A DNA stretch of 64,000 nucleotides from an uncultured Coriobacteriaceae bacterium (lineage in GTDB: Bacteria > Actinomycetota > Coriobacteriia > Coriobacteriales > Atopobiaceae): NCBI GenBank assembly GCA_902793465.1, contig CADBDT010000015.1:1-64000 (forward strand), given 5' to 3'. Numbering within the stretch: the first letter of the stretch is position 1; the number at the start of each line of letters is the position of its first letter. The notes below the pieces were generated by a model. The model had not been told where the DNA came from, ran no database searches, and worked only from the letters and a program-made list of their open reading frames with translations. Positions 1 through 64,000 of this stretch are shown here, piece by piece. A program made the translations under genes and the position numbers.

Positions 1-24
1 ATCAAGCGCGCATAGGCATCCGTC

Positions 25-2223
25 TCACTCTGCGGAATCGCCGGAATCGAGCATCTGGCGCTTTACGAGCTCGTGGAACAGGCCGCCCTTTGCCACCAGT
101 TCGTCGTAGGAACCTTCTTCGGCTATACGTCCGCCGTCGACCACTAGGATACGGTCGCAGTTGCGGACGGTCGAAAGGCGATGCGCGATCACCAGACGCG
201 TGCAGGCGAGTGCATCGAGCGATTCGCTCACGTGCTTCTGCGTCTTGTTGTCGAGCGCGCTGGTCGCCTCGTCGAACAGGAGGATGCGCCTGTTTCCGCA
301 TACGGCGCGCGCGATCAGCAACCGTTGGCGCTGCCCGCCCGACACGCCGCCCGAGCCTTCGGAGACGAGCGTCTGCATTCCCTGGGGCATCTTGCGGATG
401 TCGTCGGCGATGCCTGCCACCTCCGCGGCCGTCCACGCATCGTCGATGGTCGCGCCCGGCGTTGAGAGGGTTATGTTGCTCGCCATGTCGCCCATGAAGA
501 GCTTGCCGTCCTGGAGCACCGTGCCGATATGCTGGCGCAGGCTTCTGAGGTCTACCCGCTGTACGTCGTGGGGACCGTAGTATATGCTACCGCTGTCGGG
601 CGTCTCGAAGCCGAGCAGCAGGCGCAGGATGGTCGACTTTCCGCATCCGCTTTTGCCGACGAGCGCCACATACTCGCCGGGACGTACGGTAAACGACAGG
701 TCGCGCAGGATGGTGGGCCCGCCCTCGCCATAGCTGAATGTTACGTCCGATACCCTGATGCTGCCGTCGAGCGACTCAACGCTTGGCTTGCCCTCGTCGG
801 CCTCGGGTGCCGTCTCCAGAATCGGCAACACAAGGTCGAGCATGGGCTTTACCTCTGCGGTTTGGCCCGCGATCGAGGCGAATTCCATGAGCGCAAAGCT
901 GACCTGGCCGTACGCCGCGCTGAAGGCCATGAAGTCGGCGACGCTCACGTGCGTCTTAGCCGCATAGTAGTAGATGAACGCATTGCCGAGCAGCGCCACG
1001 AAAGCCACGAGTGGCTGCAGTGCGCGTAGGGCCCAGGGACGGTTGTAGGAGAGCTCCGCATATTCGGAGTAGGTCTTTGCCCATCGTGCGAAAGCCCTTT
1101 TCTCGGCGCCGGCCAGCTTTATCTTCGGCACGCCGTTCAGAAGGGCGCCTACGAGGCCGGATAGCCTGCTGTTCGCACGCTTGGCCTTCTTCTCGTAGCT
1201 CACGGTGGCGAGCGTGATGGAAACCGTGAGCACCACCTGCGCGGCGACGACGGCAAACGCCGGCAACGCCAGGGCAGGAGCGAAGGTAGTTATCTGCACG
1301 ATGTAGATGAGCGCGAACAACGACGTGAGTCCCGAGCCAAAGACGGCCGTGACCAACTTTTGGACCAGCGAGTACACATTGCCGATTCGGTTTGCCAGGT
1401 TGCCCGACGAGAACCGCTTGAAGAACGTCGCGGGCAGCGATAGCACGCGGGAGAAGATTGCCGCCTCGGTTACCACCTCCGCCTTCGTGGTCATGCTCGC
1501 CGTGACCAGGTTGCGGCAGATGGTCGTGAGCAAGCCGCATACCGTAGCCCCCAGCAGCAGCGCGGCTACGGGACCGATCAGCCCAAACTGACCCGAGGGC
1601 GCCACCAGCTGGAAGGCGATCTTGTTTGCCCAAGCTGGCGCCAGTCCGACGAGCGTCACGATCAGGGCCGCACCGATTACGGTCGCATAGTCGTGACGGT
1701 CGAAGAGGTCGAAGATGAAGAACACCAGATCGCGTATGCCAAGCGGCTTGGCCGGCAGGGGCTTGTAGAACAGGAGCGCCTCTTCGCAGATATGCTTCGC
1801 AACGGAATCCGTTACCTTTGACTTGCGTCCTGTCGAGGGATTCACGAAATAGTAGCCAGAGAGACCCCAAGGCAGCAGGGCAACGGCCTCTCCCGTGTCG
1901 AGGTGGGCGAGTATCGCTCCGTACGTTCTGCAATGCCAGCGCTTTTCCAGGCGTATCTTGCGACGCATGGTCGACGAGGGTCGGCAGAGCCAGTCGAGTC
2001 GCTCGTCGGGGTCATCCACGCCATCTGGTACGGCGCCGGGTTCTGCCTGCAAGTACTTTAGGCAGGTCTTTGCCGCCTTGTCGAGCGGGAGCTCGTCGTC
2101 GGCGAACGAGTCGCGCTGCTCCTTGCTGGACACGCTACGGGCGAGCTGCGCGTAAGCCTGCTCTTCCATGGCGTCGTTCAGCCTCGCCCTGGCTTCGATC
2201 TGTGTCTCGCATTTTTTAGTCAT
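25..2223 (-). CDS. NHLP-type bacteriocin export ABC transporter, permease/ATPase subunit without peptidase
   Basis: Half-size exporter of about 732 aa. It has an N-terminal region of about 165 residues without a C39 peptidase, a membrane domain at about 170-420, and an ABC ATPase. Visible motifs are Walker A GKSGCGKST (about 523-531), signature VSGGQ (about 627-631), Walker B ILLFDEATSALD and the switch His in IAHRLST. This layout matches the second ABC subunit of NHLP (nitrile-hydratase-leader peptide) export systems, which pairs with a peptidase-bearing subunit. The ATG at 2223 overlaps the stop of the upstream gene by 8 bp (ATGACTAA), so the two are translationally coupled; the longer frame to 2301 lies inside that gene. 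It is the last gene of the RiPP cluster and probably exports the acylated peptide as a heterodimer with its neighbour. Confidence 0.9.
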   Translation of the reverse strand: MTKKCETQIEARARLNDAMEEQAYAQLARSVSSKEQRDSFADDELPLDKAAKTCLKYLQAEPGAVPDGVDDPDERLDWLCRPSSTMRRKIRLEKRWHCRTYGAILAHLDTGEAVALLPWGLSGYYFVNPSTGRKSKVTDSVAKHICEEALLFYKPLPAKPLGIRDLVFFIFDLFDRHDYATVIGAALIVTLVGLAPAWANKIAFQLVAPSGQFGLIGPVAALLLGATVCGLLTTICRNLVTASMTTKAEVVTEAAIFSRVLSLPATFFKRFSSGNLANRIGNVYSLVQKLVTAVFGSGLTSLFALIYIVQITTFAPALALPAFAVVAAQVVLTVSITLATVSYEKKAKRANSRLSGLVGALLNGVPKIKLAGAEKRAFARWAKTYSEYAELSYNRPWALRALQPLVAFVALLGNAFIYYYAAKTHVSVADFMAFSAAYGQVSFALMEFASIAGQTAEVKPMLDLVLPILETAPEADEGKPSVESLDGSIRVSDVTFSYGEGGPTILRDLSFTVRPGEYVALVGKSGCGKSTILRLLLGFETPDSGSIYYGPHDVQRVDLRSLRQHIGTVLQDGKLFMGDMASNITLSTPGATIDDAWTAAEVAGIADDIRKMPQGMQTLVSEGSGGVSGGQRQRLLIARAVCGNRRILLFDEATSALDNKTQKHVSESLDALACTRLVIAHRLSTVRNCDRILVVDGGRIAEEGSYDELVAKGGLFHELVKRQMLDSGDSAE

Positions 2224-4372
2224 TGCGCACCAGCTCCGCATAGGCGCCGTTTCGGGACATGAGTTCGACGTGGGTTCCGCGTTCGACCACTTTGCCGTCA
2301 TCGAGGACGATGATCTCGTCGCAGTCGCGAATGGTGGAGAGACGGTGCGCCACCACGATGCACGTGATGCCGCGGCGACGAATGTTTCGGATGACCTCGG
2401 CTTCAGTCTGGGCGTCGAGCGCGCTCGTCGCCTCGTCGAGGATGATGATGGAGGGGTTGGCCGTCAGCGCACGCGCGATTTCCATGCGTTGTAGCTGGCC
2501 ACCCGAGAAGTTGCGTCCGCGTGGTGCGATCATGGACTGGTACCCGTCCTTGCGTACGGCGATTTCCTGGTGGATTCCCGCATCACGGCAGGCGAGGACC
2601 ACCTCGGAGTCCTCGATGGATGAGTCCCACAACGTCACGTTGTCGAGCACCGTGTCACTGAAGGTGACGATGTCTTGGTCGACGACGGAAAGCGACCCGC
2701 GCAGAAGGGGATGCGGCACTTGGTCCAGCGGGATTCCGTCGAACTCAACCGAACCTGACCACGGCACGTAGAGACCCGACACGAGCTTGGCGATGGTAGA
2801 CTTTCCGCTTCCTGATCCTCCGACGAGGGCAACCCATTGGCCGGGCTCAAGATGCAAGCTGAAGTTCTCGATGAGTGGCGGATCGAGTGGCGAGTAGCCG
2901 AACGTGAGGTCCTTGAGGTCAACGCGTCCGCTCAGTTTCGTTCGGTCGAGGCCTGCCGCCACGGGGCCCTCCTCGAAGTTTTCCTCGACGTCGGTCTTAT
3001 AGTGCATGACGTCTTCGATCCGCTCCATCTTGGTCTGCATCTCCTGAACCGTCTGACCGAGTCCGATCATTTGGTTCATGGGCGTCATGAACGAGGACAG
3101 GAATCCCGTGAACGCAAGCAGGGATCCAGGTGAGAACTTGCCCTCCACGATGAGCCAGATTCCCAGCACCAGCACGATGATGTTGGCGAGCTTCGTGATG
3201 GCTTGGGGTATCGTGCCCAGGTACTCGTTGACCAGGGTCGTGTCGGCCGCGATGTCGTAGTTGGCCGCTTGGTAACCCGACCACCGATCGAAGAAGGTGG
3301 CCTCGGCGCCTGCCGCCTTTATGGTCTCGATCATCTCCATGCCGTTGACCGTCGTGGAATGCAGCCTTCCCCCGGCGTTTGCGCTGGCACGTGTGTAGTT
3401 GACGCGCTTCTTCGACACATAGGCGGCTGCGAGGGCGCTGAGCAGTATGGACGCTACGCCCACGATGGTCAGAGGAATGCTGTAGTCAAGCATGATGCCG
3501 AGGTAGAGCAGCAGGAGGACGGTGTTTATCAGGACCGGCGCCAGCTGCCCGACGAGTGTGGCTGCAACCTTCTCGTTGTCGGATTGGCGCATCTGCAGGT
3601 CGCCGACCATCCGCTGTGCATAGAACCCGACGGGCAGTCGTAGCAGATGGTTCATGAAGCGCGCCGACGACACGACGGCCGACTTGCCTTGGATGCTCAC
3701 CAGGTAGTGGGCGTTAAGCACCGAGACGACTCCCGACACGAGCGCGAGCACGAGCATGAGCAGCGCCAGGTTTTCTGACCAATCCGGGTTCTCGCCGGTC
3801 AGGATGCGGTCCATGAACAACTGGCCGAGTGACGTGGTCGCAATTGTCACCATCGACATTATGGCGGCGGTCATCATGACGAACGCGATGGAGGACTTGA
3901 ACCCCGAGAGGCGCTCGAACGCGAACCTCAGGGTGTTCGGCTTCTCTCCGCCCGGCTCGAAGGAGTCGGTCTTCTCGAACAGGAGGACGGTCCCGTCGTA
4001 GGCCGCCTCGAATTCCGTCAGCGCGACCTTGACCTGCCCGTTGGCGGGGTCGTTGAGGTACACCTTGTTTCCCTTCACGCCGCGTACCACGACGAAGCTG
4101 CCCCTCTTCCACAGCGCTATGCAGGGCAGGTGCTCCTCCTTCTCGAGGTCGGCTGCGCTCATCTTGGCGGAATCGGCGGTCAGTCCGTGGATGCCCGCTG
4201 CCCTGAAGAGGTGTTCGACCCTCACGCCGTTCCGCGATACGCCACAATCCGTCCGCATCTGTTCGAGCGGAACCCAGCGGCCGTAATACGCCAAAATCAT
4301 GGACAGGCATGCGGCGCCGCACTCCAGCGCCTCCATCTGCATGACCTGCGGAACTCTTGCGACCCTAGCCAT
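2216..4372 (-). CDS. NHLP-type bacteriocin export ABC transporter with N-terminal C39 peptidase-like domain
   Basis: 718 aa. Order: C39 peptidase-like domain (about 1-130), six-helix membrane domain (about 160-440), ABC ATPase (Walker A GGSGSGKST at about 518-526, signature FSGGQ, Walker B IIILDEATSALD). C39 domains normally cut the leader after a Gly-Gly motif during export. The oxyanion Gln12 and nucleophile Cys18 (QMEALECGAACL) and Asp108 (NDPANG) are present, but the residue expected to be the catalytic His reads Ser92 (RGSFVVV; codon 4097-4099). It may therefore be unable to cleave, or it uses another base. A good RBS (GGAGG, 8 nt) precedes the ATG. It lies 39 bp downstream of the HlyD-like gene and overlaps the next exporter gene. 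The family call is firm; peptidase activity is uncertain. Confidence 0.92.
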   Translation of the reverse strand: MARVARVPQVMQMEALECGAACLSMILAYYGRWVPLEQMRTDCGVSRNGVRVEHLFRAAGIHGLTADSAKMSAADLEKEEHLPCIALWKRGSFVVVRGVKGNKVYLNDPANGQVKVALTEFEAAYDGTVLLFEKTDSFEPGGEKPNTLRFAFERLSGFKSSIAFVMMTAAIMSMVTIATTSLGQLFMDRILTGENPDWSENLALLMLVLALVSGVVSVLNAHYLVSIQGKSAVVSSARFMNHLLRLPVGFYAQRMVGDLQMRQSDNEKVAATLVGQLAPVLINTVLLLLYLGIMLDYSIPLTIVGVASILLSALAAAYVSKKRVNYTRASANAGGRLHSTTVNGMEMIETIKAAGAEATFFDRWSGYQAANYDIAADTTLVNEYLGTIPQAITKLANIIVLVLGIWLIVEGKFSPGSLLAFTGFLSSFMTPMNQMIGLGQTVQEMQTKMERIEDVMHYKTDVEENFEEGPVAAGLDRTKLSGRVDLKDLTFGYSPLDPPLIENFSLHLEPGQWVALVGGSGSGKSTIAKLVSGLYVPWSGSVEFDGIPLDQVPHPLLRGSLSVVDQDIVTFSDTVLDNVTLWDSSIEDSEVVLACRDAGIHQEIAVRKDGYQSMIAPRGRNFSGGQLQRMEIARALTANPSIIILDEATSALDAQTEAEVIRNIRRRGITCIVVAHRLSTIRDCDEIIVLDDGKVVERGTHVELMSRNGAYAELVRND

Positions 4373-4411
4373 GGTTTGCCTGCCTCCGTTGTGTTGTGCC
4401 GGCCGTCATCG

Positions 4412-4867
4412 CTATTTCCTGAGCAGTAGGCTTATCGGTGCGATTCTCTCCACCGTTATCTCCATGGAGAGCGGCACGTCCTGGGGCAGTTTGGAAACAT
4501 CGCCTTCAAAGGTTATCTGGTAGGCCCAGTCCCCCTGCATCAGCGCGCCGACCAGATAGTCACCGGTTGCGATTTTGCTCGCCTCGGAGCGCGAGATCGG
4601 AAGGGTGGAGATCTTGCTGACTTTGAGCTTCGTGCCGTCGACCTCGGCCTCGTCGCCTACGTGCATCTTTTCGATGTCCCCCTCCGAGAGGAAGCAAATA
4701 GCCTGGCCGTTGATAACGGCGGTCTTCGTCGGTACCCTTGTCGCGATGGTTCCGAAAATGCCCCAGGCCAGAAGCCCCGCGAGCAATGCGGCGAACGCAA
4801 CGAGTGCCACCCATACGCTCGGTGGGGTGATGCGCACGCTCTTCTCGAGTTCGTCAGCGCTATGCAT
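4412..4867 (-). CDS. short HlyD/membrane-fusion-like accessory protein of the RiPP exporter
   Basis: About 151 aa, starting at the ATG at 4867, which has a strong GGAGGAGG RBS about 10 nt upstream; a longer frame to 4951 lacks one. Residues about 15-40 form one transmembrane helix after a short cytoplasmic N-terminus (VRITPPSVW, then a hydrophobic run ending WGIFGTIATRV). This start matches NHLP-system secretion proteins of the HlyD type. The rest (about 110 aa) is a small beta-rich extracytoplasmic domain, and the long coiled-coil hairpin of full HlyD proteins is missing. It precedes the two exporter genes and presumably forms the outer-face adaptor of that ABC complex. The role is inferred from context and the N-terminal match. 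Confidence 0.65.
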   Translation of the reverse strand: MHSADELEKSVRITPPSVWVALVAFAALLAGLLAWGIFGTIATRVPTKTAVINGQAICFLSEGDIEKMHVGDEAEVDGTKLKVSKISTLPISRSEASKIATGDYLVGALMQGDWAYQITFEGDVSKLPQDVPLSMEITVERIAPISLLLRK

Positions 4868-4978
4868 GTCGCCCAATACCTCCTCCGATGTTCCTGGGGG
4901 CTCAAGCCTCGACCAGGAGATGACGCAACTAAAACTTATGGAATGCCTCATCAGCGATTATAGCGATGGAAGACCCAC

Positions 4979-5188
4979 GGTGACCTTCCACAGGTCGGCC
5001 GGCGGGACGCCCCGGCTCATGCGCGGGCAGGGCGCTCGTCGCTCGGGCGCGGCAGGGCGGCGAACTCGCCCGCCCAGAGGGCGTGCTCAAACAGCGCCGC
5101 CCTCCCGCTGCGCCCTCGCTCCTCGCTGCCCGCGAAATGAGCCGGGGCGTCCCGCCGGCCGACCTGTGGAAGGTAACCATCCATGGTA
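4979..5188. repeat. large imperfect palindrome (about 210 bp) inside the RiPP cluster
   Basis: The left arm starts GACCTTCCACAGGTCGGCCG and the right arm ends with its complement, CGGCCGACCTGTGGAAGG. Pairing continues inward through GGGACGCCCCGGCTCAT and the GC-rich middle (gcgctcgtcgctcgggcgcgg against cgccctcgctcc). The centre holds GTGCTCAAACAG, a string shared with the palindromes at 32924-33042 and 35330-35462. The element lies in a 434-bp gap (4868-5301) with no other coding signal. It may be a MITE-like or REP-like element or a strong transcriptional barrier; the sequence shows only the inverted repeat. Confidence 0.75.
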
Positions 5189-5301
5189 TTTGCTCGAGTA
5201 TCGCTTGCCCAGCTCAATGGACAGAATCGAGATCGGACTGTATGCTGGGCGAAGAAGGGGGAGTGCCATGCATCCGTTTCAAGCCGTCTTGCTTATGCTC
5301 G

Positions 5302-5883
5302 TTATGGGCGCCGTGATTTGCGCGGTGTGGATGAGCGTTCGGTCTTCGATCGAAGAACGGCGCAACAGGGCGAAGGATGAAAACGTGAGGACGGGGCCTG
5401 CCTCTGCACCGGCCTCCTGGAGAGGGCGCTCGCGTAGTACTTGCCGTCGGGCTCTCGCCTCACGGTGACGCTGTAGACATATCCGACCTCGCGACTCACC
5501 CTCGCCTTGACCAGGCCGTCCACGTAGGGCAGTACGACGTGCCTGGGGTCCGCCACGAAGGCTCTCCCGGACGGTTTGCCGGTGTAGGACCCCCGGTAGC
5601 GGTCCGACCTCTCCGTGCGGGGTACGGGAGGTTCGTCCAGCGGCCGCTCCTCCAGCGCGCGCGGGTCCTCGGGGAACGGGTCGGTAATGCGTCCGCGCAC
5701 GTACGCCTGCTGCTCGACGCACGTCGCCCACGACATTATGCTGCTCGCGCGGGAGCGGTAGCGCCTCGGGGGCTGCGCGAGCAGGCGCATGGCGTGGCGG
5801 CAGAGCCTCGACCTGTCCAGCTCGACGCCGAGGCCAGCGAGCGTTCCCACGAGGTGCGCCATGGCGGAGGTGACGTCGCCCAT
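5302..5883 (-). pseudogene. degenerate TnpB-like (IS200/IS605 accessory) remnant
   Basis: An open frame of up to 193 aa with no convincing RBS. The stretch at about residues 95-160 (RGSYTG, then VVLPYVDGLVKARV, then VTVRREPDGKYYASAL) resembles the beta-barrel part of IS605-family TnpB/OrfB proteins, where LPKLGxVKxR and SVxREPDGRYYxS are typical. The RuvC domain and zinc finger that should follow are absent, and the flanks look like unrelated reading-through sequence. It is therefore a broken fragment, not a working nuclease. It sits between the ACP gene and the exporter genes of the RiPP cluster, which suggests past transposition. I am only moderately sure of the family. Confidence 0.45.
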
Positions 5884-6161
5884 GTAGCCAAATTTAGGGA
5901 CGCGTCCCGGGACAGGTCTTTTTCAGGCACGCCGTGGCATGTCGAGACGGCATGTCGCGTCGAGGAGATACTCTCGTCGCTTGAGGTCCGCTAGGCCCCA
6001 AATATGGGTTAGCGGGATGAGCGGCCGAGGTCGCAACTAGGGGAAGGTCCCCCAGCCGCAGCCTCGGCCACCCATCCGTTTGACTCATCTTTAGGGACTG
6101 TCCCCCCAGTCGCAACTCCGTGATGGTCTGCACGCCGACGCCAACCGCCACGTAAGTGTCG
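5884..6161. other. intergenic mosaic of repeat fragments
   Basis: No gene is supported here. The gap holds short pieces of elements found whole elsewhere in the window: TTTGACTCATCTTTAGGGAC (about 6082-6101) matches the inner end of the IS1595-type inverted repeat at 24234-24778, and GGGACTGTCCCCCC plus CGCAACT resemble the GGGGACAGTCCCC hairpins at 26638-26676 and 51570-51643. A small open frame at 5894-6151 covers these repeats and has no RBS, so I reject it. Confidence 0.5.
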
Positions 6162-6443
6162 TTATGAGGAAGCTTCCGGCTCCGCTTGCGAACCCGAGGT
6201 GCGACTCTCGACCAAGTCTATTACGTCGCCAACGGTGGCGAGCTGCAAGTACTCAATCCGTCCCAGCTTAATGTGAAAGGTCTCCTCCAGCATCACGGCG
6301 AGAAACAGCATTTGCATGGACGAGAAGCCCAAGTCCTTGAGCAATTCCTTTTCCTCGCTAATGTCCGATACGCTGTCGGCAAAGCGGTTGTCCATTTTCA
6401 CCGCGATCTCTTTGAGCTTCTCCAGAATCTCCGCTCGGCTCAT
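6162..6443 (-). CDS. acyl carrier protein of the RiPP cluster
   Basis: 93 aa, acidic and helical, typical ACP length. The phosphopantetheine site is LGFSSMQ, with Ser42 in the position of the Ser of the usual DSL motif; the preceding Asp is replaced by Ser. The ATG overlaps the stop of the upstream acyl-AMP ligase by 4 bp (ATGA), so ligase and ACP are coupled and very likely partners: the ligase would load an acyl group onto this carrier. With a GNAT enzyme upstream, the simplest model is that the acyl-ACP serves as donor for acylation of the Nif11-type precursor peptide. The ACP identity is clear from sequence; the acyl chain is unknown. Confidence 0.85.
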   Translation of the reverse strand: MSRAEILEKLKEIAVKMDNRFADSVSDISEEKELLKDLGFSSMQMLFLAVMLEETFHIKLGRIEYLQLATVGDVIDLVESRTSGSQAEPEASS

Positions 6444-7957
6444 AGCTTGTGCCTCACGATCTTCATGCTGGGAGTGCGCTCGAAGTCACGGTCGCGGACG
6501 GTGATGCGGCTTACCTGCTCGGAAGGATCCTGCTGACGGTTGGTGTCCCAGAGCCTTTCCAGCGCCGCCTGTGCCGGATCGGCACCGAGCTGCTCCAACT
6601 CCGTCTCGCGCAGCACGACCTCAAGCGCCAAAACGTGCCTGCCGTCTTCCTCCACGGCCTCGAACACCTCGCTGTCCTGCACGAAGGACAGCGCGTTGAA
6701 GTGAGCCTCCAGCTGCACGGGATAGATGCTCACGCCATTATCGAGCTTGATGATCTCCTTGGTGCGCCCGGTCATATACAGGAAGCCGTCCTCGTCCAGC
6801 TGCACGAGGTCGCCGGTGCGGAACCATCCGTCTTCCGTAAGCCCTTCCTCGTCGCCCCCGACGTAGCAGGTGAGCAGGTTGCGGCCCTTGAGCCACAGCT
6901 CGCCGTCCACGATCTTCAGCTCCAGCTCGGGATACAGCAGGCCTATGGAGTCGGGCTTGCTCAGCGGCTCACCGTTGCCCGACACCAGGTTGGCGGCCTC
7001 CGTGAGGCCATACCCGGGCAGAATCGTAACCCCAAGAAGGTGATACTCCTCAATCAGATAGGACGGCATGGGAGCTGCGCCGCTGATAATCGTTTTGAGC
7101 GACGTCCCAAAGATGTTGCGTCCGAGCGTCTTGTACAGCTTGAGCGCCAGCTCAACGAGGGCGGGAACCACCACGAGGATGGTGGGATTAAACGCCAGCA
7201 TGTCCTGGACCATGTTCTTTGGGGACTCGGAGATGAACATGGTGCTTCCGGTGTATATCGACGTAAGCAGGTTGCGAATGAGCCCAAAGGTGTGAGAGAG
7301 CGGCAGTAGCAGCAGGTAACGCTGTTCAAACGGCTCCTTCGCGCAATAACAGCCGTTCATTATGCCGCGCACCATCGCCGTATGGGATAGCAACGCACCC
7401 TTGCGCCTGCCAGTGGTGCCACCGGTCAGCATTATTACGCACGGGTCGTCGGGCTGCGGCAAAAACATGGGAACATCCGCCTCGGCACGGCGATCCGTAC
7501 TGAGCACGGCAAGGCCAGAAATTCGCTCACAAAGAGGCTCGCACATCTCCTGCAGCTCCGGCTGCGCCAGGAGCTTCGTGGCTTCCATCCTGCGACAGCA
7601 GTCCTCGATTTCCTGGTCGCTGTATTGTGGCGGAAGAACCACCGCCACACCGCCCAGCGTCACGATTGCAAAGAACGCACATGCGAAGTCGATGGAGTTG
7701 GCGCACACGAGCGCAATGCGCTCTCCCGACTTGCAGCCTGCCTTTGCCAAAGCGCTTCGCCGTGCCGCAATCTCGCGGTCAAGCTCGCCATAGGTTAACG
7801 AGCTTCCCGCATAGGTGAGCGCCACGCGGCCCTCGTACTCCGTCGCACAGCGCTTCCACATTTGGCAAAGATCGCCGTCGTCGACGATTCGGGCAAAAGT
7901 CTGAGCGTCCGTATACTTGCGAAAACGATCCGCGTCACCCAAACAATGGTCCAGCAT
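6440..7957 (-). CDS. AMP-dependent acyl ligase (acyl-ACP synthetase-like)
   Basis: About 505 aa, ANL superfamily. Visible motifs are the P-loop MLTGGTTGRRKGALLS, the adenine motif PGYGLTEAAN, WFRTGDLVQLDEDGFLYMTGR (ATP ribose and hinge region) and the C-terminal lysine region RTPSMKIVRHKL. The enzyme activates a carboxylic acid as acyl-AMP and passes it to a thiol, here most likely the coupled ACP at 6162. I chose the ATG at 7957 (AGGGG just upstream); ATG 7999 with GGAAG is an alternative, and the frame further up is inside the GNAT gene. The gene overlaps the GNAT gene by 23 bp. The substrate is not readable from sequence; a fatty acid is inferred from the cluster. Confidence 0.85.
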   Translation of the reverse strand: MLDHCLGDADRFRKYTDAQTFARIVDDGDLCQMWKRCATEYEGRVALTYAGSSLTYGELDREIAARRSALAKAGCKSGERIALVCANSIDFACAFFAIVTLGGVAVVLPPQYSDQEIEDCCRRMEATKLLAQPELQEMCEPLCERISGLAVLSTDRRAEADVPMFLPQPDDPCVIMLTGGTTGRRKGALLSHTAMVRGIMNGCYCAKEPFEQRYLLLLPLSHTFGLIRNLLTSIYTGSTMFISESPKNMVQDMLAFNPTILVVVPALVELALKLYKTLGRNIFGTSLKTIISGAAPMPSYLIEEYHLLGVTILPGYGLTEAANLVSGNGEPLSKPDSIGLLYPELELKIVDGELWLKGRNLLTCYVGGDEEGLTEDGWFRTGDLVQLDEDGFLYMTGRTKEIIKLDNGVSIYPVQLEAHFNALSFVQDSEVFEAVEEDGRHVLALEVVLRETELEQLGADPAQAALERLWDTNRQQDPSEQVSRITVRDRDFERTPSMKIVRHKL

Positions 7958-8843
7958 CCCCACCCCTTTCTCTCCTGTAGCACCTTGTAACTCGTTCATC
8001 AAAGTGCACTTCCTTTTCCAGGGTCTTTCTGATTCTGTTTGACTCCGTGTTGCTCGGATAGATGGCAAAGGCCCAACGGTGGTATCCGCGCTCAAAGAAG
8101 CGATCCACCGAATACACGAACGGAAGCAGGACCGCACCAAACCCACGGCCATCCGCCGAACTTGCCATCTGCTCAAAGACTACGCTGTTGTGATCCTGCT
8201 GGGTCAGCAGCGAGTATGCAAGCAGCTTCCCGTCCTTTACGGCGGCGCAGCTCAAGTCCATAGACAGCTTTTTTGTCGCGCCCCGAAAGAAACCCGACGG
8301 ATCCAAGGGGTTTTGGAACGAGGAAGTGTGCGACTCGCGGACCTGCCGCAGAATGTCCTCGTCGGCATCCGCGAAGGAAACCGCCTCGCAGCCGGTTCTT
8401 TGCAGCAGGGAGCAGCACGCATCGAAGCGCTGCGTATCTTTGACTCTTTGCCACGCCTGCTTCTGTGAGCTATCGAAGTTAAAGGTGTGTATGCTCTCGG
8501 TGGAGGCAAAGCCCAAACGTTCGCATACGGCATCTACCGCCGCAAAAAAGGGGTGCCGCTCCGGGACCGAGACGAGAACGTCGCGCTCCGCCGTCCGAAC
8601 AATATGCGACACAAGGGAAGAGAAGATGCCGCTACGGCGATACTGGGGCTTTGTATACGCGTACAGAACGCATTCCCGCTGGCCGTCTATTTCCGTGCAA
8701 ATAAAGCCCCGATACGTGTTCCCCGCTCTTTCGCAGTACATTCTGCCAAGTTCCGACGCCTTCCGGATGCACGAGTCGGAAAAGGCGGTACGGGCGTCGG
8801 AGAAGGCAATCAGGTACTGTGTGTCGGTCATCTCCGATATCAT
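7935..8843 (-). CDS. tandem GNAT-family acyltransferase, candidate peptide acylase
   Basis: About 302 aa. The N-terminal half has a recognisable GNAT acyl-CoA-binding segment (KPQYRRSGIFSSLV, about 85-98), and the C-terminal half has the feel of a second GNAT fold (GRGFGAVLLPFVYSV and a trailing beta region), so I read it as a double-GNAT protein. The start at ATG 8843 has GGAG 6 nt upstream; the frame extends to 8891 but that part lies in a terminator-like hairpin. In lipidated RiPPs known as selidamides a GNAT maturase attaches a fatty acyl group to Lys or Orn of an NHLP/Nif11-leader peptide. Position directly after the precursor and before the acyl ligase/ACP supports that role here, by inference. 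Confidence 0.7.
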   Translation of the reverse strand: MISEMTDTQYLIAFSDARTAFSDSCIRKASELGRMYCERAGNTYRGFICTEIDGQRECVLYAYTKPQYRRSGIFSSLVSHIVRTAERDVLVSVPERHPFFAAVDAVCERLGFASTESIHTFNFDSSQKQAWQRVKDTQRFDACCSLLQRTGCEAVSFADADEDILRQVRESHTSSFQNPLDPSGFFRGATKKLSMDLSCAAVKDGKLLAYSLLTQQDHNSVVFEQMASSADGRGFGAVLLPFVYSVDRFFERGYHRWAFAIYPSNTESNRIRKTLEKEVHFDERVTRCYRRERGGDAGPLFG

Positions 8844-8875
8844 ATGTGCTCCACATCGACGGATGGCTGACATTA

Positions 8876-8915
8876 GAAAAACAGGCGGCAACGCACATAC
8901 TACTGCATTGCCGCC
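8876..8915 (-). terminator. hairpin with T-run between precursor and GNAT gene (attenuator)
   Basis: Read on the minus strand, a stem GGCGGCAATGCA / TGCGTTGCCGCC with an 8-nt loop is followed by TGTTTTT. This is a rho-independent terminator placed after the precursor and before the downstream genes. Partial readthrough would give much precursor mRNA and little maturation enzyme, an arrangement common in peptide clusters. Confidence 0.7.
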
Positions 8916-8940
8916 ATGACACAGTTTCTACGTAACTGAA

Positions 8941-9006
8941 TTACCTGTTGACGTTGATGGTATCAATCTTAACATTGATGGACTTGTCGTTCTTTCCGCA
9001 ATCTTC
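8941..9006 (-). other. in-frame, coding-like extension after the precursor stop codon
   Basis: Directly after the TAA at 9007-9009 the same frame reads EDCGKNDKSINVKIDTINVN plus Arg, then TAA at 8941-8943. The alternating hydrophobic/polar pattern and Lys content look like core-peptide sequence, not random DNA. Possible readings are an ancestral longer core now cut off by one stop, stop-codon readthrough, or chance. The sequence alone cannot decide. Confidence 0.4.
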
Positions 9007-9273
9007 TTAACTCTTCTTAAATTCTCGTACTACCACGTGTTCGTTCTTGCCGCCGCCAGCGACCTGGTCGAGCTCATCCAAGCCAATCTCGCCCTCTTCC
9101 TCGAGCTTCGACTTAACGAACTCTTGGACCTCCTCGGCGGTCGCCTCGCAGCCGTGGGCCGCGGCAAAGGCCAAAATAGCCTCCTCGCCCTGCTGCTCCG
9201 CCGCCAGGTACTCCTGCGTCAGCTCCTCGCTCGCGATTACCTCATCGTAGAGCTCCGCTATGGTCTTGCTCAT
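9007..9273 (-). CDS. Nif11/NHLP-type RiPP precursor peptide
   Basis: 88 aa. The ATG at 9273 has AGGAG 9 nt upstream. Residues 1-72 form an acidic helical leader of the Nif11-like type (IAELYDEVIASEELTQEYLA ... EVQEFVKSKLEEEGEIGLDE, then LDQVAGGG). The GGG at 73-75 is the expected processing site and leaves a 13-residue core, KNEHVVVREFKKS, with four Lys as possible acylation sites. It is the first gene of the minus-strand cluster of GNAT, acyl ligase, ACP and exporters. Oddity: the frame stays open for 21 more codons after the TAA (8941-9006), with coding-like composition, so the core may be truncated by a nonsense change. The leader family call is strong; the product is unknown. Confidence 0.85.
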   Translation of the reverse strand: MSKTIAELYDEVIASEELTQEYLAAEQQGEEAILAFAAAHGCEATAEEVQEFVKSKLEEEGEIGLDELDQVAGGGKNEHVVVREFKKS

Positions 9274-9461
9274 GGATCCACTCTCCTTGCTTTGGACAAA
9301 CAACAAACCAGATATTAGCATCAAATACGGGTAAGTCACAAGTACGTCATATGCACGTGCCACTCTTGCTCGGCGAGCGTTATTCGGGTTGAATTGCAGG
9401 CTCATCCGTACGCCTTCTTTTTTGCAAGATACGTTGTTGGGAATCCTAAAGGCTCATGGAT

Positions 9462-9757
9462 TTAAACGCCAAGACAGTTTAGCCGGCATTCCCAATCACG
9501 TCTACCTCTACCCATAGGTCCTACGTCATCCTTCCCTCTCACAGCGTGCCCTCCCGCAGCCAGGTCCAGCTCGTCCATCGAGAGCTCCCCGTCCTCTTCG
9601 AACTTCGCCTTGAGGAAGGAGACGATCTCCTCGATGGTAGCCTCGCAGTCGTGGGCCGCGACGAAGGCCGCGACCGCATCCTCGCTCTCCTGCGCCGCCG
9701 CCAGGCACTCCTGCTGCAGCTCCTCGCTCGCGATTACCTCATCGTAGAGCTCCGCAA
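9462..9757 (-). pseudogene. second Nif11-type precursor, N-terminus lost at a rearrangement
   Basis: The frame from 9757 down to the TAA at 9462 encodes a leader very like that of the first precursor: ELYDEVIASEELQQECLAAA, then SFLKAKFEEDGELSMDELD and LAAGG, followed by a different 28-residue core HAVRGKDDVGPMGRGRR and a tail with two Cys. The DNA of the two leaders is nearly identical over GAGCTCTACGATGAGGTAAT and beyond. The start codon and first residues (MSKTI in the intact copy) are missing: upstream the sequence changes at about 9757 into an ABC ATPase fragment on the other strand, and an in-frame TGA follows. A rare ATT start is conceivable but has no clear RBS. Most likely it is a disrupted paralogous precursor with its own core. 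Confidence 0.75.
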
Positions 9758-10213
9758 TTCTTCTCGCTCACGCTCAAGCCGGGCGAGCGGGTGGCGCTGG
9801 TCGGTGCGTCCGGCTGCGGCAAGTCCACGATACCCAAGCTGGTCTCCGGCTTGTACCAACCATGGAGCGGCGAGGTCCTCTTTGATGGGAAGCCCCGCAG
9901 CGCATACCCGCGCGACGTGATCACTGGATCGCTCTCCGTGGTGGACCAGGACATCACGCTCTTTGAGGACAGCATCGCAGAGAACATCGTCATCACGGCA
10001 CCGCAGCTGACCCAAGAGGATGCCTGGGAGGCGGCCGAGGCGGCAGGGCTCGCGGAGGACATTCGCGCCATGCCCATGGGAATGCATACCGTAATATCGG
10101 AGGGCCAAGGCGGCGTGTCCGGCGGCTCCATCCGCGACGACAACGTGATCGAGACCGCTGACAAGTACGGCATCGCCATGTGCTTCACCGGCATGAGGCT
10201 CTTCCACCACTAA
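9758..10213 (+). pseudogene. chimeric fragment: NHLP-type ABC ATPase joined to the C-terminus of PurH
   Basis: The open frame reads as an ABC nucleotide-binding domain (FSLTLKPGERVALVGASGCG, KST, then GSLSVVDQDITLFEDSIAEN and ISEGQGGVSGG), close in style to the exporter ATPases of this cluster. At about 10130, where the signature SGGQ should finish, it switches to SIRDDNVIETADKYGIAMCF and TGMRLFHH-stop. That ending is the C-terminus of PurH (AICAR transformylase/IMP cyclohydrolase), which typically ends with GGSIRD and FTGMRHFRH. The switch falls in CCGGCGGC, which both parents could encode, so microhomology is likely. The left edge abuts the broken precursor on the opposite strand. Neither half is functional; it marks a deletion/inversion, an element inserted at purH, or an assembly chimera. 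Confidence 0.8.
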
Positions 10214-10232
10214 ACGCTGGCTGCCAAACGCT

Positions 10233-10277
10233 CAACAAGGCGCCTGACCGGGGCTTCCCGGCCAGGCGCTTTTTGTT
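10233..10277 (+). terminator. rho-independent terminator after the purH 3' end
   Basis: The stem GCGCCTGACCGGG / CCCGGCCAGGCGC with a short GCTT loop is followed by TTTTT. It sits 20-60 bp after the stop of the PurH-like end and probably is the original purH terminator. Confidence 0.85.
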
Positions 10278-10373
10278 GGGCTTGTTTGTTAATCTCTATG
10301 TGCTAGAGGTCTACACGACCAAAAATCCCGCAGTTGAGTCGGCAGAGCCCAGCATCCCGCTGCAGAGCTGGCG

Positions 10374-13276
<2,903 letters not shown>

Positions 13277-13477
13277 GGTTCTTCCTCTCTTCACGTGGTC
13301 GTCTTTGGACTTGCTGGCAACCATAATCGCAGGATGAGCCAATGGAGACATGTGCTTTCATGCCGTATTTGTTTGGTATTAGATACGATTTCTTGTTGTG
13401 TGTTTATACGCATGCTCTTAATCCCATGTATTCGTTGCGAAATCTTGTCTTTCGGGGGAAGTGCTTGCGAGGCGCCA

Positions 13478-15751
13478 CTAATAAAGGTAGATAACGTGCA
13501 GGTAGGCAATCTCGTTGCTCTGCAGCGTCCGCTCGAACGCGAGTGTTCCGTCGTTCACCACGTAGCGCTCCAGGACGAGTTGCGGCTGGGCGTACGCCTT
13601 GAGGTGCTCGACCTCGCTGCGGCTTGGCTCGTCCATGCACCACAGGCGCATGCGCAGCGCCTCGTTGCCCACGCTGCCGCCGGCATCGTTGACAAAGCGG
13701 GTCTTTACCAGATACGTGCCTGGTCGCATGTTGCGCAATTCGAAACGCAGCGTGCGCTCGGATGGCTCGTCGAAGTAGCTGTTCATTTGCTGGTAGTCGA
13801 GCTGTTTCTCGGGCGTGGTGAGATACGCGGCGTTCAGGCGCTCGCAGTTGTGGCACACGATTTGGTAGTTGTCCGCATCGTTTGCGCTCGCCATGCAACG
13901 CTCGTCGCAAAAGACCAGACCGCTGCCGATATGAGCCAAAAAATCGAATGCATAGTACGACGGCTTGGGAATGCCGTCCCGGTTCAAGATGCCCGAACGC
14001 CCCGAGAGAAACGCCGAGAGTGCACCACCGTCGACCGAAAGGTCCAGCGCATCGTTGTAGCACAACGACTGCACCAGTCCCAGCGACGAGAGCACCGTTT
14101 GCATGATGCTGGCCGCCTCATAGCACGAGTCGTTCATGATGTTGGACGTCTCGAGGGAGTCGCGCCAACCGCCCACCACCAGCAGGTTTGGATCAAAGCC
14201 CTCCTGCTCGAGTGCCTCGCGCGCAAGCATGACCTGATTGCGCAGATAATACCGGTCGGCCGTGCGCACGAGCAGGTCCTTGCCATCCTCGTGCGCAGGT
14301 GCCGCGGGACGGCAGGCAATGCTCACCGCACCAAGACGAACATGCCGCCTTCGCGCCTCGCGCAGGAAGGCGCGAAGGTTGTCGCATGTTTGGTCGCAGC
14401 GCAGACCTGGACCCATCAGTCCCTCAGCGCAACCGTATTCGTCGAGCGTTTTGCCAATACGCGAGAAGAGCTCGAAATACATGCCCCAGACCACGTCGGA
14501 TCCGCCGCCTCGTACGATAAGCTCGAAGCGCCATGCGCGAATCGTCTGCACGCCATAGCGGTTGGCCAGCCGACGCAGGGCGTCGCCAAACGCGCTCTCG
14601 TAGGCCTGCGGGTCATTCTCGGGAACGTACTCCACCAACACATGCGGCACGAATCCGTTGCCGACCAAAAAGTCAAAGCAGTCGATCAGGTCGTAGAGTC
14701 CCTGCGCGCCCTCACATTGTGCGAAGTCGCAGCCAACGCGCCAGCGCTCGAACGACAGGTGCTCCTTGAGCCAGAGGGCCTGCTCGCGCACACGCGAGTC
14801 GGCCAGCGATTCCACCGTGCCCAAGCCAATGAGCTCGCGCCACGATGCGTGCAGCACCTCCTTGCGCGCGTGGGCATCGATCATGATTTCCCAGCTGTCG
14901 TGCTTGGGTGCAAGTGGACGGCTGGCGAGCAGCTCGGCCTCCTTGCGCGCGTGGACGTCTGGTGCAGAGGGTACCGTGCGCTCATGCGTTGTACGGTACT
15001 GCTTGGGGGTCATGCAATAGGCTGCCTTGAGTGCCTGGTTGAACGAGGCCACATTGGGAAACCCGCACTCCAGCGCTATGCGGGTAACCGTGTAGTCGGT
15101 CGAACGGAGTCGCTCGGTGGCCACCTCGAGCCTCACGTCGGTAAGGTACGCATGGAAGGTCTTGCCCACCTCTGCCTTAAAGACCTTTGCAAAATGCTCG
15201 GTCGAGAGGCCAAACCGTCGCGCCATCTGCGTAAGGGAAAGCGGCTCGTCAAAGTGGGCGTCGACGTATGCCCTAAACGCGCCCGCCCGGTCCTCCTCGT
15301 CTGTGGTTACGCCGCCAAAACCGTCCAACAGGCAGTTGATTAGGGCAAGCTCGGCAACATCGTAATGGAAGTCGGCAAAATCCCCTGTCTCGGCGCTTAC
15401 CCTGAGAAGCGCCTCGAAGCGCCTGCGCAGCTCGGTATAGCTGGCGAGGTGGCGCTGGGACGGCTCGCACGAGAGAGACACGTTACGGTCGTGCAGGCGC
15501 TTGCGCAACATGCGCACGTCTATATGCAGAAGGGCGGCAACGCCGGACGAATCCACCTCCAACGAGCAGGCGTGGTTCTCGGGTACCAAAGCGAGGGACC
15601 CACGTCCGCGCTCGAGCTCGTAGATGGGACCGTTCTGGATACGCAGGCGGGTGAGACCCCGCAGGGCGTACACCACCAACACGTTCCATCGGCTGGCTGC
15701 GATGCGCTTGTTGCCGTGCGCGTAGCGGCATGTTGTGAGTCGTGCGTCCAT
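13478..15751 (-). CDS. AraC-family regulator fused to a GH39-like domain
   Basis: About 757 aa. Order: cupin-like sensor (about 1-150), two-helix-turn-helix AraC DNA-binding domain (about 160-260; LSLTQMARRFGLSTEHFAKV and VTRIALECGFPNVASFNQAL), then a glycoside hydrolase 39-like region (about 290-690) and a beta-sandwich tail. Such AraC-GH39 fusions control sugar operons in Gram-positives. The typical WNEP acid/base motif of active GH39 enzymes is not visible; the region reads AWRFELIVRGG, so the domain may only bind ligand. ATG 15751 has GGGAGG 5 nt upstream. It precedes the EIIBC-GH1 genes on the same strand and is their likely activator. A palindrome at 15927-15980 lies 176 bp upstream. 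Confidence 0.88.
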   Translation of the reverse strand: MDARLTTCRYAHGNKRIAASRWNVLVVYALRGLTRLRIQNGPIYELERGRGSLALVPENHACSLEVDSSGVAALLHIDVRMLRKRLHDRNVSLSCEPSQRHLASYTELRRRFEALLRVSAETGDFADFHYDVAELALINCLLDGFGGVTTDEEDRAGAFRAYVDAHFDEPLSLTQMARRFGLSTEHFAKVFKAEVGKTFHAYLTDVRLEVATERLRSTDYTVTRIALECGFPNVASFNQALKAAYCMTPKQYRTTHERTVPSAPDVHARKEAELLASRPLAPKHDSWEIMIDAHARKEVLHASWRELIGLGTVESLADSRVREQALWLKEHLSFERWRVGCDFAQCEGAQGLYDLIDCFDFLVGNGFVPHVLVEYVPENDPQAYESAFGDALRRLANRYGVQTIRAWRFELIVRGGGSDVVWGMYFELFSRIGKTLDEYGCAEGLMGPGLRCDQTCDNLRAFLREARRRHVRLGAVSIACRPAAPAHEDGKDLLVRTADRYYLRNQVMLAREALEQEGFDPNLLVVGGWRDSLETSNIMNDSCYEAASIMQTVLSSLGLVQSLCYNDALDLSVDGGALSAFLSGRSGILNRDGIPKPSYYAFDFLAHIGSGLVFCDERCMASANDADNYQIVCHNCERLNAAYLTTPEKQLDYQQMNSYFDEPSERTLRFELRNMRPGTYLVKTRFVNDAGGSVGNEALRMRLWCMDEPSRSEVEHLKAYAQPQLVLERYVVNDGTLAFERTLQSNEIAYLHVIYLY

Positions 15752-15926
15752 GTGACCTCCCACCCACATTGTATGCCTGCTGCGCTAGGGTCTTGTCAAC
15801 AATCCCTGGCATGTGCGCCTGAGGGTCTTTGGCTCCACCAAAGATAACCGTGCGCTCCCAAAAGGGGTGCACGTTTTGTTTAGCGGTGTCCGCTTGCCGT
15901 CGTCCGTTAGGAAAAAAGTTTTCATG

Positions 15927-15980
15927 CTCACTCAGTTTCTCACTCAGGATGACCATATCATGAGTGAGAAACTGAGTGAG
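15927..15980. promoter_or_regulatory. 54-bp palindrome, copy 1 (near-identical copy at 17563-17616)
   Basis: CTCACTCAGTTTCTCACTCA pairs with TGAGTGAGAAACTGAGTGAG around the centre GGATGACCATATCA. It lies between the stop of the AlbA_2-type gene (16009) and the start of the AraC-GH39 gene (15751). It could be an operator for the AraC gene, a terminator (the minus strand continues to a T-rich stretch) or both. Because it recurs almost exactly in front of the AlbA_2 gene, a shared regulator site is the most attractive reading. Confidence 0.55.
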
Positions 15981-16008
15981 CTCGCGCCCGGACACGCAGT
16001 CAAGTGGC

Positions 16009-17547
16009 CTAGGTCTTCAGTCGGTACTTTCGGCTCGTGCTCGTGGGAGGGGCTGTTGGCTCAAGGGACCCAGCAGCCACCAGCTCCTTGAGGCGCTCGC
16101 GCATGACGCTGTGCGAAGTGCCAAGCCTGTCGGCCAAATCGCGCATGCTCAACTCGAGGTTGGCGTTGGCACCGAAGACCCGCATGATGGCCTCACGCGT
16201 TTCCTTTGGGGACCTTCGCGTGGTACCCTGTTCTATCGGGCTCTTGCCGGAACCGCCGTTATGGGACTTGGGCAGGTTCATCCCTCCCCCTCGCGCAAGA
16301 ACGACTTTAAAGTAATCGAATCCAGCTTCGAAAAGGGGTTGGTCTATTCCGCGTTCTTCCATCTCGCGTATCATGAGCGGCACACCCGATCCTTGTCCTT
16401 CGGCTGGAGAGCCCGGGAAGGATCCACGTTGCGAGGGAAGCGACGAGACGAGCTTCATGAGGGTGTCATTGCGACAGCGCGACATGCCGTCGGCTAGCGT
16501 GCTGGCGGTTTTTCCACCCCATAGTCCACCGGGGTTCAGGATCTCCACGCGGTCGGGATATATCTCAACGGAGATGGCCTGCCCAAGGAACTGGGGGGCA
16601 TACTCGCGGTGGACAAGGGCGTTTGCCAGCGCTTCGCGCAATACGACCTCGGGTATCTCCAGCTCGTCCCGTCTGCCCGAACCCTCGACGTATGAAATGG
16701 TCCGGAGGTTCTTCGCTATGGAGCGCATCGCGTCGTCGAGCATCTCCCCGACGGTTCCCTCGCACAGCGTCCTGTCCAAGAACCGCGCTTCGCCTGGCTC
16801 GGACTTGAGCTCGGTGGGAAATGCCGCAACGTCGATCAGCAGTTTGGGGAAGAACTGCTGTGGGTAGTCCCCAAATGTCAGGAGCCCTGCCAGACGAACC
16901 GCTCCCGACTCGTTGAGCACATTTAGTCGTTTGAGCTGCGTTATGCGGTCCGTGGCACCACGAAGGGCACGAGATCCCTGTGAGCGCAGGTGCTCAACAA
17001 AGTGCTCGAGTAGGTCTGACGAGAGGTCATCTGCGGAGGCTTCCTGCACTGCGGTTCTGTCGGATTGGACATATTGCAGGAGGGTGGACAACTCGTACAC
17101 CTCGTTGGCCGAAAGGCGTATGTCCTTGTCGTCTATGCGCTTGTACGAGCCGCCAACCTTTCCCTTTCGCGTGACGAACGCCGGCTTTTCGCCTGGCGCA
17201 AGCTCGTGGATGGTGATGCAAAGGAGCTGCTTTTCCTCAAAGAATACGCGCTCCATCTCATAGCTTGGGATGTTGGTCAACTTGGTGCTGTGAGCGGCGC
17301 CATCGCCCATCCCCTCCACGAAGGCGTTGCGCACCTTCTCGAGCTCAAAGCCCTTTGCGGGCGTGAACTTCGCATTTTCATCAAGTCCGAGAATGAGGAG
17401 CCCACCGCGCGTGTTGCCAAAGGCCGATACGCTCTCCCAAACATTGGCCGAAAGTCCATCCGCACAGGCCTTTGCCTCCGTCTGGGCATCATCAGATTTC
17501 TGTCGGCGCAATCGGGCGACTATGCTCGCCAGCTCCTTGTCCGTCAC
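16009..17547 (-). CDS. AlbA_2 (Schlafen-type) ATP-binding transcriptional regulator
   Basis: 512 aa. Order: AlbA_2/Schlafen-like domain at about 10-140 (GNTRGGLLILGLDENAKF, VGGSYKRIDDKDIRLS), a GHKL-like ATPase segment at about 290-400 (VVLREALANALVHREY, VEIYPDRVEILNPGGLWGG) and a C-terminal winged-helix at about 455-505 (LSMRDLADRLGTSHSVMRER). Proteins with this plan are often called putative DNA-binding proteins or RecG-like helicases, but no helicase motor is present. The start is GTG 17547 with GGAG 8 nt upstream. Near-identical 54-bp palindromes flank the gene, one 16 bp upstream of the start and one 28 bp after the stop, which hints at autoregulation. The regulated process is unknown. 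Confidence 0.8.
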   Translation of the reverse strand: MTDKELASIVARLRRQKSDDAQTEAKACADGLSANVWESVSAFGNTRGGLLILGLDENAKFTPAKGFELEKVRNAFVEGMGDGAAHSTKLTNIPSYEMERVFFEEKQLLCITIHELAPGEKPAFVTRKGKVGGSYKRIDDKDIRLSANEVYELSTLLQYVQSDRTAVQEASADDLSSDLLEHFVEHLRSQGSRALRGATDRITQLKRLNVLNESGAVRLAGLLTFGDYPQQFFPKLLIDVAAFPTELKSEPGEARFLDRTLCEGTVGEMLDDAMRSIAKNLRTISYVEGSGRRDELEIPEVVLREALANALVHREYAPQFLGQAISVEIYPDRVEILNPGGLWGGKTASTLADGMSRCRNDTLMKLVSSLPSQRGSFPGSPAEGQGSGVPLMIREMEERGIDQPLFEAGFDYFKVVLARGGGMNLPKSHNGGSGKSPIEQGTTRRSPKETREAIMRVFGANANLELSMRDLADRLGTSHSVMRERLKELVAAGSLEPTAPPTSTSRKYRLKT

Positions 17548-17562
17548 GATTCACACTCCATG

Positions 17563-17616
17563 CTCACTCAGTCTCTCACTCAGGATGACTATATCATGAG
17601 TGAGAGACTGAATGAG
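17563..17616. promoter_or_regulatory. 54-bp palindrome, copy 2, directly upstream of the AlbA_2 gene
   Basis: CTCACTCAGTCTCTCACTCA pairs with TGAGTGAGAGACTGAATGAG around GGATGACTATATCA. It differs from copy 1 at 4 positions, and the T/C change in the left arm is compensated in the right arm (AAA to AGA), which keeps the symmetry. It ends 16 bp before the GTG start, a typical place for an operator. Confidence 0.6.
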
Positions 17617-17640
17617 GGGAGAGAGTGCGGATGATCGTAT

Positions 17641-17676
17641 CCGTTTCAACGAGGGGGCGTCCCTTCGTTGAAACGG
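17641..17676. repeat. short hairpin repeat CCGTTTCAACGA
   Basis: CCGTTTCAACGAGGGG and CCCTTCGTTGAAACGG form a hairpin in the gap between the AlbA_2 gene and the acetolactate decarboxylase gene. A half copy followed by the same CTCGCGAGC tail occurs at about 19201-19230, so this is a dispersed element. Confidence 0.6.
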
Positions 17677-17762
17677 AATCCTCGCGAGCGGGACAAAGGA
17701 GCCGGGGGTGCGAGATCGAACACAACTGTGTTGTTGCGCCCATGCCCTCCCTAGCGCAACAG

Positions 17763-18635
17763 CTACTCGTTCGTCTCGGCCTTCTTCACGTCGGCGGTGC
17801 GGTCCACGGTGAAGTCGGTGCTCTCGAACTTCTGGGAGCCGGGCAGCGCCAGGTCGAACTCCTTGGTCTTGTCGATGGTCGCCGTGGCCTTGCCTACCTG
17901 GCAGTCGAGCACGTGCCCGCCCTGCTTGCGGTCGGCCGTCACGAAGTGGAAGTGCCAGCCGGCGCTATTCATGCTCGATGCGTACGGCGGGCAGTAGACG
18001 CCCACCATGCTGCCCTCCACCTTCTCCAGGTTGAAGAACGTCTGGTCGGCGGCGAGCGCATCGACTATGGTGGGGTAGGGCTTCTCCTGTTTGTGTTCGC
18101 TCCGCACGTTCATCTTGTCAAACGTGCCGTCGATGCGCACGGCATAGAAGTTGTTGATTCCCAGCTCTGCCACGCGGCCGTCGAGCTGCTTGAGCAGGGC
18201 CTCGAAGCTCGCGGCGCCGGAGACGTCGAGGGTCTCGTCGGAATCGAGGAAGGTGACGTTGCCGAACGGGATCGTTGCGGTGTCCTCCATGAGGTTGACG
18301 CTGCCGTCGCCGGCCGCTTGCCACACCTTGCCGTCGAGCATGACCAGCTCCCCGTCCAGGCCGTCGAACGTGCCGATTCCCGTGTCGCCGTGCTTCTTCA
18401 AGTCGCCCACGGTCACGCTGCCCTCGAAGTCTCCCTCGGTCAGGCTCTGCAGCAGCGATACTTGGTACAGGGCCTCGCGGTTCTGCGTCTCGGTTGCGTT
18501 TTCCGCTGGCTGCGCTCCCGACTGCGCTCCCGACTGTGTATTCGCCTGCGTCCCTGGCTGCGCGCAGCCGCCAAGGGCGATCGCTCCCGTAAGGACCGCG
18601 CCCGCAAGCACGCTTGTTACCGATTTCCTTAACAT
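17763..18635 (-). CDS. acetolactate decarboxylase, predicted lipoprotein
   Basis: About 290 aa. It converts acetolactate to acetoin and CO2. The family core is clear from about residue 55 on: GSVTVGDLKKHGDTGIGTFD, GLDGELVMLDGKVWQA, and the metal site GWHFHFVTADRKQGGH with three His. The N-terminus is a lipoprotein signal (hydrophobic stretch, then AIALGGCAQP) followed by a Gln/Thr/Ser-rich linker of about 25 residues, so the enzyme should be anchored outside the membrane, whereas acetolactate is made inside. Extracellular acetolactate decarboxylases are known in some Gram-positives. ATG 18635 is preceded by AGGAGAG; a GTG two codons earlier is possible. No acetolactate synthase gene is seen nearby. 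Confidence 0.92.
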   Translation of the reverse strand: MLRKSVTSVLAGAVLTGAIALGGCAQPGTQANTQSGAQSGAQPAENATETQNREALYQVSLLQSLTEGDFEGSVTVGDLKKHGDTGIGTFDGLDGELVMLDGKVWQAAGDGSVNLMEDTATIPFGNVTFLDSDETLDVSGAASFEALLKQLDGRVAELGINNFYAVRIDGTFDKMNVRSEHKQEKPYPTIVDALAADQTFFNLEKVEGSMVGVYCPPYASSMNSAGWHFHFVTADRKQGGHVLDCQVGKATATIDKTKEFDLALPGSQKFESTDFTVDRTADVKKAETNE

Positions 18636-18650
18636 GGCCACTCTCCTCTC

Positions 18651-18863
18651 CTAGACAGAACAATGATATACGACAGGCCACCCGAGGGCGCTTTTTGCCT
18701 GCTGCTCGGCAGTGCGTGTCTTACCGCACCATTTTGCACCTCGGATAAGCACGGAACCAGCATAGCTTAGCCGCTCAAGAAGCTCGTCCGCGATTCGTGG
18801 AAGGTATTCGGCGGCTACTGGATCTTCCTTTCGACTGTGACAGGCAGATTGTAGAATTTTTGA
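18651..18863 (-). pseudogene. N-terminal remnant of an AAA_14/DUF4143 ATPase
   Basis: About 70 aa ending at a TAG. The text EYLPRIADELLERLSYAG and SVLIRGAKWCGKTRTAEQQA is the start and Walker A region of AAA_14 (DUF4143) ATPases, which normally run to about 400 residues. Everything after SALGWPVVYHCSV is missing. It lies between the acetolactate decarboxylase and a full-length member of the same broad family at 19506. Confidence 0.6.
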
Positions 18864-19505
18864 CATGCAGATTGTAGTAATTACGGTGGTCAAACTGTTG
18901 TTAAGGCAAAACCCTCCTGCGCTGGAGAGGCTGACTATCTTTGGTACGTCGCGCGTGCGGTCGCCGGAGTTCGCCGTCATCGGCATCTCCGGGAGCGCGC
19001 GCGAGGTGGGTGACTGCGAATATGTGCTTCCCATACGATGCTCTAGGGCGTGCGCACTTCCGGGACAAAGGCATCCCTACCGTGTACGGTTCCGGCCGAT
19101 AACCGCGCACGGTAGGGACCCGTCCGTCCCAGAACCGTACACGGTGGCGGAGCCGTGGCCGCGACTGCCCACGGCTTAGCTTAACGGCGCTGGGGGGAGC
19201 CCCTTCGTTGAGACGGACTTCTCGCGAGCAGAATGCTGGACGACAGCGCCGAGCGACTCAAGGTCGTCTTTCGTGCGGCAAAGCAGCTGTAGACGTTTTG
19301 GAAGGGCCTCTTTTTTGCCGTTCATGCTTTAACGTCACAGCTCCGTGAATGGAGAACCGAATTCTGCTCTTTCGCGGGCTGACCATCCGATATTCGCGTC
19401 CATCAGAGTAATACTTTACAATACGTTGTATAATTATGTCTGGAAACTTTGCAAAATGTAGTAATACGGGAATCTGAAACATAGCATAGTGGAATTGAGG
19501 TCGTC
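18864..19505. other. intergenic region with remnants and hairpins
   Basis: Apart from the possible ATPase remnant, this region holds an inverted repeat ACCGTGTACGGTTC / GAACCGTACACGGT at about 19079-19147 with an inner copy CCGTGCGCGGTTA, and a half copy of the CCCTTCGTTGAAACGG element at about 19201. No intact gene is supported. The 130 bp before 19506 are AT-richer and should carry the promoter of the following ATPase gene, but I see no clear -35/-10 pair. Confidence 0.5.
18897..19040 (+). pseudogene. possible C-terminal remnant of a DUF4143 ATPase
   Basis: The plus strand reads VRSPEFAVIGISGS and CEYVLPIRCSRA, which loosely matches the end of DUF4143 proteins (P-x-F-x-x-V ... DGVYVxPIGCL). 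It may be the other end of the same broken gene as 18651-18863, in inverted orientation. The match is short and weak. Confidence 0.28.
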
Positions 19506-20873
19506 ATGCTCAAACGAAAGCTCTACCGGGAACTGCTGGCCTGGCACCACGAGCACGGCCGCAAGGCCCTCCTGCTTACGGGAGCCAGGCAGGTGGGAAA
19601 GAGCACGCTTGTACGCAAGCTGGGAAACGAGTCATACGAGCGATTCGTCGAGATAAACCTCGCGCTCAATGACGCCGCGCGCGAGGCGCTTGCAAGCTCT
19701 CGCGACATGAACGACTTCCTACGTCGCGTGTCCCTCTTCGCGGATGGTCCGATGCCGCATGGGTCCACGCTCGTCTTTATCGACGAGGTGCAGGAGTTGC
19801 CGGGAGTCATGACCATGGCAAAGGCCCTCGTTGAGGACGGGAGGTACGACTACGCCTTTTCTGGATCAATGCTGGGAACGGAGTTCAAGGGAGTGCGATC
19901 CTACCCGGTCGGTTTTGTACGGGAAATGACTCTGCGTCCGATGGACTTCGAGGAGTTCATGTGGGCGGCTGGCGCAAGCGAGACGGCGATTGCGGAGGTC
20001 GGAGACTGCGTAGCCGACCAGAAGCCCGTCGAGGGCTACCTCCACGACGCTATGCTCTCGTACTGGCGCACGTACCTCGTCGTTGGAGGCATGCCCGAGG
20101 TCGTGCAGGCGTTTGTCGACTCTGGGGGCGACCTTGCCGAGGTTCGCGAAATCCAAAGCGGACTGGTGATGGGCTATCGAAGGGACATCGCAAAGTATGC
20201 GGGGCGCCGCGCGCTAAACGTGCAGGCGATATTCGACCAGCTTCCTCTGCAGCTCGACAACGACTCGCGGCGATTCGTGCTCAATTCCATTAACGACGAG
20301 GCACGCTACAACGCCTACAGGCAGGACTTCGTGTGGCTCGTGAACGCCGGTGTCGGACTTAAGACGAACCTTGTGCGTGAGCCCAAACGCCCGCTCCAGA
20401 TAACGGAGCGACCGGGGATGTTTAAGCTGTACCAGTCCGACACCGGAATGCTCGTAAGTCGCTATCCCGTACAGACCGCTCGCGACATATACCTCGATTC
20501 AAAGGTCCCCAACCTCGGCGGCGTGTACGAAAACGCGCTGGCGCAGGAGCTCGTGTGCAAGGGGCACGACCTGTTTTACTACGTGGGAAAAAAGCGCGGT
20601 GAGGTGGACTTCGTGATCGAGTCCGACGCGGGCAGGGTCGTACCCGTCGAGGCGAAGTCTGGAAGGAACACGCGTGCCCATGCGGCACTCAACAACCTGC
20701 TGGCAGCCAAGGAGTACGCGCTCGACCTCGGCGTGGTGTTCTCGCGCCTGAACGTCGAGCGGGATGGGAAGGTGCTCTATCTACCCTGGTATGCCGTCCC
20801 CTTTACTGGACGTGCGATTGGCAACGACGCGCACGACACGCGGGGCTTGCGCATGACGCTGCCCTCCCTATGA
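19506..20873 (+). CDS. AAA_14 ATPase with DUF4143 domain
   Basis: 455 aa, full length for the family. The ATPase domain at 1-190 has Walker A GARQVGKST (about 27-35) and Walker B LVFIDEVQE; the AAA_14 lid is followed by a DUF4143 C-terminal domain (about 210-420) with a PD-(D/E)xK-like pattern, EVDFVIESD then VVPVEAKSG. Such proteins are common, mobile-looking ORFans in Coriobacteriia and many anaerobes; their function is not established, and links to toxin-antitoxin or defence roles are speculative. The start ATG 19506 follows GAGGTCGTC. Two remnants of similar ATPases lie just upstream, which suggests repeated gain and decay at this spot. Confidence 0.85.
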   Translation: MLKRKLYRELLAWHHEHGRKALLLTGARQVGKSTLVRKLGNESYERFVEINLALNDAAREALASSRDMNDFLRRVSLFADGPMPHGSTLVFIDEVQELPGVMTMAKALVEDGRYDYAFSGSMLGTEFKGVRSYPVGFVREMTLRPMDFEEFMWAAGASETAIAEVGDCVADQKPVEGYLHDAMLSYWRTYLVVGGMPEVVQAFVDSGGDLAEVREIQSGLVMGYRRDIAKYAGRRALNVQAIFDQLPLQLDNDSRRFVLNSINDEARYNAYRQDFVWLVNAGVGLKTNLVREPKRPLQITERPGMFKLYQSDTGMLVSRYPVQTARDIYLDSKVPNLGGVYENALAQELVCKGHDLFYYVGKKRGEVDFVIESDAGRVVPVEAKSGRNTRAHAALNNLLAAKEYALDLGVVFSRLNVERDGKVLYLPWYAVPFTGRAIGNDAHDTRGLRMTLPSL

Positions 20874-21020
20874 GGGATAACTTGGCCAAAAAAGACAGGG
20901 CATTCACAAGCACCCGCTACCCGTGGCGCTGACGCCGTTTCTTATTCGCGTGAAGCTTGTCTGTGAGCTTGGGGCAAGCTGTTGCGGCTTGTCCCCGTTT
21001 TTTAGTTAAGCTGGGTGGTG

Positions 21021-21054
21021 ACCTATCAAAGGGGGAGTACCCCCTTTGATAGGT
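21021..21054. repeat. palindrome ACCTATCAAAGGGGG / CCCCCTTTGATAGGT
   Basis: A near-perfect hairpin with centre AGTA. The same family occurs at 44950-44984 and as the outer arms of 35290-35494. It interrupts the 5' part of a hipB-like gene, whose remaining frame starts right after it. Confidence 0.8.
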
Positions 21055-21309
21055 TTTGCGGCAAAGGACCGACATGAGCAGCCAACCAATCAGGATTTCT
21101 CGGAACGCACCGTCTATTCGTTTGAGCTTGGCGAGAAGCCCGGGATCCACCTGTCCAAGATGCTTGCCATATACGAGGCGCTCGGACTTGTGCTCAAGGT
21201 CGAGGTGGTTGATCCGCCACAGCTGTCAGGCTCCGAAGGGCTATCGAGCGAGCGAGTTATCGCAGACTTCCTGGCACAGGTGAGAGGGGATCTTTATGGC
21301 ACGGACTGA
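21046..21309 (+). pseudogene. hipB-like antitoxin remnant (5' end lost)
   Basis: The readable part, SERTVYSFELGEKPGIHLSK then MLAIYEALGLVLKVEVV, matches the second half of an HTH_3 (HipB-type) antitoxin. The first helix-turn-helix elements are gone, replaced by the palindrome at 21021-21054. The apparent start lies in the repeat. The stop overlaps the following hipA-like start by 14 nt, as in real hipBA operons. Confidence 0.55.
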
Positions 21310-21645
21310 GCTGTTCGTCATCATCGAGGGGATGCCCGCTGGAATACTGAGACAGGACTCAACGGGGCAGATTTACTTCCGATATGCGGACGGCTATCGG
21401 GGAACGCCGTTTTCGCTCTCCCTCCGGTCACTTTGCGGGATAAGGCACTGGCCGAAGTTTTAGGCAGGCATGGGCTCACTGAGTCCGTGTGCCTTGAATG
21501 CATGGTGCGGCTCGCGCAATGTATACCGCCTGCGATGGAGCAGGTCTTTGAGGAGAATTTCCTGGTGCCCGGCATGGACGAGCTTGGCGCGCACCTGTTG
21601 GAACCCGCTAAGAAGAACTGTGCCCGCACTCTTGACCTGCTTTAG
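21296..21645 (+). pseudogene. hipA-like toxin kinase remnant (frameshift and internal deletion)
   Basis: From ATG 21296: ARTELFVIIEGMPAGILRQD and IYFRYADGYRGTPFSLSL is the N-terminal domain of HipA. The frame breaks at about 21425-21463; a second frame then reads LPPVTLRDKALAEVLGRHGL up to a stop at 21645, resembling the C-terminal HipA region. The whole kinase core of about 250 residues is missing. The toxin is certainly inactive. Confidence 0.55.
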
Positions 21646-21714
21646 TGGTTGAAGACAGGATTTCAATGAGCCAAATTCAATCAAGCTCGCGAGAATTCAA
21701 TGCATGGCAAGCTC

Positions 21715-21830
21715 GGTCGTCTCGCCCTCTGCTCCACCACCAATAACCGTGCGCTCCCAAGCGGGAAGGCGGCGTGCCGTGAGGGGATATTCCCAATGCG
21801 CACGGCGCTGCAGGCAGTGCGATTTGCTAT
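21715..21830. repeat. degraded palindromic repeat, GATACTCCC family
   Basis: ACCGTGCGCTCCC near 21738 pairs loosely with GCGCACGGCG near 21798, with GGGGATATTCCC between. The string AACCGTGCGCTCCCAA also occurs at about 15846. These look like worn copies of the repeats at 36921, 38507, 43904 and 46461. Confidence 0.45.
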
Positions 21831-21839
21831 CCAAACGGC

Positions 21840-22304
21840 TTACGCCTGGTCCGCGTCCTTGTTCATCGTGCGCACGGTTCTCTGCGCAAGGATGGGGTAT
21901 GCCTTTGTGAACCCGCCCTCGTGGTGATAGCAGTATCTGCGAATGAGGCCGTTTTCGTCCATCGTGCACGTAATGATGCCGCGCGACTCGTACGGGGTGT
22001 TTTGGGGAGGGATGGAAATGCCGCCGGGCATCTCCCAAACGCCCGTCCACGTGCCCGTTTCCATATACTGCAAAAAGACGAAGTCGCCGTCCTCAAGCAG
22101 ATGCTCCACCTCAAAGTGGGTGTCGGGGAAGGCCGCCCAATAGCGGTCGGACATGTCTGCGTAGTTGCCCGCACCCATCTCCTCCCAGTTGGTCTCGGCG
22201 GACCTGCGTCGGAAGTCCGGCGCAAAGCAAGCAACTACGGCGGCGGAGTCGTGGTTGTTCTGCGCCTCAACGAAACGCTTCATCGTATCGATGTTCTTGG
22301 GCAT
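21840..22304 (-). CDS. SnoaL/NTF2-like fold protein
   Basis: About 154 aa. The single alpha+beta-barrel domain starts with DTMKRFVEAQNNHDSAAVVA and runs through YADMSDRYWAAFPDTHFEVE, FVFLQYMETGTWTGVW and GIITCTMDENGLIRRYCYHH. This is the pattern of SnoaL-like proteins (polyketide cyclase or ester cyclase relatives), small pockets that bind unknown substrates. ATG 22304 has AGAGGAACG upstream; the frame to 22403 has no RBS. It stands alone between a hipBA remnant and a repeat-rich gap, so neighbours give no clue to its substrate. Confidence 0.75.
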   Translation of the reverse strand: MPKNIDTMKRFVEAQNNHDSAAVVACFAPDFRRRSAETNWEEMGAGNYADMSDRYWAAFPDTHFEVEHLLEDGDFVFLQYMETGTWTGVWEMPGGISIPPQNTPYESRGIITCTMDENGLIRRYCYHHEGGFTKAYPILAQRTVRTMNKDADQA

Positions 22305-23162
22305 GGTACGTTCCTCTCTTGAGTTTCTTGTCGTGACATTTGGGATTGCATGTAAGTAATAGTATATGTCACCGCCAGCCATGCCTTCCAGCCATACCTG
22401 CAACTTGTCCTAGAACGCAAACAGATCGTCTGTCGTAACGGCGGCCACCGCAATGCCGGCATGCGCGCCCGAGAGCTCCCTAAGAACCTATTGCCAAATA
22501 AAGGATAGAAAATGGTTATGTTTGATAAAAAGTAAGGTTTTGCAGATAAGTTTTACCAGATATATGGGCAATGAGAGGGAACGGGACCGTTTGCCATATT
22601 TGCGACGCGACGCGCAGCCCACCCTCTACGGAGCGTTACGGCGCAAGCCTGCCGATAATCCCGTGCGTCCGCTCGAAAAGCGTTTGTCCGATTTTGGTCG
22701 ACGCTTCCGCGTCCTCTGCGACCTTCTTGATCGGGCGGGGACGGCGAAGGGTCCGTTCGCTTCCAAACAGGGGACATGTGTTTGAAATTTCGGTCTCATT
22801 CGCCCGTACGGGCGTTATGGCACCCCGCAAAGCTGCAGGTCAGAGGCACCGCGAATAAGGCCCCGTAAATCCGGGTGCCCAAATTTCAAACACTTCGGCG
22901 GCATTTCGAAGTGAACGGGGGTCTCGCCATCCCCGTCCTAGGCTCTCCGAAAACCCATGGCGGCTCGAGCCGTATGCCGGGGTGCTCCCTGCGCGGGACG
23001 ATTGCCTCCGTCCCCATCGTCCGCGGATTGGAAACCACGGCTCTTGACTCATCTTTAGCGGCAGGCCTCTGCCCCTTTGTCCTTAAACAGTAAAGAAGAG
23101 TAAAATGTAATAGAATCAGTAAACGAAAGTAAGAATTCCCACCAATAGTAAATGAGGTAGAT
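22305..23162. other. 858-bp gene-free region with decayed fragments and hairpins
   Basis: No intact gene. On the minus strand at about 22410-22484 the frame LRELSGAHAGIAVAAVTTDD ending LFAF-stop looks like the tail of a lost protein of unknown family. At 22772-22896 an inverted repeat has ends GTGTTTGAAATTT and AAATTTCAAACAC around a GC-rich core (GCCCGTACGGGCG). At 23044-23082 there is a solo copy of the IS1595-type terminal repeat (TTGACTCATCTTTAGCGGCA). The last 80 bp before 23163 are AT-rich and should hold the promoter of the next gene. Confidence 0.5.
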
Positions 23163-24212
23163 GTGCGTATGGCGGCTTCCCAGAATCCCTATACCGTAAC
23201 CTTTGGCAAGGAGCCACAGTCCCTCATACCAAGGACAATGCAACAGTCGATGATCCTAGACGAGTTCCGACGGGACAACCCGAGCAATCAAGTCTATGTG
23301 ATTGTTGGTCCTCGGGGATCGGGCAAGACCGTGTTCATGACCAGCGTATCAAAGAAGCTTGCGCGGGAGGACGGATGGATAACCATAGAGCTCAATCCCG
23401 AGCGTAGCCTACTGGAAGGCCTGGTCGCCAAGCTAAACAGCGAACGAAATCTGGTCGGTCTTTTCCGCGATGCGCAAATAAACCTTTCGTTCCTTGGGCT
23501 TGGGGTGCAGATAGAAGGCGCGCCACCCGTTGTGGATATCGAGGTGGCAATCACGCGAATGCTCGAAAGCATCAAGCGTCACAACAAGCGGCTGCTAATC
23601 ACAGTTGACGAGATCACAAGCACCCCGGCAATGCGAGAGTTTGCGAGCGCATTCCAAATCTTCCTGCGTCAGGATTTGCCCATTTACCTGCTCATGACCG
23701 GATTGTACGAAAACGTGAGCGACCTCCAGAACGAAAAGAGCCTCACGTTTCTCTATCGTGCGCCCAAAGTTGAGCTGAAGCCGCTCAACTTGGGGACAAT
23801 TGCGCGCAACTACCGAAGGACGCTTCGTGTGCCGAGCGACAGCTCTTTGGAGATGGCGCGCCTGACGCGTGGGTACTCGTTTGCGTTCCAAGTCTTGGGC
23901 TACCTTACGTGGGAGGCGGGCGAGCTGTCCGAAGAGGTAATGGACGAATATCGCCAGTATCTCGACGACTACGTGTACGATAAGGTCTGGTCGGAACTCT
24001 CGGCAGGAGACAGGCGGCTTGCCGTGGGCATCGCGAAGTCGAAGACCGGCAAAGTCTCTGACGTGCGTGGTATTTTGGGAATGGAGACGAACCAGTTCAA
24101 CCCGTACCGTCGCAGGCTCATTCGCAAGGGCGTTATTACCGGGGAGGAGCGCGGCTACGTGAGATTTATTCTCCCCTGCTTCGAGGATTACGTAATCGAG
24201 CACGAAGAGTAA
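23163..24212 (+). CDS. AAA+ ATPase with C-terminal winged-helix, function unknown
   Basis: 349 aa. P-loop ATPase of the Orc1/Cdc6-like STAND/AAA_16 style: Walker A VGPRGSGKT (about 43-51), Walker B LLITVDEITS (about 141-150), a sensor stretch YLLMTGLYENV, a helical lid (TRGYSFAFQVLGYL) and a winged-helix-like end (VSDVRGILGMETNQFNPYRR). Single-gene ATPases of this shape are frequent in Coriobacteriia and Firmicutes; some sit beside mobile elements, and the role is unknown. The GTG at 23163 has GAGG 6 nt upstream; an ATG two codons later is the alternative. It is followed 20 bp later by a non-autonomous IS1595-type element. Confidence 0.7.
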   Translation: MRMAASQNPYTVTFGKEPQSLIPRTMQQSMILDEFRRDNPSNQVYVIVGPRGSGKTVFMTSVSKKLAREDGWITIELNPERSLLEGLVAKLNSERNLVGLFRDAQINLSFLGLGVQIEGAPPVVDIEVAITRMLESIKRHNKRLLITVDEITSTPAMREFASAFQIFLRQDLPIYLLMTGLYENVSDLQNEKSLTFLYRAPKVELKPLNLGTIARNYRRTLRVPSDSSLEMARLTRGYSFAFQVLGYLTWEAGELSEEVMDEYRQYLDDYVYDKVWSELSAGDRRLAVGIAKSKTGKVSDVRGILGMETNQFNPYRRRLIRKGVITGEERGYVRFILPCFEDYVIEHEE

Positions 24213-24233
24213 CGCGTCTGGGATGCCGTGCTC

Positions 24234-24778
24234 GGGACAAAGGGGACGGAGGCCTGCCACTAAAGATGAGTCAAGAGCAGGCCATTCCTGTCCGGCCCAA
24301 GTGACATCATAGGGCCAGACAACCCACGATGGAAGGGGGCCGGATGGCCGGGAGGACCAAGTCGGTGGCGAGGACTGCGGGGCAGAACTCGCGGCCGAGG
24401 ATGTGCGCGAACATGGTCGAGCTCATAGGGAGGTTCGGGAGCGAGGAGGCGTGCGAGCTCCACATGCTGTCGCTCAGGTGGCCGGACGGGTTCGAGTGCC
24501 CGCGCTGCGGCCACGGCTCGTACGTGCGGGTGGCCGGGCGCAGGGAGTTCAGGTGCTCGTCGTGCTCCTGGCAGTTCTCGGCGACGAGCGGGACCTGCCT
24601 CGCGCACACCATGCTGCCGCTCGCGAAGTGGTTCCGCGCAGCGTTCATGGTCATGAATTTCCCCCACTATTGTCGAAGGGGCGCTAGGCCTGCCGGACTC
24701 GTTGGGGAGGGTGGCATGAGCTGCGAGACCCGCTCCCTTGACTCATCTTTAGTGGCAGGCCTCCGTCCCCTTTGTCCC
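24234..24778. mobile_element. non-autonomous IS1595-type element with perfect 41-bp inverted repeats
   Basis: The ends, GGGACAAAGGGGACGGAGGC (24234 onward) and its exact complement finishing at 24778, are identical over 41 bp and end inside in GATGAGTCAA. The 545-bp body keeps only the zinc-ribbon N-terminal part of an IS1595-family transposase; the DDE domain is gone. I see no target duplication: the flanking 8-mers CCGTGCTC and GTCTCACG differ. Solo or partial ends of the same type lie at 23044-23082 and about 6082-6101. Confidence 0.75.
24329..24660 (+). pseudogene. IS1595-family transposase, N-terminal fragment
   Basis: About 110 residues: MCANMVELIGRFGSEEACEL, then WPDGFECPRCGHGSYVRVAG with the first zinc-ribbon Cys pair, SCSWQFSATSGTCLAHT with the second, and LPLAKWFRAAFMVMN. 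This is the zinc-ribbon plus linker region of IS1595 transposases. After about 24660 the frame runs into element sequence unrelated to the family, and the catalytic domain is absent. Confidence 0.75.
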
Positions 24779-24794
24779 GTCTCACGTGCTGAGG

Positions 24795-24955
24795 AAACGG
24801 CTGCATTTCGCACGCCACAAAAGGCACGTTTTGCGGGCCACGAAATGCAGAACGAGCCTATTCCTCAACAAAACCGCAGGTAAAGAGCTTATCGGAAAAA
24901 CGGCTGCATTTCGCGTGCCGCAAAAGGCACGTTTCGCGGGCTACGAAATGCGGGA
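24795..24955. repeat. two copies of a 50-bp hairpin repeat (AACGGCTGCATTTCGC)
   Basis: Copies at 24795-24848 and 24899-24952. Each starts AACGGCTGCATTTCGC, has AAAAGGCACGTTT in the middle and ends CGAAATGC, which pairs with GCATTTCG. They lie in the 480-bp gap before the FMN reductase gene; no gene is seen here. The 70 bp after 25030 are AT-rich and probably hold its promoter. Confidence 0.65.
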
Positions 24956-25143
24956 CGGACCGACCACTTGGCAAAGTCGGAGATAGGGAGGACAAGCTCC
25001 CCGTCTCCTTTGCCTCGTCTCCCGAAGAAGCTAACGATAACAGAAAATTATGAGTACAGATTATAGATAGGTATTTGTTATTGCTAGCCAGAAGCAATAA
25101 GCTATGAGCAAGCAGAACAAATCCCAGCCGAAGGATACACCGA

Positions 25144-26052
25144 ATGAACATCGTAATTCTCAATGGAAGCCCGAGGCCAAAGGGCAACACGGCCGCCATG
25201 GTAGCCGCGTATAGGGAAGGGGCGCAGAGCGCGGGCCACACCGTAACCGTCTTTGACGTGTGCCGCATGCGCGTGGCAGGATGCCTCGCCTGCGAACATT
25301 GTCACAAGCGCGAGCAGCGTACCTGCGTGCAAAAGGACGACATGCAGAGCATTTATCCCGCCCTCGACGAGGCAGACATGATCGTGCTTGCGAGTCCGGT
25401 GTACTATCACAGCCTCTCGGGCCAGCTGCAATGCGCAATACATCGCATTTACGCGCTCGGATACCCGCGGCGCCTCAAAAAGGCCGCCCTGCTGCTGAGC
25501 TCGGGGAGCAAAGGCGTATACGACGGCGCCATCTACATCTACCAGCACTCGTTCGTTGGCTGGCTCCACCTTGAGGATATGGGCATATATACCGCGGCCG
25601 GAGACGAAAACAAGTCGCCCGAGCTGCTCGATCGCCTGCGCGCCGCAGGTGCCGCGCTTACCAATTCCGACGATCACAACGTGGCGCGCCTTGTTATTCG
25701 GTCGGGCAACCTTACGCTTAGGGCGCCGCTCAACCAGACCCAGGCCGCCCGAGACCTCATGAACCGCCTACCCCTTACGGTGGTTGGACACGACTCTGGC
25801 GTGGACTACTGCTGCGAGCTAAAGGAGGGCACGTTCGACGAGGCCGAAAAGCAGCAGGGCTGGAAGAACGGCGACATAAGCGTGGCGGACGGTTGGTTTG
25901 CTCTGCTGTACGCAGGTGAGCAGGAGTCGGAACAGCATCGCGTAATGGTGGTGGCGCATCTGGACCAAGAGCAAAACGATCTTCTTTGCGCCCTGTCCGC
26001 CAAGGCAACGTTTGACCTATCGCTGGAGGAACCCTATGCAAAGAAAGCCTAA
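25144..26052 (+). CDS. FMN-dependent NADPH reductase fused to a cyclophilin-like domain
   Basis: 302 aa. The N-terminal flavodoxin-fold NADPH:FMN reductase domain (1-185) begins MNIVILNGSPRPKGNTAAMV (phosphate-binding loop) and carries CLACEHCHKREQRTC and IVLASPVYYHSLSGQL, typical of iron-sulfur-flavoprotein-like quinone or azo reductases. Residues about 205-295 form a second domain (LPLTVVGHDSGVDYCCELKE) that resembles the bacterial cyclophilin-like beta-barrel found in small lipoproteins. The next gene encodes exactly such a lipoprotein and overlaps the stop by 17 bp, so both halves of the story are in one operon. The reaction partner is unknown. ATG 25144 has a weak upstream site (AAGGATACACCGA). 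Confidence 0.8.
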   Translation: MNIVILNGSPRPKGNTAAMVAAYREGAQSAGHTVTVFDVCRMRVAGCLACEHCHKREQRTCVQKDDMQSIYPALDEADMIVLASPVYYHSLSGQLQCAIHRIYALGYPRRLKKAALLLSSGSKGVYDGAIYIYQHSFVGWLHLEDMGIYTAAGDENKSPELLDRLRAAGAALTNSDDHNVARLVIRSGNLTLRAPLNQTQAARDLMNRLPLTVVGHDSGVDYCCELKEGTFDEAEKQQGWKNGDISVADGWFALLYAGEQESEQHRVMVVAHLDQEQNDLLCALSAKATFDLSLEEPYAKKA

Positions 26053-26620
26053 CAACCTGCGCGGGCGAGCTGGAATCGCCCTTGCGCTTGCGTGCTCCCT
26101 TGCGCTTACGGCATGCGGATCGGCATCCGGGGGCCAAAGCACGCAAGGAAGCGCGCAAGACGCCGCAGCCGCCAGCGCGAGTGCAAGTGCAAGCGGATCC
26201 GCGTCGCAGCAGCAGCAGCAACAACAAGAAGAGGCATCTACCAGCCCGACCACAAGCGAGGAGAACATGAACATGAGTACCTGCACCATTCGCATTGCAA
26301 ACAAGACTTTTGAGGCACAGCTCGAGTCCAACCCCACCGCACAGTCCTTTGCCAAACTGATGCCGCTCGACCTTACCATGGAAGAGCTCAACGGCAACGA
26401 GAAGTACCACTTCTTCGACCAGGAGTTTCCATCTAACCCGTCGCCCGTTGGCCACGTTGAGGCCGGCGACCTTATGCTGTATGGCAAAGACTGCGTGGTG
26501 CTGTTCTACAAGAGCTTCGACACGCCCTACAGCTACACGCGCATTGGTCGCATTACGGACGTCGAAGGTCTGGAGCAGGCCGTAGGCTCGGGCAACGTGG
26601 CTGTTACCTTTGCCGGCTAA
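26036..26620 (+). CDS. cyclophilin-like domain lipoprotein
   Basis: About 194 aa. Signal peptide with lipobox LALTACGSAS, then a low-complexity Ala/Ser/Gln linker (about 30-75, including eight consecutive Gln), then a cyclophilin-like domain: CTIRIANKTFEAQLESN, AKLMPLDLTMEELNGNEKYH, LMLYGKDCVVLFYKSFDTPY, SYTRIGRITDVEGLEQAVG. This small beta-barrel family lacks a proven isomerase role. Start ATG 26036 lies inside the end of the reductase gene (17-bp overlap), so the two are coupled. It is presumably a membrane-anchored extracytoplasmic partner of the reductase; the function is unproven. Confidence 0.82.
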   Translation: MQRKPNNLRGRAGIALALACSLALTACGSASGGQSTQGSAQDAAAASASASASGSASQQQQQQQEEASTSPTTSEENMNMSTCTIRIANKTFEAQLESNPTAQSFAKLMPLDLTMEELNGNEKYHFFDQEFPSNPSPVGHVEAGDLMLYGKDCVVLFYKSFDTPYSYTRIGRITDVEGLEQAVGSGNVAVTFAG

Positions 26621-26637
26621 GCAACGGGGCTAACATT

Positions 26638-26676
26638 CGGACCACAACTAAGGGACTGTCCCCTACTTGTGGTCCG
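26638..26676. terminator. hairpin CGGACCACAACTAAGGGA / TCCCCTACTTGTGGTCCG
   Basis: An inverted repeat in the 63-bp gap between two convergent genes. It belongs to the GGGGACAGTCCCC family (longer copy at 51570-51643). No T-run follows, so its terminator role is a guess from position. Confidence 0.5.
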
Positions 26677-26683
26677 GGAGCAA

Positions 26684-27058
26684 CTAGTTCTTGCGGATGT
26701 GCTCGGAAACCGAGAGGATGTAGCCAGAGGGCGACACCATAATTGCAATCTTGGACGACTCGGTCTCGATGTCATCCTTGGCCGCCTCGTGACGTGCCCT
26801 CCTAAATCCGTGATCCAGCAGGAACTTAATTGCCTCGTCAAAGTCGCGCACGTTCATGCGGATCATGGTCCAGTTTCCGCTGCCCTGAGCAACGTCCACA
26901 TAGAATCCGTCGGCATTCTTCATACGGACATCCGTTATGCCATTTATACCAATGCCGCTCTTTGCGTGGTGCCGCTCGAAGCCCAGCTCCTCAAACAGTT
27001 GAATGGTTGGCTCGGGGTCCTCGGTAATAATGAGCGGGTTAAACGTGGTGATCTGCAT
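26684..27058 (-). CDS. VOC (glyoxalase/bleomycin-resistance fold) protein
   Basis: 124 aa, one VOC domain built from two beta-alpha-beta modules: FNPLIITEDPEPTIQLFEEL with GFERHH, then MIRMNVRDFDEAIKFLLDHG and a final strand MVSPSGYILSVSEH. Metal-ligand positions are not obvious, so it may be a binding protein and not a lyase. The start is ATG 27058 (GGAAGGGTATAAAG upstream gives a fair RBS). It stands alone, converging on the cyclophilin-like lipoprotein gene. Substrate unknown. Confidence 0.8.
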   Translation of the reverse strand: MQITTFNPLIITEDPEPTIQLFEELGFERHHAKSGIGINGITDVRMKNADGFYVDVAQGSGNWTMIRMNVRDFDEAIKFLLDHGFRRARHEAAKDDIETESSKIAIMVSPSGYILSVSEHIRKN

Positions 27059-27174
27059 CTTTATACCCTTCCTGTTATTGCAAGTATTGATGATAGAAAC
27101 AGACGACTATTTATATCATAAGAAGGCTTAAAGTCGCAGTGAGGCTAGGGGTGATCTCCTTGGGGGCAGGCGAA

Positions 27175-27249
27175 AGGTGCGTCTGGGGGTGCCACCCATG
27201 CGCGTACCCCTGCGGCGTACACGCATGGGTGGCACCCCCAGACGCACCT
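27175..27249. repeat. 75-bp perfect-arm palindrome AGGTGCGTCTGGGGGTGCCA
   Basis: Arms of about 28 bp (AGGTGCGTCTGGGGGTGCCA onward and its complement) enclose CGTACCCCTGCGGCGTAC. It lies 14 bp beyond the stop of the hybrid kinase gene at 27264 and may serve as its terminator, but it resembles the other long palindromes of this window more than a classical terminator. Confidence 0.7.
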
Positions 27250-27263
27250 ATTGGATAGGTGCC

Positions 27264-29717
<2,454 letters not shown>

Positions 29718-29779
29718 TTTGGCACCTTCTTTGTAATGCGCTTCGAAGCCTGCTGTAGCGGATGCATCGCACGTTGCGA

Positions 29780-32869
<3,090 letters not shown>

Positions 32870-32923
32870 GGAGCACCCTTCCCATATGCGATAACGACCA
32901 GGGGCGTTGTTTGGTTACAGGGC

Positions 32924-33042
32924 CCTGCCCCTAAACAATGGTTAAAACCTTCCACCGCCATGGACAAGCGCCGTGCTCAAACAGTCCTCGCGCGGCTGCT
33001 TTCCATGGTGCCTCGCGGTTTTGACCATTGTTTAGGTGCAGG
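32924..33042. repeat. 119-bp palindrome CCTGCCCCTAAACAATGG, GTGCTCAAACAGTCCTC family
   Basis: The arms CCTGCCCCTAAACAATGGTT and its near complement GACCATTGTTTAGGTGCAGG enclose CCATGGACAAGCGCCGTGCT, CAAACAGTCCTCGCG and CCATGG. Related copies are at 35330-35462, 41700-41800 and 62521-62733. It starts at the stop of the HPt gene and may end that transcript. Confidence 0.8.
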
Positions 33043-33375
33043 CTACAGAGCGAGGAATTCCTCTCGCTTTGCTGCAATTTGGCTGAGCAGTACGGAGTAG
33101 TCTGTGTCGGTCCTGCCGCGCAGCAGCTCGGTTATCTCGTTTACGGGCTCGTACAGCGGGGTGAGCGACAAGTTGCCCAGGACGCCCTTTAGGGAGTGAG
33201 CCGCCTCAAACGCTGCGTCCAGATCCCCCGCGGCAATGGACTCCTCCAGTACGTCGAACTTCTTTTCTTGCTTTACCGAATTCACGAGCTTGAGGTAAAA
33301 CGCCTCGTTGTCCATGCAGCGCGCCATTCCAGTATCTACGTCTGCCCCAAAAGCCCTTAGATCGTCAGGTGTCAT
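33043..33375 (-). CDS. histidine phosphotransfer (HPt) protein
   Basis: 110 aa, a free-standing HPt four-helix bundle. The phospho-accepting residue is His60 in EAAHSLKGVLGNLSL. It would take phosphate from REC domains of the two hybrid kinases and hand it to a response regulator. ATG 33375 has AAGGAGC 6 nt upstream; the longer frame to 33567 lies in the upstream gene. It begins 10 bp after the stop of the REC-GGDEF-EAL gene, so the two are co-transcribed. Confidence 0.9.
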   Translation of the reverse strand: MTPDDLRAFGADVDTGMARCMDNEAFYLKLVNSVKQEKKFDVLEESIAAGDLDAAFEAAHSLKGVLGNLSLTPLYEPVNEITELLRGRTDTDYSVLLSQIAAKREEFLAL

Positions 33376-33385
33376 TGTGTGCTCC

Positions 33386-35104
33386 TTACTCTGTTGCTTT
33401 TGCCTGCTTGTTTCTTTCTTCGAGGAACCGCTCGAATTCTGTTGCCGGAACCGGGCGCGAGAAGTAGTATCCCTGCACAAGGTCGCAGCCCATCTTGCGC
33501 AGTGCCTCCATTTGCTCCTCTGTTTCCACGCCTTCGGCAACCGTTGGTACCGAAAGATAGTCGGCAATGTCGATTATTATCTCGAGCATCTTGGTGTCGC
33601 CGCCCGTGGCAAAGGCGCCGCGTATAAACTGCATATCCAGTTTAAGCGCATCTATGGGCAGCTCCGAAATCATGTTGAGCGACGAATAGCCCGTGCCAAA
33701 GTCGTCCATCTCCACCTTAAAGCCCAGCTTACGCAGGTTGCTTACGGTGTCTATTATCTGCTTGGAATCCCGCGTGTAGGCAGATTCGGTAATCTCGAGC
33801 AAAAGATCGCTTGTGCTCAGGCCGTTTTGGGCCAGGATCCCCAGCAGGATGTCGGTTAGATGCGGGTCGTACATGTCTATGCGCGACACGTTAATCGAAA
33901 CCGGGGTTACGTAGTCAAAGCGATCCTTCCAGGCGCGAATCTGGGCGGCCGTCTGGCCCCACACATACACGTCGAGTTGTTGGATGAGCCCGTTTTCCTC
34001 AAAGAGGGGCACAAAGACGCCGGGAGACACCAAACCGAGCGACGGGTGCTGCCAGCGTACGAGCGCCTCGGCGCTCACCAGCGTGGGAACCGCCGACTGG
34101 ATTTCGAACTTGGGCTGATAATACACACAGAACTGCTGCTCCTTAATGGCAATGTCGAAGTCTGCCACCAGCTGCTCGGAATACATCTCCTTGTCGCGCA
34201 AGGCGCTGTCGTATACCCCGATTCGCTTGGTAAAGCTTCCGCGCACCGTGTCGGCAGCCATCTGGGCGTGGTCAAAGCGCCTTTCGATCTCAATCGTTTT
34301 GTCTACGTTTTCGTATATGCCCATGCGCAGCCATGCACGGGTTCCGTTTGACTCTTCCTCGGTAAAGCTAACCGAGGCTTTGTCCAGAATCTCCTCGTAG
34401 TCAAGCCCATGGGGACAATACGCCATAAACGTGTCTGCCTCGCGGCGACACACGATGCCTCCCGCCTTGCCCACCACAGACAAAAGCCCCTTGCCAACGC
34501 GCCGGAGCACGTCGTCGCAATACTTTGCGCCAAAGCGCTCGTTCATAAAGTGGAAGCGGTTAATGTCCACCACGATGGCATCCATTGCCATGTCTTTGTG
34601 ATGCTGGTCAAACTGCTCGGCGTAGCTGTAAAAGTACTCGCGGTTGTAGAGACCGGTAAGCTCGTCTCGTTCTGTGGAGCTAATAATAAGGCGGTCTTCG
34701 TGGAGCTCGATTGCCCGCTGTATGCGTGCCAAGATTACGTCTGGCTGCGGGTATGGCTTGGTAATAAAGTCGTATGCACCAATTTGCAGGCTCTCGACCT
34801 CGGCGTTTTGGTTTGCGGTAATTACGATAACGGGAATGTTGGATAGCTCGGAATCGGACTGCAACACTTGCAGTGCCTCCAAGCCGCTCATAACGGGCAT
34901 TATGAGGTCCAACAGTATGAGCGAGAGCACGTCCTTGCACTTGCGCGCCTCCTGCAGGACCTCCTCGCCGTTTGTGGCAAATACCAGCTCGTAATCGTCT
35001 TGCAGAACAACGCGCATCATCTCGCGGTTAATAAGCTCGTCGTCGGCGACCAGCAGCAATCGCTTGCCGTTTTCGGAATGAAACTTCTCGTGACTCTTAA
35101 GCAT
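33386..35104 (-). CDS. response regulator with REC, degenerate GGDEF and EAL domains
   Basis: About 572 aa. REC domain (about 15-130; LVADDELINREMM, phospho-Asp in LILLDLIMPVMSG, Lys in ITKPYPQP), GGDEF-like domain (about 155-310) and EAL domain (about 325-565). The GGDEF signature is lost: it reads VCRREADTFMAYC, so no diguanylate cyclase activity is expected. The EAL site looks intact (SAEALVRWQHP, EITESAYT, MDDFGTGYSSLN, KLDMQFIRG, AEGVET), so it probably is a c-di-GMP phosphodiesterase switched by phosphorylation. ATG 35104 with GAAGGG upstream is preferred over a GTG at 35143. It heads the HPt operon next to two hybrid kinases. Confidence 0.9.
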   Translation of the reverse strand: MLKSHEKFHSENGKRLLLVADDELINREMMRVVLQDDYELVFATNGEEVLQEARKCKDVLSLILLDLIMPVMSGLEALQVLQSDSELSNIPVIVITANQNAEVESLQIGAYDFITKPYPQPDVILARIQRAIELHEDRLIISSTERDELTGLYNREYFYSYAEQFDQHHKDMAMDAIVVDINRFHFMNERFGAKYCDDVLRRVGKGLLSVVGKAGGIVCRREADTFMAYCPHGLDYEEILDKASVSFTEEESNGTRAWLRMGIYENVDKTIEIERRFDHAQMAADTVRGSFTKRIGVYDSALRDKEMYSEQLVADFDIAIKEQQFCVYYQPKFEIQSAVPTLVSAEALVRWQHPSLGLVSPGVFVPLFEENGLIQQLDVYVWGQTAAQIRAWKDRFDYVTPVSINVSRIDMYDPHLTDILLGILAQNGLSTSDLLLEITESAYTRDSKQIIDTVSNLRKLGFKVEMDDFGTGYSSLNMISELPIDALKLDMQFIRGAFATGGDTKMLEIIIDIADYLSVPTVAEGVETEEQMEALRKMGCDLVQGYYFSRPVPATEFERFLEERNKQAKATE

Positions 35105-35289
35105 GCTCTGTGCGCCCTTCACGTTTGACCCTTGTTTTTGCACCCTACCATTGTAAGCCGAACGGGACCGTAAGGGACCACAAATAGGAAACGATGTCGG
35201 TGGTAATTTGTTAGAGGTACAGGGAGAAAGGTGCTGGACGCTGTGGGTCGGTCGAGAGGAGTGGCGGTGCGGAGGATGTCGTGCTCAGA

Positions 35290-35494
35290 CCTATCAAGGG
35301 GGAGTACCTTGATAGTGACCAATCAAGACCTGCCCCTAAACAATGGCCAAAACCTCCCGGCGCCATGGACAAGCGCCGTGCTCAAACAGTCCTCACTTCG
35401 TTGCGGAACTGCGCGCGGCTGCTTTCCATGGTGCCTCGCGGTTTTGGCCATTGTTTAGGGGTCAATCAAGAGGGGTACTCCCCCTTGATAGGTT
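35290..35494. repeat. nested palindromes: CTATCAAGGGGG element split by a CCCCTAAACAATGG element
   Basis: The outer arms are ACCTATCAAGGGGGAGTACC (35289-35308) and its complement GGGGTACTCCCCCTTGATAG (35473-35492). The inner element, CCTGCCCCTAAACAATGGCC (35330 onward) to GGCCATTGTTTAGGGG (about 35447-35462), includes the GTGCTCAAACAGTCCTC core. The remaining part of the gap 35105-35539 shows no gene. The arrangement looks like one repeat inserted into another. Confidence 0.75.
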
Positions 35495-35539
35495 AGTGTT
35501 TTGGCCTTTGTTTAGGTGCGCCCCGAAATGTACCCCGCC

Positions 35540-36103
35540 CTACACAACCACCGCAAGCACAAGAAAGCCGGCCCCCAGGAGCATCATTGCAATACCTGCC
35601 CTGCGGCTTTGTCGACGGTAGGTGTTCTCGTCGTCAAAGCGCGGGTAGCTAAAGCGGCTGTCCCTCTTTAACTGACGAGCTGTTTGGAAGCTCGTCTTGG
35701 GCATGTAGTTACCCGTAAGAAGAAGCATTACGCCAAGGAGCAGGCAAACCGCCTTGCCAATAAAGCTCGTGTCTCCCAGACCGGCCCGTATGGTTAGTGC
35801 GTAGAGCACAACGGTAAGGACGGGAACAAACCAGTAAAGAACAATTACAGCCCGTGGCCGCTTTTCTCCCTTGGCAATCGCGCGTTCGGAGGTTGCGATT
35901 CCTATGGCGTCTATTGCGGCCATTAAAACGGGCAGCCCAAAGACGGCAAACCATTTGGGAGCCCAGCCGTTTGGCGTTCCGTCGAAGTCAAAGTGAATGG
36001 GCATGGGGTCGGGAAGTCGCTGGTACAAAGCTATGCCCAGGAGCATGGGGGAGAGGCAGGCAAGGACGCTTGAAATAAGTATGCGCTTAGATTGGCTAGT
36101 CAT
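35540..36103 (-). CDS. SdpI/DUF1648 family membrane protein
   Basis: 187 aa with about five membrane helices. The N-terminal DUF1648 signature is clear: ALYQRLPDPMPIHFDFDGTP then NGWAPKWFAVFGLPVLM. The C-terminal half (FIGKAVCLLLGVMLLLTGNY, MPKTSFQTARQL) is the SdpI-like part. In Bacillus, SdpI gives immunity to the SdpC toxin and sequesters the repressor SdpR at the membrane. Here the start overlaps the stop of an ArsR-type repressor gene by 8 bp, exactly the sdpRI layout. No sdpABC genes are seen in the window, so the toxin or stress sensed is unknown. Confidence 0.85.
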   Translation of the reverse strand: MTSQSKRILISSVLACLSPMLLGIALYQRLPDPMPIHFDFDGTPNGWAPKWFAVFGLPVLMAAIDAIGIATSERAIAKGEKRPRAVIVLYWFVPVLTVVLYALTIRAGLGDTSFIGKAVCLLLGVMLLLTGNYMPKTSFQTARQLKRDSRFSYPRFDDENTYRRQSRRAGIAMMLLGAGFLVLAVVV

Positions 36104-36368
36104 CGGATTCTCCTTTTAGACTCATTACCCAAGCAAGAACGTCTTCGAATACAGAGACGTTAAGCTCGTAGTTAATAAAGGTTCCCTTGCGATGCTCGAG
36201 CACGAGACCGGCCTTCTTAAGCGTGGACAAGTGGTGCGACGTGGTGGATGGGGAAACTCCCAAACGCTGGGCAATCTCGCCGGCAGGCAGGCTGCCGTCA
36301 CGCAGCATCTCCAGTACGGCGCGCCGATTGGGGTCGGACACGGCCTTGAGCGTTTCTGTTAGCCCCAT
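36096..36368 (-). CDS. SdpR-like ArsR-family repressor
   Basis: 90 aa, one winged-helix: ETLKAVSDPNRRAVLEMLRD, GEIAQRLGVSPSTTSHHLST and LKKAGLVLEHRKGTFINYEL. Metal-binding Cys of classical ArsR proteins are absent, consistent with SdpR. ATG 36368 has a textbook GGGAGGTGATC RBS. It is coupled to the SdpI-like gene. Two palindromes, ATTTCGATATATGTCGAAAT and ATTTCGATTAACGTCAAAAT, sit just upstream and should be its own operators. Confidence 0.88.
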   Translation of the reverse strand: MGLTETLKAVSDPNRRAVLEMLRDGSLPAGEIAQRLGVSPSTTSHHLSTLKKAGLVLEHRKGTFINYELNVSVFEDVLAWVMSLKGESDD

Positions 36369-36381
36369 GATCACCTCCCTA

Positions 36382-36456
36382 TTTCGATATATGTCGAAAT
36401 ATAGTATACCCAACGACATCCTCTCGATGCCATATATTTCGATTAACGTCAAAATA
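36382..36456 (-). promoter_or_regulatory. sdpR-like promoter with two operator palindromes
   Basis: ATTTCGATATATGTCGAAAT (about 36382-36401) and the weaker ATTTCGATTAACGTCAAAAT (about 36434-36453) share ATTTCGAT-N-GTC(G/A)AAAT. A -10-like TATACT on the minus strand lies just upstream of the first site (36402-36407). A repressor bound to both could block the promoter. Confidence 0.7.
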
Positions 36457-36514
36457 ATACATACCTTCTGGCAACGAGGCCGAGTGAGCAAGATACGAGG
36501 AGGTGGCTAGCCGC

Positions 36515-36543
36515 TTCTGTTCTAACTAGCGACGCGCTATAAT
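36515..36543 (+). promoter_or_regulatory. promoter of the small protein gene at 36576
   Basis: A perfect -10 TATAAT (36538-36543) stands 17 bp after a poor -35 TTCTGT (36515-36520). The start codon follows 33 bp later with GGGGAAAGGG as RBS. Confidence 0.5.
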
Positions 36544-36575
36544 CGCTTGGAATCAAATTGGGGAAAGGGCCAAAC

Positions 36576-36893
36576 ATGGAATTAAGCGAGTTCGTAACCA
36601 AGGCAATGAGCGACGCCGACTTTATGCTGGAGGTTTTTAAGCAGATTCCCGACGATATGTTGAGCAAAGACGGCTCCGTTCCCATTGGGGAAGAAGAGAG
36701 GGGCCAGATGGGCAGGGTCTTTGGCAGGTACTGCTGGCCAGGCGCGCAGGCCATGGGCTGCACCTTTACCGCAGACGAGCTTGCTGCAGAGTGCGACCGG
36801 CAGTACAACGCCCTTAGGGGATTTCGCAAGGCGAGGTTTGGCGTGCGGGCGTTTAAGATGCTTGGCATGGCCAAGCCCGCGCTAAGAAAGTAG
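36576..36893 (+). CDS. conserved-looking small protein, function unknown
   Basis: 105 aa, start MELSEFVTKAMSDADFMLEV with AAAGGG upstream. The N-terminal 25 residues are an acidic helix faintly like Nif11-type leaders, but there is no Gly-Gly site or core. The middle (GRYCWPGAQAMGCTFTADEL) and the basic C-terminus (GFRKARFGVRAFKML) match no family I recognise. It has its own promoter and stands between the sdpRI-like operon and a palindromic repeat. It is probably a cytoplasmic protein; codon use is normal, so I think it is real. Confidence 0.6.
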   Translation: MELSEFVTKAMSDADFMLEVFKQIPDDMLSKDGSVPIGEEERGQMGRVFGRYCWPGAQAMGCTFTADELAAECDRQYNALRGFRKARFGVRAFKMLGMAKPALRK

Positions 36894-36920
36894 ACAGAGC
36901 TCGATCCTCACGCACAGACG

Positions 36921-37028
36921 GTGTGCCTTACGGGGATACTCCCCATCGGGTACATCGCGGATGGTCTCCTCATAATGAGAAGGGCTTCTTGCGATGTACC
37001 CGTAGGGGAGTATCCCCGTAAGGCACAC
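36921..37028. repeat. GATACTCCCC palindrome, copy A
   Basis: 108 bp with arms GTGTGCCTTACGGGGATACT and its complement AGTATCCCCGTAAGGCACAC. Inner arms are GGGTACATCGCG and CGCGATGTACCC-like strings around CTCCTCATAATGAGAAG. It is the best preserved member of the family and would form a long cruciform or hairpin. Confidence 0.85.
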
Positions 37029-37139
37029 CACTACGCCGTTTGCCCTGCTAACTAGCGCGATGGTAATGGCCGCTATTCTGGGCTGCTATCGCGCATGGTA
37101 CTCTTGGATGAGGGTATTGGTTAGAGAGGGGAGAGCTGC

Positions 37140-38483
37140 ATGAGCAAGATAGTCGTAATTGGTGCCAACCACGCTGGTACGGCAACGATAAACACCATTC
37201 TGGACAACTACGAGGGCAACGAGGTGGTTGCCTTTGATGGCAACTCAAATATCAGCTTCCTGGGGTGCGGCATGGCCCTATGGATTGGCAACCAGATTAG
37301 CGGGCCGGACGGGCTGTTCTACCAAACAAAAGAGCAGTTTGAACAAAAGGGCGCTACCGTGCACATGGAGTGCCCGGTGGAGCGCGTGGACTTTGACGCA
37401 AAGGTCGTCTATGCCAAGGACAAGGACGGCATCGAGTATGCAGAGCCCTACGACAAGCTGGTCCTGGCTACTGGCTCACTGCCCATAATTCCTAAGTTCG
37501 AGGGTGGGGACCTGGAAAACATACAGCAGGTCAAGCTTTTCCAAAACGCGCAGGAAGTGGTAAACAAGCTCAAGGATTCCAGCATTAAGACCGTGGCCGT
37601 TGTGGGCGCGGGATACATTGGCGTGGAGCTTGCCGAGGCCTTCCAGCGCAACGGGCGCCACACGCTGCTTGTGGACATGGCCCCCACATGTATGGCAAAC
37701 AACTTTGACCCCGAGTTCTGCGATCGCATGGCCAAAAACCTTGCCGACAACGGGATTGAGTGCCACTTTGGAGAGGGCGTGGACCACTTTGAGGGCACGG
37801 ACGGCAAGGTAAGCAAGATCGTGACGAACAAGGGCGCCTACGACGTAGACATGGTGTGCGTGTGCATTGGCTTTAAGCCCAACAATGCGCTGGTGGCCCA
37901 AAGCGGCATGGAGCTCTTTGCAAACGGCGCCATTGTGGTGGACCGTCATCAGCAAACGAGCATACCCGACGTATACGCCGTCGGCGACTGCGCGACCATA
38001 TTCAACAACGGCCTGGATGGCGCGCCCGGATACATTGCGCTGGCGTCTAACGCCGTGCGCTCTGGTATTGTTGCTGGCCACAACATCTGCGGCACGGACA
38101 TCCAGACTCCTGGCGTGCAGGGGTCTTCGGGCATCTGCATCTTTGACCTCAAGATGGTCTCCACGGGACTCACCGAGTCTGCCGCAAAGCGCGCGGGCGT
38201 GGAGGTGCTTACCACTACGGTTACCGATTGCCAAAAGGCGCCGTTCATCGAGCACGACAACCCCGACACCACCATAAAGATCGTATACGACAAGGCCACG
38301 CGCGCGATTCTGGGCGCTCAGCTTGCGTCTACGTACGACATGAGCGGCAACATAAACATGTTTAGCCTTGCCGTTGCCAAGAAGGTAACCATAGACGAGC
38401 TCGCCCTTTTGGACATCTTCTTCCTGCCGCACTTCAACGCGCCGTATAACTACATGACGGTTGCCGCCCTGCAGGCAGAGTAG
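37140..38483 (+). CDS. NADH oxidase (H2O-forming, CoA-disulfide-reductase family)
   Basis: 447 aa. FAD-binding GxGxxG-like start (VVIGANHAGTATINTI with His11), redox-active Cys43 in ISFLGCGMAL, NAD-binding AVVGAGYIGVELAEAF, second FAD motif VYAVGDCATIF, and the C-terminal dimerisation domain ending LDIFFLPHFNAPYNYM. A single active-site Cys plus this layout fits NoxE-type enzymes that reduce O2 to water and remove oxygen in anaerobes. ATG 37140 has GGGGAGAGCTGC upstream. It is a single gene flanked by GATACTCCCC palindromes on both sides. Peroxide-forming or CoA-disulfide activity cannot be excluded by sequence. Confidence 0.92.
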   Translation: MSKIVVIGANHAGTATINTILDNYEGNEVVAFDGNSNISFLGCGMALWIGNQISGPDGLFYQTKEQFEQKGATVHMECPVERVDFDAKVVYAKDKDGIEYAEPYDKLVLATGSLPIIPKFEGGDLENIQQVKLFQNAQEVVNKLKDSSIKTVAVVGAGYIGVELAEAFQRNGRHTLLVDMAPTCMANNFDPEFCDRMAKNLADNGIECHFGEGVDHFEGTDGKVSKIVTNKGAYDVDMVCVCIGFKPNNALVAQSGMELFANGAIVVDRHQQTSIPDVYAVGDCATIFNNGLDGAPGYIALASNAVRSGIVAGHNICGTDIQTPGVQGSSGICIFDLKMVSTGLTESAAKRAGVEVLTTTVTDCQKAPFIEHDNPDTTIKIVYDKATRAILGAQLASTYDMSGNINMFSLAVAKKVTIDELALLDIFFLPHFNAPYNYMTVAALQAE

Positions 38484-38506
38484 GGGGTAGGTCGAGGACC
38501 AACAGT

Positions 38507-38616
38507 GCTGTGCTCATCGGGGATATTCCCTTACGGGTACATCGCGGATGGTTTTCCCATTAGGGAACGGGCAACTCGCGATGTACCCGATGGGGAGTAT
38601 CCCCGATGAGCACAGC
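38507..38616. repeat. GATACTCCCC palindrome, copy B
   Basis: Arms GCTGTGCTCATCGGGGATAT and ATCCCCGATGAGCACAGC, with inner GGGTACATCGCG / CGCGATGTACCC. It fills the gap between two convergent genes and may end both transcripts. Confidence 0.85.
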
Positions 38617-38635
38617 CCCGCCACTATATGAATGA

Positions 38636-39178
38636 TTACAGGAACCACTTGTCGGTAATGGTGGGGGTATCGTAGCCCCAGTCCTCCTCAACGGCATGGG
38701 TGGTGCATATAAAGCCGTTCTTGTGCAGCACCCGCGCCGAGGCGGCGTTTTCTACCATGGTGCTCGCGGTAATAAGCTCAATGTTGGTCTTGTCGTAAAG
38801 GTAGCTCACCATAAGGCTTACGGCTTGGCTCGCAATGCCGTGGCCCCAGCAGCGCTCCAACAGCCGGTAGCCAATGCTTATCTTGTTAAGCTCCTCGCGC
38901 AGGCCGTAGCATTCTGCCAGTCCGCAAAACGTGCCGCCTTGCTTGGAACGAACGCAGAGTAAGAGCGACTCCTTGTTGGTAAAGAGGTCGCCGTACAAAA
39001 GGTCTATGGTCTCGTGCACGTTTTCGCGCTGCTTCTCAAACAGGAATGTGGGCAGGTAACGGTACACCTTCTTGCTGTTTACCAGTTCCTGCAGCCCAGG
39101 TGCGTCGCTTTGCACGATTTTGTTAAGCATTATGCTCTTGCCCTCTATGCAGGGAATCTCGTCGAAGAGTCGCACCAT
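38636..39178 (-). CDS. GNAT acetyltransferase, RimJ/RimL type
   Basis: 180 aa. Typical Acetyltransf_3 order: MLNKIVQSDAPGLQELVNSK, FCGLAECYGLREELNKISIG, acetyl-CoA loop LLERCWGHGIASQAVSLMVS and ITASTMVENAASARVLHKNG. It acetylates an N-terminus or small molecule; the substrate is unknown. ATG 39178 has AAGGAGC 6 nt upstream. A lone gene between a palindrome and the ChW-repeat surface protein, which runs divergently. Confidence 0.88.
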   Translation of the reverse strand: MVRLFDEIPCIEGKSIMLNKIVQSDAPGLQELVNSKKVYRYLPTFLFEKQRENVHETIDLLYGDLFTNKESLLLCVRSKQGGTFCGLAECYGLREELNKISIGYRLLERCWGHGIASQAVSLMVSYLYDKTNIELITASTMVENAASARVLHKNGFICTTHAVEEDWGYDTPTITDKWFL

Positions 39179-39345
39179 ACAAAGCTCCTTCCATGTTGCG
39201 ACTTGTCGCTTAACAGAACATTGGTAAGCCTACTCCAAATACGCCGCGCAATACAGCGCAAAGCGCCGTCTGCCAAAACATAATTGCCCGCGGCTCATCG
39301 TATTTCAGTTAGTTACAATGTCTTCATCTGTGTGGGAGGTTGCTT

Positions 39346-41667
39346 ATGAAGTTTAAAGACTTTGCTATGCGCATGTGCGCGACGTTTGCCGTATTCGTAC
39401 TCGTTTTTGGGATGCTGGCACCTGCTGGCGCAGAGGAGATGACATCGCAGCAAGGGAGTGCGGGTAACGCCTCCAAGGTGGTGTTAGACCAGCAGGAAAG
39501 CTCTAGCAACGGCTCGGCGGCCTCGACGTCAGACGTGCAGAAGCCTCAAGAGAGCGCTTCGGCTTCGACAAACTCCTCAAGTAAGCAAGACGAAGTTGGC
39601 AAGCAGGACGGCGCAAACAAGCAAGACGATGCAAACAAGTACGACGAGCTTCTAACAACTTCGGAAGACGCGACCGCCATGCAGAGCGAGGATGCCAAAG
39701 CGGAGACCTTGGGCGAAGGGGCGACCGAGACCCTAACTGAAGGCCAGGACGCGGCGCAAGGGGTTGCGGCAGAGGCCACGTCTGGCTCAGTCATTTCCTG
39801 CCAGGCCCATGTTCAGCGCAAGGGCTGGATGCCGGTTGTGGGCAACGGCGCCACTTGCGGTACCACGGGTCTCTCGCTGCGCCTCGAGGCGGTGCGCATT
39901 AACGCGCCAAGCATTAACGCAACGGTTGTGGCGCAGGCTCATGTTCAGCGCAAGGGCTGGATGGGTGCCGTAAAAAATGGCAACGTGTGCGGCACGGTGG
40001 GTTCGTCTTTGCGCATGGAGGCAATAAAGCTGTGGCTCGAGGGCCCAGACGCCCAGAAGTATGACATAGAGTATCGCGCCCACGTGCAGTCCATAGGGTG
40101 GATGCCCTGGACTCGGAACGGATATGTGGCTGACACCACCGGCAGGGCGCTTCGCATGGAGGCGCTGGAAATACGCCTGGTCCAAAAGCCGGCCATTCGC
40201 GTGTCGTACGAAGCCCATGTGCAGCGCATTGGCTGGCAGGGCGAGCGAGATGGCAGCACGGTTGCGGGAACCTCCGGACAAGGGCTTCGCATGGAGGCGC
40301 TCAAGATGCGCGTGGACAACAACGAGGGCCTAACGGGCAACATAGTGTACCAAACCCACGTACAGCGGCAGGGCTGGCAGTCCAAGGTTAGCAATGGAGC
40401 CATGGCTGGTACCGAGGGAAAGTCCCTGCGCATGGAGGCCATCTGCATATGGCTTACCGATCAGCTGGAACAGCGTTATGACATATGGTATAGAACGCAT
40501 ATACAAAAAGCTGGGTGGACGCAGTGGGCATGCAACGGACAAAAGAGCGGTTCCGAAGGCATGGCGTTTCGTATGGAGGCCATTCAGGTATGTATCCTGC
40601 CCAAGGGCTCGGGGGGTCCTTCCAACAGCGACGCTGGTATAGGCACCAAGTTTGTGCAAATGGGCTCGGTTGCGTACTCGTCCTATGTGCAAGGAGAAGG
40701 CTGGCATTCATTTGTTAAAGACGGCAGCACCTCGGGAACAACAGGTAGGCAGCTTAGGATGGAGGGCATCAGGATGAGGCTCTCTGCAAACGGCCTTAAC
40801 AATGCCATTCAGTATCGCTCGCACATGCAAGGTGTGGGCTGGCAGGGCTGGAAATCCGCCGAGGATGCTTCGGGCCTGCCCGGCCAGGGAAAGAGGCTCG
40901 AGGCCGTACGCATTAGCCTTACGGGTGGTGCGGCAAAGGTTTACGACGTATGGTATCGTGTGCACGTTGCCAAGCTTGGATGGATGGGATGGGCATGCAA
41001 CGGCGCGTCGGCAGGAACCGAGTCGCTGGGCTTGCGGGCCGAGGCGGTGCAGGTGCGAATCGTACGCAAGGGTGACCCAGCTCCCGGAAGCACGAGCCGT
41101 CCCTTTACCAATGTGCTCAAGCGCTCCCACAGGATTCTAATTGGAGATTCGCGCACTCTGGGAATGTATCTCTCGCTCTACGGCGACGTGGGCAACGATC
41201 TGCTTGCCTCCGACGCAAAGGGAAATATTTGGTCGGCAAAAGGCGGCGCAGGATACAGTTGGATGGTATCTACCGGCGTGCCGCGCATAGAGAGCCGCAT
41301 AGGATCGGACACGGCGGTCGTTATTCTTATGGGAATTAACGGCTACTTGACCAACCAAGAACGCAACCAGTACCTCTCGTACATTAATGGTAAGGCGGCG
41401 GGATGGGTGGCCCGAGGCGCGAGCGTGTACTACGCGGCGGTTTGTCCTGTGGGCACGCATCCGGGAGACGGCGTAAGTGGCCCCGATTCCAATACCGGCA
41501 ACATATCGGCGTGGAACAACGGCATGCGTGCGGGGTTGTCGTCCAACGTCTCGTATCTGGACACCTACGGCGCCATAATAAACAACTACCGTTCGTCCGA
41601 CGGTGTTCACTACGACACGGGCACGTATTTGCGCCTGTACTCCTACATCGAGGCCAACGCGCTGTAG
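39346..41667 (+). CDS. secreted ChW-repeat protein with C-terminal SGNH hydrolase domain
   Basis: 773 aa. Signal peptide (MKFKDFAMRMCATFAVFVLV ... PAGAEE), an Asp/Ser/Lys/Gln-rich low-complexity linker (about 30-145), nine ChW (hydrophobic W) repeats at about 148-580, each like AHVQRKGWMxxxxNG with SLRMEAI, then an SGNH-type domain (about 590-773): GDSRTLGMYLSL (nucleophile Ser), ILMGINGYLT and SSDGVHYDTGTY (catalytic Asp/His). ChW repeats are seen in clostridial and coriobacterial surface proteins and probably bind cell-wall or host glycans; the hydrolase may deacylate them. No LPxTG or membrane anchor is seen at the end. ATG 39346 has GGGAGG 8 nt upstream. Confidence 0.88.
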   Translation: MKFKDFAMRMCATFAVFVLVFGMLAPAGAEEMTSQQGSAGNASKVVLDQQESSSNGSAASTSDVQKPQESASASTNSSSKQDEVGKQDGANKQDDANKYDELLTTSEDATAMQSEDAKAETLGEGATETLTEGQDAAQGVAAEATSGSVISCQAHVQRKGWMPVVGNGATCGTTGLSLRLEAVRINAPSINATVVAQAHVQRKGWMGAVKNGNVCGTVGSSLRMEAIKLWLEGPDAQKYDIEYRAHVQSIGWMPWTRNGYVADTTGRALRMEALEIRLVQKPAIRVSYEAHVQRIGWQGERDGSTVAGTSGQGLRMEALKMRVDNNEGLTGNIVYQTHVQRQGWQSKVSNGAMAGTEGKSLRMEAICIWLTDQLEQRYDIWYRTHIQKAGWTQWACNGQKSGSEGMAFRMEAIQVCILPKGSGGPSNSDAGIGTKFVQMGSVAYSSYVQGEGWHSFVKDGSTSGTTGRQLRMEGIRMRLSANGLNNAIQYRSHMQGVGWQGWKSAEDASGLPGQGKRLEAVRISLTGGAAKVYDVWYRVHVAKLGWMGWACNGASAGTESLGLRAEAVQVRIVRKGDPAPGSTSRPFTNVLKRSHRILIGDSRTLGMYLSLYGDVGNDLLASDAKGNIWSAKGGAGYSWMVSTGVPRIESRIGSDTAVVILMGINGYLTNQERNQYLSYINGKAAGWVARGASVYYAAVCPVGTHPGDGVSGPDSNTGNISAWNNGMRAGLSSNVSYLDTYGAIINNYRSSDGVHYDTGTYLRLYSYIEANAL

Positions 41668-41699
41668 GCCGCTTGGCAACCCAAGGGTTGGTTGCAGCG

Positions 41700-41890
41700 A
41701 AGGGGCGCCTCTAACCAGAGGTCAAAACCTTTCGACGCCATGGACAAGCGCCGTGCTCAGACAGTCCTCGCGAAGACTGCACACGCGGTCGCTCCGCTCC
41801 TCGCGCGAGTTGGGTGCCCCTAACCTCTTTGGTTGCCCCTCGCTGCGAAGACTGCACACGCGGTCGCTCCGCAATTGGAGCACGACGTTT
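41700..41890. repeat. partial GTGCTCAAACAGTCCTC-family repeat with a 27-bp direct duplication
   Basis: GTCAAAACC, CGCCATGGACAAGCGCCGTG and CAGACAGTCCTCGCG recall the palindromes at 32924 and 35330. GCGAAGACTGCACACGCGGT plus CGCTCCGC occurs twice (about 41771 and 41849). GTTGGGTGCCCCTAACC and TTTGGTTGCCCCTCGCTGC are shared with 62628-62664. The right arm is missing, so this copy is incomplete. Confidence 0.65.
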
Positions 41891-41953
41891 TTTCGCAAAT
41901 ACGTTGCTCCAACGTCTACAATGGACGCCAGTCAAAAAGGCAGGAGGCAAACG

Positions 41954-42832
41954 ATGCAGTCTACACTGGTGCTTGAGGGCGGGGGATACCGGAGCGTTTT
42001 TACGGCCGGGGTCCTGGACGTGCTTATGGAGCACGGTATTTACGACTTTGCGAGCGTGTGGGGCGTATCGGCAGGGGCGCTTAGCGCGGCGAGTTTTGTC
42101 TCTAAACAAATTGGGCGAACCATTAGGATTATGCTGGCGTTTAGAGACGACCGACGGCTCATGTCGTTTTACTCGCTTGCTACAACGGGAAACCTTACTG
42201 GCGGAGAGTTTTTGTACCACACCGTGCAGGACGAGCTGGACCCGTGCGACATCGAGACCTTTAACAACAGCAAGACTCGCATGTTTGCGGTTGCGAGCGA
42301 CGTGGTATTTGGTGCTCCGAGATACCTTGAGGTAAAGCATTTGCCCGAGGACGTGGAAAAGATCCGTGCCTCATCGTCGCTGCCTTTGGTATCTAACATG
42401 GTGGACATCGATGGTCACCGCTATTTAGACGGTGGTACTACCGACTCCGTGCCGGTGGAGGCTGCGTTGGGCCTTAACGAAGACATAGGCCTAGAGGACT
42501 ACGAGCCGGCCAACAAGGCGGTTGTTGTGCTCACGCAGCACCGGGAGTATGTAAAAGGAAACTCGCTCGAGCGCATGGCGCGCATGAGCAGGAGATACGA
42601 CGAATACCCCCTGTTTTTGGAGGCGCTTGCCACGCGCGCAGACCGCTACATGGCACAGCGCGAGCGCATATGGGAGCTGGAGCGGGAGGGCCGCATACTC
42701 GTAATCGCGCCGCCCGAACCAGTTACGGTGGCCACAAACGAGCATGCAGGTGAGCCTCTGCTGAGCCTCTACATTTCTGGTAGGCGCGAAGCGGAGCGCT
42801 TAATAGGAAAAATCCAAGATTTTCTTGCATAG
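41954..42832 (+). CDS. patatin-like phospholipase
   Basis: 292 aa. Oxyanion motif LVLEGGGYRSVFTAGV, nucleophile elbow GVSAGALSAASF (GxSxG) and catalytic Asp in DGGTTDSVPVEAA (DG-G/A). It acts as an acyl hydrolase on lipids, with no signal peptide, so it is likely cytoplasmic or membrane-surface. This matches the YjjU/RssA-type bacterial patatins (C-terminal DUF6363-like part with RERIWELEREGRILVIAPPE). ATG 41954 has AGGAGGCAAACG upstream; the longer frame to 41603 runs through the repeats. The gene precedes rplM, from which it is separated by 134 bp. Confidence 0.9.
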   Translation: MQSTLVLEGGGYRSVFTAGVLDVLMEHGIYDFASVWGVSAGALSAASFVSKQIGRTIRIMLAFRDDRRLMSFYSLATTGNLTGGEFLYHTVQDELDPCDIETFNNSKTRMFAVASDVVFGAPRYLEVKHLPEDVEKIRASSSLPLVSNMVDIDGHRYLDGGTTDSVPVEAALGLNEDIGLEDYEPANKAVVVLTQHREYVKGNSLERMARMSRRYDEYPLFLEALATRADRYMAQRERIWELEREGRILVIAPPEPVTVATNEHAGEPLLSLYISGRREAERLIGKIQDFLA

Positions 42833-42966
42833 TCGCAGCATCTTTGCTAGCGAGTGAAGTATACTTTGTAAGCTTCTTTTGCAGAGCCCCGTAATCTCTG
42901 GCAAAAAATAAAAGCAACGGCAGTCAGTCCAGGGGCTGTCGAACAACGTTCGTATGGAGGAGTCAA

Positions 42967-43407
42967 GTGAACAAGTCGACTCATTACGCCAAGCCGGGCG
43001 AAGTGGAGCGCAAGTGGGTGCTTCTCGACGCCGATGGCGCGACGCTTGGTCGTCTGGCAACCCAGGCGGCAACCATTCTGCGCGGCAAGAACAAGCCGCA
43101 GTACACGCCTCACACCGACACGGGCGACTTTGTCATTATTATTAATGCCAACAAAGTTAAGCTCACGGGCAACAAGGCAGAGCACAAGTCCTACTGGCGC
43201 TACTCCGGCTGGCTCGGCGGCCTTAAGACCGAGTCCTTTAAGGAGGCCATGGAAAAGCACCCCGAGCGCGTTGTGGAGCACGCCGTTAAGGGCATGCTTC
43301 CCCACACCACGCTTGGTCGCAAGCAGGGCATGAAGCTCAAGGTGTATGCAGGTGCCGAGCATCCGCATGCAGCACAGAATCCCGTTAAGATTGAAGTGGA
43401 GGCGTAA
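42967..43407 (+). CDS. rplM: 50S ribosomal protein L13
   Basis: 146 aa, standard length. Family motifs: [55 protein letters not shown] and [16 protein letters not shown]. Start is GTG 42967 with GGAGGAGTCAA just before. Only 3 bp separate it from rpsI, the universal L13-S9 pair. The 134-bp leader (42833-42966) is AT-richer with a TATACT at about 42861; I see no clear leader structure. Confidence 0.98.
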
Positions 43408-43410
43408 CAC

Positions 43411-43806
43411 ATGGCAAACGACACCGTAGTTTACATGGGTACCGGCCGCCGCAAGGAGGCTGTTGCGCGCGTGCGCCTCGTTCCTGGCACCGGCAAGGTT
43501 ACCGTTAACGGCCGCGACGCTGCCGAGTACTTTGGTCGTCAGCAGCTCGTCGACAACGCTCTGGCACCCTTCCGTGTTACCGACACGGTAGACCGCTTTG
43601 ACGTACTGGCCAACTGCAAGGGCGGCGGCATTACCGGACAGTCCGGCGCACTGCGCCTGGGCATCTCCCGTGCCCTGCTTGAGGCTGGCGAGTATCGTGC
43701 CGAGCTCAAGAAGGCTGGCTTCCTTACGCGTGACGCACGTGCAGTGGAGCGCAAGAAGTACGGTCTTAAGAAGGCCCGCAAGCGTCCGCAGTTCTCCAAG
43801 CGCTAA
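43411..43806 (+). CDS. rpsI: 30S ribosomal protein S9
   Basis: 131 aa. Motifs [40 protein letters not shown] and the basic C-terminal tail [12 protein letters not shown] that reaches the P site. Co-transcribed with rplM and followed by a strong terminator. Confidence 0.98.
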
Positions 43807-43830
43807 ATCGGCGACCAAAAGAGCGAATGG

Positions 43831-43877
43831 CAAATGCCCTGCCGCGGTTTGTTCAATCCGCGGCAGGGCATTTTTTT
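43831..43877 (+). terminator. terminator of the rplM-rpsI operon
   Basis: AAATGCCCTGCCGCGG and CCGCGGCAGGGCATTT pair perfectly over 16 bp with a 10-nt loop, and the stem runs straight into TTTTTTT. A textbook rho-independent terminator. Confidence 0.95.
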
Positions 43878-43903
43878 CTTTGGGGCTCGAGCGCGTTGCG
43901 AGT

Positions 43904-44013
43904 GGGTGCCGTAAGGGGAGTATCCCCTGCGGGTGCATCGCGGATGAGCCTCCTCGTAAGGGGGCGGCCTGTTCGCGATGTACCCGATGGGGATACTCCC
44001 CTTACGGCACCCC
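43904..44013. repeat. GATACTCCCC palindrome, copy C
   Basis: Arms GGGTGCCGTAAGGGGAGTAT and ATACTCCCCTTACGGCACCC, inner GGGTGCATCGCGGATGAG and CGCGATGTACCC. It occupies the gap between the rpsI terminator and the lipoprotein gene at 44112; the rest of that gap is the lipoprotein promoter region. Confidence 0.85.
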
Positions 44014-44111
44014 AAGCTGATACATGTGATTTCGCAAATTCTCGCGACATTTTTGCGTCACTACTCGTGTTGTATAGTAGATACGAGCGTTGTGAGGAAA
44101 GGCGGACTTCC

Positions 44112-44951
44112 ATGAAGCATTCGTACTTGTCATTTGCCACCTGCACCCTTGCCCTTACGGCGGGACTTCTGTTTGGTTGCGGTACCCAAACGGCGGGAAG
44201 CGCTGCGTCGAGCGCCTCCACAGAGCCAGCGGCCAGCACCCAGAGCACCTCTCAGTCGTCTTCGGCGGCGCCCCAGCCAAGCAGCGACCCCACATTTGAC
44301 GCAGAGTCCATTGCCAAGGCCTTGTCGAGGCCAGGGCAAAACTCGATTCTTATGCTGGACGACAATACCAAGGCACTGGTACGGAGCCTGGAGGCGGGCA
44401 AACTTCCCACGAGCTGCCAAGTGCTCTACGACCAGATGGGCGCGCTTCCCTCTGTGGAAGTTACCGATCAGGAGACCATAGCGGAGATCGTTGGATTGGT
44501 AGGCCAGGTTAGCGTGGCGGGACCAAGTAACGTTGGCATAACAGACAATTACCACGGCGTGTGGTTTGAGTTGGAGGACGGCACCAAAACAAGCTTTAAC
44601 TTCGAAGGGGTTGGCAACCTTGTTCGTAAAGACGGCAACCTTTTTGTGGAGGGCGACGGCCCGCTCTGGCTGCGCGTGCGCGAGCTGCAAGGTTCGCAGG
44701 ACAAGAACGTGCAAACCCATGCGGTAGCCGTGCTCGCGGGCAAGGACGCGGTTGCAAGTTGTCCCGAGGCGGCACAAGAGGGCGAAGTGGTGCGCATTAC
44801 CACAAACGAGGTGCTGGACGTAATGCTTAAGGTGTGTGTTCCGGGTGTCGAGGTGCGCCAGGTTGATGGTATGACTTACGAGTTCACAATGCCCGACCAT
44901 CAGGTGGCCGTGTACGTTACCACAGAGGACTATCCAGGCGGTGGCGCATAA
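44112..44951 (+). CDS. lipoprotein of unknown function
   Basis: 279 aa. Signal peptide with lipobox GLLFGCGTQT, a Ser/Ala/Gln-rich linker (about 25-60), then about 220 residues with no family I recognise (LSRPGQNSILMLDDNTKALV, YHGVWFELEDGTKTSFNFEG, MTYEFTMPDHQVAVYVTTED). The tail resembles beta-strands of bacterial Ig-like or BIG repeats in flavour only. It should be anchored on the outer face of the membrane. ATG 44112 follows GGAAAGGCGG. It lies between rpsI and glmM but has its own gaps on both sides and no coupling. Confidence 0.75.
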   Translation: MKHSYLSFATCTLALTAGLLFGCGTQTAGSAASSASTEPAASTQSTSQSSSAAPQPSSDPTFDAESIAKALSRPGQNSILMLDDNTKALVRSLEAGKLPTSCQVLYDQMGALPSVEVTDQETIAEIVGLVGQVSVAGPSNVGITDNYHGVWFELEDGTKTSFNFEGVGNLVRKDGNLFVEGDGPLWLRVRELQGSQDKNVQTHAVAVLAGKDAVASCPEAAQEGEVVRITTNEVLDVMLKVCVPGVEVRQVDGMTYEFTMPDHQVAVYVTTEDYPGGGA

Positions 44952-44984
44952 CCTCTCAAGGGGGAGTACCCCCCTTGAGAGGTT
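44950..44984. terminator. palindrome AACCTCTCAAGGGGG, likely terminator of the lipoprotein gene
   Basis: AACCTCTCAAGGGGG and CCCCCTTGAGAGGTT pair around AGTA, starting within the stop codon of the lipoprotein gene. Same family as 21021-21054 and the outer arms of 35290-35494. No T-run follows, so the terminator function is inferred from position. Confidence 0.6.
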
Positions 44985-45069
44985 ATCACGAGACTGCCCT
45001 ATTTACGGGACAGCAGACCTCCGCTCCGCAAATGCTGTTAGAATTGTTTGGACGCGAGAGGAGCTTTAG

Positions 45070-46407
45070 ATGAAGTACTTTGGTACCGACGGATTCCGCG
45101 GCCAGGCCAACGAGGGCCTTAACGTGGATCACGCATTTAAGATCGGTCGTTTTGTAGGCTGGTACTATGGCCTGCGCCAGGAGCGCAAGGCGCGCATTGT
45201 GCTGGGCAAAGACACGCGACGTTCGAGCTACATGTTTGAGTCGGCGCTCGTGGCTGGCCTGGTGGCAAGCGGGGCAGATGCCTACATGCTGCACGTAATA
45301 CCCACACCCGGCGTGAGCTTCGAGGTTGTGGACGGCGACTTTGACTGCGGCATTATGATTACCGCAAGTCACAACCCGTACACCGACAACGGGATTAAGC
45401 TCGTAAACAACGAGGGCTACAAGATGGACGAGGATGTCCTGCAAAAGATTGAGGACTACATAGATGGCAAGATAGACGTGCCGCTGGCCACGGGTGACGC
45501 CATAGGTCAGACCGTGGACTACATGGTTGGTCGCAATCGCTACATTGCAAACCTCATTGCCAGCGCAAACTTTAGCCTGCAAGGCGTGCGCGTGGGCTTG
45601 GACTGCGCAAACGGCGCGGCGAGCTCGGTGGCAAAGCCGGTGTTCGACGCCCTGGGTGCCGATGTTCACGTTATAAACAACGCCCCCAACGGCTTTAACA
45701 TTAACGTGCACTGCGGTTCCACTCACATCGAGAACCTGCAGACCTTTGTGGTGCGCAACAACCTGGACGTGGGCTTTGCCTTTGACGGCGACGCAGACAG
45801 GTGCCTTGCCGTAGACGAAAACGGCCACGTGGTGGACGGCGACCTTATTCTGTATGTTTGCGGACGCTACCTCCACAAGTACGGTCGTCTGGTAAAGGAC
45901 ACGGTGGTGCCCACCGTAATGAGCAACTTTGGTCTGTACAAGGCGTTCGACGAGCTGGGAATTAAGTACGAGGCCACCGATGTGGGCGACAAGTACGTTC
46001 ACGCGTGCATGCGCAAGAACGGCTACATTCTGGGCGGCGAGCAGTCTGGCCATATTATTTTTGGCGAGATTGAGCAGACCGGCGACGGCATAATGACGGC
46101 GCTGCGCGTTATGGAGGCAGTGCGTGCCGAGCGCGAGACGCTCAGCGTGCTTACGAGGCCGGTAAAGCGCTATCCGCAGCGCCTCGACAACGTGGCCGTT
46201 AAAGACAAGAACGAGGCCATGGCATCGCCCGAGGTCCTGGCTGCAGAAAAGAAGGCACAGGACTTCCTTGGCAACAACGGCCGCTGCTTTGTGCGTGCCA
46301 GCGGCACCGAGGAACTCGTGCGCATTTTGTCCGAAGCGCCCGAGGCGGAACTGTGCAAGGAAGCCAACGACATCGTTCACGAAGCACTTAAGCCGTACCT
46401 GGCATAA
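45070..46407 (+). CDS. glmM: phosphoglucosamine mutase
   Basis: 445 aa. It converts glucosamine-6-P to glucosamine-1-P for UDP-GlcNAc and peptidoglycan. Motifs: start MKYFGTDGFRGQAN, phospho-Ser100 in ITASHNPYTDNGIK, metal loop AFDGDADRCLAV, sugar-binding GGEQSGHIIF and phosphate-binding RASGTEELVRI. These fit GlmM better than PMM/PGM. ATG 45070 with GAGGAGC upstream. Its closeness to rplM-rpsI is commonly seen in actinobacteria. Confidence 0.93.
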   Translation: MKYFGTDGFRGQANEGLNVDHAFKIGRFVGWYYGLRQERKARIVLGKDTRRSSYMFESALVAGLVASGADAYMLHVIPTPGVSFEVVDGDFDCGIMITASHNPYTDNGIKLVNNEGYKMDEDVLQKIEDYIDGKIDVPLATGDAIGQTVDYMVGRNRYIANLIASANFSLQGVRVGLDCANGAASSVAKPVFDALGADVHVINNAPNGFNINVHCGSTHIENLQTFVVRNNLDVGFAFDGDADRCLAVDENGHVVDGDLILYVCGRYLHKYGRLVKDTVVPTVMSNFGLYKAFDELGIKYEATDVGDKYVHACMRKNGYILGGEQSGHIIFGEIEQTGDGIMTALRVMEAVRAERETLSVLTRPVKRYPQRLDNVAVKDKNEAMASPEVLAAEKKAQDFLGNNGRCFVRASGTEELVRILSEAPEAELCKEANDIVHEALKPYLA

Positions 46408-46474
46408 GGTATGTCCCTAGGGTGGGGAGCATCCAACGCCATATAGTTAAGGGTCTGGGGGCGCCGTGCACATA

Positions 46475-46486
46475 GGGGATACTCCC
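46475..46486. repeat. left target-site duplication GGGGATACTCCC
   Basis: The 12-bp string directly before the IS left end; the same 12 bp follow the right end at 48354-48365. A 12-bp duplication fits the 9-12 bp range of IS4-family elements. Confidence 0.9.
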
Positions 46487-46690
46487 AATGTCATTAACTT
46501 AAGCGGGTGGCATTCACGTCGGCAGATTGCCTAGGGCCAGGGGTCGGGACAGGTTCCCGGCCCCTTTCTCTCGTCCTCGGCGTAGTTGGCACTAACAGTG
46601 GATTTATGCTGGTATATACTATATAATGTAGTGGGAAAGTATAGTTGCCCATGGGACCATACGCAGGGAAAACGTGGTGGGAACTTGTTC

Positions 46691-46885
46691 GTGAAGGTAC
46701 AGAGGAAGAGGTCCGCGGGCGGCACCGAGGCGCTCTACGCGTCGGTCGTGGAGAACAGGCGCATGGGCGGCAGGGTCGTGCAGCGGACCGTGGTGAACAT
46801 CGGGCGGGTCACGCCGGACCAGGTCCCCTACCTCAGGGCGGCCTGGATGGACGAGGCGAGGAGGCCGAGGCTCGTCTGGGACTGA
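46691..46885 (+). CDS. small first frame of the IS4-family element
   Basis: About 64 aa from GTG 46691 (GGTGGG upstream): RKRSAGGTEALYASVVENRR, VVQRTVVNIGRVTPDQV. It resembles the N-terminal strand region of larger IS4/IS1634-type transposases (VENRRxGGxVRQRxI). In those the region is part of the main protein; here a TGA separates it by 15 bp from the main frame. It may be a separate accessory product. Confidence 0.55.
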   Translation: MKVQRKRSAGGTEALYASVVENRRMGGRVVQRTVVNIGRVTPDQVPYLRAAWMDEARRPRLVWD

Positions 46886-46900
46886 CGGGAGGTGTCGGGC

Positions 46901-48232
46901 GTGGGCGTCTCGGGCCGCATAGGGCGCGACCTCGAGCTCATACGCGGCGAAGCCTTCGCGCGGTCCTGCAGGGCCCGGCCGGAATGCTTCACGCGCAGGC
47001 GCAAGATGCCGCACGACCTGCTGGTCGAGAGCGTCGTCGCGCGCAAGGGCAGGACGCTCTCGCTCGAGGTGCGGGAGCTCGCGAGGGAGGCGCACATGGC
47101 GGAGCCGATAAGCGTGCCGGGCTACCTGAAGGCCAGGCAGAAGCTGGAGCCCCAGGCCCTGCTCGAGCTCGCCCGCCACCACGCCGCCGGCGTCTACGCC
47201 GACGGGGACCACGCCACGTACAGGGGCATGGTCCTCGTGGCCATCGACGGCTCGACCGCCAACGTGCCCACCAACCCCGAGACGCTCGCGCGCTACGGGA
47301 GCTCGTCGGGCCACGGGCGCCAGCAGGCGACCATGGGCCTCTCCGCCGCCTTCGACGTCGTGAACCGGCAGCTGCTCAACCTGACCGTCAACAGGGCCGG
47401 CTTCGACGAGCGGGCGGAGGTCGCGGGGCACCTCGAGGCCGTGCTGCCCATGGTGGCCGGCGAGCGCGTCGCGCTGGTGCTCGACCGCGGCTACCCGTCG
47501 TTCCTGCTGATGGCGACCCTGGCCGACATGGGCGTCCCCTACGTGATGCGCTGCAAGCGGAACTTCATGAGCGCCGAGTTCGGGAGGTGCGAGGCGGCCG
47601 GCGGCGACCTCGAGATCGACCTCGAGCTCGCCCGCCGCAGGCCGCGGCGGGCGAGGGGGGCCGGCCCGGGCGTCCGGGCGTACCTGGCGGGGCACGTCCC
47701 CCTGCGCGTGCGCTGCGTGCTGGCCGACGTGGGCGGCGACGTCCCGGAGAGGCTGGTCACCACCATCGGCGCCGACGAGCTGACCGCGGAGGGGCTCGCC
47801 GAGGTGTACCACATGAGGTGGGGCGTGGAGACGTGCTTCCAGTTCATGAAGGACCGCCTGCAGATGGAGAACTTCACGGGCACCAGCCCCAGACTCATAG
47901 AGCAGGACGTGTACGCGACGGCCTACCTGGCCAACGTCGCCTTCGACCTCGCCAACGAGGCCGAGAGGGAGGCCGCCGGCGACATCGCGGCCCGCGGGTA
48001 CAAGCACGCCATGGCCGTGAACAGGACGGTGGCGATAGGCGTGCTCAAGGACGAGCTGATGAGGATCGTCACCGCGGAGGACGACGCCGCGCGGGATGCG
48101 ATGATGGCCGACATAGTGGCCGAGCTGGGGCGATGCCTCGTGCCCGTCCGACCGGCCCGCGCCTATGGACGCGACGGGCTGGGCCAGAACTACGCCAACG
48201 GCTACAGCAACACCCACAAGAGGGCCTTCTGA
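46901..48232 (+). CDS. IS4-family DDE transposase
   Basis: 443 aa from GTG 46901 (GGGAGG 8 nt upstream; GTG 46892 is the other option). Catalytic residues: first Asp in VAIDGSTANVPTNPETLARY, second Asp in ALVLDRGYPSFLL and Glu in the YREK signature YHMRWGVETCFQFMK, which has exactly the IS4 spacing Y-2-R-3-E-6-K. It cuts and pastes the element using the 39-bp ends. No frameshift or missing residue is seen, so it should be active. Confidence 0.92.
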   Translation: MGVSGRIGRDLELIRGEAFARSCRARPECFTRRRKMPHDLLVESVVARKGRTLSLEVRELAREAHMAEPISVPGYLKARQKLEPQALLELARHHAAGVYADGDHATYRGMVLVAIDGSTANVPTNPETLARYGSSSGHGRQQATMGLSAAFDVVNRQLLNLTVNRAGFDERAEVAGHLEAVLPMVAGERVALVLDRGYPSFLLMATLADMGVPYVMRCKRNFMSAEFGRCEAAGGDLEIDLELARRRPRRARGAGPGVRAYLAGHVPLRVRCVLADVGGDVPERLVTTIGADELTAEGLAEVYHMRWGVETCFQFMKDRLQMENFTGTSPRLIEQDVYATAYLANVAFDLANEAEREAAGDIAARGYKHAMAVNRTVAIGVLKDELMRIVTAEDDAARDAMMADIVAELGRCLVPVRPARAYGRDGLGQNYANGYSNTHKRAF

Positions 48233-48314
48233 GCGGCCGCCCGGGAGGCGCGGGACGCGTCTCGCGACGCGGGCCGCCCGAGCAGTCGTGCTCGGGCGGC
48301 CCGTCTTAGGCGAC

Positions 48315-48365
48315 CTGCCGACGTGAATGCCATCCGCTTAAGTTAATGACATTGGGGATACTCCC
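48315..48365. repeat. right IS end and right target duplication
   Basis: 48315-48353 is the right 39-bp terminal repeat; 48354-48365 is GGGGATACTCCC, the second copy of the 12-bp target duplication. Confidence 0.9.
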
Positions 48366-48494
48366 CATCGGGTACATCGCGAGCAGGGCTTACGTTGGAG
48401 GCCGGCTCATCCGCGATGTACCCGTAGGGGAATATCCCCTATGTGCACGGCGCTAACATAATGGCGGTGGGAGCATCCCCAAGCGGTGTCCCGT

Positions 48495-50825
48495 TTAAGA
48501 CGCAGGTGCGGGCTCGGGCGTCGGTTCCGCCACGGGCTCCGCCACAGGCGCGGGCTCGGGCGATGGTTCCGCCACAGGCTCTGCCACTACGGGCTCCGGT
48601 GTCGGCTCGACCACAGACGCTGCCGCTGCGGGCTCTGGCGCTGGTTCGGCAGCGGGCGTCGGCTCGGGCTCTTCGTTTGCGTATGAGGGTGTGGCCTCCA
48701 CGCTCTCTTCCGTTTTGGACTGCTCTTCTGCTGTGGTGGCATTGCTGGTCCCCGCGGCCTTTGCTGCCGCTTGGGTCTGCTGGGTCTGCTGCTGCGCGTT
48801 GGTCGTAACCTTGTTGGGGTCGCTCTTGCCTGCGCCGATGTTTGCCGTGTCGCTCTTTACGGTTGTCTCAACTGCGGTGTTGGATCCAATGATGTTCAGA
48901 TACTCGGACTCGGCCTTCTTAGTGGAGCTAATCGGCGCATTGTACTCATCCTCGAAGTCAAAGAGAATCGACCCGTTGGGATGCAGGTTCTTAAAGTCGT
49001 TGTCCAGGCGCAGCATGTAGTTTAGATACTGTTCAACGAATTCGATCGAATACTTGTCGGCATGGAATATGTTCTGGTTGTCCAGGGTACCCTTTATAAA
49101 CTGTGCCGCAAAGGAGTCGGTACTGGTATAAATTGGTTGGCCATTGTTCCTGGGCGACAAAATGGTAATGAGTTCGTCGAGGGTCCGTCCGTCGTGCAGG
49201 CCGTTGAGAATCGCGTTAAGGCCACCCCGAAGCATGCTCGCGTCCACGCTCGTAGCGTTGTTCTTCGTTTGGATTGCCGAGCTGCCGTAAACGTTGAAGG
49301 CGGCAAGGTCGCATAGGTAAAGCGTTGCCAAGTAGCCGGTTACATAGCGCGAGGCGGTGGTGTCCACGGGGTTTCCGTTTCCGTCCTTGGAAGCGTTGCT
49401 CATCTCTATGTCGAACCAGATGTTCGTTCCGTTGTTGTACTTGGCAAACAGATAGTTGTTAAGAATGGTCTGCGCGGTAAAGGTCTCGTTGAGCGCGCCC
49501 CTGCCATAGGCTCCGGTTTCGTCTTGCCCCCTTCGCAGCACTTGGAACAAGTCAAAGCGAAACTGGTATACGTTTTCCACTGCCGATGCGGTACCCTCCA
49601 CAAACCACTTTGGATATCTAATCGCAAGATAGCGCGCGGCCAGTTCTTTGGACTTAAAGGCGCCGTCTGGATTGGTAACTATGTCGTTTAGGTTGGTGCC
49701 ACCGGCCATGCCGGTTCGGTTGAAGTCGTGCATAAGGGCGTGGAAGAGCTCGTGAACAATGGTGTTTCCCAAGTTGACTATTGGGATGCCCTCTCGGACG
49801 AGCACGTATTTGCCCGTTTGCTGGTTGCGAACAAGATTTCCCTGGGAATCCTTCTGCAAGAGCGAATCCACGTCCACCGCAAGCATATAGCAGTATTTGA
49901 GCTCGCCGTCCCTTAAAAAGGCGTCGGCCGAGACGTAGGCCAGCGCATTTGTTAGCGTGTCGTGGTTGGGGTCGCCGTCCTTGTCTCCCTTTTTGTAGTA
50001 GACGTACATGCCAATCTGCTTTCCGATCTCGCCCCTTTTAGCGGCTTGGCCGAATGCCGGGAACCTTGACAGGAGGAGCTCTACGGCCTGAGGCTCCAGT
50101 CGCTCGCGAATAAGATCTATGAGCCACTCCAGGTCTTCGTCGGAAAGAACATCGCGTGCGGTCTTTGCGCAGTGGACCTCTACGAGCGTCTCGCCGCCAG
50201 AGGCAAAGAGGTATTCCTGCTCCGCAGGAGCGGGCTGGGCATCTGGGCTACTCGGGGTGTTCGGGCCGTTCTGGGCACCCGCCTCTGCGACAACGGCCTC
50301 GTCCTCCGCTGGCGCAGCGGTGCTTTTTGCACGCACGAAGAGGTCCCGGAGCGAGGCGGGCATGATGTAGGTGATGCCGGTCGAGGCATCGTAAACCGTT
50401 ATGGTGTCTTGGGTACCAAACAGTGCGGTAAGGGAGTCGGAAAGGGTAACTGTAAAGCTGCTGGCGCCCAGCGAGTACTCCTGCGGCACGAAGAAGACCA
50501 GCACGGGCAAATAGGAGTGCCCGTCGTCGGCCTTGTTCTGGTCTATTTGCAGGTCGTCGCGCACCCACAGGACGGGAATGCTCCACGTGCGGTTTTCTGC
50601 GGTCGAAACAACGGCGTCGTTGTCGAGCGCAGCACCCGGCTTTGGCACTTCCACTTTATCGATAAAAATGTTGCTTACCTGCGTAGCCTCGGCGTGGTTT
50701 GCGTCGCTCTCGCTGACCTCTACCTTGCGCTGCGTTGCAAAGGCTGCCGAGGGCAAAACGAACTGCAGCGCGAGTAACGTGGAAAGAAAAAACGAAACTA
50801 CCTTTCTAAACCTTGATTTACTCAT
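48495..50825 (-). CDS. secreted zinc metalloprotease-like protein with Pro/Glu/Ala-rich tail
   Basis: 776 aa. Signal peptide (KVVSFFLSTLLALQFVLPSA-AFA), an N-terminal beta domain (about 50-170), a linker, then a gluzincin-like protease domain with HELFH at about 357-361 (TIVHELFHALMHDF) and a likely third zinc ligand in WFVEGTASAVEN about 50 residues on. The last 60 residues are Pro/Glu/Ala repeats (PEPAPVAEPVAEPTPEPAP), probably a wall-spanning or protein-interaction tail; no LPxTG or final membrane helix is seen. ATG 50825 has AGAAAGGCCAGCT upstream. It is probably an exported surface protease of unknown target. Confidence 0.75.
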   Translation of the reverse strand: MSKSRFRKVVSFFLSTLLALQFVLPSAAFATQRKVEVSESDANHAEATQVSNIFIDKVEVPKPGAALDNDAVVSTAENRTWSIPVLWVRDDLQIDQNKADDGHSYLPVLVFFVPQEYSLGASSFTVTLSDSLTALFGTQDTITVYDASTGITYIMPASLRDLFVRAKSTAAPAEDEAVVAEAGAQNGPNTPSSPDAQPAPAEQEYLFASGGETLVEVHCAKTARDVLSDEDLEWLIDLIRERLEPQAVELLLSRFPAFGQAAKRGEIGKQIGMYVYYKKGDKDGDPNHDTLTNALAYVSADAFLRDGELKYCYMLAVDVDSLLQKDSQGNLVRNQQTGKYVLVREGIPIVNLGNTIVHELFHALMHDFNRTGMAGGTNLNDIVTNPDGAFKSKELAARYLAIRYPKWFVEGTASAVENVYQFRFDLFQVLRRGQDETGAYGRGALNETFTAQTILNNYLFAKYNNGTNIWFDIEMSNASKDGNGNPVDTTASRYVTGYLATLYLCDLAAFNVYGSSAIQTKNNATSVDASMLRGGLNAILNGLHDGRTLDELITILSPRNNGQPIYTSTDSFAAQFIKGTLDNQNIFHADKYSIEFVEQYLNYMLRLDNDFKNLHPNGSILFDFEDEYNAPISSTKKAESEYLNIIGSNTAVETTVKSDTANIGAGKSDPNKVTTNAQQQTQQTQAAAKAAGTSNATTAEEQSKTEESVEATPSYANEEPEPTPAAEPAPEPAAAASVVEPTPEPVVAEPVAEPSPEPAPVAEPVAEPTPEPAPAS

Positions 50826-51031
50826 AGCTGGCCTTTCTGTTCCAAATCTGTGCTATTTGATTATCTCACAGAAGGCGGGGCGTAAGAGCTTGTGGCCACA
50901 AATGCTTTGGTGCCATGGATCGACGCACGGCCCACTCCGCGGCACAGCTTTCTAACACAGGCCATTTGGCCATTTGTGGTGAGGAGACGTAGAAAGGGAA
51001 TTGTTTTACCGTTCCCACGCAAACAATACGC

Positions 51032-51136
51032 TATACTAGGAAAGCTTGACCGTCGAGGTGGCAGGCGTCCTGCCCTGTGCCATGGCGGAGAAACCCTGTC
51101 CTGGTCGGTAACCAGGACCTATGTAAGGAGTCACAT
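51032..51136 (+). promoter_or_regulatory. rpmE promoter and structured leader (candidate L31 autoregulatory leader)
   Basis: A -10 TATACT (51032-51037) is followed by two hairpins, GGCAGG-CGT-CCTGCC (51060-51074) and GTCCTGGT-CGGTA-ACCAGGAC (51098-51118), ending 10 bp before the AAGGAG RBS. L31 leader motifs that bind the protein are known, including a coriobacterial type; this fits by position and structure, but I could not run the covariance model. The rest of the gap 50826-51031 has only weak inverted repeats (TGGCCACAAATG near 50891 and CATTTGTGG near 50969). Confidence 0.6.
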
Positions 51137-51559
51137 ATGAAGCAAGGTATCCATCCCGAATACATGGAGTGCACGGTTCGCTGCTCCTGCGGCAACACGT
51201 GGACCACGCGCGCTACGGTTCCCAGCATGAGGCTGGACCTGTGCGACAAGTGCCACCCGTTCTACACCGGCACCCAGAAGCTCGTTGACACCGGTGGACG
51301 CGTACAGCGCTTTACCGACAAGTTCGGTGGCGCCGCAGCCGCACGTCTGGCAGCCGTTGCCGCACAGAAGGAAGAGCGCGCCAAGAAGGCCGCCGAGGCT
51401 CTTGCTGCCAAGAAGGCCGCTGCTGAGGCCAAGGCCGCTGCTAAGGCAAAACGTGCCGCCGAGTTTGCCAAGAAGGCAGCCGCAGAGGCCGCAAAGAAGG
51501 CCGCTGAGGCCAAGGCCGAGGCTCCTGCCGAGGAGGCAACCGAGGCTCCCGCCGAGTAG
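51137..51559 (+). CDS. rpmE: 50S ribosomal protein L31 with long Ala/Lys/Glu tail
   Basis: 140 aa, twice the usual 65-75. Residues 1-65 are normal zinc-type L31: [50 protein letters not shown], with zinc ligands C16/C18 and CxxC (36/39). From about residue 66 a low-complexity helix follows ([34 protein letters not shown]). Ala/Lys-rich tails are known on several actinobacterial ribosomal proteins, but this length is notable. ATG 51137 has AAGGAGTCAC upstream. Confidence 0.95.
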
Positions 51560-51569
51560 TACAAAGCGG

Positions 51570-51643
51570 AACCACAAATAGGGGACAGCCCCTTGGTTGT
51601 GATTTGCAAACCACAACCAAGGGGCTGTCCCCTATTTGTGGTT
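51570..51643. terminator. 74-bp hairpin AACCACAAATAGGGGACAGC after rpmE
   Basis: A 32-bp perfect arm (AACCACAAATAGGGGACAGC, CCCTTGGTTGTG) pairs with its complement around ATTTGCAAA. It lies between two convergent genes and probably ends both transcripts. It is a member of the GGGGACAGTCCCC family. Confidence 0.8.
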
Positions 51644-51658
51644 AGAGGGCTCGCAGCC

Positions 51659-52381
51659 CTAGACCAGCTTTAGATGTGGGTGATCGCTTTGATTCAGGCC
51701 GTCGTGGTTATATGTAACCGAGCACTCGTCCATTATCCTGCGCATGGCCTTTGAGTTTATGGCCATATCGCGCAGCGACTCCTTTTGGTCTGCGGGGGCA
51801 GGCCCTCCCATCATCTGTTCTAGCTCGTCGTCGCTTACGGTTATTCCCATCTTTCGGGCCCAGGCGCTAACGGCCGCCTCTTGTGCTGCGGTCTGGCGCG
51901 CCTGCTCGTCAAACATGGCGTCTACCTCGGCCCTGCTGGCGCCCGTTTGGGCTAGGACGAGGTCCAGAGTAACTCCTTGCTCGGCCAAGGTTGCCTCGAA
52001 GGTCTGCTCAATATCGCGCCTAAAATGAGCGATTTGATCTGCGATTACTTGCTGCTCCAGACGCTTTGCAAGCTCGCTTGCACAGGCGGCTGCTAGCTGG
52101 TTTTCTACCATTTCCTGGTTTGCGGTCTCAAGCTCGTTGCGTATGGTGTTTCTTAGCTCGGCAGCACCATGGACGCCCTTAAACGTGTAGCATATCCAGG
52201 CGTCGTCGTTCATGCGCTCGGGGCCTCCGCCCTTTTGCGCAATGGAAAACGCCATTGCCTGTTCCACGTCCTCCTCGGTAAGGTCGTGGACGTTTACCTC
52301 TACGGCTACGGGATCGTATGAGGTAAGCGTGTAGTGTGGGTGTCCATCGATTACCAATGGCTCGGGTTTAAATACTTCCAT
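51659..52381 (-). CDS. trigger-factor-like (C-terminal domain) protein
   Basis: 240 aa. It starts MEVFKPEPLVIDGHPHYTLT and carries a helical region ELAKRLEQQVIADQIAHFRR, then VTLDLVLAQTGASRAEVDAM, which resembles the arms of trigger factor/SurA-type chaperones. Ribosome-binding and PPIase domains are absent, so it is not a complete trigger factor. ATG 52381 has CGGAGC upstream; the frame to 52495 is inside the preceding gene. It follows the zinc-ribbon membrane protein gene by 17 bp, so both are one operon, perhaps in protein folding or export. The function is inferred weakly. Confidence 0.55.
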   Translation of the reverse strand: MEVFKPEPLVIDGHPHYTLTSYDPVAVEVNVHDLTEEDVEQAMAFSIAQKGGGPERMNDDAWICYTFKGVHGAAELRNTIRNELETANQEMVENQLAAACASELAKRLEQQVIADQIAHFRRDIEQTFEATLAEQGVTLDLVLAQTGASRAEVDAMFDEQARQTAAQEAAVSAWARKMGITVSDDELEQMMGGPAPADQKESLRDMAINSKAMRRIMDECSVTYNHDGLNQSDHPHLKLV

Positions 52382-52398
52382 GTTTGCTCCGATTTCTA

Positions 52399-53901
52399 CT
52401 ATCCTGCGCGTCTGAGCGTGTAGGTGTCTTCGAACTTGGCGGTTGTTTGGTGCGGGATAAACAAGAGTACCTTTTCTTCGTACGTGTGGGTACAAGTAAC
52501 GTGCGCCAGCACAGCGGAGGGATCGTCGTTAGTGCCAAAACTCAACGTAAACGATATGTCTCCCTGCGGGCTGCCTGCGGTAGTGCATTCTACCGTAATG
52601 TTGTCTTCTGTTTGTCCGTCGCGTTTTGTTTGGATGGTGCCGGTAAAGGGAAAGCGTTCCACCAAGGTGTCGCCCTCAAAGGTGTTAGCTTCCGCTTCCA
52701 GTTTTTGGTGATAATGCGCGAGGACCGAAACCGTGCCCGACACCTTGGTGCGGCTGGCCGAAGGTTCCCCCACGGAGTCTATGGTAACCCGGAAGCCGTT
52801 GCCTTGCGCGCCATAGCACGTAGCGCCGTTGCTGCTAGACGAAACAAGCTCGCCGCTCCAAGTGCCGACTAGCGGGGTGTAGGAGCGTAATGCGGTGTTG
52901 CCGTCGGCCTGTGCGTTGCGCAGCACCCACGTTCCCGCCTCAAAGGCAAAGTGCGCCACCACGTTTCCCTCGTAAGCAAAGAAGCCGTTCTCCTTTGAGC
53001 AGCGAACCGTTACGTCATTTGTTGCGGCGTCCTTGTTGCCAGCCTCCTTAAATGCGTTGCCCACAATGGAAAACTGGCCGTCGGTATAGATATCCGCTAG
53101 CGACGCGCCGTTTTCCGTCTTTGCCGCGTTAAGAATAGCGGACATGTTGTCCAAGACCTTCTGCTCGTCCACCCCCGCACGTGCGGTAAAGGTGGTGTCG
53201 CGCTCGGCCAGCTCGCCAGTAACGGTCCACTCGCCCTCGTTGCGCACATAGAGCGCCTCCACGTTGCGCGCGGCACGAATCTTGCCGTCGTCGTAAATCG
53301 CCTCTGCGTCCACGCCGTAAGCTGCCGAGCCAACGCCCTCGCCGGCCTCCATGCCCTCGGGGGTCTTGGTTCCCTCACGCTTGGTAACGGCTACGCTGGA
53401 CAACGGAATCTGCAGGTCGGGGCCATACACGCCGCCTGCGTACTCGTAGGTTGGCATAAGCTGGGCCAAGTCGTTTTCTATCTTTGTATAGGTGGGCGCA
53501 TCCACAATGTTGAGTATCAGCCACACCGCTGCTAGCACCACAATAACGCCAAGGGCTAGCCCGATGCCCAGCATGCGCTGATGCGTGGACACAAACTTCG
53601 CAAAGCTATGGCGGCGTGGCGACGCATGCTCGTTGGTTTCGTCTTCCATCCTGCGTAGCTGAGGGTCCTCGCCCGCGGGTTCGTGCTCGGAGCCAAAGAA
53701 CGGCTGCGGCTGCTCCGCCGTGTTCTCTGCCGTCTGCTCGGGGGAAGACAACGGCTCGGTATCGCTGGTTGCCACGCGCTCTTCGGGCGTGTTCTGAGTT
53801 GGAGCCGTGGGCTCCGGTTCGTTGGTTGGCAGTATTGAGCCGCACGCAGAGCAGCGCGTGGCAAGATCGGTGTTTTCGTGGTTGCAAACGGGACAACGCA
53901 T
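52399..53901 (-). CDS. zinc-ribbon membrane protein, function unknown
   Basis: 500 aa. An N-terminal zinc ribbon (MRCPVCNHENTDLATRCSAC, two CxxC knuckles) is followed by an acidic Pro/Thr linker, one membrane helix (about 123-145, MLGIGLALGVIVVLAAVWLI) and about 350 extracytoplasmic residues with two or three repeated beta-rich parts (for example YVRNEGEWTVTGELAERDTT and FAFEAGTWVLRNAQADGNTA, which look alike). The repeated WTVTGEL/WVLRNAQ type is seen in other Gram-positive zinc-ribbon proteins of unknown role. ATG 53901, with GGAAGG (53907-53912) upstream. Likely partner: the trigger-factor-like gene 17 bp downstream. Confidence 0.75.
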   Translation of the reverse strand: MRCPVCNHENTDLATRCSACGSILPTNEPEPTAPTQNTPEERVATSDTEPLSSPEQTAENTAEQPQPFFGSEHEPAGEDPQLRRMEDETNEHASPRRHSFAKFVSTHQRMLGIGLALGVIVVLAAVWLILNIVDAPTYTKIENDLAQLMPTYEYAGGVYGPDLQIPLSSVAVTKREGTKTPEGMEAGEGVGSAAYGVDAEAIYDDGKIRAARNVEALYVRNEGEWTVTGELAERDTTFTARAGVDEQKVLDNMSAILNAAKTENGASLADIYTDGQFSIVGNAFKEAGNKDAATNDVTVRCSKENGFFAYEGNVVAHFAFEAGTWVLRNAQADGNTALRSYTPLVGTWSGELVSSSSNGATCYGAQGNGFRVTIDSVGEPSASRTKVSGTVSVLAHYHQKLEAEANTFEGDTLVERFPFTGTIQTKRDGQTEDNITVECTTAGSPQGDISFTLSFGTNDDPSAVLAHVTCTHTYEEKVLLFIPHQTTAKFEDTYTLRRAG

Positions 53902-54026
53902 TGCAGGTCCTTCCGTTGGTGCCGCCGAATCTAATGTACCCAAAAATGCGACGTGCCAAAGCGAGAGGAACCATAATTTGGAATGGTCTGATCTAAAAGA
54001 CGAGAGATGCGCGCGGGGCGCGCGTT

Positions 54027-54098
54027 GGGGATACTCCCTACAGTTCCACAGTGCTCGTAGCTGTGACGGGCACGCCGGGAACTGTAGGGAATATCCCC
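54027..54098. repeat. GATACTCCCC-type palindrome, copy E
   Basis: GGGGATACTCCCTACAGTTC and GAACTGTAGGGAATATCCCC enclose CACAGTGCTCGTAGCTGTG, itself a small hairpin. It lies in the 360-bp divergent gap 53902-54261, which shows no gene; the remaining part should hold promoters of the two flanking operons. Confidence 0.75.
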
Positions 54099-54261
54099 TC
54101 AGTTCCACTAACTAAATGGCGGTGGGGGAACATCCGCAAGGAGCGCCCCATTCCGGGTTTTGTGTAACAAAAAGGCCGTCTCCCTGTTGTTGCGTGCTCA
54201 AGCGTTATTTAAGAACAAATTTGGGTATGCTTGGTAAACGCCGTTCGAGATTGGAACAGAG

Positions 54262-54903
54262 ATGAATGCAGAGAACAGCAAAAAAGGCGCGCTTATTGCA
54301 GGAATTGCACTCGTAGTGGTTCTGGTGGTTGGCGCAGTGGCATACGGAGTGCTGTCGGCCGGGCGAAATGCGGGCGCTGGTGATTCCTCCGTCTCTGGTT
54401 CGTCCGTGGCAACGAGTTCCACCAGCGCCACCAGCGTAACCGGTGATGGCGGCGCTACCGGCGAAGCAAACGACGCGCCCAACCTCGCGGACTACGACGC
54501 AACGGTATACACCTACGAGGGGGAACAAATCCGCTTGTCGCAGATTGCCAACGGCCGTCCCCTGGTAATTAACTTTTGGGCAACGTGGTGTCCGTACTGT
54601 GTAAAAGAGATGCCCGACTACCTGCAAATCTATAAAGAGTATGGGGACAGGGTCTCCTTTGCTTTTATCGATGATGTTGGCGGTAGGGGAGAGACCGTCG
54701 AGGGCGCACACGACTGGCTTTCGAGCAACGGCTTTGCTGAGTTGCCTGCGTACTACGACAACGACTTGGACGCATCGTCTGTCTTTGGCGTCCGCTCGCT
54801 TCCCACCACAGTGGTGGTTGCGGCGGACGGCAAGATTGTGAGTTCAGCGGCTGGCTCAATTGATCCGGACCGTATGCGCTCCCTCCTTGATGGACTGGTG
54901 TAA
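54262..54903 (+). CDS. membrane-anchored TlpA/ResA-type thiol-disulfide oxidoreductase
   Basis: 213 aa. One N-terminal membrane anchor (ALIAGIALVVVLVVGAVAYG), a Ser/Thr/Gly linker (about 32-72) and a thioredoxin-fold domain with the active site WATWCPYCVKEMP (CPYC) and the cis-Pro loop VRSLPTTVVVAADGK. It acts outside the membrane on protein or cofactor disulfides, with electrons from the CcdA-type protein encoded 5 bp downstream. ATG 54262; the RBS is weak (GATTGGAACAGAG). Confidence 0.9.
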   Translation: MNAENSKKGALIAGIALVVVLVVGAVAYGVLSAGRNAGAGDSSVSGSSVATSSTSATSVTGDGGATGEANDAPNLADYDATVYTYEGEQIRLSQIANGRPLVINFWATWCPYCVKEMPDYLQIYKEYGDRVSFAFIDDVGGRGETVEGAHDWLSSNGFAELPAYYDNDLDASSVFGVRSLPTTVVVAADGKIVSSAAGSIDPDRMRSLLDGLV

Positions 54904-54908
54904 CGAGT

Positions 54909-55586
54909 ATGGACTTTGTTCTTACCTTTTTGGAGGGCATCGTTACGTTTGTGTCTCCGTGCCTGCTTCCCTTACTGCCTGTGTATCTTGCGTATTTTGC
55001 CGGCGGGGCGCAGGCTTCACGGGATTCCGCCGCTGACTCCAATCCGGGAATGCGGCAGACGCTCGTGTGCGCTCTGGGGTTTGTGGCGGGGTTTACGCTG
55101 GTATTTACGCTTATGGGCGCCGGTGCTGGTGCGGTGGGGTCGGTCCTGGTTCGCCATCGCGTGGTGTTTAACGTGGTATGTGGGCTTGTGGTTATCTTGC
55201 TTGGCCTTAACTACCTGGGTGTTCTTAACATAGGGATTTTAAATCGTACGATTCGCAAGGACTCGCCAACAAGACCTCGCAGCTTTATTGGGTCGGTGCT
55301 GTTTGGCGTCGTGTTTGCGGTGGGCTGGTCGCCTTGCGTGGGCACTTTTTTGGCCTCTGCGCTTAGCCTTGCGGCATCTTCGGCCAATGCTGTTACGGGC
55401 GTGCTGCTCCTGCTGTGCTTTTCGGCTGGCTTGGGGCTGCCGTTTGTTATCTCGGCCGTGCTCGTAAACCAGCTTGAGGGCGCGTTTGTGTGGATCAAGC
55501 GCCATTACAACGTTATAAACAAGGTCTGCGGCGCCTTGCTGGTGGTTATGGGCGTGCTCATGGCATGCGGCGTGTTTGGCGCCTAG
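54909..55586 (+). CDS. ccdA: CcdA/DsbD-type membrane electron carrier
   Basis: 225 aa with six membrane helices. Redox Cys motifs are in TFVSPCLLPLLPVYLAYFAG and VGWSPCVGTFLASALSLA. It brings reducing power from cytoplasmic thioredoxin to extracytoplasmic TlpA-type proteins. It lies 5 bp after the TlpA-like gene, the usual partner. ATG 54909. Confidence 0.92.
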   Translation: MDFVLTFLEGIVTFVSPCLLPLLPVYLAYFAGGAQASRDSAADSNPGMRQTLVCALGFVAGFTLVFTLMGAGAGAVGSVLVRHRVVFNVVCGLVVILLGLNYLGVLNIGILNRTIRKDSPTRPRSFIGSVLFGVVFAVGWSPCVGTFLASALSLAASSANAVTGVLLLLCFSAGLGLPFVISAVLVNQLEGAFVWIKRHYNVINKVCGALLVVMGVLMACGVFGA

Positions 55587-55764
55587 ACGGTGCTTCGACT
55601 GCTAACAATCGCAACGGGTATTTACGCGGCCTCGATTCGTGGGGCTGGCTGAGCCTCATGCCGATGTCCGACGGTAGGCACCAACCACGGCTAGACGACG
55701 TCCAAAGCCCGCCTTGGCTAAGGGGCAGCAACCCCAAAGGAACAAAGCCCGGAGTCCCGGCCCT

Positions 55765-55849
55765 GCTAAAGGGTGACAATCCCTAAAGGGTGACAATCCG
55801 TGTCTGGGAGGCGGGTTTTGTCACCCTTTAGGGATTGTCACCCTTTAGC
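55765..55849. repeat. 85-bp palindrome with a doubled GGGTGACAATCCCTAAA unit
   Basis: GCTAAAGGGTGACAATCCCT and AAAGGGTGACAA pair with the right arm TTGTCACCCTTTAGGGATTG, TCACCCTTTAGC. Each arm itself has two copies of TAAAGGGTGACAAT. It sits in the gap 55587-56063, which otherwise shows only GC-rich, non-coding-looking sequence and, near its end, TGTGATAATACC, a possible -10 for the next operon. Confidence 0.8.
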
Positions 55850-56063
55850 TGGGGTGGGCGCCGGGCTGCGTCCTGGCCGGGATTGTTACCCCTTTAGCCG
55901 CGGCCGGGACGTCGCCTAACGGCGGTAGGGCGACGCCTGCCCCTCGCGGTTGCATCGCCTGCGTCGCTCGCAGTGGCGCAGGGTAAAACAATTCCAAGCC
56001 TTAACAAACCCATCATTAAGGGTGTGTGATAATACCTGCTAGAAGTAAATCGAGGGAGACGGC

Positions 56064-58031
56064 ATGGCGCCAGAGCGCGGGACATACTTAAAAAAGATAG
56101 GTGCGCACGTGCCGCTGCTTCTTGTGGTGTTGCTTGTGCTGCTGGTTGTTCTGCTGGCAGGAGCACCGGAAGCCGTTGAAGCCAGTCCGTCCGACGCCAG
56201 TCCCAGTACGTCAAACGTGGCCAGCACGAGTCAGACCAGCGCCAGCTCGGCAAGCGAGGACCCCAGCGTTCCCAGCGCCACGAGCGTCGCCGGCGCCGAC
56301 TCTGCTGCGAACAACGCGAACAGCGCCAGCACGGACAGCTCGAGCTCGGAAAATGCGAGCTCGGAAAATGCCAACGCAGCCGATTCCAGTGCGGACGATA
56401 CCAACGCCGCCAGTGCCAGTTCGACCGACGCCGGCGCGGACGAAGCCAAAGCGGCCGACGCCAGTGCGGACAACGCGAACGTTGCCAGTGCCAGCTCAGG
56501 CGCGGCCAGCGCAACCAGCGCCAGCTCGGCAAGTGCCAACACGTCCAGCACCGCCAATCCAGCCGTCGCAAGCGCGGTGCCTGCCCCAAGAAAGGAAACT
56601 CCCGAATACCAGACCGTGGAAGACCTGGCGGGCAAGCGAATTGGCATTATGCGTGGCTCTGTGTACGGCACGATTGTGTCAGAGCGGGTGCGGGACGTGG
56701 ATTCGCACGGCCTCTATGTTTTTAACACCGTTGCGGAGGGAGTTCAGGCGCTTAAGGCAAGAAGAATAGACGCGTTTATTGAGGGAAAGTCCGTTTGCGA
56801 GCTTGCAGTGTCCATGAACAGCGGCATAGGCTTACTGCCTCAAACCATAGCGCCAGACGAAATTGGCATGTGCCTTGCAAAGGGCAGTCCGCTCACACAA
56901 AAGTTTGACGAGCTTATTACGCGGTATAAAAACGACGGGACTCTTTCCAAGCTGCGCGAAAAGTGGATGGGCTCCGACCTGGGCAAAAGGTCTTTGCCCA
57001 AACAGGACTGGCCTGCGCCCAACGGCGATTTGCACGCCGTCTGCTCGGAATACGATCCAATGTCGTATGTGGGTAGCAGCGGAGAAATAATGGGTTATGA
57101 GGTAGAAATTCTGTACAACATAGCCCGCGAGCTTGGATATACCGTCTACATAGACGATGCGCCCTTTTCCACCCTCATAAAGACGGTGGAGGATGGCGGC
57201 GCAGACGTGGCGCTGGGCAACATAACCATAACCGAAGAACGCGGTCGCAAGGTAGACATGACTGTGCCCGACTACGACGGGGGTGTGGTTGCCATTGTGC
57301 GCTCCGCGCCCGAGGCTTCGGTAGATGGCTTTCTTGCAGGTCTAAGCGACTCTTTTAACAAGAGCTTTATTCAGGACGACCGCTGGAAGGTTCTGCTCAA
57401 TGGCCTGGGCGTTACGGTGCTTATTTCTGTGTGCTCGGGTGTGCTCGGTCTGTTACTGGGATGCTTTGTTGTGCTGCAGCTACGCAACGGCGCGCGGTGG
57501 GCCAAGCTGTTTATGCGAGTCTATTTGCGGCTGTTCAACGGCATTCCCGTTGTGGTGGTACTCCTGGTGCTCTACTACGTTGCGCTTGGCTCCTTTGAGG
57601 TGCATGCCGAAATCCTTGCTGTTTTGGGCTTTTCGCTTTCGTACGGTGCAAGAACGGGCGCCGTAATGTGGGCGGCGGTGGAGGGTGTTCCCAAGGAGCA
57701 GGTGGAGACTGCCATCGCCATGGGATATACCGAGAACGAGGTGTTTGCAAGGGTGGTGCTCCCCTCGGCCATGCAGACCTTCCTTCCACAGGTGGCCGGG
57801 CTGTTTGTAAACTTGGTAAAGGAGACATCGGTGGTGGGCTACATAGCCGTGCAGGACCTTACGCGCGCTAGCGACTTTATACGTACGCGCACCATGGACG
57901 CGTTCTTTCCGCTTGTCTTTACAGCCGTTTTCTATCTTGTAATGTGCCATATCTTGCTGTGGGTGCTGGATAAGATAATTTCACGCGTTCTTGTAGACAC
58001 CCGCCCGCGCAGAATTAAGGGGGTTGTGTAG
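56064..58031 (+). CDS. polar amino-acid ABC transporter, substrate-binding halves fused to permease
   Basis: 655 aa. Signal anchor (about 14-33), a Ser/Ala/Asn/Asp-rich low-complexity stretch of about 140 residues (40-180), a substrate-binding half (about 183-325; VEDLAGKRIGIMRGSVYGTI, RRIDAFIEGK), a second half (about 325-440; YEVEILYNIARELGYTVYID, LGNITITEERGRKVDM) and a HisM/GlnP-type permease (about 455-650; NGIPVVVVLLVLYYVALGS, EAA-like loop GYTENEVFARVVLPSAMQ). In SBP_bac_3 proteins the TITEERG half comes first; here the order is reversed, as if circularly permuted or made from parts of two domains. The stop overlaps the start of the ATPase gene. Confidence 0.85.
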   Translation: MAPERGTYLKKIGAHVPLLLVVLLVLLVVLLAGAPEAVEASPSDASPSTSNVASTSQTSASSASEDPSVPSATSVAGADSAANNANSASTDSSSSENASSENANAADSSADDTNAASASSTDAGADEAKAADASADNANVASASSGAASATSASSASANTSSTANPAVASAVPAPRKETPEYQTVEDLAGKRIGIMRGSVYGTIVSERVRDVDSHGLYVFNTVAEGVQALKARRIDAFIEGKSVCELAVSMNSGIGLLPQTIAPDEIGMCLAKGSPLTQKFDELITRYKNDGTLSKLREKWMGSDLGKRSLPKQDWPAPNGDLHAVCSEYDPMSYVGSSGEIMGYEVEILYNIARELGYTVYIDDAPFSTLIKTVEDGGADVALGNITITEERGRKVDMTVPDYDGGVVAIVRSAPEASVDGFLAGLSDSFNKSFIQDDRWKVLLNGLGVTVLISVCSGVLGLLLGCFVVLQLRNGARWAKLFMRVYLRLFNGIPVVVVLLVLYYVALGSFEVHAEILAVLGFSLSYGARTGAVMWAAVEGVPKEQVETAIAMGYTENEVFARVVLPSAMQTFLPQVAGLFVNLVKETSVVGYIAVQDLTRASDFIRTRTMDAFFPLVFTAVFYLVMCHILLWVLDKIISRVLVDTRPRRIKGVV

Positions 58032-59137
58032 TGAGCCTCATAGAAATAAAGCACCTTCGTAAAGAGTACTCGGACGTTACTCCGCTCAAAGACGTAAATG
58101 CGAGTATAGAAAAAGGCGAGGTCATTAGCATAATAGGACCTTCTGGTACGGGAAAGTCCACCCTGTTGCGGTGCATCAATAGGCTGGAGGTGCCCTCGTC
58201 CGGACAAATAATCGTAGACGGCGTGGACATGTGCGCCCCCAACACAAACCTGGCTGCCATGCGCCGGAAGATGGGAATGGTGTTCCAGAGCTATAACCTG
58301 TTTGACCATTTGCTTGTTGCAGAAAACATTATGATGGCGCCCATGGACCTGTTGCGAATGCCCAAGCAAGAGGCGTGGGAGCGTGCCCTAAAGCTGCTGG
58401 ACATGGTGGGGCTCAAGGATAAGGCGCTCAGCCGCCCGCGCGAGCTGAGCGGTGGCCAGCGCCAACGCGTGGCAATAGCTCGAAGCATGGCCCTGGATCC
58501 AGAGATTCTGCTGCTCGACGAGCCAACGTCGGCGCTGGATTCCACAAACGTGAGCGAGGTCTTGCTCGTAATGAGCGACCTGGCAGAAAAGGGCCATACC
58601 ATGCTGGTTGTTACGCACGAGATGCGATTTGCGCGCGACGCTTCCAGCCGCATTTTTTACATGGATCGCGGCGAGATTTGGGAATCCGGCACGCCCGAGC
58701 AGATTCTAGAAAACCCCAGAAGGCCCGAGACCCACGACTATATATTCCGCGTGCGCGGGTGGCACTTCGACATTACGTCCACGTCGTTTGACTCCGTCCG
58801 AATGACGGCTCTGCTGGAGCATTACTGCGCACGCCAGTTTATGGGCAAGCGTGCGGCCAATACCTGCGAGCTGCTTGTAGAGGAGCTCGTGCTCAACCAG
58901 CTCGTTCCCGCGGCAATTGAGCGTGGTATAGACAACCCCGACTTGCATCTGGACCTCTTTGCGGGCGAAGGAGGCGTAAACATGACGCTGCTTTTGGATT
59001 ATCGTGGCCTCGTTGCGGGCGGCGACCCGCTTGCCGACTCGGGAGACGCATTCTCCAGTGCCGTGGTTATGGGCTTAGTGGAGCGTGTGGAGACGCTTGA
59101 GCCAGGTTTGGTCCGCTACCACATAAAAAAGCGCTAG
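58031..59137 (+). CDS. polar amino-acid ABC transporter ATPase with C-terminal GHKL-like domain
   Basis: 368 aa. ATPase (1-250) of the GlnQ type: Walker A IGPSGTGKST, RELSGGQRQRVAIARSMAL, Walker B LLLDEPTSALD. Residues about 255-368 are extra: FDSVRMTALLEHYCARQFMG, then CELLVEELVLNQLV and a GLVERVETLEPGLVRYHIKK end, which resembles an anti-sigma-type HATPase (N-box EELVxN). Ordinary GlnQ proteins are about 245 aa. The start is GTG 58031, sharing its G with the upstream TAG. It energises the fused permease. Confidence 0.88.
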   Translation: MSLIEIKHLRKEYSDVTPLKDVNASIEKGEVISIIGPSGTGKSTLLRCINRLEVPSSGQIIVDGVDMCAPNTNLAAMRRKMGMVFQSYNLFDHLLVAENIMMAPMDLLRMPKQEAWERALKLLDMVGLKDKALSRPRELSGGQRQRVAIARSMALDPEILLLDEPTSALDSTNVSEVLLVMSDLAEKGHTMLVVTHEMRFARDASSRIFYMDRGEIWESGTPEQILENPRRPETHDYIFRVRGWHFDITSTSFDSVRMTALLEHYCARQFMGKRAANTCELLVEELVLNQLVPAAIERGIDNPDLHLDLFAGEGGVNMTLLLDYRGLVAGGDPLADSGDAFSSAVVMGLVERVETLEPGLVRYHIKKR

Positions 59138-59186
59138 GGAACTCGGGAGAGCTGTCCAAATGCACGTGGTGGTGATTCGTGGCGCC

Positions 59187-59396
59187 AGGGGATACTCCCA
59201 CCGCCATTTAGTTAAGGGTCCGGGGGAGCTGTGCACATTGGGGATACTCCCCATCGGGTACATCGCGAGCAGGGCTTTCGTTGGAGCTAGCTTAATGGCG
59301 TTGGGATACTCCCCATCGGGTACATCGCGGCAGTCTCTTTCATAATGAGATGGGTTCCTCGCGATGTACCCGTAGGGGAATATCCCCATGGAGCAC
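59187..59396. repeat. composite GATACTCCCC repeat region, copy F
   Basis: Three left-type modules (GGGGATACTCCC-like at about 59188, 59240 and 59303) and one right arm (GCGATGTACCCGTAGGGGAA TATCCCC, about 59361-59387) lie in tandem. GCCATTTAGTTAAGGGTCCG is shared with the left flank of copy D (46438). The 300-bp gap 59138-59437 holds nothing else. Confidence 0.75.
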
Positions 59397-59437
59397 GTAG
59401 CTCTCTACGCTCCCGACAAGTTTGCCAAACCGCACCA

Positions 59438-60163
59438 CTATGTTCTCCGCAGCACGAGGTAGCGATTGAGGTCGTTCGTTTTTCCGTCGGCAGAAAACCG
59501 TGCTATCTCCCGCGCGCACTCTGCAACCGAGACGGCGAGTTCGTTTATCTCGTCTTCGAAAAAGCTATGACAGTATCGTTGCACGTCCGCTTCGTTTTGC
59601 CAGCCCAGCATATAGTCGCCAGGGTCTTTGAGCTGTTTGGCCTTTGCCATTATGCGCGGGCTCTTTGCAAACTGCCAAAACGAAACAGCGACTACGCCGC
59701 CTGGGCGCGCTTTGTTAAGAAGCGTCTCCAGTATGAGCTGGCGATGTTCGGGCATGGCAAGGTGATGCATAAATCCAAAGCACACACAGAGGTCGCAGTC
59801 AGGCGCCTCGATTGCGCTCGTAAGGTCCTCCTCGCGCAGCGGCGTGTCCACGATGTCCAGCGCCTGCAACCTTACGCACGGCTCCGTTTTGGAAGGCACC
59901 AGCTCGGGGCAATTGTCTGCGCACCAAGCCTCAAAGCGCATGCCGCAAGAGGCGAGGAAGCGCTCAAAGCGCAGGTTCCCGCAGGCAAGATCCAGTATGC
60001 GAAGCCTGTGGGTATCGCTTAAGGCCCCGGCTTCGCGGGCCACGTTGAGCACACTCTCCCATCCAGGCCAGGGTGCCTGGCGCGTTGCGCTAAAGGAGTC
60101 GTGCACGCGGCTGTAAAACTGCGTGTTAAGCTCGTTGAGGTGTCTTGCTGTCTTTGCATCCAT
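59438..60163 (-). CDS. class I SAM-dependent methyltransferase
   Basis: 241 aa. SAM motif I RILDLACGNLRFERFLAS, acidic loop CADNCPEL, and DCDLCVCFGFMHHLAMPEHR, like Methyltransf_11/25 and the Trm9/ABH8 style of proteins. It starts at ATG 60163; a -10-like TATACT ends 6 nt before it, so the transcript seems leaderless. It is divergent from elp3 over only 44 bp. In eukaryotes Elp3 makes cm5U and Trm9 methylates it to mcm5U at tRNA position 34; this neighbour could do the same in a bacterium, but that is inference from position. The longer frame to 60469 overlaps elp3 and is rejected. Confidence 0.75.
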   Translation of the reverse strand: MDAKTARHLNELNTQFYSRVHDSFSATRQAPWPGWESVLNVAREAGALSDTHRLRILDLACGNLRFERFLASCGMRFEAWCADNCPELVPSKTEPCVRLQALDIVDTPLREEDLTSAIEAPDCDLCVCFGFMHHLAMPEHRQLILETLLNKARPGGVVAVSFWQFAKSPRIMAKAKQLKDPGDYMLGWQNEADVQRYCHSFFEDEINELAVSVAECAREIARFSADGKTNDLNRYLVLRRT

Positions 60164-60207
60164 GTATCCAGTATAGAGCGGCGTTTGCGCGCGTATAATA
60201 AAATGCC
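60164..60207. promoter_or_regulatory. 44-bp divergent promoter region, apparently leaderless on both sides
   Basis: Plus strand: TATAAT at 60194-60199, 8 nt before the ATG of elp3. Minus strand: TATACT at 60175-60170, 6 nt before the ATG of the methyltransferase gene. Neither start has a convincing Shine-Dalgarno. Expected start sites fall on or next to the start codons. Confidence 0.6.
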
Positions 60208-62034
60208 ATGGAAGATGCGATTCTGGAAATAGTGGCGGCGCTGAGGGCGGGCAACCGCAAGGTCGATGCCGCATGGCTAGACAAGTTGGTTCGGCGACAC
60301 AACCGGGCTTCTCACGACGCCATGCGGCGCGTGGCAAAGCGCAGGTTGCTGCCGTTCTACCTCGGTGTAAAGGCAAACGACCCCGCTCGATGGGAGTCGT
60401 GGAACATCGACGAGCAAACGGAGAGGGAGCTGGTGCTGCTCCTGCGCATGAAGCCGCGCCGCACCGCATCTGGCGTGGCCACTATAACGGTAATTACCAA
60501 GCCGTGGCCTTGCTCGAGCAACTGTCTGTATTGTCCCAACGACGTGCGTATGCCCAAGAGCTACTTGGCAGACGAGCCGGCGTGTCAGCGTGCCGAGCGC
60601 AACTACTTTGACCCCTATTTGCAGGTTAGGTCCAGACTGGTGGCGCTAAGCCAAATGGGACACGTGGTGGACAAGGTCGAGCTCATTGTGCTGGGCGGCA
60701 CGTGGAACGACTATCCCGAGGCGTATCAGATATGGTACGTGCGCGAGCTCTTTAGGGCGGTAAACGAGTTTGAGCCTGGTGCAGCGGCAGAGCCGGGGAT
60801 TGCTGCCACACGAGCTGACGCGCCAGAAGAGCGCGACCGTGCATACCGTGCGTGCGGCCTAACGTACGACCCCGCCGAGCTCGAGCAACGCACAAAGGCG
60901 CTCCAGCAGGACGTAAACCAAGGCAAGCGCACGTACAACGAGGCAATTCGCGCACTTAACGCGCAGCCGTGCTGGCAGGCGGCATCGGAGTGGCAGCACG
61001 CCACCCTGGACGAGTTGCTACGCGAGCACACCGAAAACGAAGGCGCCAGGCATCGCGTTGTGGGTCTAACCATCGAAACGCGACCCGACCTCATTACTCC
61101 GCAGAGTGCGCGTTTTATGCGCCGGCTTGGGTGCACCAAAGTCCAAATGGGCATTCAGAGCCTGGACGAGCGCACACTGGCAGCCAACCATCGTAACGTG
61201 TCGATTGAGCAAATTGAGGGAGCGTTTGTTGCGCTACGCCTTGCGGGGTTTAAGATCCAGATTCACTTTATGGCAAATCTGCTGGGCTCTACGCCAGAGG
61301 CCGACAAGGCCGACTATCTGCAGCTTGTTACCGACGAGCGCTTTTTGCCCGACGAGGTAAAGCTGTATCCGTGCTGCTTGGTACAGAGCTCTGGGCTGGG
61401 TGCGTACTTTGCGTCGGGGGAGTGGCGGCCCTACGACGAAGAGGAGCTTATGGATCTGCTGGTGGCAGACACTCTGGCAACGCCGTCGTACACGCGTATC
61501 TCGCGCATGATTCGCGACATATCGGCCACAGACATTGTGGCGGGCAACAAGAAGACCAACCTCCGGCAAATGGTGGAGGCTCGCATATCTCAGTTGGGCG
61601 AGCCAGTTCGCGAGATTCGCCAGCGTGAGGTGGCCACGAACAACGTGGACGTAAGCGACTTGCGTCTGGACTGCGTGAGCTATACCACTACGGTAAGCGA
61701 CGAGCGCTTTTTGCAGTGGATAACTTCGGACAACCGCATCGCTGGGTTCCTGCGCCTTTCTCTGCCACACATGGGGGAGGCAGACCGCGAGCCGCGCGTT
61801 GCCATGATTCGCGAGGTCCACGTGTACGGGCGCGTTGCGGCTATACACGAGGGACGCGACGGGGCCGCGCAGCACGCGGGCCTTGGCCGGCAGCTGGTGG
61901 AGGAGGCGTGTGCCCGTGCCCGCGCTGCGGGATACGGCGCCATAGACGTTATTAGTTCGGTGGGCACGCGTAACTACTATCGTGCCTTGGGGTTTGTCGA
62001 CGCGGGGCTGTATCAGCGGCGTTACTTGGCGTAG
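60208..62034 (+). CDS. elp3: tRNA uridine(34) acetyltransferase Elp3 (radical SAM + GNAT)
   Basis: 608 aa, normal for bacterial/archaeal Elp3. Radical SAM domain with WPCSSNCLYCPND (Cys102, 106, 109) and LIVLGGTWNDYPEAYQIWYV, RHRVVGLTIETRPDLITPQS, CTKVQMGIQSLDE; the C-terminal GNAT has REVHVYGRV, AGLGRQLVEEACARAR and YYRALGFVDAGLYQRRYL. Elp3 adds a carboxymethyl group to U34 of tRNAs using acetyl-CoA and SAM. Other Elongator subunits are absent in bacteria. The promoter is leaderless-like. Its neighbour is a divergent methyltransferase that might finish the modification. Confidence 0.95.
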   Translation: MEDAILEIVAALRAGNRKVDAAWLDKLVRRHNRASHDAMRRVAKRRLLPFYLGVKANDPARWESWNIDEQTERELVLLLRMKPRRTASGVATITVITKPWPCSSNCLYCPNDVRMPKSYLADEPACQRAERNYFDPYLQVRSRLVALSQMGHVVDKVELIVLGGTWNDYPEAYQIWYVRELFRAVNEFEPGAAAEPGIAATRADAPEERDRAYRACGLTYDPAELEQRTKALQQDVNQGKRTYNEAIRALNAQPCWQAASEWQHATLDELLREHTENEGARHRVVGLTIETRPDLITPQSARFMRRLGCTKVQMGIQSLDERTLAANHRNVSIEQIEGAFVALRLAGFKIQIHFMANLLGSTPEADKADYLQLVTDERFLPDEVKLYPCCLVQSSGLGAYFASGEWRPYDEEELMDLLVADTLATPSYTRISRMIRDISATDIVAGNKKTNLRQMVEARISQLGEPVREIRQREVATNNVDVSDLRLDCVSYTTTVSDERFLQWITSDNRIAGFLRLSLPHMGEADREPRVAMIREVHVYGRVAAIHEGRDGAAQHAGLGRQLVEEACARARAAGYGAIDVISSVGTRNYYRALGFVDAGLYQRRYLA

Positions 62035-62071
62035 GATTTGCGGTGGGCATGTATTTGCTTTGGGGGTGCGT

Positions 62072-62488
62072 ATGAACAAGCTAAGGGTCTTGGGACTCAT
62101 AGTTAAGAGGTCTGGCGTAGGCAAGGGACTCCTCATTTTTTTGGCCGTATATATGGTCTGTGCTGCAATCGTGCAGATATCCGAGCCAAATATAAACAAC
62201 TACGGAGACGCGCTCTGGTTTTTGTGGGCCGTGTCGCTTACTGTGGGACTTGGCGACTACACCGCGGTAACGCCCCTTGGTCGCTCTGCGGTGGTGTTGT
62301 GCTCTCTGTTTGCTGTCGTAATCGTGGGTATAGTAACCGCAGTGGTGGTGGATTACTTTAACGAGGTGCGACAACACCAGCTGGACGAGTCCGTTGTCGT
62401 GTTCTTGGACAAGCTCGAGCGGCTACCGAGCCTGAGCAAGGAAGAGCTGGAAACAATAGCGAAGAAGGTAAAAAAGCTGCGACGGTAA
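62072..62488 (+). CDS. small two-helix potassium channel (Ion_trans_2)
   Basis: 138 aa. Two membrane helices (about 20-38 and 64-92) flank a pore loop with selectivity filter SLTVGLGDYTAVTPLGR (TVGLG in place of TVGYG). The cytoplasmic end is a short charged helix (LDKLERLPSLSKEELETIAK). It probably forms a tetrameric K+-type channel without a regulatory RCK domain. ATG 62072 follows GGGGGTGCGT; the longer frame to 61982 is inside elp3. Confidence 0.8.
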   Translation: MNKLRVLGLIVKRSGVGKGLLIFLAVYMVCAAIVQISEPNINNYGDALWFLWAVSLTVGLGDYTAVTPLGRSAVVLCSLFAVVIVGIVTAVVVDYFNEVRQHQLDESVVVFLDKLERLPSLSKEELETIAKKVKKLRR

Positions 62489-62520
62489 TCGATGTGCCCG
62501 TAGCGGTTACTTCCCATGTG

Positions 62521-62733
62521 TGCCCGCCCCCAAAGAAGCGTCAAACCCTTCCAGCGGCCCAGAAAACGCCGTGCTCAAACAGTCCTCGCGGAGACCGCAC
62601 ACGCGGTCGCCCCGCTCCGCGCGCGAGTTGAGTGCCCCTAACCTTGTTGGTTGCCCCTCGCTGCCTGCAGAACTGCGTGCGGCTGCTTTTTTGGGTCGCC
62701 TCACGGATTTGACGCTTCCTTTGGGGGCAGGCA
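62521..62733. repeat. palindromic repeat with GTGCTCAAACAGTCCTC core
   Basis: Ends TGCCCGCCCCCAAAGAAGCG and CGCTTCCTTTGGGGGCAGGCA pair; inside are GCCGTGCTCAAACAGTCCTC, a GACCGCACACGCGGTC hairpin, and GTTGAGTGCCCCTAACC as at 41800. It belongs to the family at 32924 and 35330 but has different outer arms. Confidence 0.75.
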
Positions 62734-62794
62734 CACGAGGGGGAGTACCCACACAAACGGGGAGCCAGGTGCCCTCCCAGCTTTTTACCGAAAA

Positions 62795-62952
62795 AGTGTA
62801 TATTCTTTGCGTCGGCAGTTCCTGCCAACTGGTGTTTTGTAAAACGTTGCCCAAAGAATACACACCTCGTATTTTATGGCCTGTATATTCTTTGCATCAA
62901 ACTTTGCAAAATGCCAGTTGGTGGTGGAGGGCAGACAAAAGAATATACACTT
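62795..62952. repeat. 158-bp palindrome AAGTGTATATTCTTTG
   Basis: The left arm AAGTGTATATTCTTTGCGTC ... CCAACTGGTGTTTTGTAAA pairs with the right arm TTTGCAAAATGCCAGTTGGT ... GAATATACACTT. Two more copies of (T)GTATATTCTTTG lie inside (one inverted, CAAAGAATACAC). It is AT-richer than other palindromes here. The rest of the gap 62489-63132 has no gene. Confidence 0.75.
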
Positions 62953-63132
62953 TTAACGCGCCTGTGGCGCCAACGCGGTGTCTCAACCCTCACCTTAACT
63001 GGATGATAGCGGGACTACTGCCCGTCTGTTACCTTCTCACCGCCGTTTCAGCCGTTTGCGAACGCATGGTGGAAGTGCCCTTGGAGTAACGCTAGCATAG
63101 GAAGGCCTATGCAGCAAAAACAAAGGAGCACT

Positions 63133-64000
63133 ATGGCCAACGCAAACGTAGTTGCGATGAGCACCAATCATTCGCTTGCGCCGTACGTACGCGGTGCTGT
63201 TCAACTTGAAGAATTTGCAGACGGTCTTGTTTTGCCACACCGGTTTTTTCCCGAGCAAATGGACCATTTTGAGGATATTGGCCGCTACGACCGCGCCTAT
63301 GCAACAGCCGGCGTCGTTATAGACTTTGCGACCGACGGCACCGAGGTGTCGCTGGATTGTCGCATACTTCGGCCGCTTAATCCCAAGCATGTTCTCTACA
63401 AAACGGTAATGGAGGGAAGCACAAACAACGGCGTTCGTCCGTTTGGGACTGCCGAAGAAGGCAACGTGGACGGTATAGACATAGTGGTTGCCGGTCGAAA
63501 CATTGCCACCATAGCCCCCGTTGACGGCGAGTTGCGATTTGCCTTCGAAAATCGGTTGCACGAGGAGCTTGAGGTCCGCATTTATCTGCCAAGCATTATG
63601 ACGGTGGCAGTTGGCAACCTGCGCACCAATGGCAGCCTTAAGCCCGTGCCGGCGCGTGGTTACCTGCTTGCGCTGGGCGATTCCATAACACAAGGGTTCA
63701 TCTGCGGAAACCCATCTGCTGGGTTCCCCGCGCAAATTGCAAGCACCATGGGCCTGGACCTGGTAAACCAGGCGGTTGCAGGGCACGTGTTTGACGAGGC
63801 GGCGCTGGGGAGCTTCTCGCTGTGGCGCAAAGAACAGCCCGAGCTCATTGTGGTGGCCTATGGCACCAACGACTGGGCTCACAAGCGTTCGTCGGAAGGC
63901 ATAGAGGGCGATGCGGTTGCGTATCTCGATAGATTGAGCTGGTATTTTCCAAAGGTTCCAATTTACGTTCTTTCGCCGCTGTGGCGTGTGGACGAACACG
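63133..64000 (+). CDS. SGNH/GDSL hydrolase family protein (runs off the window)
   Basis: 289 residues readable, no stop before the edge. ATG 63133 has AAAGGAGC 5 nt upstream. The N-terminal about 165 residues form a beta-sandwich-like accessory domain (FFPEQMDHFEDIGRYDRAYA, LDCRILRPLNPKHVLYKTVM). Then the SGNH domain starts: LLALGDSITQGFICGN (nucleophile Ser), LVNQAVAGHVFDEAA (Gly) and VVAYGTNDWAHKRSS (Asn). The catalytic Asp-His block should lie beyond 64000. There is no signal peptide. It is likely an acyl/acetyl esterase acting on a carbohydrate; the substrate is unknown. Confidence 0.82.
   Translation, partial: MANANVVAMSTNHSLAPYVRGAVQLEEFADGLVLPHRFFPEQMDHFEDIGRYDRAYATAGVVIDFATDGTEVSLDCRILRPLNPKHVLYKTVMEGSTNNGVRPFGTAEEGNVDGIDIVVAGRNIATIAPVDGELRFAFENRLHEELEVRIYLPSIMTVAVGNLRTNGSLKPVPARGYLLALGDSITQGFICGNPSAGFPAQIASTMGLDLVNQAVAGHVFDEAALGSFSLWRKEQPELIVVAYGTNDWAHKRSSEGIEGDAVAYLDRLSWYFPKVPIYVLSPLWRVDEH

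Follow-up and report, generated by a model that had tools for sequence, protein, structure and literature searches.

A probable recombination scar of exporter and purH pieces beside a Nif11/NHLP-type RiPP cluster

Export in NHLP/Nif11 RiPP systems is assigned to a pair of proteins, NHLM_micro_ABC1 (TIGR03796) and NHLM_micro_ABC2 (TIGR03797) (PMC2887384). The two ATPase fragments described here both derive from such a pair and keep the ABC1-then-ABC2 order seen in a related genome, G002; however, they amount to a hybrid of about 120 residues devoid of peptidase, membrane domain and complete signature motif. The piece that follows them corresponds to the short AICAR formyltransferase (NF005492, PRK07106) and its protein equals the C-terminus of the gene in G151, a member of the sister genus g9, but about 360 residues are missing, and an intact copy is found on another contig, C16. 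Scars of homology-facilitated or illegitimate recombination, as outlined for example in PMC3240628, show short shared sequences where unrelated DNA joins, a likeness that extends to this locus; in contrast to that outline, three joints are present here within 370 bp, with donor DNA and route that we infer from sequence. No paper on short-patch double illegitimate recombination turned up in the literature collection searched. We consider it likely that the locus is a dead scar without function, left by illegitimate and homeologous recombination beside a Nif11/NHLP-type RiPP cluster, most likely an ordinary and recent one with three joints.

The window and its RiPP-type cluster

The window, the whole stretch of DNA that was analysed, covers positions 1-64,000 of contig C15 in a draft genome of 3.1 Mb in 68 contigs (98.7% complete, stated contamination 0.26%). 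Its left 10 kb hold a minus-strand cluster of RiPP type, with the contig start falling inside an NHLM ABC gene. Features outside the scar are:

25-2301, minus: NHLM ABC2
2216-4372, minus: NHLM ABC1
4412-4951, minus: short HlyD-like protein
6162-6443, minus: ACP
6440-8176 (as ORF), minus: AMP ligase
7935-8891, minus: GNAT-like protein
10374-11825: bglA
13478-15769: araC-type regulator
51098: L31-Coriobacteria leader, pointing to Coriobacteria

Between the HlyD-like and ACP genes lies a weak match to TnpB of IS200/IS605 (5302-5883, minus, E 9e-6), probably a remnant. From 6162 to 9405 on the minus strand, the GNAT-like protein, ACP and AMP ligase are grouped beside Nif11-like precursors and NHLM exporters, a stretch that we take to be possibly a candidate lipid-modified RiPP cluster, selidamide-like and with its own acyl supply. 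NHLM-like exporter ATPases are numerous in genus g1, with up to 14 matches per genome, an apparent richness of the genus.

The glmM gene on C15 is 83% identical to that of G006, of the host genus, versus 77-78% for the best g9 matches and 75% for G002. C15 was therefore rejected as a foreign contig and treated as part of the host genome.

Pieces and joints of the probable scar

At the right edge of the cluster, next to the intact precursor 1, fragments of four genes follow one another directly, precursor 2 on the minus strand and ABC1, ABC2 and purH on the plus strand:

9007..9276, minus: precursor 1, intact, Nif11-like leader (MSKTIAELYDEV...), RBS-like AGGAGAG before ATG
9462..9758, minus: precursor 2 (assigned by homology to precursor 1), pseudogene, start codon and RBS lost
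9756..9771: joint 1, precursor (minus) to ABC1 (plus), AATT filler, then CTTCTCGCTCAC
9760..9988 (ABC1-specific to 9979), plus: ATPase-domain fragment of NHLM ABC1 (TIGR03796), Walker A region
9980..9988, plus: joint 2, ABC1 to ABC2, GAGAACATC, at a homologous position and in frame
9980..10126 (ABC2-specific from 9989), plus: ATPase-domain fragment of NHLM ABC2 (TIGR03797), to SGG of the signature motif
10119..10126, plus: joint 3, ABC2 to purH, microhomology CCGGCGGC, 8 bp
10121..10213, plus: last 31 codons (including stop) of a PRK07106-type AICAR formyltransferase (short purH)
about 10236..10275, plus: hairpin then T-run, probable intrinsic terminator, MFE -43.1 kcal/mol, z -4.7

Precursor 1 matches TIGR03798 weakly and below the cut-off (19.2 bits, cut-off 32.3; E 0.0011), its assignment as Nif11-like being supported by a GG motif and the neighbouring exporter. 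Precursor 2 shares 78% of its DNA with precursor 1 over 209 nt (9550-9758 vs 9053-9261), and 67% of the amino acids of the leader. This homology stops at about 9755-9758, where the frame reads ...ARRIAELYDEV with an in-frame stop upstream, and the start codon and RBS are thus gone. ABC1 homology sets in at 9760 for the majority of genomes compared, and precursor 2 is indeed truncated where the plus-strand ATPase begins, as an earlier sequence-only reading had it. The bases AATT at joint 1 match neither flank cleanly. Had precursor 2 begun with MSEK, 11 bp (CTTCTCGCTCA) would be common to both sides, and microhomology joining would then be plausible at this joint.

The same reading had counted two breakpoints, both of which are real features of the sequence, and had overlooked a third joint inside the ATPase (9980-9988). 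The residues encoded by 9764-9979 share 93% identity with ABC1 of G002 and 38% with its ABC2, while those encoded by 9989-10126 share 24% and 87%, respectively. Identities cross from ABC1 to ABC2 in 10 out of 10 complete exporter pairs tested, a result that is independent of the ABC1/ABC2 labels used in this comparison, which were given by a crude motif and are unreliable for some pairs. A further single gene, on C11 of the window's own genome, behaves as ABC2 in the comparison. At the DNA level, the ABC1 fragment is 89% identical to G002 (C32:28032-28260) and 82% to C43 of its own genome (7989-8216), the corresponding values for the ABC2 fragment being 82% (G002, C32:30436-30582) and 81% (C43, 10393-10538). 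Other exporter ATPases, for which a search of the genome had been proposed, are hence present on C43 and C11.

In G002, the ABC1 gene belongs to TIGR03796, and the ABC2 gene has its best match in TIGR03797, at 705.1 bits vs a cut-off of 709.4. The hybrid fragment scores 123.1 bits with TIGR03796 (cut-off 853.3) and 125.8 bits with TIGR03797 (cut-off 709.4); both of its pieces are homologous to the respective subunit, and it falls short of the full-length permease plus ATPase of either family. The ABC1 piece departs from G002 at 26 nt, which alter 19 codons synonymously and 5 non-synonymously. Given that these are mostly synonymous, the piece probably belonged to a working gene that selection maintained until recently, which also makes young joints probable.

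ABC2 homology reaches 10126 and purH homology sets in at 10119-10121, and joint 3 is therefore placed inside CCGGCGGC, which is common to ABC2 (TCCGGCGGCCAG) and purH (CCCGGCGGCTCC). The switch from ATPase to PurH had been put at about 10130, a few bases off for a joint that is truly sharp. Its 8 bp are a microhomology of the kind by which scars of illegitimate recombination are recognised; when breakpoints are placed at random in a relative's ABC2 and purH, only a fraction of 2.4e-4 of the pairs hit a shared run of at least 8 bp.

None of the pieces is complete at its ends. In the fused ABC1-ABC2-PurH frame a plausible start is missing, the earliest GTG being inside the ABC domain, the signature motif ends after SGG, and no way for the ORF to function is apparent. 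An annotation of this ORF as a fused 'ABC transporter/PurH' would thus likely be an error, corrected here, and the ORF no gene. The frame is open throughout, which counts against a decaying scar, though at a young age this need not be surprising.

The purH tail and an intact purH elsewhere

The tail covers positions 360-390 of the 390 in NF005492, short of a full-length match, in agreement with its earlier recognition as a C-terminal PurH piece. It is identical in protein and in 94 of 95 nt (99%) to PurH of G151, and 96-99% identical to ten g9 genomes chosen as best matches. Identity falls to 87-94% in other g9 members, and conservation of the stretch extends across genera, making g9 only a moderately favoured donor. 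Among relatives generally, the last ~95 bp of purH are highly conserved across genera, followed by a 3' flank that is different in almost every species; some draft contigs stop at this conserved 3' end or close to it. An intact purH terminator had been claimed downstream. The strong hairpin and T-run are present, albeit not listed by a simple terminator scan, but they cannot be assigned to purH as its own because the 3' flanks differ among relatives.

A search for an intact purH, also proposed beforehand, recovered a gene of 392 aa at C16:76290-77468(-), with an uninterrupted 3' end and among genes that flank purH in many relatives. The intact copy in conserved synteny argues that purH has not been lost, and the view of purine synthesis in this organism is unchanged. 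Between this copy and the C15 tail, 15 of 93 nt differ (84% identity), with four non-synonymous codons, and the tail was consequently rejected as a copy of the working gene. No NHLM exporter pair was found beside purH in the purH neighbourhoods of relatives examined, and thus no unbroken ancestral arrangement, a point against the scar proposed below.

Proposed origin and rival explanations

How might such a scar have arisen? A second exporter pair, ABC1-ABC2 on the plus strand, would formerly have adjoined the precursors. Homeologous recombination between its tandem ATPase domains, which lie ~2.2 kb apart in relatives, may then have produced the in-frame ABC1/ABC2 fusion of joint 2, and illegitimate joins at short shared sequences would subsequently have trimmed the exporter fusion. 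At joint 3, ABC2 would have been joined to the 3' end of a purH-like gene other than the working copy of the genome, and at joint 1, ABC1 would have been placed across the start of precursor 2, killing it. The ABC1 piece being 89% identical to G002, vs 75% for glmM, together with the best matches of the purH tail in g9, suggests a lateral origin of the pieces.

The joints may instead be artefacts, from template switching in library preparation or amplification or from mis-assembly across related strains, which we regard as unlikely. Joint 3 was found in no other carrier among the related genomes or viral contigs searched, and a degenerate form of its pattern had five matches in genome contigs, all in distant taxa (Sphaerotilus, Leptothrix, Acidobacteria, Cyanobacteria MAG). 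A joint unique among the genomes searched would be expected of a strain-specific scar, and equally of an artefact. A chimera would also be congruent with pieces resembling different lineages, with C15 beginning within an NHLM ABC gene and with relatives' contigs sometimes ending near the purH 3' end; moreover, library or amplification chimeras can exploit overlaps as short as 8-12 bp. Shared runs of 8-12 bp are however far under usual assembler k-mers, and no donor of any piece exists in the assembly at >84% DNA identity, rendering ordinary mis-assembly unlikely. In addition, three false joints would be needed inside 370 bp, and the stated contamination is low.

A single event, stitching short foreign gene pieces together at microhomologies, for instance by template switching on incoming single strands, appears improbable to us. 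If it were true, joints clustered in this way would be a sign that these Coriobacteria take up mixed DNA from their community.

When elements integrate at the 3' end of a gene, a short 3' segment is commonly duplicated, and a mobile element integrating at the purH 3' end could have left a displaced copy here; the sharp start of the purH copy and its continuation to the stop would fit. We nevertheless judge this very improbable, as nothing interrupts the native purH end, the tail matches the native copy at only 84%, and C15 and C16 yielded neither a tyrosine recombinase (PF00589) nor a resolvase-type serine recombinase (PF00239). The uninterrupted end and the absence of these two recombinase families from both contigs likewise oppose the island insertion suggested by the sequence-only reading. 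An attachment site would be identified by a recombinase gene together with a flank that matches at the intact gene; this pairing was not found at purH, nor was an element ending in the purH 3' end seen in the relatives' neighbourhoods read. Plasmid and phage searches returned NHLP-type and other ATPases as well as purH, and the virome contigs with purH sequence (five phage-collection records) carry whole genes, not tails resembling attachment sites.

Least credible is a simple microhomology-mediated deletion on the native chromosome, also put forward earlier, by which an exporter would have been lost together with most of the resident purH: the 8 bp at joint 3 and the in-line orientation of ABC1, ABC2 and purH agree with the joining mechanism, yet the intact purH in its conserved C16 neighbourhood speaks against the loss, the tail is unlike that copy and resembles another genus, and one deletion leaves joint 2 unexplained.

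The preferred reading, a dead scar, suggests that RiPP exporter paralogues may recombine with one another and that cluster edges can gather scraps of other genes. To the right of the scar no clean empty site was found, with the bglA-PTS-araC synteny being only partial, in G003, where bglA adjoins glmM. In that genome (C286, L139; 15699-17984, minus), counterparts of the window's araC-type regulator and bglA form one in-frame 761-aa ORF with no PTS gene between, apparently another in-frame deletion fusion in the genus.
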